Of a DNA stretch of 37,669 bases, positions 1 to 37,669 are shown one piece after another; position 1 is the first letter of the stretch; each line of letters starts with the position of its first letter. This DNA comes from a virus. The notes under the pieces are model-generated. The model did not search any database, was not told where the DNA came from, and worked only from the letters and a program-made list of their open reading frames with translations. Location of the stretch: IMG/VR virus record IMGVR_UViG_3300042452_000376, positions 1 through 37,669 of that record, one strand, 5' to 3'. The position numbers and the translations under genes were made by a program.

Positions 1-123
1 GGTAAAGAATGGCATCAATACGCCAAGCGCGAAGAGTTTAAAAACGAACGCGGTTCCGATTCAGCCTGGGGTAGCAACTGCGAAATCTGGCTAGACGGAA
101 CCGACATCAACCACAAGAAGTGA
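1..123 (+). CDS. 3' end of an unidentified phage protein (partial)
   Basis: An open frame enters from the left edge and stops with TGA at 121-123, leaving the last 40 residues of a gene whose start is outside the window. The fragment is hydrophilic, with an acidic and aromatic end around the motif EIWLDGTDIN. Its function cannot be told from this piece. The next small gene starts 7 bases downstream on the same strand, so the two are probably co-transcribed. Confidence 0.6.
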   Translation, partial: GKEWHQYAKREEFKNERGSDSAWGSNCEIWLDGTDINHKK

Positions 124-130
124 GGACCGT

Positions 131-247
131 ATGTTCAGGACATTCCGAGACTTCATTAGACGACTCAATGCAATAAAAGACTACGAATGGCGTCGCGTAC
201 CGCCGCCCAATTGGGCGTGTAAGCGTAACGGAGTACATTACTGGTAA
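131..247 (+). CDS. Small basic hypothetical protein (38 aa)
   Basis: A 38-residue frame starts with ATG at 131 behind a GAGGA ribosome binding site at 122-126, which overlaps the stop of the upstream gene. The product is rich in Arg and aromatic residues (MFRTFRDFIRRLNAIKDYEW at the N terminus) with a Pro-Pro-Pro turn in the middle. I see no domain. It lies in a run of small same-strand genes, as is usual for phage early accessory proteins. The good ribosome site and tight spacing argue that it is translated; the short length keeps confidence moderate. Confidence 0.5.
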   Translation: MFRTFRDFIRRLNAIKDYEWRRVPPPNWACKRNGVHYW

Positions 248-252
248 CAGTT

Positions 253-609
253 ATGAACAAAGCCAAATACAACCCTGTGCCAAAAGAAAAGCACTTAATA
301 GACTTTGACACATACTCAAACATGTTTATTACTGCTGACTTCAACGGAGTTAGCTATTTAAATTACAGCTTGCACTTAAAAGAAACATGGTACCCAAAAA
401 ACACACCACGCATAGCTAGCAAAATGCGTAACTGGTTATTTTCAAGAGCATCTGACTTTGCCCTGGAAAAACCTAATGTTGTTATCGAAGCACACAATCA
501 CATACAACAACACCCACTTACTTACCCCCAATACAATTTGCCTGACCAGTTTCACCATTGGATAGCTCTTTGGGAACTAAAAACATTAACCATACAAAAT
601 AACAACTAA
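253..609 (+). CDS. Hypothetical protein (118 aa)
   Basis: This 118-residue frame follows the previous small gene by 5 bases. It has no obvious Shine-Dalgarno sequence, so it may depend on coupling to upstream translation. The protein is rich in Asn, His and aromatic residues, with no membrane segment, Cys cluster or recognisable catalytic motif. It is more A/T-rich in third positions than the ATPase gene downstream, suggesting a different origin or weaker codon selection. I do not recognise the family. Confidence 0.65.
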   Translation: MNKAKYNPVPKEKHLIDFDTYSNMFITADFNGVSYLNYSLHLKETWYPKNTPRIASKMRNWLFSRASDFALEKPNVVIEAHNHIQQHPLTYPQYNLPDQFHHWIALWELKTLTIQNNN

Positions 610-625
610 TCACGGAGCACTGACA

Positions 626-931
626 ATGTTCTTCTTATCCGGCTTACTTGCTGCAATAGCAATGATCTTCTTGCTACTCAAACTCAACCTTCGCCGCATC
701 GCAAAGTACGACATATTCCTGGACGTAGTACTTACGTTCTTTTTTATCTGGATATTTGCCGGTACTTTCGCGGGCATGATGGCTGGCCTTTGGGCCGGTG
801 CCCTCATATCCATATTCTTGTGGTGGGCTAAACGCAACGTGCCACAAGAAGAACTTAAGTGGATCAAGACCAAGCGCTTTCCCTATAGAAAGCTAACTTG
901 GGTCACTGTTATTAAAACTAAAAACCGTTAA
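626..931 (+). CDS. Small integral membrane protein (101 aa)
   Basis: The gene starts at ATG 626 after a GGAG site (CACGGAGCACTGACA). The protein has an N-terminal hydrophobic helix (about residues 2-18), a basic loop (LNLRRIAKYD), and two closely spaced hydrophobic segments (about 30-47 and 49-68) separated by Gly/Ala-rich turns. A basic cytoplasmic-looking tail of about 30 residues follows (WWAKRNVPQEELKWIKTKRF). The layout suggests a two- to three-span inner-membrane protein with the Lys/Arg-rich end in the cytoplasm. No family is recognised. Superinfection exclusion or another host-membrane role is possible, but only its position among early genes suggests this. Confidence 0.65.
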   Translation: MFFLSGLLAAIAMIFLLLKLNLRRIAKYDIFLDVVLTFFFIWIFAGTFAGMMAGLWAGALISIFLWWAKRNVPQEELKWIKTKRFPYRKLTWVTVIKTKNR

Positions 932-937
932 CGAACA

Positions 938-1037
938 TCTGGCCTCTGGCCGGTTACAAACTTCAGCCCCCCTGAACCAAGCTCTTGGTGACCAGTGCAA
1001 GCCAAGAGTACTTGTCTGTAACTGGTCAGAGGTTAGA
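938..1037 (+). ncRNA. Predicted structured RNA: three-way junction in the leader of the MoxR gene
   Basis: Bases 938-958 pair with 1017-1037 in an uninterrupted 21-bp stem with four G-U pairs. Every wobble has G in the 5' arm and U in the 3' arm, so the fold works as + strand RNA but would have A-C mismatches on the other strand. Inside the closing stem are a 5-bp hairpin (962-966 with 972-976, loop CCCCC) and a longer hairpin (982-988 with 1002-1008, extendable by 979-981 with 1011-1013 across a 2-nt bulge), giving a three-way junction. It lies between the membrane-protein stop and the ribosome site of the ATPase gene, and contains no convincing + strand reading frame. It could be a cis-acting leader, an RNase III processing site or a small RNA. 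I cannot match it to a known class. Confidence 0.6.
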
Positions 1038-1064
1038 CCTACCGCATTACTTAAGGAGTAACAA

Positions 1065-2063
1065 ATGCGTACTATCCGCCCATCACAGCTCAAGTCCGAA
1101 CTTAAAGCCAACGCTCTGGCCCGCGTGCCGAGCATGATCTGGGGCCCGCCAGGTCTTGGTAAGTCTCAGATTGTTTATCAATTTGCCAACGACCTACACG
1201 CCAAGGTCTTCGAACTTCGTGCCAACCTGTTCGACCCCGTCGACGTTCGTGGCGGTCTCAAGGTTGTCGAGCAAGCCGATGGTTCATACCGTACTCGTTA
1301 CGGCGTGCCTGAGGATTACCCCGACACTAACTACCAAGGCACCGTCGTGCTGCTCATCGACGAGTTGCCCAATGCACCCAAAGCTACGCAAAACGCGTTG
1401 CTGCAGTTGACGCTCGATCGCAAGATCGGCACTTACGTTCTTCCCGAAAACACCATTATTGTTGCCGCAGGCAACCGGTCGCAAGATCGTGCTGCTGTTC
1501 ACGAGATGCCCACCCCGGTCAAGAACCGCTTTGCGCACTACACGCTCGAAGCAAACATCGACGACTGGGTAGCTTGGGCACTGCGTAACAAAATAGACGA
1601 TAGTTTGATCTCGTTTCTTCGTTACCGCCCGAGTCTGCTTCACAGCTTGGACGCTAACGACTACGCGTTTCCGTCACCCCGTACCTGGGAGATGGTCAGC
1701 CGCAAGTTGCCACATATGAACGACATGTTCTATGGCGTTGCATCGCTCGTTGGCGACGGCCCGGCTGGCGAATACTTGGCCCACAAGGCAATCCACAAGG
1801 ATCTGCCTGATATCGAAGACTTAATCAAGAACCCGTCAACCAGCCACGTCCCGAGCGACCCATCAGCTTTGTACGCAATTGCCGGTGCATTGGCATCTCG
1901 CGTAGACCAGCTGAACTTCGACGCAATCATGCGTTACAACAGACGTTTGCCACGCGAGTTCCAAGTAGTTCTTGTCCGCGACTGCCTGGCCAAGGAACGT
2001 ACTTTGATTAACGAAAAGTCATTTAAGGACTGGACCACCGCTAACGTAGAAGTAGTCATCTAA
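1065..2063 (+). CDS. MoxR-type AAA+ ATPase
   Basis: The 332-residue protein has the core of a MoxR-family AAA+ ATPase: Walker A GPPGLGKS at 27-34, Walker B VVLLIDE at 94-100, a sensor 1 Asn at about 137 (AAGNRSQD) and a likely arginine finger in PVKNRF (Arg155). The helical lid follows. MoxR ATPases usually act as remodelling chaperones with a partner carrying a von Willebrand factor A domain, and such a partner is encoded two genes downstream (2768-3886). The start at 1065 has an AAGGAG site. That site can fold into a short hairpin (TTACT and AGTAA around TAAGG), and the large RNA structure at 938-1037 lies just upstream, so expression may be controlled by RNA structure. The ATPase call is firm; the substrate is unknown. 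Confidence 0.9.
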   Translation: MRTIRPSQLKSELKANALARVPSMIWGPPGLGKSQIVYQFANDLHAKVFELRANLFDPVDVRGGLKVVEQADGSYRTRYGVPEDYPDTNYQGTVVLLIDELPNAPKATQNALLQLTLDRKIGTYVLPENTIIVAAGNRSQDRAAVHEMPTPVKNRFAHYTLEANIDDWVAWALRNKIDDSLISFLRYRPSLLHSLDANDYAFPSPRTWEMVSRKLPHMNDMFYGVASLVGDGPAGEYLAHKAIHKDLPDIEDLIKNPSTSHVPSDPSALYAIAGALASRVDQLNFDAIMRYNRRLPREFQVVLVRDCLAKERTLINEKSFKDWTTANVEVVI

Positions 2064-2073
2064 GGAGAATCAC

Positions 2074-2766
2074 ATGGCTTCCGTACGACTAACCAACGAA
2101 ATCCGTAGCGACATTCACCGTAATGCTATGGAAGCTTTCAAGGTTGCTAAACCTACACCTAAACCTACCACTTGGCTTTCTGACCGAATCCGCGACGGTA
2201 TCATCGGATCCGAAGCATACAAAGTCCTTAAGGAATTGTACGAAAGCCGTAGCCGATACACTTTCACTTCCTTTGGTGGAATGCCTAACAACATAAATCA
2301 AACCAACGACGCTAGTATTAACTTAACTTCTAAAACTAACTTTGGGGCTAGCTCTTTTGTAGAAAACAATAACAAAACCATTCAGGTTGAAATGGTTCCT
2401 CAGATCAAGCTTTTTCGAGGCTCGTCTTGGGGAACCCCAGAGTTTTCGTTTGAAGACTTTAGTCCACAGGTACGTGCAGATCTTGCTGGCCCTTTGCAAC
2501 AGCTTTCTAAAGACATCATCGATCACTTTTCTGAACAACATGAATATCATAAAAAAATCAACGATCTTTTGAACGCGTGCACGACGGTTAAGCAATTGCT
2601 TACTGCCTGGCCAGCAGGCGAATCGTTTGTTGCCCACGAACACAAAACACGTATGTACACCAAGATCACTCGTGTTGAGCGAGCCAAACAGATCCGAGAA
2701 GAAGTCCAATTCGACGACACATTGGTAAACGAAGTAGTACTCACCGCAAAACTAGTAGGAGGCTAA
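2074..2766 (+). CDS. Unknown protein, possibly Nmad5-like, between the MoxR and VWA genes
   Basis: The 230-residue protein starts at ATG 2074 with an AAGGAG site. The N-terminal pattern RLTNEIRSDIHRNAMEAF and the later pattern TTVKQLLTAWPAGESF resemble phage proteins of the Nmad5 type (nucleotide modification associated domain 5), but this is from memory of the pattern and is not a domain hit. The middle (about 70-125) is rich in Asn, Thr and Ser; the last third is helical and charged. It sits 10 bases after the ATPase and 1 base before the VWA/peptidase gene, so the three form one unit and may act together. A role as an adaptor or substrate of the MoxR system is equally possible. Confidence 0.55.
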   Translation: MASVRLTNEIRSDIHRNAMEAFKVAKPTPKPTTWLSDRIRDGIIGSEAYKVLKELYESRSRYTFTSFGGMPNNINQTNDASINLTSKTNFGASSFVENNNKTIQVEMVPQIKLFRGSSWGTPEFSFEDFSPQVRADLAGPLQQLSKDIIDHFSEQHEYHKKINDLLNACTTVKQLLTAWPAGESFVAHEHKTRMYTKITRVERAKQIREEVQFDDTLVNEVVLTAKLVGG

Positions 2767-2767
2767 C

Positions 2768-3886
2768 ATGTCTGCTGAAAGCGCACTTATCAAGGCGCGA
2801 TCGCAACTCCTCATGGAACACCCGTTCTTCGGAACACTAGCCCTGAGGTTACGCCCCGTTGAAAAACAAGATGTAAAGACGGCAGCCACTGACGGCACAA
2901 GTTTTTTCTATAACTCTGATTTCATACGGAAGCTAGACCAAATGCAGCTTCGTGGACTAATTGCCCACGAAGTTATGCATTGCGTCTTTAACCATCAAAC
3001 CCGCAGACAAGCCCGCGACCACAGCTTGTGGAACGTTGCTTGCGACTACGCTATTAACAACCACCTTGTGGATGCAGGTTTTATTCTGCCAAAAGGCGGC
3101 TTAGTAGATCCGGCTTATAAAGACATGTCTGCAGAAGCCATCTACAACAAGCTTCAACAAGAACCCAAGAAGCACAAACCGTGCGCCTGGGGTATTGTGC
3201 TTGACGCTAATAGCGGCAGCGTAGAGTCTGGCTCTGCTGCCGAAATGGAATCACAATGGCAAATTGCCGTTGGCGAAGCACTTTCGGTAGCTAAATCACG
3301 CGGCAAGATGCCTGGTCACCTCGAGCTTGCGCTGACCGATATTCTTGACCCAAAGGTTGACTGGCGCACGGTCCTCTGGCCGTTCTTCACTGACCTTACC
3401 AACGACGACTTCACCTGGCGCAAGCCTAACCGCGCATACATTTCCGAAGATGAATATCTGCCGTCAATGTACGAAGAAGCCTGCGGTAAAGTTGCAATCG
3501 TCGCTGACTCCAGCGGATCTATCTCTGACGAGCAGGGTGTTCAGTTCTTTAGCGAACTAGACGCGGTGCTCGCGCAAGTCCGACCTGAGTCTGTTGTATT
3601 TATACAATGCGACGCTAACGTCCAGGACGTGCATGTGTTTGACCGTGGACAACGAATCACGGACGACAAACGTACGTTCAAGGGCCGTGGTGGTACAGCA
3701 TTCGCCCCCGCATTTGCTTACATTAAAGAGCACCACCCGGACGTCCAGGCAATTGTGTATTTGACTGACCTTGAGTCAAACGACTTTGAAGAAGCCGAAC
3801 GTGAATGCATCGCACCAACGCTTTGGGTAGCCACAACGCGACACTCACAAGCGCCATTTGGAACCACTGTATATTTACCCTCTTGA
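2768..3886 (+). CDS. Zincin-like metallopeptidase fused to a VWA domain (DUF2201 type)
   Basis: The 372-residue protein combines two parts. The N-terminal half has a zinc-peptidase motif HEVMH (His67-Glu68-x-x-His71) followed by the pattern LWNVACDYAINNHLV, typical of the DUF2201 peptidase-like domain. The C-terminal half has a VWA metal-ion site DSSGS beginning at about Asp247, followed by the Thr of GRGGTAF and the Asp of YLTDLES. VWA proteins commonly pair with MoxR ATPases, which matches the ATPase at 1065. The ATG at 2768 has an AGGAGG site. All zinc-site residues of the HEXXH motif and the MIDAS Asp/Ser residues are present, so both halves could be active. Bacterial MoxR/VWA pairs mature or insert metals into protein complexes; what this one acts on in a phage is unknown. 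Confidence 0.85.
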   Translation: MSAESALIKARSQLLMEHPFFGTLALRLRPVEKQDVKTAATDGTSFFYNSDFIRKLDQMQLRGLIAHEVMHCVFNHQTRRQARDHSLWNVACDYAINNHLVDAGFILPKGGLVDPAYKDMSAEAIYNKLQQEPKKHKPCAWGIVLDANSGSVESGSAAEMESQWQIAVGEALSVAKSRGKMPGHLELALTDILDPKVDWRTVLWPFFTDLTNDDFTWRKPNRAYISEDEYLPSMYEEACGKVAIVADSSGSISDEQGVQFFSELDAVLAQVRPESVVFIQCDANVQDVHVFDRGQRITDDKRTFKGRGGTAFAPAFAYIKEHHPDVQAIVYLTDLESNDFEEAERECIAPTLWVATTRHSQAPFGTTVYLPS

Positions 3887-3917
3887 TAGAACTGTATCTA
3901 CTAACTATTCTCAACGC

Positions 3918-3934
3918 AAAGGTAGGAGACCTTT
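3918..3934 (+). promoter_or_regulatory. Hairpin displaying the ribosome binding site in its loop; CsrA-site candidate
   Basis: A perfect 6-bp stem (3918-3923 with 3929-3934) encloses a five-base loop AGGAG, which is the ribosome binding site for the gene starting at 3935. A GGA in a hairpin loop overlapping the Shine-Dalgarno sequence is the typical binding site of CsrA, and this phage encodes a CsrA homologue at 6147. The hairpin is seen in the sequence; binding is inference. Confidence 0.5.
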
Positions 3935-4153
3935 ATGCCACAAGTCACGAAAGAGCTTATCTTCCCGCGCGCCGTAACCACGGTCGACAAAATCAACCTC
4001 ACAAGCTTAGCCATTGCGCTTGGCACTTTGTCTGAAGACAAAGGCCTTAAAGAAATTGCCCAGGTCATGGTCAACTCTCTTTACGCAAAGTCGCGCATCC
4101 GCGCTCACAAACGAGCTAACGCAGTTCTTGCACTTCTTGAATCCCATCGCTAA
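3935..4153 (+). CDS. Small hypothetical protein (72 aa)
   Basis: A 72-residue frame starting at ATG 3935, directly after the hairpin described at 3918-3934. The protein is mostly helical by composition: an N-terminal extended part (VTKELIFPRAVTTVDKINL), then an Ala/Leu-rich helix with a basic C-terminal end (AKSRIRAHKRANAVLALLE). It has no recognisable domain; the basic helix could bind nucleic acid. It precedes a small helix-turn-helix gene by 4 bases and the DNA polymerase gene, so it belongs to the replication unit. Confidence 0.6.
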   Translation: MPQVTKELIFPRAVTTVDKINLTSLAIALGTLSEDKGLKEIAQVMVNSLYAKSRIRAHKRANAVLALLESHR

Positions 4154-4157
4154 CACA

Positions 4158-4319
4158 ATGGGACACTTCATTGAAAATGTAGAAATTATGCAAGTCTGCG
4201 ATTTGTTGCTTAATAACTACACTACTACTGAAATAGAAGAAAAACTCAAGATTCCTAAACAAAGGGTCGATGAGATTTACCGCATGCTGCAAGACGCTAC
4301 AGCGTACGAAGAAGGATAA
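4158..4319 (+). CDS. Small helix-turn-helix protein (53 aa)
   Basis: The preferred start is ATG 4158 (MGHFIENVEIMQVCDLLLNN) rather than an earlier in-frame ATG at 4014, because the upstream part would overlap the previous gene for 140 bases in another frame. Residues about 20-43 (YTTTEIEEKLKIPKQRVDEI) read as a compact helix-turn-helix of the kind found in sigma-like and small phage DNA-binding proteins: a first helix, a short turn at IP, then a recognition helix. It may be a small transcription factor for the neighbouring replication genes. The stop is 5 bases before the GTG of the polymerase gene. Confidence 0.55.
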   Translation: MGHFIENVEIMQVCDLLLNNYTTTEIEEKLKIPKQRVDEIYRMLQDATAYEEG

Positions 4320-4323
4320 CGAC

Positions 4324-6147
4324 GTGCCAGAAACTCTTGTGACCCTAGACTTTGAGACTTACTACGACGTAAATCTCAGTCTTACTAAAATGACTACTAT
4401 GGAATATGTCAAAAACGATATGTTCAAAGTCTGGGGTGTTGGTATCAAAGCCAACAATGAACCAACAGAATGGTTTGGAGCAGACGAAGCAGAAGACGCT
4501 TTACGTCAATTTGACTGGGACAATGTTAAGTTGCTTTGTCACAACACGTTGTTTGACGGATACATATTAGCTAGACACTACGGCATAACGCCCGCGTACT
4601 ACCTTGACACTGCAGCAATGGCACGCGGTGCGTTCCCTGGCTTATCTGCGTCTCTTAAAGACACCAGCATACGTTTATTCCCAGACGACGAGTCAATGCG
4701 CAAAGGCGAAGATCTTGTCAAAGCCAAAGGACTTTACGATCTTCCGCCTGACATCGAAGAGGCAATTGCTAAGTACTGCGTACAGGACGTTGACTTAACG
4801 TACGCCGTCTACAACAAACTTGTGGCAACTTACCCACAGTCTGAGTTGGATCTTATTCATCTTACGACCAAGATGTTCTGTCAGCCAATCCTTAAGATTG
4901 ACCGTGAACGACTAACCACGTACCACGGCCAAGAGTTCACTCGTGCCGAAGATCTAATTAAAAACTCCAACGTCCCGAAAGACGTATTGTCAAGCAACGT
5001 TAAGTTCGTAGCATATCTTGAAAGCCTCGGAATTACTGCGCCAGTAAAGCGTAGCCCAAACACCGGCAACATGATTCCGGCGTTTAGTAAAAACGACGCA
5101 GGCTGGAAGCAACTAATGGCTAAATACCCAGAGCACAAAGCTCTTTGGGACGCTCGAACAGCAGTTAAGTCACGCATCAGCGAAACACGCTCAAAACGAT
5201 TTCTGGACGTAGCCCATAGCGACGACACCATCAGCGTTCCGCTTAAGTACTACGCCGCACACACAGGTCGCTTTGGCGGCACAGAAAAAATTAACCTACA
5301 GAACCTACCTCGAGGCAGTGAACTACGTAAATGCTTAGTAGCCCCACAAGGCATGCTTGTTTACGTAGCAGACTTATCCAACATCGAAGCCCGCATGCTT
5401 GCATGGATGGCTGGCCAGGAAGATCTCCTTGACCAGTTCCGCAGAGGTGAGGATATATACAGTAACTTTGCCTCAAAAATCTACAACAAACCCGTAAATA
5501 AACAAGAACATCCAACCGAACGATTCGTAGGTAAAACTGCAATCCTAGGTCTTGGCTATGGGATGGGGCACAAGAAGTTCAAACTTACTCTGGAATCAGG
5601 AGCCGCCGGACCGGCTATGCAGATTTCAGAGTCTGATGCCCTAAACGTTGTACATACGTACAGGTCTAGCTACAGCTCAATTCCGCTCTTATGGGGGCGG
5701 ATGGAAAACCTGCTCAAGCAGTCGCTAGATAGGAACAACTACGGGATTACTTACCGCAACGGAGTCCTAACTATCCAAAACCGTTCCCTTGTTTTACCAA
5801 ACGGAATGGCACTTAGGTACGAAAACCTACAGATGACTTCCCAAGGGATGACTTACAACACCCGTGGACAAGCACAAGAATCTACATACGGCGGGCGGAT
5901 AACAGAAAACGTCATCCAGGCTTTGTCACGTATAGTAATTACTGACAGTTTATTGAGGTTAGACAAGAAGTTAGCTAACGGACGCGTAGCTCTGACTGTC
6001 CATGACGAAATAGTAATTGTTGCCTCGGACCAAAACCCCGATGCTACAATGACTCAAATCATTGACGATCTTTGCACTCCACCCAGCTGGGCTCCGGACT
6101 TACCGTTGTCCGCCGAAGGTGGCTACGACAGGATGTATAGCAAGTAA
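4324..6147 (+). CDS. Family A DNA polymerase with 3'-5' exonuclease domain
   Basis: GTG at 4324 is the preferred start, giving 607 residues. An upstream in-frame ATG would run into the helix-turn-helix gene, and the protein from GTG begins directly before exonuclease motif I (LDFET, Asp9/Glu11). Exo II is CHNTLFD (Asp78) and Exo III is YCVQD (Asp155), so proofreading should be intact. Polymerase motif A is VADLSNIEAR (Asp350), motif B runs RFVGKTAILGLGYG from Arg400 with Lys404, and motif C is VHDEI (His560-Asp561). The position equivalent to E. coli Phe762 is Leu408. There is no 5' nuclease domain. This is the likely replicative polymerase. The stop codon overlaps the CsrA start (TAATG). Confidence 0.95.
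   Translation: MPETLVTLDFETYYDVNLSLTKMTTMEYVKNDMFKVWGVGIKANNEPTEWFGADEAEDALRQFDWDNVKLLCHNTLFDGYILARHYGITPAYYLDTAAMARGAFPGLSASLKDTSIRLFPDDESMRKGEDLVKAKGLYDLPPDIEEAIAKYCVQDVDLTYAVYNKLVATYPQSELDLIHLTTKMFCQPILKIDRERLTTYHGQEFTRAEDLIKNSNVPKDVLSSNVKFVAYLESLGITAPVKRSPNTGNMIPAFSKNDAGWKQLMAKYPEHKALWDARTAVKSRISETRSKRFLDVAHSDDTISVPLKYYAAHTGRFGGTEKINLQNLPRGSELRKCLVAPQGMLVYVADLSNIEARMLAWMAGQEDLLDQFRRGEDIYSNFASKIYNKPVNKQEHPTERFVGKTAILGLGYGMGHKKFKLTLESGAAGPAMQISESDALNVVHTYRSSYSSIPLLWGRMENLLKQSLDRNNYGITYRNGVLTIQNRSLVLPNGMALRYENLQMTSQGMTYNTRGQAQESTYGGRITENVIQALSRIVITDSLLRLDKKLANGRVALTVHDEIVIVASDQNPDATMTQIIDDLCTPPSWAPDLPLSAEGGYDRMYSK
6128..6136 (+). promoter_or_regulatory. Possible CsrA-type site in front of csrA
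   Basis: The bases ACAGGATGT lie 11 bases before the csrA start, inside the end of the polymerase gene. They resemble the core of the CsrA consensus (GGA flanked by ACA and TGT) and can form a small hairpin with GGA in the loop; a wider alternative pairs TAC at 6124 with GTA at 6135. If used, it would allow autoregulation. It is short and could be chance. Confidence 0.25.
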
Positions 6148-6347
6148 TGTCCAGGCTTGTTTTAACAAGGAGACTAAATCAAACCGTCGTTATTCAACAC
6201 GATGATAAAGTCCTTGTTGAAGTAAAAGTTTGTCGAATAGATCGCAACCAAGTTCGCATTGCTTTCGTCGCTGACCCGTCAGTAATTATTGACCGGAAAG
6301 AAACACTCGACGAAAGTTCTTGTTCTTCAGAGCAAGATAAGGGCTAG
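6147..6347 (+). CDS. csrA: CsrA/RsmA-family translational regulator
   Basis: A 66-residue protein that aligns along its length with CsrA: the N-terminal strand LVLTRR, the central NQVRIAFVADP (NQVRIGVNAP in E. coli), and IIDRKE at the RNA-binding edge (VHREE in E. coli). The two key RNA contacts are kept: the Leu and Arg of the first strand and the Arg equivalent to Arg44 (Arg50 here). Two conserved glycines are replaced (Asn11, Asp32), and the Ser/Glu-rich tail is longer. CsrA is a dimer that binds GGA-containing hairpins and blocks or stabilises mRNAs. The start overlaps the polymerase stop (TAATG), so its translation is probably coupled. It could act on host mRNAs, on phage mRNAs such as the one at 3918-3934, or both. 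Confidence 0.85.
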   Translation: MSRLVLTRRLNQTVVIQHDDKVLVEVKVCRIDRNQVRIAFVADPSVIIDRKETLDESSCSSEQDKG

Positions 6348-6365
6348 TGTTTTCTGGGAGTTATT

Positions 6366-8909
6366 ATGAAAGTTACGTTCTTGGAGAGCCCGAATGGCAC
6401 TCCACTCAGCAAGCATTACTTTGCAAACGGCGAATCTCGCCCATACCCATATGTTAAAGACGTAACTTCACACGAATACACAATACCAAACGATCAAGCT
6501 GGACTAATGCAGCTTGAAGATTTGATCCGTCAGCATGCTGCAAAAGGCGACTGCATGCTGAAAGGCTTATTGCGCCGTCAACTTTTAAACGAAAGTCGCG
6601 CCCAGAAAAGCGACAGGCTTGCTGTCAGCAACTTACTTGTACTTGACTTTGATGCAATAACATTGCCTCGTCGAATTGTACGTTCAAAAAAGCTTACGGC
6701 TAATGACGTACAACTGATTTCTGAGCAGATCATCGCTGAGCTTCCACCTGAGTTGCACAACGTCAGTTACATTGCGCAGGCATCAGCCAGCCTTGGCCTT
6801 AAAGGCGACCGAATCTCGTTACACATCTTTATGTTGCTTACAGTGGCTATGCCACCTAAGTCCATAAAGCTCTGGTTGCAGAACATCAACTATGTCTCTG
6901 ACCTTTTAAAGCCACAGCTGGAACTCAGCGCTAATGGACAGTCTATTAAACACCCATTAGACGTATCTGTTGCTGACAACAGCAAGCTAATTTTTATATC
7001 CCCGCCCACGTTTGAAGACACAACCAAGAACCCGTTTGTCTCAGACGACGACCGAATCATTCGAGTCGACAGAGACAACGCTACGTTCGATATGGCAGCA
7101 GCCATGGCAAGTCTTAACCCAGAGACTGTCTTCCAAATTGGGCAGCAAATTAAAGATGACCTTCGTGAGGCCAAGGGTATCCGTAAGAAGTCTGGTAAAT
7201 ACCAGACAATGACGATTGAGCACCAGGCTCACGAAGTACTGTTAAACCCAGACAAAATGTCCATTTCAATTGCTGACACTTCAGCAATGCCATGGATCCG
7301 TTGCAACATTAACGGCGGAGATAGTGGCGGCTACTACTTCAATATCGAACGTCCGACGTACATGTACAACTTTAAGGACGAACCGATCTTCGAGATTGAA
7401 AAAGCCGACAAGGAGTTTTACAAAAGCATCTTCGAGATCTTTCAACAGCATCTCGAGAAAGTTGGTAAGTCTACTTACCCAGTTGTCCTTCGCGACTATT
7501 ACACAGACGTTTACTACAACGGCGTATTCGACCCGAACTTAAACCAGTTCACGGAAGAATACCCACTAATTCCAACAAGCAAGACTAGCATCGAAAGCTT
7601 CATGCTCAGTCACGGACGTCCGGAACCTGACTTTATCCGCGACGCACGAGTTGTGTTCGATCCCACATCGAACAGTCCGGCTATTGATTTCGACAACGTC
7701 CCGTACTTTGTAAACATGTACCGCAAAACCAAGTACATGTTAGGAGCTGAAGACCTTGGTTTTAAACTACAGTTTGGCCAAGCAAAACTGATATCGAACC
7801 ACTGTCCACTGATCTATACCTTGATACATCATGTCCTTGGCAATGGTGACCAAGAGTTCGAGCGATTCATTAATTGGTTGGCCTACATATTCCAAACTCG
7901 CAAGAAAGCCAAGACAGCTTGGGTACTTGGTGGCGTACCAGGTACTGGTAAAGGTCTGTTTTACAGCAAGGTACTCCGTCCGTTGTTTGGACCCGAGCAT
8001 GTACCAATGCGAGCACTGCAGAGTATTGAAGAGCATTTCAATCTCTACATGCGCAACTCGATCTTTTTAATCGTCGACGAGTTTCACATGGCTTCGTCTT
8101 CGCTTGGTGCTATGAAGATAGCCGACAAGCTCAAAAACCAAATCACAGAAGACACCATCACAATTCGCGCTATGCGCACCAACCAAATTGAAGTTCCTAA
8201 CTTCACAAACTTCATTTTTCTAACCAACCGTAATGACGCAGTAAAAATCGAGAACGGGGATCGTCGGTACAACATTCCGCCGCGTCAGGAGTTCAAGCTA
8301 GAAGAAGCACATCCTGAGCTGCTCAAGAACCTCGACAAACTAGAGGAAGAGCTCTTCACCTTCGGATCCATCTTGCACAGCTTTGTAGTTAACGAGCGCA
8401 TGGTTCATACCTGTATTGATAACCAGGCTAAGAACCATATGCGGCATGTTTCTATGTCGCTGATGGAAGAATTCTCTGAGGCCATTAAGCGTGGCAATCT
8501 GTTGTTTTTTAGCGACATACTGGATATCAATACAGCAAACGTTCAGAACATGAACGAAGTTGCTACAGCGCAACGGTTTGTTAAAACCTGGATTGCCAAC
8601 GCCAAAGAGAAGTACGACATCATTCCGATGGAGCATCTTCGCACTGTGTACCACGTACAAACCGAGTCAAGTAACCGGTTGTCCCAACGTGAGTTCACAA
8701 AGCAGATGAGTCGCAATGGGGTAGAAACGTCTCGTAAACGAGCGCCTAACGCCAGCCGCGACAGCAACCTTATCAGCGGCGTAACAGTCATTTGGAACAT
8801 TGACGATCTTGAGCGCCAGCGTCTGATCAACATCTATTTTGATGGCACAGACCAACGACTGTTGCAAAATACAAACATTGGATATACTGACAAGGTCAAT
8901 TCTAACTGA
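6366..8909 (+). CDS. Primase-helicase (AEP-type primase plus SF3-like helicase)
   Basis: An 847-residue protein starting at ATG 6366 behind a GGGAG site. The N-terminal third has the three marks of an archaeo-eukaryotic primase fold: LDFDAI (Asp94, Asp96), an SLH motif (His153) and a late Asp in LDVSVAD (Asp199-Asp204). The C-terminal half has a helicase core: Walker A GGVPGTGKG (522-530), Walker B IFLIVDEFH (Asp571-Glu572), a sensor-type Asn in FLTNRND, and an arginine pair in GDRRY. This is the usual phage primase-helicase layout (DUF5906/D5-like ATPase). It would unwind DNA and prime for the polymerase encoded upstream. The last part (about 700-847) looks like a winged-helix or other DNA-binding tail, which is inference. 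Confidence 0.85.
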   Translation: MKVTFLESPNGTPLSKHYFANGESRPYPYVKDVTSHEYTIPNDQAGLMQLEDLIRQHAAKGDCMLKGLLRRQLLNESRAQKSDRLAVSNLLVLDFDAITLPRRIVRSKKLTANDVQLISEQIIAELPPELHNVSYIAQASASLGLKGDRISLHIFMLLTVAMPPKSIKLWLQNINYVSDLLKPQLELSANGQSIKHPLDVSVADNSKLIFISPPTFEDTTKNPFVSDDDRIIRVDRDNATFDMAAAMASLNPETVFQIGQQIKDDLREAKGIRKKSGKYQTMTIEHQAHEVLLNPDKMSISIADTSAMPWIRCNINGGDSGGYYFNIERPTYMYNFKDEPIFEIEKADKEFYKSIFEIFQQHLEKVGKSTYPVVLRDYYTDVYYNGVFDPNLNQFTEEYPLIPTSKTSIESFMLSHGRPEPDFIRDARVVFDPTSNSPAIDFDNVPYFVNMYRKTKYMLGAEDLGFKLQFGQAKLISNHCPLIYTLIHHVLGNGDQEFERFINWLAYIFQTRKKAKTAWVLGGVPGTGKGLFYSKVLRPLFGPEHVPMRALQSIEEHFNLYMRNSIFLIVDEFHMASSSLGAMKIADKLKNQITEDTITIRAMRTNQIEVPNFTNFIFLTNRNDAVKIENGDRRYNIPPRQEFKLEEAHPELLKNLDKLEEELFTFGSILHSFVVNERMVHTCIDNQAKNHMRHVSMSLMEEFSEAIKRGNLLFFSDILDINTANVQNMNEVATAQRFVKTWIANAKEKYDIIPMEHLRTVYHVQTESSNRLSQREFTKQMSRNGVETSRKRAPNASRDSNLISGVTVIWNIDDLERQRLINIYFDGTDQRLLQNTNIGYTDKVNSN

Positions 8910-8919
8910 GTCAGTAATA

Positions 8920-9669
8920 GTGATTAAACTTACGCAGAGTACCAGGCCGGACTCTGAAGACGGTTTACTTAAACCTGAGAAGTTCGGTCCTGTCCCTACC
9001 TGGTCCTATTCGGCGCTCAAGACCTTTGAAGAGTGTCCTTACCGGACCTACATTCAACGTGTTAAGAAGATCCCTGAGCCGCCTAGCCCTGCGGCAGACC
9101 GAGGCACAGTAATCCACAAGCTGGCCGAAGAGTTTGTAAAAGGCGAAATTGGCGAACTCCCAGCTGAGCTTGAAAAGTTCGAAGACGAGTTCCACGAGTT
9201 ACGTACGCTTTTTGCGGACGCCAAAGTAGAACTTGAAGGCGAATGGGGCTTCAGCATCGAATGGGAACCCGTAGGCTGGATGGTCCCGCAGACTTGGGCT
9301 CGCATCAAACTAGACGCTTTAGTCCACCAGGACGACACCAGCGCAAGAGTAATTGACTTTAAAACAGGCAAGAAGTTCGGCAACGAGATTCCGCATGCCC
9401 AACAGTGTTTGCTCTACGCAATTGCAACATTCTTCCGTTACCCAGAACTACAGTACGTTCGAACTGAGCTCTGGTATCTAGATAAAGGTGAGTCAACTTT
9501 GCGCGGATTCACACGCGAAGAAGCCATGCAGTTCGCTCCTGGCTTCCACAGCCGCGCAGTAGGTATGACTACTTGTGAAGACTTCACCCCGACGCCAAGC
9601 AAAGATGCCTGTCGATGGTGTCCCTATGGCAAAGGTGAACATCCTGAGTGTACTTGGGGTGTTAAATAG
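8920..9669 (+). CDS. Cas4/RecB-like PD-(D/E)XK nuclease with probable iron-sulphur cluster
   Basis: GTG 8920 is preferred (249 residues). An in-frame ATG at 8839 would overlap the primase-helicase by 71 bases and add an N-terminal part that looks like read-through. Motifs in order: WSYSALKTFEECPY with Cys39, RGTVIHKLAEEF (His66), KLDALV (Asp132), VIDFKTGK (Asp146, Lys148), a Q-type motif QQCLLYAIA, and a C-terminal set Cys231, Cys234 and Cys244. Cys39 and the three late Cys residues fit the four ligands of a 4Fe-4S cluster, as in Cas4 and AddB. Such phage nucleases usually act in recombination or end processing. No cas genes are nearby, so it is a replication/recombination nuclease. Confidence 0.85.
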   Translation: MIKLTQSTRPDSEDGLLKPEKFGPVPTWSYSALKTFEECPYRTYIQRVKKIPEPPSPAADRGTVIHKLAEEFVKGEIGELPAELEKFEDEFHELRTLFADAKVELEGEWGFSIEWEPVGWMVPQTWARIKLDALVHQDDTSARVIDFKTGKKFGNEIPHAQQCLLYAIATFFRYPELQYVRTELWYLDKGESTLRGFTREEAMQFAPGFHSRAVGMTTCEDFTPTPSKDACRWCPYGKGEHPECTWGVK

Positions 9670-9684
9670 TTCTCCTGTAGGACC

Positions 9685-9729
9685 GTCCGTTTACGGACCA
9701 TTCAAACCCCTCCTAGCGAGGGGTTTTTT
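9685..9729 (+). terminator. Double-hairpin terminator after the nuclease gene
   Basis: Two hairpins follow the stop codon of the nuclease gene. The first is GTCCGT with ACGGAC (9685-9698). The second is a strong rho-independent terminator: AAACCCCTC (9704-9712) pairs with GAGGGGTTT (9718-9726) around CTAGC, and the T-run continues to 9729. It ends the first + strand transcription block. The symmetric A and T tracts mean it could also work on the other strand, but no - strand gene faces it. Confidence 0.85.
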
Positions 9730-9767
9730 GTGAGCATTAAAAGCTCGTCGTAACCTAAGGAGGACTC

Positions 9768-9938
9768 ATGTCCCTTTTCTTGAAGCTGGTAACAGCTCTA
9801 GAAATAATCTTACTTCTTAAAAAGTTACGAGAACAAAATGAAAACTCTACTTCAAACTCAAACAGCTACAACGTTATCAAGAACCCGGTTCAGAAAAAGC
9901 GTCAAGGAACCGACGCTAACAATGCTGAAATCCGGTAA
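9768..9938 (+). CDS. Small hypothetical protein (56 aa) overlapping the gp88 gene
   Basis: This frame has one of the best ribosome sites in the window (AAGGAGGACTCATG). The 56-residue product has a hydrophobic N-terminal helix (SLFLKLVTALEIILLLKKLR) and a polar, Asn/Ser/Lys-rich tail. The codons of the tail (AAC, TAC, ATC, AAG, CCG) match the favoured codons of neighbouring genes. It could be a small membrane-attached protein or a leader peptide. It overlaps the frame of the next gene; see that entry for the start choice. Function unknown. Confidence 0.55.
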   Translation: MSLFLKLVTALEIILLLKKLREQNENSTSNSNSYNVIKNPVQKKRQGTDANNAEIR

Positions 9939-10515
9939 AGCTAACAAAAAGCTAGGGGGCTCCGTCCGCAAAGGAATGTGGAAGGGGCTCCCGATTTTTT
10001 CCCTGACGCTTGAAGAACGAGCCTCTTGTCCACCAACCTGTGAGCAATGGACTAACTGTTATGGCAACAATATGCCATTTGCGCACAGATATGACCACAC
10101 CCATCCCCATTTTGAGGAAGCACTAACCACGGACCTTTTACAACTGTCCAAACGCCACGAGCAAGGATTCGTTGTCCGTTTGCATGTACTCGGCGATTTC
10201 TACTCTGTAGATTACGTCCGCTTCTGGATGACTATGTTGCTAGTTCTACCTGGACTACGAGTGTTCGGGTACACACATCATCGACACAACACTCCAGTCG
10301 GAGAACTTATAGGTAACCTAAACGTTACCTTTCCCGACCGCTGGCGGGTACGGTTCTCGGACGACCTAAACGTCGAGTTCCGATCCCAAGTTGTTGCTTC
10401 TCCGCAACAAGCCACCGGGGTTGTATGCCCCGAACAACTAGGCAAAGCAGCCTCGTGTGGCAATTGTGCATACTGTTGGCATAGTGAAAAACCTGTATTC
10501 TTTGTTGAACATTGA
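9922..10515 (+). CDS. gp88-family phage protein (Cys-rich, function unknown)
   Basis: Start chosen at ATG 9922 (197 residues, MLKSGKANKKLGG...), since homologues that I recall begin with ML..G..N.KLG, an AAGGAA lies upstream, and the overlap with the small gene at 9768 shrinks to 17 bases. An in-frame ATG at 9838 would add 28 residues that look like a shadow of the other frame. The recognisable core is LTLEERASCPPTCEQWTNCY, with three Cys residues early and a cluster CGNCAYCW near the C terminus. This matches the mycobacteriophage gp88-like family. The Cys pattern suggests metal or Fe-S binding. No biochemical role is established that I know of. Confidence 0.7.
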   Translation: MLKSGKANKKLGGSVRKGMWKGLPIFSLTLEERASCPPTCEQWTNCYGNNMPFAHRYDHTHPHFEEALTTDLLQLSKRHEQGFVVRLHVLGDFYSVDYVRFWMTMLLVLPGLRVFGYTHHRHNTPVGELIGNLNVTFPDRWRVRFSDDLNVEFRSQVVASPQQATGVVCPEQLGKAASCGNCAYCWHSEKPVFFVEH

Positions 10516-10558
10516 CGAAACTCGAGTTAGTATCTGATCTTTACTGAGAACTAAATTA

Positions 10559-11908
10559 ATGCTTAAACCTTTTGATCATCAAGTTAAAACTACTAATTTC
10601 CTTCTTAAAACCCCTCGAGCACTTATCACTTCCGATCCAGGAACTGGTAAAACCCGCAGCGTCATCGACGCTTATGCTCAGCGGAAAGAAGGGCGCATGC
10701 TCGTACTCGCCCCTTTGTCAATCCTCTCCGCTTCGTGGGGAGACGACATCAAGAAGTTCCAGCCTAAGCTAACTTACGTTGTTGCTTATGCTAAGAACCG
10801 AGAAGCCGCGTTTAAATCTAAAGCCGACATCGTCATTACCAATCACGATGCCGTTAAGTGGATAGCCAAAAACGAAAAGCTTCTTCAAGGCTTCGATACC
10901 ATCTGCATCGACGAGTTCACAGCATTTAAAAACAAAGACAGCCAGCGTAGCAAAGCAGTCCTTAAACTAGCTGCTAAGTTTAAGTACCGCATCGCTATGT
11001 CCGGTACGCCAAACAGCAACACAATCCTGGACATCTGGCACCCAACACTGATCGTTGATGACGGTGAACGGCTCGGCAAACGTTTCTACGGCTTCCGATC
11101 AGCTGTCTGTACTTCACGGTTCAATGGCTTTGCCAACGAATGGGTAGACAAGCCCAATGCTCAGGAAATCGTTGCAGCCTCTATTAAAGACATCAACATT
11201 CGTTACCAGCTAGAAGACTGCATCGACATGCCAGAGCAATCTGTACACACAATGTGTGTACAACTGACTCCTGACATCATGAAGCAATACGAGCTTCTGG
11301 CTGCCGACTCGGTGCTTTACACCGGTAAAGAAACCATCAACGCAATCAACGCAGGCGCACGCGTTAAGAAGCTGCTGCAACTATGCACTGGCGCTGTGTA
11401 CACCGAAGACGGTGTAGCCTGTGGGATACACTCCGAACGTTACGAACTTGTAATGCAGCTGGTGTCCGAACGCAAACACTCGTTGGTAGCGTTCAACTGG
11501 CGGCATGAGCGTGAACACCTCGTCCGCCTGGCCCAGGAAATGGGCTTTGAGTACGGCGTTATCGACGGCGACACACCAGCCAACAAGCGTAAAGACATCG
11601 TCGACCGCATGCAGGCGGGCCAACTAAAAGTCGTGTTTGCCCATCCGCAATCAGCAGGACATGGCTTGACCCTAACTACTGCAACAACAGTTATCTGGGC
11701 GTCGCCAACGTACAACGCTGAGCATTACCAGCAGTTCAACCGCCGGATCTACCGCGCAGGCCAAACGCAGAAAACAGAAATCATCCACATCGCAGCAGAC
11801 AATACGTGGGAACCTGACGTATACACCAAACTACAAACCAAACTTGAACGTATGGACGACTTGTTACAAATCCTCAATCAACTTACCCCAGTAAGGAAAA
11901 TAGCATGA
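10559..11908 (+). CDS. SNF2/DEAD-type superfamily 2 helicase or translocase
   Basis: A 449-residue protein with the full set of SF2/SNF2 motifs: Walker A SDPGTGKT (Asp26 to Lys31), motif II IDEFTAFKN (Asp118-Glu119), motif III MSGTPNSN, a second RecA-like domain starting near LVAFNWRHERE, motif V SAGHGLTLTTAT and motif VI QQFNRRIYRAGQ (Arg395 onward). The arrangement, including the RxYRxGQ motif VI, is typical of phage SNF2-like helicases, which act in recombination-dependent replication. The ATG at 10559 has only a weak upstream GAGA. The C-terminal stop overlaps the next start (ATGA), so the two are coupled. Confidence 0.9.
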   Translation: MLKPFDHQVKTTNFLLKTPRALITSDPGTGKTRSVIDAYAQRKEGRMLVLAPLSILSASWGDDIKKFQPKLTYVVAYAKNREAAFKSKADIVITNHDAVKWIAKNEKLLQGFDTICIDEFTAFKNKDSQRSKAVLKLAAKFKYRIAMSGTPNSNTILDIWHPTLIVDDGERLGKRFYGFRSAVCTSRFNGFANEWVDKPNAQEIVAASIKDINIRYQLEDCIDMPEQSVHTMCVQLTPDIMKQYELLAADSVLYTGKETINAINAGARVKKLLQLCTGAVYTEDGVACGIHSERYELVMQLVSERKHSLVAFNWRHEREHLVRLAQEMGFEYGVIDGDTPANKRKDIVDRMQAGQLKVVFAHPQSAGHGLTLTTATTVIWASPTYNAEHYQQFNRRIYRAGQTQKTEIIHIAADNTWEPDVYTKLQTKLERMDDLLQILNQLTPVRKIA

Positions 11909-12276
11909 CAGTAAATATCAACGAGCTCATCGAGCGCCGCGCTGAAATTAAGCGCGAAACCGAACAGCTGAACAATCGGCTGAAAGATTTGAAAGCCGCC
12001 CAGGACGAAATCGACCTGGCGCTTCTAAAGAAAATGGACGCTGAGGGATTGTCTCGCACTGCGAATGGCGATTACTCAGTATCCATCAATGAAGACACGG
12101 TACCGGAAGTAGAAGATTGGGACGCTTTGTACAATCACGTTATTTCCACCCGTGACTTTAGCTTAATCCAAAGACGGGTAAGCTCAACCGCTTATAAAGA
12201 GCTGTTGAAACTCGGGGAAGGAGTCCCCGGCCTTTCACCAAGGACAATCCGTAAGATCAATTTTCGTTCACTCTAA
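11905..12276 (+). CDS. Coiled-coil hypothetical protein (123 aa)
   Basis: The start overlaps the helicase stop (ATGA at 11905). Residues about 5-50 form a heptad-like charged helix (LIERRAEIKRETEQLNNRLK) followed by a compact domain with a Leu/Val-rich sheet region and a C-terminal SPRTIRKINFRSL. The N-terminal coil plus small domain resembles phage recombination accessory proteins (Gam- or Gp157-like), but I cannot assign a family. It lies between the SNF2 helicase and a probable DNA-binding protein, so a role in DNA metabolism is likely by context. A 6-bp hairpin with AGGAG in its loop (12213-12229) lies inside the gene. Confidence 0.6.
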   Translation: MTVNINELIERRAEIKRETEQLNNRLKDLKAAQDEIDLALLKKMDAEGLSRTANGDYSVSINEDTVPEVEDWDALYNHVISTRDFSLIQRRVSSTAYKELLKLGEGVPGLSPRTIRKINFRSL

Positions 12277-12296
12277 ACATAGGAATATATCCAAAC

Positions 12297-12971
12297 ATGT
12301 CTAATGCAATCGCTCTTGTATCGTCCAACGTTCCCGCCCACGTTATGCAAGGCACCGGCCTTGGTAACGAGAATGTCGGCCAGAACGTAACTATCCCCCG
12401 CGTCAAGCTTCTCCAGAAGATGTCTGACGAAGTGGACAAGTACAACTCCAAGTACATTCAGGGTGCCGAGCCAGGTCACTTCTTGAACTCCTTGACCGGC
12501 CAGAACTATGGCGAAGAGCTGTACGTAATCAACCTGTTGTTCCGCAACGAGTTTGTTGTGTGGCGTAACCGCGACTCAGGTGGCGGCATCCTCGGCTCAT
12601 TCAACTCGTTGGTAGAAGCGCAGGAAGCCATCAAGGCTCAAGACAAGCCGCAGGATTACACGATCACCGACACGCATTCCCATGTGCTCTTAATTAAAAA
12701 CCCAGAAACGGGCGAGCTTGATCGCACGCCAGTGATCATGGACTTCTCGAGCTCGAAGATGCGCATCTCGCGCAACTGGAATTCGGTCATCGGCCTCAAG
12801 GGCGGTAACCGTTTCTCGGGTCTCTGGAAGCTTAAGTCTGTGTCCGTCACCAACAAAGCCGGTGCCCAGTTCATGAATCTGGAAGCCGACTTTGTAGGCT
12901 GGGCCACTGAAGAAGACTACGACTACGCCAAGTCTGTCTACGCACAGCATACCGGGCGTATTGTTGACTAA
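12297..12971 (+). CDS. Putative phage ssDNA-binding/recombination protein
   Basis: A 224-residue protein starting at ATG 12297 with a TAGGAA upstream. The beginning (NVPAHVMQGTGLGNENVGQN) followed by TIPRVKLLQKMSDEV is a pattern I associate with a widespread phage protein found next to recombination nucleases and helicases, often suggested to bind single-stranded DNA. The middle has alternating hydrophobic and aromatic residues consistent with a beta-barrel (VINLLFRNEFVVWRNRDSGG). The C-terminal tail is only mildly acidic, unlike typical SSB tails. No catalytic motif is seen. The DNA-binding call rests on context and pattern memory; treat it as tentative. Confidence 0.5.
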   Translation: MSNAIALVSSNVPAHVMQGTGLGNENVGQNVTIPRVKLLQKMSDEVDKYNSKYIQGAEPGHFLNSLTGQNYGEELYVINLLFRNEFVVWRNRDSGGGILGSFNSLVEAQEAIKAQDKPQDYTITDTHSHVLLIKNPETGELDRTPVIMDFSSSKMRISRNWNSVIGLKGGNRFSGLWKLKSVSVTNKAGAQFMNLEADFVGWATEEDYDYAKSVYAQHTGRIVD

Positions 12972-12974
12972 TCA

Positions 12975-13376
12975 GTGAACGAACACGGCTTTATACGAGC
13001 TGTACATATGGATCTTCCATCGGAGGTTTTCCGGTGGAAGATCCATGATACGTTTGCAGGCGGAGTACCTGACGCATTCTACGCAGGGCGATTACGTACT
13101 CTTTTTGTCGAATACAAATACGTAAAAACATTCCCTAAACGCGACACAAGCCCAATACGTACCAGCCTCAGTACACAACAAATGCACTGGCTAAACAGGT
13201 TGCACGACCTTAACCAGCCAGTAGCCGTTGTCATCGGCTGTGAAAAGTTAGCCGTTGTTCTTACAAACAAAACATGGTCAGAATACATACCCAAAAAAGA
13301 CTTCATGCATAAAGCTGTGTCTTTTGCGGATGTATCAAACTGGATATACAGACGCACTCATATTGAGGACGTATGA
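12975..13376 (+). CDS. VRR-NUC-type PD-(D/E)XK nuclease
   Basis: The GTG at 12975 is preferred to ATG 13008, because homologues of this family begin with a pattern like NE..FI..VH..LP before the conserved WKI(H/N)D, all of which the GTG start includes. The nuclease core is present: GGVPDAFY (Asp33), LFVEYKYV (Glu46, Lys48), then STQQMHWLNRL, the Gln-containing helix of VRR-NUC enzymes. The length, 133 residues, is normal for a stand-alone phage member. It would cut branched or flap DNA in recombination or replication. There is no clear ribosome site, so it may be coupled to the upstream gene (3 bases away). A 17-bp hairpin lies inside the gene (13008-13046). The stop overlaps the next start. 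Confidence 0.75.
   Translation: MNEHGFIRAVHMDLPSEVFRWKIHDTFAGGVPDAFYAGRLRTLFVEYKYVKTFPKRDTSPIRTSLSTQQMHWLNRLHDLNQPVAVVIGCEKLAVVLTNKTWSEYIPKKDFMHKAVSFADVSNWIYRRTHIEDV
13008..13046 (+). repeat. Near-perfect 17-bp inverted repeat inside the nuclease gene
   Basis: Bases 13008-13024 pair with 13030-13046 around the five-base loop GGTTT. All pairs are Watson-Crick except one T-G at 13020/13034. The outer 12 bp are perfect (ATGGATCTTCCA with its complement). The hairpin also contains the in-frame ATG at 13008. Confidence 0.7.
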
Positions 13377-13642
13377 TAATCGACAACGAAAGCCCGCCAG
13401 GTGCCTGGCGCGATGAAATTCTTAAGGGTCCAGCAACAGTTTCTCAGCTACGAGAAATCGTTTCAGAACTCAAACACGCACTAAAACTAGCTGAAGACGA
13501 AAACAAACGTCTTAAAGAACAGCGAGACACAGCTGTATCACAGTTGGCTGCAGCAGTTGCTTCCGAAATGGAAGCAAAAGGACTTAACGCTAAGCTAAAA
13601 CAAGAGGTTGACAACTTATGGAACGCACTAAAGCTGAACTAA
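13373..13642 (+). CDS. Coiled-coil small protein (89 aa)
   Basis: The ATG at 13373 overlaps the nuclease stop (ATGATAA) and has a GAGGA site. After a Pro-containing N-terminal stretch (ESPPGAWRDEILKGPATVSQ), residues about 23-86 form a continuous charged helix with regular Leu/Val spacing (LREIVSELKHALKLAEDENK and onward), that is, a dimeric coiled coil. It has no catalytic motif and the family is not recognised. It is the first of five small, overlapping genes whose products include three helical or coiled-coil proteins, which may bind each other. Confidence 0.6.
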   Translation: MIIDNESPPGAWRDEILKGPATVSQLREIVSELKHALKLAEDENKRLKEQRDTAVSQLAAAVASEMEAKGLNAKLKQEVDNLWNALKLN

Positions 13643-13785
13643 AAGAAAAACTTGACGCTTTAGAAGCTGAACTCAAAACACATCAGAACATGCTTGCTTC
13701 ACGCATGTCTGTTGAGATAGCAATCTTTACACTCGGGTTTGCATTAGGCCTACTAGCAGGCCGCTATTGGGTTATTCAACAATGA
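13618..13785 (+). CDS. Small coiled-coil membrane protein (55 aa)
   Basis: This frame starts at ATG 13618, inside the end of the previous gene, with AGAGG upstream, and ends at TGA 13783-13785, which overlaps the next start (ATGA). The N-terminal half is a charged coil (ERTKAELKEKLDALEAELK). The C-terminal half is one clear membrane helix (VEIAIFTLGFALGLLAGRYW) with a short polar end. This is a C-terminally anchored cytoplasmic coil. Candidates are an inhibitor or holin-type regulator, but position among early genes gives no proof. The double start-stop overlap supports real translation. Confidence 0.55.
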   Translation: MERTKAELKEKLDALEAELKTHQNMLASRMSVEIAIFTLGFALGLLAGRYWVIQQ

Positions 13786-14009
13786 CAGACGAACTTCAGT
13801 TCGGTGCTACCTACGACAAAACAAAAATAGCTGTACTGCGAGAAGCAATCGATAGGGCTGACAACTTAGCCACTGTTCAAGCACAGCTCATAACGACTCA
13901 AGAACACCTGATAAGTGACCTTAAACTACAAATCGTAGACCTCAGGTCACGTATAAAGACTCTTGAAAGCGAAGCATCTGAGTTGCGAACAGCGTTAAGT
14001 TATGACTAA
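13782..14009 (+). CDS. Small helical coiled-coil protein (75 aa)
   Basis: ATG 13782 overlaps the upstream stop (ATGA), so translation is likely coupled; an in-frame TTG 15 bases earlier is possible but less likely. The protein is a long helix with heptad spacing from about residue 18 to the end (LREAIDRADNLATVQAQLIT, then LKLQIVDLRSRIKTLESEAS). The pattern resembles the coil at 13373 and could pair with it. No family is recognised. Its stop overlaps the next start by 8 bases. Confidence 0.55.
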   Translation: MTDELQFGATYDKTKIAVLREAIDRADNLATVQAQLITTQEHLISDLKLQIVDLRSRIKTLESEASELRTALSYD

Positions 14010-14409
14010 GCGAATTGCACAATACATAAAACCAACAAGGTACAACCTCACTATTTCGTTTGAGCAATACAAGTTCTTACTAGCCCGCAAAAAAGAAGCT
14101 CAAGAAAACAGTGAACGTATCAAATACAAAGATCTTGTAGAGAAATGGGGCATCAAGCAGTACTACATGGCTACTGCTATGAACCGTGGAATAAAACAAT
14201 ATGACTATCGGATATGGAAAGAAAGCCAAAATGAAAATCGAAATCGAAGCAGATCTTTCGGACGAGTTAGTAGCAATAGACTTACAACGAGTACTGGCTT
14301 CCCTCCAACAAGACTACAAAACCCGGAAAGCCGGAAAGTGGATGGCAATATTCCATACGGACAAGAACGAGGACCTAGTAGAACTAAAACGCCACATAGA
14401 AGCATTTAA
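14002..14409 (+). CDS. Hypothetical protein, C-terminal part overlaps the next gene
   Basis: A 135-residue frame starting at ATG 14002. The first 75 residues look like a real protein with favoured codons and a helical, basic composition (LTISFEQYKFLLARKKEAQE, then YKDLVEKWGIKQYYMATAMN); the segment around KDLVEKWGIKQYYM could be a small DNA-binding helix-turn-helix. The last 60 residues are Arg/Ser/Pro-rich, look like out-of-frame translation, and overlap the next gene by 179 bases. Either a genuine overlap or a decayed C terminus is possible. Confidence applies to the N-terminal part. Confidence 0.5.
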   Translation: MTKRIAQYIKPTRYNLTISFEQYKFLLARKKEAQENSERIKYKDLVEKWGIKQYYMATAMNRGIKQYDYRIWKESQNENRNRSRSFGRVSSNRLTTSTGFPPTRLQNPESRKVDGNIPYGQERGPSRTKTPHRSI

Positions 14410-14443
14410 GCTTGTGTTGCGTTACTACGGAATCAAATCATGA
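14231..14443 (+). CDS. Small hypothetical protein (70 aa)
   Basis: The preferred start is ATG 14231 (MKIEIEADLSDELVAIDLQR) with a GGAAAG 9 bases upstream; an in-frame ATG at 14201 adds ten basic residues. The product has an acidic N-terminal strand-helix unit, a basic middle (KTRKAGKWMAIFHTDKNED) and a helical end. It is a common small phage-protein layout, but I cannot name it. It overlaps the preceding frame by 179 bases and the next start by ATGA. Confidence 0.55.
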   Translation: MKIEIEADLSDELVAIDLQRVLASLQQDYKTRKAGKWMAIFHTDKNEDLVELKRHIEAFKLVLRYYGIKS

Positions 14444-14616
14444 CCCCCAATTCCTACAAACTAATACAACGCTGCGTCGAAGACGGCATCAAGCTGGGCA
14501 TTAACCGTGCGCACAAACACATCGAAAAGCCGACTGCCGAGCAACTGACCAATGCCATCGAGCAGGCTGTCATGCACGAAATCTACGAATGGTTTGATTT
14601 TGAAGTGAGATTTTAA
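14440..14616 (+). CDS. Small hypothetical helical protein (58 aa)
   Basis: A frame from ATG 14440 (ATGA overlap with the upstream stop) to TAA 14614-14616. The 58-residue product is helical and charged (LIQRCVEDGIKLGINRAHKH, then EQLTNAIEQAVMHEIYEWFD) and ends in an acidic, aromatic segment. Codons favour GGC, ATC and GAC, more GC-rich than its neighbours. No family is recognised. The coupled start, the GC-rich third positions and the 2-base gap to the next gene support it. Confidence 0.55.
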   Translation: MTPNSYKLIQRCVEDGIKLGINRAHKHIEKPTAEQLTNAIEQAVMHEIYEWFDFEVRF

Positions 14617-14618
14617 AA

Positions 14619-14849
14619 ATGACTAAAAACGCAATCAACCCATCTCATTACAAACGCGGCGATATCGAGTGCATCGACGCTATGCGTGCCAGCTTAACAG
14701 AAGAAGAATTCCGTGGTTACTGCAAAGGTAACGTCATGAAGTACTTATGGCGTCACGGAGAAAAAGATGACACCGTACAAGAAGCTAACAAAGCTAGCTG
14801 GTACTTGTCTTGGTTGCAAGGTAAAGACCCTCGCAAACCTACTCCATAG
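14619..14849 (+). CDS. DUF3310 family protein (76 aa)
   Basis: The pattern NPSHYKRGDIECIDAM, followed by GYCKGNVMKYLWRHGEKD and a helical WYLSWL, is the signature of the DUF3310 family, common in tailed phages and sometimes labelled as a nucleotide kinase without good proof. The length is typical for the stand-alone domain. It is the last gene of the + strand block. Its end overlaps by 11 bases the end of the - strand gene at 14839-15150, so the two operons run into each other with no visible terminator between them. Confidence 0.8.
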   Translation: MTKNAINPSHYKRGDIECIDAMRASLTEEEFRGYCKGNVMKYLWRHGEKDDTVQEANKASWYLSWLQGKDPRKPTP

Positions 14850-15150
14850 TAGTTAGCATTTGCTGCATAAGATGCGACACCCTATCTACCAGTGCCTCAT
14901 CTGCTGACAGCTCGTAATACCCAGCCACATCAAGTATAGCGTGCACAGCTTCGTGTAAAAACACTTGCTGGCGATTAGTACCTTTCAAAGTACTCATAAT
15001 TTCGATTCTGTACCGGTCAGGCATCCACATACCAATACAGTCTTTGCCGTGTTTCCATTTGCGCGGCGTGACATTAACCACAGTAATAGTGTGCCCGGCC
15101 AGCTGGAACTGTTTCGGGATACCATCCTCAATACGCTTGGAAACCGGCAT
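14839..15150 (-). CDS. HEXXH metallopeptidase-like protein (103 aa)
   Basis: The - strand gene starts at ATG 15150 behind AGGAGAAG. It has the zinc-binding motif HEAVH (His66-Glu67-x-x-His70) in VFLHEAVHAILDVAGY, with downstream Glu/Asp residues (SADEALVDRV) that could give the third ligand, as in small SprT/ImmA-like phage peptidases. The N-terminal half is a small beta-rich part with GIPKQFQLAGHTITVVN. There is no signal peptide, so it acts in the cytoplasm. It is the last gene of the late operon and overlaps the end of the DUF3310 gene. The substrate is unknown; a role against a host regulator is speculation. Confidence 0.7.
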   Translation of the reverse strand: MPVSKRIEDGIPKQFQLAGHTITVVNVTPRKWKHGKDCIGMWMPDRYRIEIMSTLKGTNRQQVFLHEAVHAILDVAGYYELSADEALVDRVSHLMQQMLTTME

Positions 15151-15162
15151 CCTAAACTTCTC

Positions 15163-15267
15163 CTAACTTTTTTTCTTAGCTACAGAGTACCCCTTAGACG
15201 GCTTTTTCTTCTCCATCTTAATAGGTTTAGTCGGAGCATTAAGACGACACTGTTTACCCTTGTGCAT
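15163..15267 (-). CDS. Very small Lys-rich protein (34 aa)
   Basis: A 34-residue frame from ATG 15267 to TAG at 15163-15165, with GGAG 8 bases before the start. The product is strongly basic, with 12 Lys residues including two Lys-rich clusters (MEKKKPSKGYSVAKKKS). It overlaps the end of the gene at 15254 by 14 bases. Such small basic proteins can bind nucleic acid. The good ribosome site and tight packing support it, but the size keeps confidence modest. Confidence 0.45.
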   Translation of the reverse strand: MHKGKQCRLNAPTKPIKMEKKKPSKGYSVAKKKS

Positions 15268-15598
15268 TACTATCTCCAGCAACCTGCTTTGGATACTTCT
15301 CCTTAACTTCCATCACTTTACGACGCATCTCCTCGAGCGCGTCGCCGCCTTTCCAAATGGCGTCTAGTTGATCACGAATGTCTGGGTACTCACGCCGCCG
15401 AGCCTGGTTGTAAAGTAAAGCAGGATTCCCCTCAATCCGTTCATAAATTACCCCATCAATAAACTCATACCTAACCGTTTGAGTTACCGGATTGAAGTTG
15501 TTCTTTTTAGCAAGAATAACTGGATACCAGCCAACCTCTCCACCTGGCTGACTTTGAACGCACGACTCTTTCCCATTCTCGCCCCACTTCATAAACAT
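15254..15598 (-). CDS. Tail-fibre-associated small protein (114 aa)
   Basis: Its ATG (15598) overlaps the stop of the large fibre gene upstream (TGATG). The first half is beta-rich and aromatic (WYPVILAKKNNFNPVTQTV), and the second has the recurring phage motif EYPDIRDQLDAIWKGGDALE followed by a helix ending in Lys/Pro. Proteins with this C-terminal motif commonly sit just after tail fibre genes and may be small virion or fibre-assembly proteins. I do not recognise an exact family. Translational coupling suggests it works with the fibre. Confidence 0.55.
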   Translation of the reverse strand: MFMKWGENGKESCVQSQPGGEVGWYPVILAKKNNFNPVTQTVRYEFIDGVIYERIEGNPALLYNQARRREYPDIRDQLDAIWKGGDALEEMRRKVMEVKEKYPKQVAGDSNAQG

Positions 15599-18500
15599 CA
15601 GCGTATCCCCATCACAACAGCATCTATCGCTTTGATATAAAGGGCATTAGCCCACTGCGCTCTAACCCTAACGTCAAAAACTATAGCCCTTGTGGTCTGA
15701 GTCAATCCTCCAAAAACCGACAGGCTGGTCATGTCATAAGCATCCCAGTAAGTATCAAGAATAAGGGTATATGGGCCAACAACCCCATTCCCAAGAACAG
15801 CTCTAGTTCTGGTGTAGTAACTACCAAGGCTCCCGTACGTCTCTACGGAAACGATGGTTTGACTTCCGTTGAAAAGAACGTAAGAAACAGTGCCAACTTC
15901 TGAATTGTTATTGGTAATCGTGTCTCCAGCTTGGATATCCAGCTGCCCATTGAAAAACAAAGTCCATCCCATAAGTTCTGGGTAGCCCAATTCCGGGTCA
16001 TAGTCATACCAGTACTGTTGAGATGTTGGATATATCGGGCCAAGAGCAGGTACTGTAGTTCCATCTCCAACTTGTGCAGCATAAATCTCAAGATACCCGC
16101 CGACCTGATACGGGGCGGCATCTCTAACAGAAACTTGAATGTAAGGCTTATGCCCTTGCGGATGCTCTGACTTCGGAAGAGTAATATTTATATACGACGT
16201 AAACGTAGCTGGGATTGCTCCAGAAGGAGCGGAATATCCAGTAAGGAACTTAGTTACGTCGCCAGTCAGCTTACCTACATTAAGCGACTGTACTTTTGCA
16301 CTTATGATAGCTGCATCTTTAATCTGAGCAGTATCAACACCCAAATCACGAATACGTAACCGGTTACGACCGATGCTAGAGTCGTAATACGAGTCTAACG
16401 TAACGTTATCAATTGCAAGACGCGCGGTATCAATCGTACCTGCCGTAATCTTATCAGCGTTAAGACTGCCTATCTTGGCGTCATCAATCTGCCCGTTGCC
16501 AATTTTGGCATTAGTAATCGTGCCATTCTGGATGTACGCATCCTTTACATACACACCAGGAGGAACACTTACACCATTAACGGTCTGCGTTGTAGTAACA
16601 ACAGTAAACGGAATAGTGTCAGCAGACGGAGTGTTAGTCAGGTTATTAGCTGTAGACGACGGATTTACAATCGCAAACTTGTCAGCGCGAATAATAAACG
16701 CAGAAGACGGAGTCCCGTTGACCACAGTCGACGCAAGGCCAAACCCGGATACGTGTCCGTTCAGGTCTATCTTAACCGTGTACTGTCCCTGCAACGCCTG
16801 GCCGTCAGCCTTTGCAAAATAGTTCTGTTGCACAGCCGCCGTCGTGGCATACCCAGTTAGCGTATTGTTAAAATTCGCGGTTAGAGTATTGCTAGCAGAA
16901 CTTATAGCCGAATCAGTAGCTGTCTTAGTGTAGTAGTTACTAGTTAGCGTTGCGTTAGTAACGTAACTACCAAGCGTGTTGTTAAACGTAGTAGTAGAAA
17001 CAAGATTCTGAGTAGCCGCACTGATGGCAGAATCTACACTTGTCTTAGTGTAGTAGTTGTTAGTAAGGCTAGCAGCAGTGCTTGATATACGAGCGTCATC
17101 AATAGCTACCCAAGAACTTCCGCCCCAACGATAAGCTTTATTGTTATCGTCAGAATCAAACCACAGATCGCCCTGCACAAGCCCAGATGCTCCAGGTGCA
17201 GACGTTTGATAATAAGATCTGTTCTTAGCATTAATAGCAGAGTTAAGCGTAAGCGCAGACGTAGCAATCGCTGAGTCAACAGAAGTCTTAGTGTAGTAGT
17301 TAAGTTCCAGGTTAGAAATCGTACCCGCTATACGGGTATCGTCAGTTGCAATCCAACTAGAGCCGTTCCAACGATAGGCTTTGTTGCTATCGTCAGAATC
17401 AAACCACACGTCACCAATAACCAGATCGGTACTAGGAGCTGACGTTTGCCTATACGTACGGTTCTTTACGTTAATCTGCGACGACAACGTAGTTGATTGC
17501 CCGCTTAATGCAGTATCAACATCCGTCTTAGTGTAATAGTTATTACTCAGAGTTGAATTCGTCACATATGAATTCAACGTATTAGTAAGATTCGTATTCG
17601 AAACAAGATTCAACGTCGCGTTCGAAATAGCAGTATTCGTCTGCGTCGCCGTATAGTAATTAGTAGTCAGCGTCGAGTTAGTTACATAACTAGTCAACGC
17701 GTTATTCAACGCGGTAGTAGAAACTAACGAAGACGTAGCCGTAGAGATAGCAGAATTAGTCTCCGTCTTCGTATAGTAATTCGTAGTAAGAGTAGCATTG
17801 GTAGCATAGCTAGACAGCGCATTAGTCAACGCAGTGTTAGACACCAAAGTAGACGTAGCAGCTGAAATAGCTGAATCAGTTTGCGACGCAGTGTAATAGT
17901 TATTAGTAAGCGTAGCCGTCGTCGCGTAACTACCAAGGGCCGTAGTCAATCCACTTTGGGTAACGAGATTGAGCGTTGCTGCTGCAATAGCCGAATCGGT
18001 AGCACTCTTGGTGTAGTAGTTATTTGTAAGATTAGCAGCGGTGCTTGCAATGCGGGCGTCATCCGTTGCCACCCATGCACTACCACTCCAACGATACGAT
18101 TTGTTGTTATCGTCAGAGTCAAACCACAAATCACCCGCAATAAGACCAGAAGAGCCTGGAGCACTGTCCTGTCTAAAAGTCTTATTTTTACTATCTATCT
18201 GAGTCTGAAGAGTAAGTGCTGACCCAGCAATCGCACTATTAGTCTGCGCTGCTGTATAGTAGTTATTAGTCAGATTGGCTATCGTGCCAGCAATACGCGT
18301 ATCGTCTGACGCAACCCACGCCATGCCATCCCAACGGTACGACTTGTTGCCGTCATCAGAGTCAAACCAGACATCGCCGGTTACTAAGTTAGTAGACGGT
18401 GCAGAGTCCTGCCGATACGTGCGGTTCTTTAAGTTAATTGCCGCACTAAGCTGAGACGAAGACGTAGAAATAGCCGAGTCTACAGTCGCCTTCGTGTAGT

Positions 18501-19950
18501 AGTCATTGAGAAGCGTAGCTCTAGTAGCAGACAATCCAGTAGTAGGATTGTTAACGCTGCTCTCAAGCGTAGATACGCGGTTAGCCGTAGCCACAACACC
18601 AGTTGTGCCATTGTTAACAGTCGCCTCAACAAGATCTAACGCTGAGGACGTAGCGTTAACACCGGTCAACGGATTATTGACCGTGGACTCTAATGCTCCA
18701 ACACGAGTAACGGTAGCAGACAGTCCAGTTGTACCGTTGTTAACTGCAGCTGTTAGTGAGCTTAGGCCTGTAGCAGTAGCCGTTACGCCAGTAACCGGAT
18801 CTTCAACAGTGGCCTCAAGAGCAGCAATAGCTTGAGCAGCAGCAGATGTGCTGTTCGAGTTGACGTAGTTAATCTGCTGAATAGAAGCAGAGTTAGCACC
18901 TACTGCATCACCAAGACTAGTGTAGTCACCAATCAAAGCCCAGTTAGCGTTTGAAGTCGTCGGTTCAGAGTTAGAGTTAGCAGCTACCGCTTGCCATAGC
19001 TTACTGTTGTGCTGAACCAGGTCATCTATCACATAAGAGACAGCACTGGACCAGGCATCAATAGCGTTAAGCTCATCGATCTGGCTTTGCAGCGTAGTAA
19101 CAGCGCTAGAAATAGCTGCCGCTCTAGCAGCAGCCTCGTTAGAGATCGCAGTGCTACGTGCGGAAGCTTCGTTGTTAACTGCAGTTATTCTGTTGGCAGT
19201 TTCAACTGCAATAGCAGCTGTTCTATTGCTAGCTTCTTGTGCTATAGCAGCAGCCCGTGCCGATGCCTCCTGCGCTATACGATACGAAACTGAATTGACG
19301 AGGTTTGCACCCCCATCAATAAGATTTATGCGATCCCCAAGGGTTTGATAAAGCTGGCTTTCTGTAATTGCCCCAGTAAGTACATCAAGCAGCTCTTCTA
19401 CATTTAAAGCTGTCTCAGCAAGCGTACCGTCTGGAGAGTTAAACGGGCCATAGACATCGTACAGAGATACGTGCCGAGCCCAATAATAATAACTGGCGTC
19501 CTCACCTACTGGATCTACAAACGAAATACCGGAACTAACGCCAATAAGCTGAGCGTCACCAATAGAATTAGAGTCATGCCGCCAAACTTCTGTATGGGAA
19601 TGCGGCCCATAACTGGGGTAATCCCAGAACAACGTAACGATCGCATACCCGCCGTTAGCCTCAAAACTAGTAGGCGCAGTCGGAAGCGTAGGGTCTCTTT
19701 CTGGGCCAAACCCAGACCCGCCGCCACCATTCGGATTAAACGGGCGGCTGCTCAACTCAGACGCAAGACCGGAATCAAGCAACTCCCGCAACGTAACAGC
19801 GCGATCCCGACTATCTCCACGACGCCCCAACCGAATTTCTACGGCCTCTAAAAGACTTTCCAGGAACCGTCGGAGCTCAGGCGTAACACTAGCAGGTACG
19901 CTAGGAATGCCGGGAACAGTTGTCGGCGTATCGGTGCGTGCTTTGGTCAT
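15598..19950 (-). CDS. Large mosaic tail fibre/tail-tip protein with gpJ-like C-terminal region
   Basis: A 1450-residue protein whose start (ATG 19950) overlaps the upstream stop. Domains in order: a Gly/Pro-rich N terminus (about 1-85); a fibronectin type III-like domain (about 88-180, TLFWDYPSYGPHSHTEVWRH); an Ala-rich coiled stretch (about 225-290, EASARAAAIAQEASNRTAAI); a segment like a chitin-type carbohydrate-binding module (AWSSAVSYVIDDLVQHNSKL); a long array of YYTK...DSAI repeats carrying four copies of a 66-67-residue module (TYRQDSAPSTNLVTGDVWFD type); and a C-terminal part with QYTVKIDLNGHVSGFGLAST and DKITAGTIDTARLAID, as in the end of lambda gpJ (DUF1983-like). It is most likely a receptor-binding fibre or tail-tip protein. 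No gpK/gpL/gpI neighbours are present. Confidence 0.8.
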   Translation of the reverse strand: MTKARTDTPTTVPGIPSVPASVTPELRRFLESLLEAVEIRLGRRGDSRDRAVTLRELLDSGLASELSSRPFNPNGGGGSGFGPERDPTLPTAPTSFEANGGYAIVTLFWDYPSYGPHSHTEVWRHDSNSIGDAQLIGVSSGISFVDPVGEDASYYYWARHVSLYDVYGPFNSPDGTLAETALNVEELLDVLTGAITESQLYQTLGDRINLIDGGANLVNSVSYRIAQEASARAAAIAQEASNRTAAIAVETANRITAVNNEASARSTAISNEAAARAAAISSAVTTLQSQIDELNAIDAWSSAVSYVIDDLVQHNSKLWQAVAANSNSEPTTSNANWALIGDYTSLGDAVGANSASIQQINYVNSNSTSAAAQAIAALEATVEDPVTGVTATATGLSSLTAAVNNGTTGLSATVTRVGALESTVNNPLTGVNATSSALDLVEATVNNGTTGVVATANRVSTLESSVNNPTTGLSATRATLLNDYYTKATVDSAISTSSSQLSAAINLKNRTYRQDSAPSTNLVTGDVWFDSDDGNKSYRWDGMAWVASDDTRIAGTIANLTNNYYTAAQTNSAIAGSALTLQTQIDSKNKTFRQDSAPGSSGLIAGDLWFDSDDNNKSYRWSGSAWVATDDARIASTAANLTNNYYTKSATDSAIAAATLNLVTQSGLTTALGSYATTATLTNNYYTASQTDSAISAATSTLVSNTALTNALSSYATNATLTTNYYTKTETNSAISTATSSLVSTTALNNALTSYVTNSTLTTNYYTATQTNTAISNATLNLVSNTNLTNTLNSYVTNSTLSNNYYTKTDVDTALSGQSTTLSSQINVKNRTYRQTSAPSTDLVIGDVWFDSDDSNKAYRWNGSSWIATDDTRIAGTISNLELNYYTKTSVDSAIATSALTLNSAINAKNRSYYQTSAPGASGLVQGDLWFDSDDNNKAYRWGGSSWVAIDDARISSTAASLTNNYYTKTSVDSAISAATQNLVSTTTFNNTLGSYVTNATLTSNYYTKTATDSAISSASNTLTANFNNTLTGYATTAAVQQNYFAKADGQALQGQYTVKIDLNGHVSGFGLASTVVNGTPSSAFIIRADKFAIVNPSSTANNLTNTPSADTIPFTVVTTTQTVNGVSVPPGVYVKDAYIQNGTITNAKIGNGQIDDAKIGSLNADKITAGTIDTARLAIDNVTLDSYYDSSIGRNRLRIRDLGVDTAQIKDAAIISAKVQSLNVGKLTGDVTKFLTGYSAPSGAIPATFTSYINITLPKSEHPQGHKPYIQVSVRDAAPYQVGGYLEIYAAQVGDGTTVPALGPIYPTSQQYWYDYDPELGYPELMGWTLFFNGQLDIQAGDTITNNNSEVGTVSYVLFNGSQTIVSVETYGSLGSYYTRTRAVLGNGVVGPYTLILDTYWDAYDMTSLSVFGGLTQTTRAIVFDVRVRAQWANALYIKAIDAVVMGIR
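17023..18426 (-). repeat. Duplicated 441-nt block in the fibre gene
   Basis: Four module copies lie at 18229-18426, 17986-18186, 17266-17463 and 17023-17223 (66, 67, 66 and 67 codons). Copies 1 and 2 are separated by 42 bases, and so are copies 3 and 4, so a two-module block of 441 bases is present twice with a 963-base offset. All copies keep a WFDSDD..K.YRW core. The region between the two blocks holds further, shorter NYYT...SAI repeats. Confidence 0.8.
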
Positions 19951-21665
19951 GTTGCGGCAATTTCATCCATGCTTTGAGCAAGGCAGACTTCGTCTATATC
20001 AACGGCCCCAGAGACTTGAACCTCCCATACTTGAGCTACTTTCGGTGGAAGACGCATCACAGGCTCATTTAATGATCCTGTCGTAGCGCCGTTTGGCACC
20101 GTAACCGTCTGTGTATATACGCCAGCAGAGTACGACAGTGTGTACTCAGCAAAAAGCACCCCATCACCCCACACCTTAACTGTTATTGGATACGCCTGTG
20201 CGTATACCGAAACCCAGCTCATACTGAGCGGCTTTGGCATGACCACCTGTTTTGACTTCCAGGTCAGTGTGCGCTTAGTGGCACTGCCACGATACTTGCG
20301 AATCTTGTTACCTACGATCAGGTACAGTTCACCGTCCTTCGGGTTCATGTACCCGCCGCGCACCTCAGCCTCAGTAGTAAGGGTAGACAACGCCGCTTCT
20401 TCGGCACGGGGATCAAAACAAAAACCCTTATGCACCCCGCCTTCAGTCCAGAACGCCACGTAAGTATTCTCGTGGCGGAAGGCTCGATAACCTACTGGGT
20501 TAAAACTGGTGTTCCACTGACTAGCGCTGACCAACCCCTGAGTAACAACGCGCCCCTCGCCACCAGATACAGCCACCAAACCATCTGGTCCGGCGTAAAG
20601 AATGTAGCTGCCCATATCGACGACACTGTTTACGTTGACACAGGCCTGTGGCAGGTCAACACGAATAGCGGTCATGGCACTAGGGTCAGTGCCCGTGACG
20701 AAATACGGAGTGCCGTTGGTCAGGGCTATGATGCCATTGGCTACCGCGCCGATAGCAACAATGTTCTCTTCGAGAGTAATTCTATAGTCGATAGGCCAAG
20801 CGTGCGGTAAAAACGGTTCACTGAGACATAACCGTTTACCAGTAAACCCTGCAAACACACCGTTGGCCACGGCTATCAGACCCTTCATAGGGCCATCTGG
20901 ATACAGACTGGCGTTATCGTCCGGTGGGCCAATCCAAGTTTCGCTTGGCAGGACTTCACCCAACCCGGCTGACGGAGTGGTGTCCGTATACGTTAGCGTC
21001 GAAAACGACACTTCGGCCAAGAACTGGAACGTAGTAGACGTTGAACCAGTGTTAGACCGGTATATACGTTTCAAACTTCCTGCACCAAAGTTGTAATTAC
21101 CGCTTGGCTGATCGCCAGACGGCATCGTTATAGTTACGGACTCGGTGTCAGTGCGTTCAAACGGCGTGCTGGCTGGACTGGGTGGCCCTTCCTCACCAAA
21201 TGCTGTCACAAACGTATAGACGTATGAAACGTCGTCAGGAGTCTGTGTTGCGTCTGGGGTGCCAGTCTTGCTGGTAGAAGGAGCGTTAGCAGGTGCCGGG
21301 ACTCCAAGCCTATAGCTGTTAGCCGGATAGCCACTAGAACCAGACACCATAGACGACACTGTTCCTACGCGAGGGTAGTCATCGCCGGTAAAGTACAAGC
21401 GGGCTAGAGTGTCACCTGGGATAGGTCCAGGAACGGCTTTAATACCGTCCTCGCTCCACTCGAGCCAGTTGGTATCGCGGTAGAAGTAGATAGAACGTCG
21501 CAGACCACTTTGAAGCGTAAATACGTCTACGTCGTTAGTTGTCGGGGTCAGTCGCCCGGACTCAAAGTCTATGTTTTCAGCAGTCTGGCCAAACTGGTCA
21601 GCTAGTAGCCTGGGGGAGACTCCCGGTGCGATGCCGCTAAACCGGTCGAGCTTAAAGTAGGCCAT
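19947..21665 (-). CDS. Tail protein (572 aa), podovirus-type
   Basis: The ATG at 21665 has a GAGG site. The N-terminal FSGIAPGVSPRLLADQFGQT, followed by AENIDFESGRLTP, is a signature of a tail protein conserved in short-tailed phages. After a beta-rich region with an embedded fibronectin-like part (VSYVYTFVTAFGEEGPPSPA), repeated short units such as GSYILYAGPDGLVAVSG and TYVAFWTEGGVHKGFCFDP suggest a propeller-like sheet fold. The C terminus is an all-beta domain. It is likely part of the tail tube or tail hub, with the large fibre encoded right after it (4-base overlap). The exact position in the virion is not known from sequence. Confidence 0.7.
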   Translation of the reverse strand: MAYFKLDRFSGIAPGVSPRLLADQFGQTAENIDFESGRLTPTTNDVDVFTLQSGLRRSIYFYRDTNWLEWSEDGIKAVPGPIPGDTLARLYFTGDDYPRVGTVSSMVSGSSGYPANSYRLGVPAPANAPSTSKTGTPDATQTPDDVSYVYTFVTAFGEEGPPSPASTPFERTDTESVTITMPSGDQPSGNYNFGAGSLKRIYRSNTGSTSTTFQFLAEVSFSTLTYTDTTPSAGLGEVLPSETWIGPPDDNASLYPDGPMKGLIAVANGVFAGFTGKRLCLSEPFLPHAWPIDYRITLEENIVAIGAVANGIIALTNGTPYFVTGTDPSAMTAIRVDLPQACVNVNSVVDMGSYILYAGPDGLVAVSGGEGRVVTQGLVSASQWNTSFNPVGYRAFRHENTYVAFWTEGGVHKGFCFDPRAEEAALSTLTTEAEVRGGYMNPKDGELYLIVGNKIRKYRGSATKRTLTWKSKQVVMPKPLSMSWVSVYAQAYPITVKVWGDGVLFAEYTLSYSAGVYTQTVTVPNGATTGSLNEPVMRLPPKVAQVWEVQVSGAVDIDEVCLAQSMDEIAAT

Positions 21666-21672
21666 GCGTACC

Positions 21673-21933
21673 TCACTTGAGTAGCAAGGTAACGAGGATT
21701 CCCGCCATGCTACAAATTAGTGTGAACCCAATAAAGATTCCCCAGTGGTTAATCTTTTCTATTCCGCCTTCGATCTTCCCAAGGCGTTCGTCGATATGCT
21801 TTGACCGCTCTTCACACATAGCCTCATGAACGGCTAACCTGGAAGAGACCTCCCAGTATCTGTCCCCAGAATCTTGTCCATTATTAGATGACACGGCTAG
21901 TGCCCGTGACGGTTGTGGGTGAATTGCCAACAT
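21673..21933 (-). CDS. XhlA-like small protein with C-terminal membrane anchor (86 aa)
   Basis: The start at ATG 21933 has GAGG 8 bases upstream. The middle (about 25-60) is a charged helix (ERSKHIDERLGKIEGGIEKI) and the end is one membrane helix (IFIGFTLICSMAGILVTLLL). This coil-then-anchor layout matches the haemolysin XhlA family, seen in phage lysis or tail-end modules. It lies between the only sizeable gap of the late operon and the tail protein gene, apart from the lysis cassette at 32778-33877. It could be an accessory lysis protein or an injection-related membrane protein. Confidence 0.6.
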   Translation of the reverse strand: MLAIHPQPSRALAVSSNNGQDSGDRYWEVSSRLAVHEAMCEERSKHIDERLGKIEGGIEKINHWGIFIGFTLICSMAGILVTLLLK

Positions 21934-21995
21934 TTAAAACCTCGGACATAAGCAATCCCGAAGGGTTTTCTCTACCCTGTATATTACCACGGACA

Positions 21996-22022
21996 GGGGG
22001 GTCAACAACCCCCAGCGGGGGG
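21996..22022 (-). promoter_or_regulatory. Two mutually exclusive G/C hairpins in the late-operon gap
   Basis: On the - strand the order is C6, GCT, G5, TTGTTGA, C6. The central G-run can pair with either flanking C-run, giving two alternative 5-bp stems. No T-run follows, so it is not a standard terminator. It lies in the 126-base gap (21934-22059) between two late genes and could be a pausing, attenuation or processing site. Confidence 0.4.
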
Positions 22023-22059
22023 AGAGGGGCCGTTTTCAGCCGACTCTACCCTCACCGGG

Positions 22060-22224
22060 TCAGCCCTCGGCTTTCGGCGCTTCAGGCGGCGGCTGAAGCT
22101 GCTGGGCAGCCTGCTGCTGGAGTTTGTTGATCAAGCCTGCAACCGCCTCAAACGGCTGCTTGGCCAGGGCGGCGATCAAAAGGTTGCCCTCTTCGACAGA
22201 CACTTCAAACTTCAAACCAGACAT
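22060..22224 (-). CDS. Small hypothetical protein with Gln/Pro-rich tail (54 aa)
   Basis: A 54-residue frame from ATG 22224 with a perfect AGGAGG site upstream, ending with TGA at 22060-22062. The first part is compact (SGLKFEVSVEEGNLLIAALA, then KQPFEAVAGLINKLQQQ), and the last 20 residues are Gln/Pro/Ala-rich (QQLQPPPEAPKAEG). This layout, a short helical domain and a flexible tail, is common for small phage tail-region proteins. The family and function are not recognised. The strong ribosome site and GC-rich codons support it. Confidence 0.6.
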   Translation of the reverse strand: MSGLKFEVSVEEGNLLIAALAKQPFEAVAGLINKLQQQAAQQLQPPPEAPKAEG

Positions 22225-22242
22225 GATTTACCTCCTGTGGGA

Positions 22243-22617
22243 TCAAACTTGGCCATTAGCCCGGCTAATAGCCGCAGCCATAATATTATCACGCTCAGCC
22301 TCTGGAAGCTGCGCCAACAAAGCCTCGTACACACGGAACGATTTGGCGCGCTCGGCCTTCTCAGTCTTGATCAGGTACCGCAGACGATCCCGATACTGGT
22401 ACTGCGAGACGATGTCATCGAACTCGTCCGGCACCAGGTCGAGTGTGGCTTCTTTGTACTGCGCCAGATGCTCCGGCCAGTCGCCGTCAGGCAACGATGC
22501 CAACATCGCCGTGTAGTTGGAGATGTTGATGTCGTAGGCCATGATTTCATGCTCCCGCATGACGGCGTTGTCAGCGAGAACGCTGTATCTGTCCGAGTTA
22601 GAAACCGAATAAAACAT
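22243..22617 (-). CDS. Hypothetical virion-region protein (124 aa)
   Basis: ATG 22617 has GGAGGA upstream. The protein has an N-terminal beta-type segment (MFYSVSNSDRYSVLADNAVM) and then is helical and acidic, with an aromatic, charged middle (EFDDIVSQYQYRDRLRYLIK) and a C-terminal helix (PEAERDNIMAAAISRANG). It has no membrane segment and no motif. It lies among fibre and tail genes and is transcribed with them, so it may be a minor virion protein or an assembly factor. Confidence 0.6.
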   Translation of the reverse strand: MFYSVSNSDRYSVLADNAVMREHEIMAYDINISNYTAMLASLPDGDWPEHLAQYKEATLDLVPDEFDDIVSQYQYRDRLRYLIKTEKAERAKSFRVYEALLAQLPEAERDNIMAAAISRANGQV

Positions 22618-22642
22618 ACGTATCCTCCGAATAAACTAATGA

Positions 22643-23914
22643 CTAGAAAGAAGTCGCCATTTGGATTGAGGAGCAGTTGCTACCTGGCGACGTAGACGGA
22701 TTTGCGTACTTTGTTCCGTACCCGTTGTTCCACGGGTACACGGTCACGTACGGGGAGCCTTCGTGTGCGACGCCCAAATCTAGATTTAGGTTGAAGCTGA
22801 CTTCCTCTCCCGACCCGTCGGCACTTGGAATTGGCACTGCGGGGTCGGAGTACTTGCTACCCCACCCATTGGAGTACCACGGGAACGTGGCTATTCCAGT
22901 CCCAGCCAGACCGCCAGACGTTCTGCCCCACACATAACTCACAACAGGGGATACGCTGCCAGTTGCAACCCAACTCATCTGTGTTCCACTGGGGTTCCCA
23001 AGAATGTCGGTTGCAGCCATTGCAGAGTATTTTGTTCCGAAACCGGTAGTGAACCCGAAATCATATGCCGCGCTTCGACGCTCGGTAGTGCTCGCGGACT
23101 GCGTTCCGGTAATCACCGTGAATACATCCGAGGTGCATGTGAAGACACCGGATAGAGGCATAGTCGATGGGTTAGACATCTTGGCCCCCCAACCGCTAGA
23201 ACTATTGAAGTTCCAGGCGGATAACCTATCAGCATCTGTTGAAGCAGAGCCAAATATGATTACTTCCGACGGGGCATTTCCAGCCCCAAGAGGCCCACCA
23301 AAAAAGTGCATGAAGTAGCAATCCGGTGGACTGGTAGCTGGATCCGAAAACTTGGTCCCAAAACCGTTTGCGTCGGTCCACGCCCAAGCAACTGTTGTCG
23401 GGGTTCCCGCAATACTGCCGACGACAACTGCGTTTCCATCTGGTGAAAAGTTAAAGGTTGCGCCGCCGTTTGTACTTAGTGCTGCCGCAGTAGGATACGT
23501 AGCTGTGGCGGCGTAACGCGTACCAAATCCAGACGCATCGCTCCAAGGGTAGAAAGATAGGTATCGGTTGGTAGAGGTGTTTTGGTTGAACCCGACCGCC
23601 GTCTTTTTGACATTCGCAGCTACGTGATAGGTCGTCGCGTTTGGCGGTGATGCAGGATCTGAATACTTCGTCCCAAACCCCTGCGACCATCGATAGGCAT
23701 GCGCACGCGGTGAGCTAATAGCTGCGAGGAATACAGTGGACGCTCCATAGGTCTTCCCGTACAGATCGGAGAACGATATCGACTGATTCGATATACGTCT
23801 GTTTCCAGCCGTTCGCACAGCAGATTCGCCGAGACTAGTGGTGGCAGAGCCTGACCGTCTAATCTCGGCGTTGATGTCTGCGAACGAAATCGGGCCAGAG
23901 GCTGGAAGCGCCAC
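22643..23914 (-). CDS. Repeat protein, probable seven-bladed beta-propeller adhesin
   Basis: GTG 23914 is the start, with GAGG upstream (423 residues). The N terminus (MALPASGPISFADINAEIRR, then SISFSDLYGK) is a recurring phage virion segment. The rest holds seven repeats of about 50 residues, each with a motif like GFGTKYSDP: GFGTKYSDP, GFGTRYAAT, GFGTKFSDP, GWGAKMSNP, GFGTKYSAM, GWGSKYSDP and GYGTKYANP. Each repeat alternates sheet-like stretches with Trp/Tyr before the motif, as expected for propeller blades, so a seven-bladed propeller is likely. Such proteins on phage tails are candidates for receptor binding. The repeat count is direct; the fold and role are inferred. Confidence 0.7.
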   Translation of the reverse strand: MALPASGPISFADINAEIRRSGSATTSLGESAVRTAGNRRISNQSISFSDLYGKTYGASTVFLAAISSPRAHAYRWSQGFGTKYSDPASPPNATTYHVAANVKKTAVGFNQNTSTNRYLSFYPWSDASGFGTRYAATATYPTAAALSTNGGATFNFSPDGNAVVVGSIAGTPTTVAWAWTDANGFGTKFSDPATSPPDCYFMHFFGGPLGAGNAPSEVIIFGSASTDADRLSAWNFNSSSGWGAKMSNPSTMPLSGVFTCTSDVFTVITGTQSASTTERRSAAYDFGFTTGFGTKYSAMAATDILGNPSGTQMSWVATGSVSPVVSYVWGRTSGGLAGTGIATFPWYSNGWGSKYSDPAVPIPSADGSGEEVSFNLNLDLGVAHEGSPYVTVYPWNNGYGTKYANPSTSPGSNCSSIQMATSF

Positions 23915-23925
23915 TGCGATTTACC

Positions 23926-24285
23926 TCAAACAGTCGGCGGGGGCGTAGGAGCAGCCGGTTCGGGAACAGGGGCCCAAGGCAGGGGCTTGCTCTCCAAAGC
24001 GAGCTTCGCCTTCTCTTTCTCGACCACGTAGGCGATGTGCGCCTTCGTCGAGTCGAGAGACGGGTACGCCTCGACCCACGACACGATCTGTGCCTCGGTC
24101 AGGTCAGCAAACGAGACGAAGCTCGTCGGGTCCGCGTCAGCGAGCTGGATCGTAACCGGGAGGTCAAACTTTGCAGCGCCGTCCGTGCCGGTCACCGTGA
24201 TCTCGATTTCCTTGATGACATCGGTCAACCCATTCTCAGCCACCACACGGGCGCCGTTGACCTTGTATGTATACTCAATAGCCAT
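23926..24285 (-). CDS. Hypothetical tail-region protein (119 aa) with Pro-rich end
   Basis: ATG 24285 has an AGGAG site. The first 70 residues are a beta-sandwich-like segment (EYTYKVNGARVVAENGLTDV, then EIEITVTGTDGAAKFDLPV), followed by a helix (LTEAQIVSWVEAYPS) and an acidic, Lys/Glu-rich helix, and a C-terminal Pro/Ala tail (PVPEPAAPTPPPTV). I recognise it as a common type of phage structural-region protein without a known role. It sits between the large fibre gene and the propeller gene, with 11-base gaps, in one operon. Confidence 0.6.
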   Translation of the reverse strand: MAIEYTYKVNGARVVAENGLTDVIKEIEITVTGTDGAAKFDLPVTIQLADADPTSFVSFADLTEAQIVSWVEAYPSLDSTKAHIAYVVEKEKAKLALESKPLPWAPVPEPAAPTPPPTV

Positions 24286-24296
24286 GACAGTCTCCT

Positions 24297-27200
24297 CTAG
24301 TGAAGTCTTGATTTAATCTCAGCCAGCTCTTTCTTGAGCATGACCAGTTCCTTTGCAAGCTCGACGGCAGACGCCATGGCGGCATTACCGTACGAAACGG
24401 ACAGGGTTCCAATTTCGTCCTTGGCAACCTGAATAGCCTCTGGAAGCAGCGGCTGAAGTGACTGAGCGGAAACGCCGACCTGTTCCACACCATCGTCTAT
24501 TCTTTCGTATCGACCGACCTTTACTTGTGCCAGTCGCTCGACAAAGTTCTCTGGCATATCACGCCAGTTGCGCTTCAACCGCTCATCAGAGTAGGCAGTG
24601 ATGTTTCCAGATGCGACTATAGAGTTAGATATAGCGCATCGGAAGCCGCCGTTGTTTATGATCAAAAGACCGTGGTCGGTTAAGTTTCCGGCGGCGCCAC
24701 CAGCATTTGGGTGAGACCACGCCATTCCGTAAAGAGATCCGGTAGTCGTTCCGTCTTGGGCAAGCTTATAAGCATCACCCATCGCAAACACGCCTTGGTA
24801 GCGGTACGAAGAGTAGACGCCAACGATGCCACAGCCGTAGTTATCGTCGATGTAAAAGTTTCCGTTCGCGCGCGTGGCGCGTGCTGCCGTGATGTTCCAG
24901 CTGCCGCTCGCCCCGGAACCGGTTAGCGATGGGCTGTACGAGGTGTAGTTGCTGCTATCTAGGACGGTAGCTTGAGTGCCGCCGCCGTAGCTGTTCTTGA
25001 AGCAGTACATGGTTCCGCCAGACCACTGCCAGTGCCATCCATAGCTGGTGTTGTGAACTCCGCTTGTATTGGAATTCGGTTGAATCATCAAGCAGACTTG
25101 CCCGTTGCTAGCGTCGAACTCAATACCATTCCATCCGTTACGCGACCCTGCTATACGCCACGGGCCATAGGAGGCATTGTTAGGATAGAAATGCGCGCCA
25201 TTGAGCGGAGAGTAGAGTCCGCTGTGATTTGGCATTTCTATCCATTCGTTGGAATAGCAGCGAGCAGATGAAGTCCATGGACCATTCATACGGCTGCAAT
25301 CTTGGATTGAATTGCCGTTCATATTGATAGTGCCGTACAGCCAGTTCGTTCCCACGCTGTAGATACCAGCGGGGTGATAGCTCGCTTGACCAGTACCGGC
25401 TACGTTCGAGTGACCGCGATATCCGTACGCATAGCAGTCATTAACGATATTGACGCTTCCTCCGGTAGCGTACCCACCAATGGTCATCAATAGGGATTCG
25501 CCCTGATCTCCGTTGCCGTCGTTGTTGGCATCGGTAGTTGGAGAGTTGTTATAGAAGCGAATTCCGCTATACGCCGCGCCAATACGTATGCCGGTGTGAT
25601 AGCCAATGATTAGGTCAGAATAGTGAGGATGACTCCATCCACCATTCGCAATGTCCTTGCCAATGCTATAGTGGTTCGATCCGAATGTGGCCCCGCCACC
25701 GCCGCTCAATATTTGAATAGCGCCGTTCAGGTTTGTGACCGTATTGGCGCTGCCGGTGATGCTAATGCCCCAGGTGCCGGATGCACCACTACCTGTCAGT
25801 GACGGACTGTACGAGGTGTAGTTACCGCTATCAAGAACAGTACGCCACGACTGCCACGATCCGCTGTTCTTGCCGCGAATCGCGATCTGCCCAGTTCGGA
25901 AGTCGCCGTAAATCTGGTGAATCCACGCCGAGCTGTACGCAGAGGAGTACAGACCGCCATCCGACTGACCGAACAGGCTGACGCTTGTGTTGTAGCCAAT
26001 CTGGTTCTGCGTGACGCTGTCCGGGTTGATTCCGTTAGAGCTGCTGGTGAGCGTCAAGCCAGAGACGCTACCGGCAGTTGTCGCGCTGGAGGCGCTGCCC
26101 GCGCTGCCAGTGATGTTAATGCCCCACGTTCCATCTGCCACGCCTCGAATCTGATTTTTTACGTGAGCGAGGCTTGATTTTCTGGACCAGCCATCACCGT
26201 TGTCAGTGATGAAGTTCGCAATAGTGGGGTTTTCAACGCCAGTATTGAAGTTGACGTGGTTGGCGTAGATGTATCCATTGCCATCGCGCTGGACGATGTG
26301 ACTACCATTGACGCCCGTAGACGCGGTGATCGTCGCAGAGTTTGCTTGGCCGCTGATGCTGGCGGCATTTCCAGTGATGTTGATCGACCACGTACCGCTC
26401 GCGTTTCCGCCTGTCAGCGTTGGCGAATAGCTGTTGTAGTTACCGGCGTGGAGCGTAATGTTACCGCCAATATACAACCCGCTCGGGACAGACAGCCAGC
26501 CATTGTCGTTGACGTTGCTTGCGCGAGAGTGCTCCGCAAAGCTGCTGACGCTATTAGCCAGCGTCGGCGTTACTTGGGAGAACGCCCCCCAGCCGGAGAT
26601 CCCGAGAGTCTCCTGTCGAACACGCAAAACCCAATTGCCCCAGTCCGCGTTTTCGCAGTAGACCTGTACTTTGACACCGCCGTAAGTCTGGTCAGATGTG
26701 TTGTACAGCAGCCGGACGTGGCGAATAGTTGATGAGCCGTGACGACCAGCGCTTACGACATAAGCGCCGCCGTTTCCGTACGACCACACAACATTGACGC
26801 GAACGTAATTGTGACGGCTGCTATCTTGATCGAAGATATGGAACGTCGCTTGTGCACGACCGCTTCCATATTCCGCAATCGTGTACCAGCCGTTACTGCT
26901 GATTGTCGCGTTGTACTCGCTGTTGACGTACGGAAGATTGCCTGCTGGGTTGGTGTAGTTGGTGTAGTTCCCGGCGTGGAGAACTTGATTTCCCGCCTGC
27001 TGGATTGCCCCTTCGACATTGAGTCCGTTTGTCGGGTTGCCAGTTCCGGGGTATCCAGCGCCGATCGTCATGCCGCCGTGGACGTGCATCTTTTTGCCGC
27101 TGACAGCAGAGCCGCCACCGCCGAATGCCCACGTCCCAGTGGCTCCGTAGAACCAACTGAAATCATTGCCGCCCGAGTCAGTCCATTGAATGCCGGCCCA

Positions 27201-30200
27201 TGTGGTGCCGTTTCCGTTTAGATTCAGTTGCGCGTCACTTGAGCTCGTAAGCGTGAGCACTCCGCTAACCGTGCCGCCGCTTAACGGGAGTGCGTAGCTG
27301 CTGTAGTTGCTTGCGTTTAGAACAAGATTTCCTGTGAAGTAACCATTGGTATAGATACTGCCGCCCACGTACAGGTTATTGCCACTAGTGCTAGCGCCAA
27401 TCTGCACATGGTTGCCGGGGTTATCGTATTGCAGCCATAGGTGATCTGTACCGGCAGACGCCGAAGACTTGCCCCAAATATGACGAACCTGTAGCCGAGC
27501 GTCCCCTGTTCCGCCCACGTTAAGTGCAGGCGTTGCGTTATTCCACGCTAGTGTCGGCGTGATGGTTACTTGCCCGGATGCAGTAATAGATGTTCCGGTA
27601 AAGTTAAGCGCCGCGCCTGAATAAATCGCAAGACCGCCGTTGCCGTTGTCTTGTATGTACTGCCCATTTGCGAAGCCGACCTTGTACGGCTGCTGTAGGT
27701 TGAGATGACCTGTCAAAGTCCCGCCGCTTAACGGGAGCTTGGTGCTGTCGGTCGCGGATGTGGCGGTTGCGGCGTTTCCGCTGATGCTAATTCCCCACGT
27801 TCCGCTAGCGCCGCCTCCTGTTAGCGTTGGCGCGTAGCTGTTGTAGTTGCCAGAGTGCAGCAAGTCGTACCATGGATTGATACCGTTCGCTGATCGCCAG
27901 CGGAATCGCAGGGTCGAGCGATTTTCATGGTTGCCGCCGATTTGTACGCCGTATCCCGTACTACCATTCCAGTAGTGCATGGAAACGAAGCCGGTGTTGT
28001 GGCTGAACCCGCTGATCGCATTCGTTCCGCCCGACGCCCATGTGTCGTAGAAGCCCGACCGCTGCTGGAATGCTTGATCAACCGTGATTCCGCTGCGACC
28101 AAAAGCCCCTGTGTCGTAGTAAGAGTCCGCGTTGTAGCGATCTCCGTAGACGATGTTGTACAGATTGCTGGTGTAGTTTCCGGCGTGGAAGACAGCATTG
28201 CTTTCCCAAGTAAGCCCTGAAGCCCCTCCATCAAGATCGACTGCTAATCGCGTTGTTCCACTGCCAATGAATCGAACCTGATTAGAATCGCCGTCCCAGC
28301 GAATTCCCCACGCATTTGCGGCTGTTCCGTGCGACGGGTAGTAGTCTCTGGAAATTCCCCAGATGTCAAAGTTTCCGTCGCCTGTGTCCAGCCCAAGAAT
28401 GCCGCCCGGAAGCTGCGGTCTATCAAATACCCCGCTCGGGAAAACAACGCGACCAACGAAGGTTCCGCCAGCTCTGGCAACGGTGTAGTTTGAGTAATTA
28501 CCGCTGTGCAAAAGCTGACGTGATGCCGTCCCGTCATAGAACTCGCCGCCGCCATATAAATATGTTGACGATGTTCCCTTAATGTAAGTGCCAAGATTTG
28601 TAGTGGCGTTATATCCAAACGAATCCGACTGACCGGAGAAGTTGATTGCTGTCCCGCTACTGACCGTGGTGATAATTCCGGTCATCGTCCCGCCGCTCAA
28701 CGGTAAATAGCTCGAGAGCGCGGAGCTTGTGATGTAGCCGCTCGGGTTCGTCGCGTTGTACGGCGTGTAGCCGAGGCCGGTGGTAATCTGCGATGAAGTG
28801 AGCGTACCGGTGTACGTCGGCAGATCGCCTGAAGCAAGTGAAGCCCCAGAAGTTACGCGACCCTTCGCGTCGACGGTTACCTTGGTGTACGTGCCCGCGC
28901 TCACGCCACTGTTAGCGAGCGTGGCTGAGAACGAAAGATTTGCAGAACCATCGAACGCACCGCTAGTGCCGGTCACATCGCCAGTGAGCGAGATGGTGCG
29001 GCCAGTTTGCAACGCCGTTGCGGTTGCCGCATTGCCAGTGATTGACGCAGAGCTAGTGATGTAACCGCTAGGATTCGTTGAGTTATACGGGGTGTATCCA
29101 AGAGCGGTGGTTATATCCGAGTTAGCAAGAGACGCGCCAGCAATTACACGGCCTTTGGCGTCTACTGTAACTTTGGTGTACTGACCAGCAACAACTCCGC
29201 TATTAGCAAGAGTCAAAGAAACGCTAGAACCTGTATTACCGCTACCGGTTACATCGCCAGTAAAGCTTAAAGAGCCAGACGGTATCGGCTCCCATACGGG
29301 GTTAGTACCATCCGTAGATAAATATTTGCCGCTGTTGCTAGTCTGCGAAGGCAGGAAGCTGTTCTTAACAGCAGCACTCGGGCTGCGAACCTCAGAGACG
29401 TGCAAGTACTGCGCGTGATCGTCGTCGCCCAAGCCGGAAAGGTTGCCGTGATCCTGAACGAGGGCGGCAGCAACGCCAGCAGACTGCAAACTGCGAAGGT
29501 CGTATACAGCGACCGTGCTGGCCTTAACGCTGTTCGTGAAGCCAGTCTTGTGTGTGTAGATGACCTTATAAAGGGGGCGGAACTCGACCGATGGGAACCC
29601 GCTAAGGCTCAAGCCCTCAAAGGTCATCGCCTCTGCTTGAGAAAGCTGGTTCGTCGGGGCTTGGCTGATGATCGAAAGAACCGGGTAGTTCAGGTTATTC
29701 GTGGCAAGAATCCACGAAACAAAGTACTCGTTGTTATTAACGCTTGCCGTAGACCAAGTGCCACCGCTGTACAGATTGTACTGTGGGATGCCGCCAACAA
29801 CCTTGAACGGGAAATTAGTCGGCGTGTCAATTACCCAAGCGCTACCACTAAGGTACAAAACAGGGATGCGAGCAGGGCCAGACAAATCCTGCTGCCACGT
29901 ATTCGCAACAGGCGAATTAGTCGAGACGATATCGACCTGCATATCCTCGTCGAAAAAGGTGCCGCCACCAATGTCGATCTGCGCATCCGCATCAGTCGCT
30001 CCCAGGCCAGTGGTCGTATAACCGCTGGCGGCAAAGCCGTTAGCGATCGCCGCCCCGCGAGTCCGGTGAAGATATTCGTGAGTCTGCCAATCCAGCGTGA
30101 TGCCATGACGCTCGTCACCAAAATAAATTGCCGTTCCTGTAGTCGCGTTCCAGTAAACGTAAGCAGTAGGCGCGTGTTCTTCCCAGGTAAAATAAGACAT

Positions 30201-30728
30201 CTGCGTCGACAGCACGCCGAACGCATTGAAGTAGATGAAATGCAGTCCAGTCGTGTTCGGTATTACTACCGTCTGCGCAGTCGAGTATTCGTACTTAACG
30301 CCTTTACACCAGACTTCAAACGAAGTGGCGGTCGGTGCAATAGTGAACGTACGAGTAGCGTTGTTAAACGAAATAGACGACTGAGCCTTGTCGGTGTGCC
30401 CGATGGGCTCACCAGACGGATCAACAACCGCTATGTCGTTCAACAGCGCTGCTGTAAGTCGCAGCTCTACCTTAGTGCCGGCAGCAAAAGACGAAGCCGT
30501 AGTGCCATCCTGGCCACGTACAACGGTAAGAGTATTCCCTGATACCGCAGTTACTTTAAGGATTTCTAGCGTTGGGGAAGCCGTGTCAGTATCGATGGTA
30601 ATGTACGTATAGTCGCCCGTCGCTAAGACCGGGAGCTTAGACGCATCAACCACCGCAATAGTCGTGTCACTTGCACTAATAGAAGCTGCAAGTGTTGTAG
30701 TTGCGTTGTTACTAAACTTTACTGACAT
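24297..30728 (-). CDS. Giant tail fibre with C-terminal S74 autoproteolytic chaperone
   Basis: A 2143-residue protein starting at ATG 30728 (GAGGGG site). The N terminus (about 1-110, FSNNATTTLAASISASDTTI type) is a common virion-attachment domain. The long shaft has at least eight units with (H/D)(A/S)(G/S)NY..Y motifs followed by TLTGG..SGTW..(S/T)I(S/T)G repeats, typical of trimeric phage fibres. The C-terminal 97 residues are a peptidase S74 domain: the motif SDERLKRN begins at Ser2047, which with the Lys forms the catalytic pair; cleavage would release the domain after trimer folding. A coiled coil ends the protein (AKELVMLKKELAEIKSRL). It is a likely receptor-binding fibre or spike; no clear enzymatic domain is seen in the shaft. 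Confidence 0.85.
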   Translation of the reverse strand: MSVKFSNNATTTLAASISASDTTIAVVDASKLPVLATGDYTYITIDTDTASPTLEILKVTAVSGNTLTVVRGQDGTTASSFAAGTKVELRLTAALLNDIAVVDPSGEPIGHTDKAQSSISFNNATRTFTIAPTATSFEVWCKGVKYEYSTAQTVVIPNTTGLHFIYFNAFGVLSTQMSYFTWEEHAPTAYVYWNATTGTAIYFGDERHGITLDWQTHEYLHRTRGAAIANGFAASGYTTTGLGATDADAQIDIGGGTFFDEDMQVDIVSTNSPVANTWQQDLSGPARIPVLYLSGSAWVIDTPTNFPFKVVGGIPQYNLYSGGTWSTASVNNNEYFVSWILATNNLNYPVLSIISQAPTNQLSQAEAMTFEGLSLSGFPSVEFRPLYKVIYTHKTGFTNSVKASTVAVYDLRSLQSAGVAAALVQDHGNLSGLGDDDHAQYLHVSEVRSPSAAVKNSFLPSQTSNSGKYLSTDGTNPVWEPIPSGSLSFTGDVTGSGNTGSSVSLTLANSGVVAGQYTKVTVDAKGRVIAGASLANSDITTALGYTPYNSTNPSGYITSSASITGNAATATALQTGRTISLTGDVTGTSGAFDGSANLSFSATLANSGVSAGTYTKVTVDAKGRVTSGASLASGDLPTYTGTLTSSQITTGLGYTPYNATNPSGYITSSALSSYLPLSGGTMTGIITTVSSGTAINFSGQSDSFGYNATTNLGTYIKGTSSTYLYGGGEFYDGTASRQLLHSGNYSNYTVARAGGTFVGRVVFPSGVFDRPQLPGGILGLDTGDGNFDIWGISRDYYPSHGTAANAWGIRWDGDSNQVRFIGSGTTRLAVDLDGGASGLTWESNAVFHAGNYTSNLYNIVYGDRYNADSYYDTGAFGRSGITVDQAFQQRSGFYDTWASGGTNAISGFSHNTGFVSMHYWNGSTGYGVQIGGNHENRSTLRFRWRSANGINPWYDLLHSGNYNSYAPTLTGGGASGTWGISISGNAATATSATDSTKLPLSGGTLTGHLNLQQPYKVGFANGQYIQDNGNGGLAIYSGAALNFTGTSITASGQVTITPTLAWNNATPALNVGGTGDARLQVRHIWGKSSASAGTDHLWLQYDNPGNHVQIGASTSGNNLYVGGSIYTNGYFTGNLVLNASNYSSYALPLSGGTVSGVLTLTSSSDAQLNLNGNGTTWAGIQWTDSGGNDFSWFYGATGTWAFGGGGSAVSGKKMHVHGGMTIGAGYPGTGNPTNGLNVEGAIQQAGNQVLHAGNYTNYTNPAGNLPYVNSEYNATISSNGWYTIAEYGSGRAQATFHIFDQDSSRHNYVRVNVVWSYGNGGAYVVSAGRHGSSTIRHVRLLYNTSDQTYGGVKVQVYCENADWGNWVLRVRQETLGISGWGAFSQVTPTLANSVSSFAEHSRASNVNDNGWLSVPSGLYIGGNITLHAGNYNSYSPTLTGGNASGTWSINITGNAASISGQANSATITASTGVNGSHIVQRDGNGYIYANHVNFNTGVENPTIANFITDNGDGWSRKSSLAHVKNQIRGVADGTWGINITGSAGSASSATTAGSVSGLTLTSSSNGINPDSVTQNQIGYNTSVSLFGQSDGGLYSSAYSSAWIHQIYGDFRTGQIAIRGKNSGSWQSWRTVLDSGNYTSYSPSLTGSGASGTWGISITGSANTVTNLNGAIQILSGGGGATFGSNHYSIGKDIANGGWSHPHYSDLIIGYHTGIRIGAAYSGIRFYNNSPTTDANNDGNGDQGESLLMTIGGYATGGSVNIVNDCYAYGYRGHSNVAGTGQASYHPAGIYSVGTNWLYGTINMNGNSIQDCSRMNGPWTSSARCYSNEWIEMPNHSGLYSPLNGAHFYPNNASYGPWRIAGSRNGWNGIEFDASNGQVCLMIQPNSNTSGVHNTSYGWHWQWSGGTMYCFKNSYGGGTQATVLDSSNYTSYSPSLTGSGASGSWNITAARATRANGNFYIDDNYGCGIVGVYSSYRYQGVFAMGDAYKLAQDGTTTGSLYGMAWSHPNAGGAAGNLTDHGLLIINNGGFRCAISNSIVASGNITAYSDERLKRNWRDMPENFVERLAQVKVGRYERIDDGVEQVGVSAQSLQPLLPEAIQVAKDEIGTLSVSYGNAAMASAVELAKELVMLKKELAEIKSRLH

Positions 30729-30753
30729 GGTTATCCCCTCAAAGACAAACTAC

Positions 30754-31179
30754 TTAGGAAACAGTAACGCTCCAAGTAATCGTCATTGAGTCAGAAACAC
30801 CTTTGTTCACCACCGCGAAGGTAGTACGGCAGAACATGGTACCGGCAGAAACAGCGTTAAAAAGACCTGCTTCTGAGATAGCGCCAGACCCAGTACCAGG
30901 ACCAAAAGTTGCCACGTAGGTAACAACGTTATCGGTCACAGTCGTAGAGATCAGGGTAGTGCGAGCGGCTTCAGAGCCAAGCCCCGTGTCTCCAGCAGCA
31001 GCGGCCACTGCTCCGGTACCAATCGCCATGTGAGTCATGACAGTGGTAGTTGCATCTTTGATACGGCTAGCTACGAAGTTCTTACCCGCAGTAACCACCA
31101 AGTTAGGAACATCGTGAACAACCTCGCCGTTTAAAGCGACGCTGAGATGTCCTTTCATGCTCAGACCATCTTTCAACAT
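30754..31179 (-). CDS. Tail/fibre-region structural protein (141 aa)
   Basis: Start chosen at ATG 31179 (MLKDGLSMKGHLSVALNGEV) behind an AGGAGAAG site; an in-frame ATG at 31227 would add 16 residues inside the preceding gene and has no ribosome site. The pattern NLVVTAGKNFVASRI, followed by MTHMAIGTGAVAA and a C-terminal beta-rich TMTITWSVTVS, occurs in small phage tail proteins near fibres. It lies just upstream of the giant fibre gene in the operon and may form part of the fibre attachment site, which is inference. Confidence 0.65.
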   Translation of the reverse strand: MLKDGLSMKGHLSVALNGEVVHDVPNLVVTAGKNFVASRIKDATTTVMTHMAIGTGAVAAAAGDTGLGSEAARTTLISTTVTDNVVTYVATFGPGTGSGAISEAGLFNAVSAGTMFCRTTFAVVNKGVSDSMTITWSVTVS

Positions 31180-31189
31180 GTAGCTTCTC

Positions 31190-32359
31190 CTAGTTATTAA
31201 TCGGGGCAGAATTAAGCGCCCCAACATTAAGCACCGAAGAAGCTCTTGACCTCTTCGATAACGTCAATACGTCGTACACAGGGAACGTGTCGGAAAGCGC
31301 TTTGGCTGTTTCCAACGACGACACATCCGATGTGACGACGGTGTCATCAAAAGTTTTAGTAAGCAAAAACGAGTATACGTCTTCAAACCCAACTACGTTT
31401 GTCTTAGTAGTATATGTGTCCTTGATAAACCCACCCACAGTGGCGTTATCGTCAAGGACAAATGTGTCGGTAAACAGCCTTTCAAACTGTACAACACGGT
31501 CAAAGCTATCCGACGTAAATACTTCTTCTAGTATCGGCTTCGAGACTAAAAGAGCAGAGGACTCCGATACGCTGATTGCATCAGATAGCGGCTTGCTGCT
31601 GTTTACAAACCGAGCGTCGACGATGCCCAAAGACTCGGCCTTAGTGCCGGAGTCAAAATGAAATGAAGCGTAGTCTACCGATTGATTTAAAAAGTCTTGC
31701 TGTGGTCTATTGTACTGGACCTCTTTATTAAACTGGTCAGACAGCTCTGTAGAGTCGGCCTTATTAGTTAAGTAAGAGAGCGACAGTTGCGAGTCGCCAA
31801 GCAGTACTTCTTGTAGAAGCACTTTCTCAAAGTTCTTAGCATCGATAGCGTCTGTTATTACAGGGTAGTCGAACAGCGCTTTAATAGTATCTAGAACTGT
31901 TGCGTCAGCTACGCTGAGCAATTCCTCAAACGACCGGTTAAAGGTAATGAGGAACTGAAGATACTCAGCGAAATCGATTGAAGACGGTTCGGTTGTCTTT
32001 GCTATTAACTTAACTGCAACGTCTAGCGTGTAAATGACATCTGGCGACAACTGTTTAGCCAGATCAAATACGGTCGTATCTACAAACGCTACTTGCTCTA
32101 GATCACGGAAGTACCGGTTCTTGGTATCCGCATCCAGAATTAGTTCTGCGGTCTTAAGAGCCCTATAAAAGGTGCTGCTATTGAGGTGTCTATAGTTAAC
32201 CGCTACCTGATATAGAGGGTACGCAATGGTTGCCGCGTACGACGGTCGTGCCACTGTAACGGTGGCTGCTCTGAATTGAGGCGATACAATACGCAGGCTG
32301 CGCGTCGATATAACGGCCTGTAAGTTAGAAACTCTATCAACTAATAGGCGGATAGCCAC
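31190..32359 (-). CDS. Hypothetical structural protein (389 aa), repetitive
   Basis: GTG 32359 is the start, overlapping the TAG stop of the previous gene, with GGAG about 14 bases upstream. The protein has many repeats of the type D(T/S)(V/F)...(D/E)...L of about 40 residues (for example ADATVLDTIKALFDYPVITD and TDTFVLDDNATVGGFIKDTY), a pattern of a long rod or adhesin-like shaft. It has no Cys, signal peptide or enzyme motif. With the neighbouring small beta protein (32359-32733) it likely belongs to the baseplate or fibre base. Family not recognised. Confidence 0.6.
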   Translation of the reverse strand: MAIRLLVDRVSNLQAVISTRSLRIVSPQFRAATVTVARPSYAATIAYPLYQVAVNYRHLNSSTFYRALKTAELILDADTKNRYFRDLEQVAFVDTTVFDLAKQLSPDVIYTLDVAVKLIAKTTEPSSIDFAEYLQFLITFNRSFEELLSVADATVLDTIKALFDYPVITDAIDAKNFEKVLLQEVLLGDSQLSLSYLTNKADSTELSDQFNKEVQYNRPQQDFLNQSVDYASFHFDSGTKAESLGIVDARFVNSSKPLSDAISVSESSALLVSKPILEEVFTSDSFDRVVQFERLFTDTFVLDDNATVGGFIKDTYTTKTNVVGFEDVYSFLLTKTFDDTVVTSDVSSLETAKALSDTFPVYDVLTLSKRSRASSVLNVGALNSAPINN

Positions 32360-32733
32360 TAGTCAAAGTCGCTCCGTACTTTAAGCTTGATAAGGTCGTT
32401 AACGGTCTGGATACCTCCGGACGCAAAAGTAACCTCAAGCTCGGCCTCAAACGTACCGGCTGCATTGAGGGTGCCGGTGGGAAAATTCGTAATGACCTTA
32501 CCGTTAATCGGGTCGCTTACGGTGCAAGTGAGTGTACTTTTAACCGTAGAGCTGCCAAGCTCTCGGATACGGAGGCGAACAGTTGCCCCCGTGAGATCCA
32601 CAGGGGCCCACGTAGCGCTGTCATTTGCGTCAAGAACACGTCCAGTCGCAGCCGTATTGCTATCCTTCAGGCTAAAGGTAAGCTCGGGCAGCGTGTCCCC
32701 AGCCACAAGGTTGAGAGTGTCGGAGTACGCCAT
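32359..32733 (-). CDS. Baseplate-like beta-sandwich protein (124 aa)
   Basis: A 124-residue, all-beta protein starting at ATG 32733. The N-terminal LNLVAGDTLPELTFSLKDSN, then PVDLTGATVRLRIRELGSST, has the spacing of the N-terminal domain found in phage upper-baseplate (BppU) and similar proteins; the remainder is an Ig-like sandwich ending in NDLIKLKVRSDFD. It sits directly after the lysozyme gene and overlaps the next start, which suggests coupled translation. Its role is likely structural, joining the tail to fibres; this is inference from fold pattern and place. Confidence 0.6.
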   Translation of the reverse strand: MAYSDTLNLVAGDTLPELTFSLKDSNTAATGRVLDANDSATWAPVDLTGATVRLRIRELGSSTVKSTLTCTVSDPINGKVITNFPTGTLNAAGTFEAELEVTFASGGIQTVNDLIKLKVRSDFD

Positions 32734-32777
32734 ACTAGAAACCCCTGTTTAGCATAATATTAGCAGGACTGGCCGGG

Positions 32778-33230
32778 CTATGCACGATCTAGAAGAGCGG
32801 CTTCAGCGGCCCGTCTACGGACTAGTCCAGGTAAGACTTTTCCGCCGCCCCTGACCCAACGCATTAGCTGCTCTTTAGCACCTCCCCAGTCGCCCTGGTT
32901 AATTCGCCGCCGTAAGGTGCTGGTCTGCAACCGCCCAACGCCTAGGTTGTAGGCGAAATCGACGATCGCATTTAGTTTCGTCGGGTGCGCAAGAAGCGTA
33001 GGACAAAGACGCAGCACTCCGACCAAATACTGGCTGCGTAATTGATCATCCAGTAACGCCTCTGCCTCTTCTTTAGACACCGGCGGATCGGTTATAGCAA
33101 CCGGTCTTCCGTCCATATACCTGGTTGTGCCATAACCGATGGTCGGGACGCCTGCCGGACAGATGTACGGGCGGGCCCGAAACCCCTCAAACTCCTTACA
33201 CAACTCGCGGGCTATGGTCAGGTCGGTCAT
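32778..33230 (-). CDS. GH24 lysozyme (phage endolysin)
   Basis: A 150-residue muramidase of glycoside hydrolase family 24. The catalytic triad positions of T4-type lysozymes are Glu15 in CKEFEGFRA, then Cys24 in place of Asp and Thr30, with spacing 9 and 6 as in T4 (Glu11, Asp20, Thr26); Cys at the second place is seen in other phage lysozymes. The motif GVPTIGYGTT follows. It lacks a signal or anchor sequence, so it needs a holin. The ATG at 33230 overlaps the stop of the holin-like gene (ATGA), so they are coupled. It cuts peptidoglycan glycan strands at the end of infection. Confidence 0.9.
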   Translation of the reverse strand: MTDLTIARELCKEFEGFRARPYICPAGVPTIGYGTTRYMDGRPVAITDPPVSKEEAEALLDDQLRSQYLVGVLRLCPTLLAHPTKLNAIVDFAYNLGVGRLQTSTLRRRINQGDWGGAKEQLMRWVRGGGKVLPGLVRRRAAEAALLDRA

Positions 33231-33721
33231 AGCCCACGCCGTGCCAGGGTGCGATCAAGGAACCAGTAGTTCAGCGTACCCGCCACCAAGGCGGCAAAGT
33301 CAGCTGACATAATAGTCGTAAAGACCGTCTTCGCATCAGCGCCAGTTACCCAAGCGTTATAGGCATACCAAACATGGACGAACGACCAGATGGCGAGCAC
33401 CCAGTAGGTTATTACCGGACGAACAGAAGCTGACAGGGAAGCCACCCAGCCGCCTGCGGCTTTAGTCATTTCTGTCTGCTGCTCAATGGCAGCTTTAAAC
33501 GACTCAATGACCCCTATGTCTATGGCTGCTTCCCTAGCTGCGCCAATCTCGGCCAGCTTCTGCTGCCCACGCTGCTCTTCTAATTTGCACTGCCGGTCAA
33601 ACATAGCCAGCTCATGCCCACGCTCGTTCTTACGGTCAAAAGCTTTAAGGAACTCAGGCACCAGACGGAACACGCCGCCAAGCACGCTACCCATAACTCC
33701 GCCGCCGAGTAGCTCCATCAT
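33227..33721 (-). CDS. Holin-like membrane protein (164 aa)
   Basis: ATG 33721 has an AAGGAG site. The protein has a Gly-rich hydrophobic N terminus (LLGGGVMGSVLGGVFRLVPE), a charged helix (about 27-75, FDRKNERGHELAMFDRQCKL) and two membrane segments (about 105-128, VRPVITYWVLAIWSFVHVWY; and about 140-155, ADFAALVAGTLNYWFLDRTL). This resembles larger phage holins or lysis membrane proteins. It directly precedes and overlaps the lysozyme gene, so the cassette is 33877 to 32778. A role in forming the membrane lesion is likely; the name is inferred from position and topology. Confidence 0.65.
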   Translation of the reverse strand: MMELLGGGVMGSVLGGVFRLVPEFLKAFDRKNERGHELAMFDRQCKLEEQRGQQKLAEIGAAREAAIDIGVIESFKAAIEQQTEMTKAAGGWVASLSASVRPVITYWVLAIWSFVHVWYAYNAWVTGADAKTVFTTIMSADFAALVAGTLNYWFLDRTLARRGL

Positions 33722-33724
33722 GAC

Positions 33725-33877
33725 TTACTTCTCCTTTTTATTGATCAGTTCAAATGCGGTTTTGATCTTTTCTTCCAAGACCGCGACGCGCAGATCCAGT
33801 TTCGACAGGACAATTATTAAAGTCACGATGCCTAGCACTACCGGCCAGGCTCTAACAAAAATGTCGAATACTTCCAC
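33725..33877 (-). CDS. Small single-span membrane protein, lysis cassette (50 aa)
   Basis: A frame from GTG 33877 to TAA at 33725-33727. The 50-residue product has one membrane helix (about residues 8-25, VRAWPVVLGIVTLIIVL) followed by a charged helix (KLDLRVAVLEEKIKTAFELI) ending in Lys residues. This layout fits a type III holin, antiholin or Rz-like subunit. It lies 3 bases upstream of the holin-like gene and is transcribed with the lysozyme. A GGGGG sequence about 6 bases before GTG may act as ribosome site. The function is inferred from the cassette. Confidence 0.6.
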   Translation of the reverse strand: MEVFDIFVRAWPVVLGIVTLIIVLSKLDLRVAVLEEKIKTAFELINKKEK

Positions 33878-33888
33878 CGTGGCCCCCG

Positions 33889-36800
33889 TTAAAGCTGGTT
33901 ATAAAGTGGCAGCAACCGGTCTTTCAGCGTCCGGTCTATCCGCCAGCCATTAGTCATAGCGGTATCAATGGTCTCTGTCGTTGGTCCAAGAAGCGTAAAC
34001 AGTGGACTGTCGCCGAAGTTAGCAGCGTTAGATGCGCCTGTAGCAAGCCCAAACGGGCCGCTAAAGTTCGACCGCTCAAAGGCCGTTCCAAGGTACTCAG
34101 CCCAATCCATACGATCAGTTTTGAAATATTTCTGATCGGCTTCGACGAACGGCAGGAACGCCGCTAAGCCGAACTTTGCATACTCTCGAAGTTCCATGCC
34201 GAGCATCGCGAGCGGCATAGTCGCTACTGCAGTAAGAGCCAGCAGTCCAGCTGCAGACCCAACGCGCTGCCATGGAGTTCCAATGTTCTGCTCACGAAGC
34301 CGGGTTTCGGCCTCTGAGAACATGCCGCCGAGGATGACTTTACCGTATGAGTAGAAGTAACCCTTCAGCTGCCATATCAAAGCAAAGTGCGGGTCGGACG
34401 CCCACACCGGTCGCTCTGCAGCATTAGGACGCAGCGTCGAAGATTCAACGAACCGTTGTAGCGCCTGAGTGACCTTCTTGCCTTCTGGAGTCGAAAGCTT
34501 ACGGCCACTGTTAAGCCAGCTCGTTACATCGGCTCGGGTCAGACCAAGCTCCTCGAGGTAGCGATCCGATCGCGGGTTGTTGAACTCGTTACGCGTGTGC
34601 TTTGTGATGAACTGCACGCCCATGCCGGTTGCAAACTCACGAGTAAACCGAGTGAACCAGTTCAAACCAGTCAACGAGAACCAGTGGTCAGACCACTTAC
34701 GAGCGGTCGGATCCATATAGTCGGCGTCCGCATCAGTGACCCACGCGTTGGCCACGGCTTCTGGCGTAACGACGCCGATGTCGCGGGCTAACTGCTTGGC
34801 CTCTTCACGGTTTTTGATCGTCGCGACAACCTCTTTCATACCAGTCGTCAGATCACCGAACTCTTTTGACGCGATGATCGGACCAGCCAGGTCAGTTACA
34901 GACGAGATTGCAGCAAATGGCAGGATCGTCACGAACTGAATAAACTGCCCCCAGCTGTTCAGCTTACGCCAGAACGGACTGAGCGGAGCGCGATAACCCA
35001 TGTAGGTATTGATAACCTGCAGCGCCTGCTCGCGATCCTCTGGTGCAAGAGCATCCAGCAGCGGCTTGAGGCGATCGTTACCCTGGTCATCTTTGGTAGC
35101 GCGGTCAAACTCGACGCGCTTGATGACTTTGCGTACGTACTCAGAGAACGCCTGCTTTGGCGGGAGTAAAAAACCATTATCGCGAAGCTGCTCTCGAGTT
35201 AGGTTCTTCGTTAGCTCAAGCGCCTCGTTGACGCTAGCGGCTGGATCCAACGGGTTACCTTCTACGTTGGCACCGTTAGTTACCGCCTGCTGAAGGTCTA
35301 CGAGCTTTTCGACCCTTCTAGTTATCTTTGCCCTATCTGCACTTGGGTCGGCCTGCAAAATCAGATCGACAAACGCTTGCGGGTCATTTGAGATAGCCAC
35401 AAGGTCAAGCAAACGTGGGAAGTAGTCACGCTGGAAACCGATCTTAGTCTTCGACGGGCTCACGTACTCTGAGTAGAAGTCCTCAAGGAACTGACGGATA
35501 GCCAGCGCCTTACCGGTCAACTGAGCAGTCGGCGTATCTGACGCTGCTTTATCGAACTCTGCGTCCAGAGCCGGATCATCAAATGATCCTAGCTCCGTAT
35601 CAAGCCGATTCTTGTACAAGTCAAATGTACGGGCCGACTGCGGCACAAACCCGAGACGGCCTTTGCCGGTCGGATCTTGGGCCCGTACGTAAAACATATC
35701 CGCTATTTCGTTGCCTGCGTACATACGCAGGATGCCATCGGCCGTAGATATTAGCCGGAGGATAGGTTTGACGTATGGGCTCTTCTTGAGCTGCGAGATC
35801 TTCGACTGCCAGTGCGCCGCTCGGGCAGCACCACCATTCTCTATATTAAGTTCGTTAAGCTCGTAGACAAACGCCTTCTCGGTAAAGGATAAGCCGTTTT
35901 CCTTTACTTGTGACTTTCTGGACTCAAGGACAGCGTCCATGAACGTCTCGAAGTCTTCGTTGACTGCACCGAGCCTACCGCCGAACCGCTTACGGAAAGA
36001 CTCCGAGGTCTGCTTCCAGAGCGACTCAAGGCGAGCAGCAAAGTCCTTGAAGAACTTCTTAACTAAGCTGTCTGCCTTCTGACGACTTCTGTATCGCTTG
36101 TTAGCCCACAAGGCCACCTGGTCAGAGAACCATTCTTCAAACCCTAGGTCGTAGCCGTAACGGTCTTTGAGTTGCTTAAACGCGGGCGAAGTCTGATACG
36201 CCTTAAACAACCGCTTGCGTACAGCAGAGTTACTAAGCGCCTTGTCCCGCTCTTCTTTGTAAAGGCTGTGACCAATTTCGTGGGCCACAACAAGAGCGTC
36301 TTGCAACACGTTGCCTGATTCTCGCAGGACAATTACTTTTCCGAACTGTCCGGAGATATGCGTGCCAGCCGTAGTTGGCTTGCTCTGCATACTAGAAAGG
36401 GCTTCACGTATGCGCGGGTACGCTCCTTGGAATACATCGGAAAGCTGCTGCTCCGACATAGCCATAAGTTCAGCAAAGGTAAATATGCGCGGTGGGTCAA
36501 TAAACTTAAGTGAATCGAACAAGTCGCCTATGATGTCAGCGACCATGCCGTTTACGGCATTAGATATGCGCTCGCGTGCCGATCTAGCTTCGGCCATTGG
36601 GCTTACGGTTGTGGGCGCACGACCCGCTCGCAGATCAATAGCTGAGCGTGGCGTGTCAATGTTCATCGGCGTTAGGAGCTCACCGCCCGTAACGCTCGAC
36701 TCGATCATACGTTCTGTTTCGGTACGGCCGTCTGCGATGTCATCTCTCGGAGGGCCCATCGGCTCAGCTGCAAGCGCGGCTTGTCGCTCTTCTGCCGTCA

Positions 36801-37669
36801 TCACCGGCTCTTGGACGGGGTTCAGAAGATCATTCAAAGATCGCTGGCGCCCGCCAATAACTGCCGCAGTTACGTTGCCTAATCGGGCAGGGATACGACC
36901 CGCAGCAGCCTGATTACGGTCAGGCGTTAGTTGAAAGCCAGGGAAAAGCGACTGCCCATCGATCTGTACATCATACCCTTCAACAGCCAAATCGCCCAAG
37001 ACTTCAAGCAAACCAGCCCTGGCGGCTGCTTCTGGAGATACGTATGTAGCGCCGGTACGTGGGTCTTGACGCAACTGAAACCCAGATCCTTCACGGCCTT
37101 CTAGTAAGCGCTGCCCAGCCGCAGTAAGGTCAACAAGGTTTACGGCTGACTTCTTTCCATCCGGGCCGACAATGGTAACGCGAGAATTCTGAGCATACTT
37201 GCTTCGCCGCGCTCTCTGTATGGCAGAGCGTAAGAACTCAGGGAGATTTAAACGTACTTCGTTGCCAGCCGTATCAATTGAGCGGAACAAATCGCCAAAA
37301 TCATCGCGGACAATTTGATACCCGCCATCAGGTGTGTCTTCAATAGATACAGCTGAGTCCGGGTTGCTGCGCTGCTCATTTACAGCGGCGTTAAGCATCG
37401 CTTCGGTCATAGACGCGAAACGCGGATTAGCCCAGTTAGTCTCACCAAACACTGCGTCGTAAGAGGAACGGGCGGACTGCGTGTTATCAAATACCCTATT
37501 CGGGTCAGCCTTACGACCATACGCTCGAACAACTGTGCGTTGCCCCTCTACGGCTTGCACGCCTTGGCCAAACATCTCTACCTGGTCAGCGTCTGTCTCG
37601 TCGGTCTGTTCGTCAGACAAGTCAATGTCACGAACCTCGACTCGCTGCTCTGACTCAAAGCGGCGCTTA
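33889..37669 (-). CDS. Giant internal virion/polyvalent protein with HEXXH motif and LPD38-like end (5' partial)
   Basis: The frame is open past the right edge (KRRFESEQRVEVRDIDLSDE read at the border), so the start lies outside. TTG 37620 is only the first possible start inside the window. At least 1259 residues are visible. About residue 447 (counted from 37620) has VVAHEIGHSLYKEE, a zinc-peptidase HEXXH motif. The C-terminal part (from about 890, ITDLAGPII-type through WQLKGYFYSYGKVILGGMFS and an end with hydrophobic helices LLALTAVATMPLAMLGMELR) matches the LPD38 type of polyvalent domain found in proteins that phages carry in the capsid and inject. It is likely an ejection protein; the hydrophobic segments near the C terminus may insert in the host membrane. 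Confidence 0.7.
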   Translation of the reverse strand, partial: KRRFESEQRVEVRDIDLSDEQTDETDADQVEMFGQGVQAVEGQRTVVRAYGRKADPNRVFDNTQSARSSYDAVFGETNWANPRFASMTEAMLNAAVNEQRSNPDSAVSIEDTPDGGYQIVRDDFGDLFRSIDTAGNEVRLNLPEFLRSAIQRARRSKYAQNSRVTIVGPDGKKSAVNLVDLTAAGQRLLEGREGSGFQLRQDPRTGATYVSPEAAARAGLLEVLGDLAVEGYDVQIDGQSLFPGFQLTPDRNQAAAGRIPARLGNVTAAVIGGRQRSLNDLLNPVQEPVMTAEERQAALAAEPMGPPRDDIADGRTETERMIESSVTGGELLTPMNIDTPRSAIDLRAGRAPTTVSPMAEARSARERISNAVNGMVADIIGDLFDSLKFIDPPRIFTFAELMAMSEQQLSDVFQGAYPRIREALSSMQSKPTTAGTHISGQFGKVIVLRESGNVLQDALVVAHEIGHSLYKEERDKALSNSAVRKRLFKAYQTSPAFKQLKDRYGYDLGFEEWFSDQVALWANKRYRSRQKADSLVKKFFKDFAARLESLWKQTSESFRKRFGGRLGAVNEDFETFMDAVLESRKSQVKENGLSFTEKAFVYELNELNIENGGAARAAHWQSKISQLKKSPYVKPILRLISTADGILRMYAGNEIADMFYVRAQDPTGKGRLGFVPQSARTFDLYKNRLDTELGSFDDPALDAEFDKAASDTPTAQLTGKALAIRQFLEDFYSEYVSPSKTKIGFQRDYFPRLLDLVAISNDPQAFVDLILQADPSADRAKITRRVEKLVDLQQAVTNGANVEGNPLDPAASVNEALELTKNLTREQLRDNGFLLPPKQAFSEYVRKVIKRVEFDRATKDDQGNDRLKPLLDALAPEDREQALQVINTYMGYRAPLSPFWRKLNSWGQFIQFVTILPFAAISSVTDLAGPIIASKEFGDLTTGMKEVVATIKNREEAKQLARDIGVVTPEAVANAWVTDADADYMDPTARKWSDHWFSLTGLNWFTRFTREFATGMGVQFITKHTRNEFNNPRSDRYLEELGLTRADVTSWLNSGRKLSTPEGKKVTQALQRFVESSTLRPNAAERPVWASDPHFALIWQLKGYFYSYGKVILGGMFSEAETRLREQNIGTPWQRVGSAAGLLALTAVATMPLAMLGMELREYAKFGLAAFLPFVEADQKYFKTDRMDWAEYLGTAFERSNFSGPFGLATGASNAANFGDSPLFTLLGPTTETIDTAMTNGWRIDRTLKDRLLPLYNQL

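Follow-up and report, generated by a model that had tools for sequence, protein, structure and literature searches.

The window analyzed here is the whole 37,669-nt stretch of IMG/VR record IMGVR_UViG_3300042452_000376 (positions 1-37,669), and its coordinates are given on the + strand. Within it, a structured element lies between the gene for a membrane-type protein, a conserved neighbor sharing 70-93% identity with the homologues of those relatives that were aligned, and the gene for a MoxR-type AAA+ ATPase (Table 1). Downstream of the element, after the MoxR gene and a gene with an Nmad5 domain, a DUF2201 metallopeptidase/VWA-like protein is also encoded. All four genes are on the + strand with tight spacing, and a scan of the gap between the membrane-protein and MoxR genes for sigma-70-like promoters found none. 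Judged from its sequence, the phage region around the element looks polycistronic.

Table 1. Coordinates of the genes and RNA features, and membership of the element types.
Feature	Sequence	Positions	Strand	Remarks
Membrane-type protein gene	window	626..931	+	101 aa; upstream gene
P1 long stem, 5' arm	window	938..958	+	fold and covariation
Hairpin P2	window	962..976	+	UUCAG-CCCCC-CUGAA, loop CCCCC; enclosed by P1
Hairpin P3	window	981..1009	+	loop with CAGUGCA at 993-999; enclosed by P1
P1 long stem, 3' arm	window	1017..1037	+	fold and covariation
Weak hairpin over MoxR Shine-Dalgarno and start codon	window	1043..1069	+	-6.0 to -6.4 kcal/mol; in W-type copies
MoxR-type AAA+ ATPase gene	window	1065..2063	+	332 aa; phrog_1297; downstream gene
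Nmad5-domain gene	window	2074-2766	+	nucleotide modification associated, Pfam PF18757; between MoxR and DUF2201 genes
Element, W type	window, L002, L006, L009, L043			
Element, T type	L010, L011, L012, L015, L067			
Element, E type	L018			
Element B	L010	5718-5974		
Element B	L012	5764-5974		
Element B	L016	5251-5470		
Element B	L017, L048, L050			

The initial annotation had described a 21-bp uninterrupted stem enclosing two hairpins before the MoxR gene, and both our reading of the letters and their folding agree with it. The long stem, P1, contains four G-U pairs and no A-C. As had been claimed, all four wobbles are oriented for + strand RNA, with every G on the 5' arm and every U on the 3' arm. 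The folded region 920-1075 reached -56.8 kcal/mol (z = -5.67), and 0 of 200 shuffled sequences folded equally well. With G-U pairs allowed, neither strand of the 37.7-kb window had a stem longer than P1; the longest stems in six mononucleotide-shuffled control windows measured 14-16 bp. The second-longest stem of the window (19 bp with G-U allowed, 3-nt loop) is at 13007-13047, inside an ORF starting at 12975. P1 ends at 1037, which is 27 nt upstream of the MoxR ATG at 1065, the distance originally given. The accompanying claim that the stem does not bury the ribosome site was correct, with the refinement that the weak hairpin at 1043-1069, separate from P1, pairs part of the Shine-Dalgarno sequence and the AUG.

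Relatives were collected from IMG/VR by MoxR and membrane-protein searches. Their contigs, together with the window, held 11 distinct copies of the element in three types, W, T and E, and every copy sits between the same two genes. A covariance model built from the W and T copies found one locus per searched contig, always the MoxR leader; matches on the minus strand marked the same places, and two marginal matches in L001 had E above 1. L018 is too divergent for this model, so its homology is drawn from position and an alignable stem only. IMG/VR motif scans (5' arm, 3' arm, loop pattern and L018 stem) matched the same MoxR leaders and nothing else, apart from four chance matches to the loop pattern, all without the stem. 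A distant blastn search of phage and plasmid records gave no match to the element, and a MoxR-profile search of the genome collection returned only two remote MoxR relatives.

The stem is 21 bp long in the window, 24 bp in L002, 20 bp in L015 and 17 bp in L018. Close W-type relatives have 24 bp, and the window copy has lost one pair at the inner end to A-C. Between types the sequence of P1 drifts while its pairing persists. The C-run in the apical part is kept in all copies, and CAGUGCA is kept in the W and T types although the surrounding hairpin stem differs; it is missing from L018.

Paired changes in homologous leaders had been set beforehand as a test, and they were found. In the 11-row alignment, the 21 P1 pairs were formed in 97.8% of cells and two-sided changes occurred at 7 of them (20 cells in all), counts that do not represent independent events because there are few effective independent lineages. 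None of 500 shuffles reached the covariation score of the alignment, and when the partner was slid by 1-3 columns only 0-1 two-sided pairs were seen. With L018 left out (9 rows), 97.3% of cells were paired and there were 5 two-sided pairs in 14 cells, a pair count that was less striking by itself, being matched in 47 of 500 shuffles. The enclosed hairpins each showed one two-sided change, weak alone: among W copies, the pair closing the CCCCC loop of P2 went from G-C to A-U (L002, L009), and among T copies a U-A pair of P3 became C-G.

The two strands were not equivalent. G-U occurred at 11 stem columns and A-C at 1 (46 vs 3 cells; binomial p = 0.006 with columns treated as independent), and with one representative per type the columns stood at 11:1 or 11:0. 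The + strand RNA gave the better fold in all 11 copies, by 6-18 kcal/mol. These biases speak against a strand-symmetric DNA inverted repeat and, together with the two-sided pairs, bear out the original preference for an RNA. The strand bias by itself is compatible with a + strand ssDNA hairpin and is not by itself decisive. Taken together, stem pairing, two-sided changes and better + strand folding make it well supported, from comparison of the copies, that the element is under selection at the RNA level, or at least on the + strand. All 42 stem positions are identical in the window and L002 while their MoxR genes share 91.6% of nucleotides, which fits mild purifying selection.

On the other hand, the view of the structure as part of a conserved MoxR leader was not supported. 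The element is absent from relatives with 71-81% MoxR nucleotide identity, and the same gene pair occurs without it in L024, L051, L016, L017, L048 and L050. L024/L025 and L051 have short leaders, just a few dozen nucleotides in L024 and L051. In L016, L017, L048 and L050 the only insert is element B, an unrelated structured sequence of ~220 nt, and L010 and L012 have both elements. Element B was found in six viral contigs only. It is conserved at about 95% (by eye), compared to 78% for the MoxR genes, with an RNAalifold energy of -74 kcal/mol and one two-sided pair. It had no Rfam match, and its identification as HEARO (IscB omega-RNA) was rejected for lack of a match.

The MoxR genes of L011 and L013 are 99.1% identical, yet the L013 leader has been replaced whole, from 4 nt past the upstream stop to the Shine-Dalgarno sequence, with exact junctions relative to L011. 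The new content (L013 5616-5970) comprises a 92-aa ORF, for which no Pfam match was found, and the near-perfect palindrome TTGTTGCCAGTTGAGCTCAACTGGTAACAA. The arms of this palindrome resemble T-type inner arms in swapped order. On the MoxR gene tree, in which five inner forks are weakly supported, presence and absence were not cleanly sorted. Where the element occurs, it always lies at the junction of these two genes, but it is dispensable among the phages compared: some close relatives have exchanged it for other contents, which makes it an accessory, not an essential switch. Other long stems occur at L018 1804-1999, L015 491-688 and L033 3485-3607, most of them from GTGTGTCA-like repeats; they may mark an iteron region or an origin of replication.

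The initial annotation could match the structure to no known RNA class, and neither could we: Rfam 15 gave no credible family match at curated gathering or at relaxed cut-offs, with tRNA identity checked through Rfam only. An integron attC-like hairpin was rejected by eye, as RYYYAAC/GTTRRRY core sites are not present at both ends; a 3' end resembling GTTRRRY (GTTAGAC) was seen in W-type copies alone, and their 5' end has no RYYYAAC to go with it. Searching for a single-subunit phage RNA polymerase returned nothing but was uninformative, as the control gave no signal either.

Three options had been put forward for the function of the element: a cis-regulator, an RNase III site, or a 3' end or small RNA. 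We rank an RNase III-type processing site first, with a probability of roughly 0.4. The element would then be a structured intercistronic RNA whose double-stranded part directs a host RNase III-type enzyme to cut, shields the RNA, or does both. The membrane-protein and MoxR genes would share one polycistronic transcript, on which a host double-strand-specific RNase would cut, and/or the stem would protect the RNA, at P1. The membrane-protein message would thus be separated from the MoxR-Nmad5-DUF2201 message, each with its own stability, as at T7 RNase III sites, and the cut or the stem would alter expression.

We favor this reading because two-sided changes preserve the pairing from type to type, with a + strand bias, and because the element lies between tightly packed genes of the same strand in a gap without a promoter-like site. 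The drift of the stem sequence under persistent pairing argues in the same direction, and the exchangeability of the leader suits a modular element that tunes expression. RNase III-class enzymes act on substrates of this kind, duplexes of about 20 bp or longer, and the 21 bp of the window, with their + strand bias, provide the two or so helical turns of double-stranded stem expected of such a site. A search of the relatives' contigs for an RNase III gene found none, with positive controls; a host enzyme would therefore be needed. Against an RNase III site, the conserved C-run and CAGUGCA exceed what a plain site of this kind needs, and a scan of the window's other gene junctions found no set of comparable long intergenic stems.

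A further point against it is that four of five T-type sequences (the exception is L012) have a U-tract immediately 3' of the stem. This fits termination better and keeps alive the reading of the element as a leaky terminator or attenuator that would end part of the upstream transcripts and lower MoxR expression. The T-type copies L010, L011, L014, L067 and L015 have AUCUUUUU directly or a few nucleotides 3' of the stem. However, there is no U-tract after the stem in the window, where the 3' arm is followed by CCUACCGCAUUAC, nor in L002-L009, L012 and L018, so these copies do not look like intrinsic terminators, and the short gap holds no promoter-like site to restart transcription. We regard termination as rather unlikely. 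The conserved loops likewise keep alive the idea of a regulator acting in cis: its C-run and CAGUGCA loops would bind a small molecule or a protein of phage or host and govern translation of MoxR, possibly together with the start-site hairpin. The C-run of all copies, the CAGUGCA shared by W and T despite differing hairpin stems, and the weak Shine-Dalgarno/AUG hairpin of the W types speak for this. It is nevertheless unlikely: there is no Rfam match, no visible alternative pairing links P1 to the Shine-Dalgarno sequence, CAGUGCA is missing in L018, some types show no start-site hairpin, and close relatives have lost or swapped the element. Just as doubtful is a new family of phage regulatory RNAs. 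Its long stem would present the CCCCC and CAGUGCA loops to a phage or host factor so as to control the operon of the MoxR ATPase, and it would sit in a leader slot used by phages to trade different structured RNAs (the element and the ~220-nt element B).

Differing slot contents among relatives and the exact L011/L013 junctions could also point to a feature acting mainly at the DNA level, either an exchangeable leader cassette or an ssDNA hairpin for recombination. Each contig has a single copy at one genomic position, with no element-like ends and no transposase seen, and the G-U over A-C and one-strand folding biases also go against this reading, which makes it quite improbable. Least probable of all is a small RNA or upstream message 3' end that is cut out and acts in trans, its C-rich loop meeting Shine-Dalgarno sequences; the compact stable fold and exposed C-run would suit such a role, but neither a promoter-like site nor a consistent terminator accompanies them.

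The element seems to represent a family not described before, of a kind that is itself known. It documents, with covariation in uncultured phages, an RNA structure outside Rfam, and it points to one junction between genes at which different structured RNAs are exchanged among related phages. Should it prove to be an RNase III-type site, segmentation of mRNA at double-stranded sites would extend past T7-like model phages; if its loops bind a factor, they would offer a handle on the control of phage MoxR operons.

Several known systems bear comparison with the element. Most T-type copies share with intrinsic terminators a U-tract after the stem, whereas none of the window type, L012 and L018 has one, and the stem of the element is by far the longer one and, in the window type, is branched. 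The manA and wcaG RNA motifs are structured cyanophage RNAs that were likewise found by comparative genomics (PMC2864571); unlike them, the element has no Rfam match, and its gene context is different. In the rpsO-pnp operon of E. coli, intercistronic RNase III cleavage uncouples the stability of two coding sequences (PMC8708148). The element has a comparable intercistronic position, but rpsO-pnp is a cellular operon and no sequence relation is claimed. The T7 R1.1 hairpin is an RNase III substrate in phage pre-mRNA that drives mRNA maturation and protection (PMC8708148). R1.1 is cut on a single strand and has bulges and mismatches (PMC8708148), whereas the element has an uninterrupted stem and a junction with two small hairpins. 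By analogy with R1.1 and the other T7 RNase III sites, it is a candidate hairpin substrate in phage mRNA.
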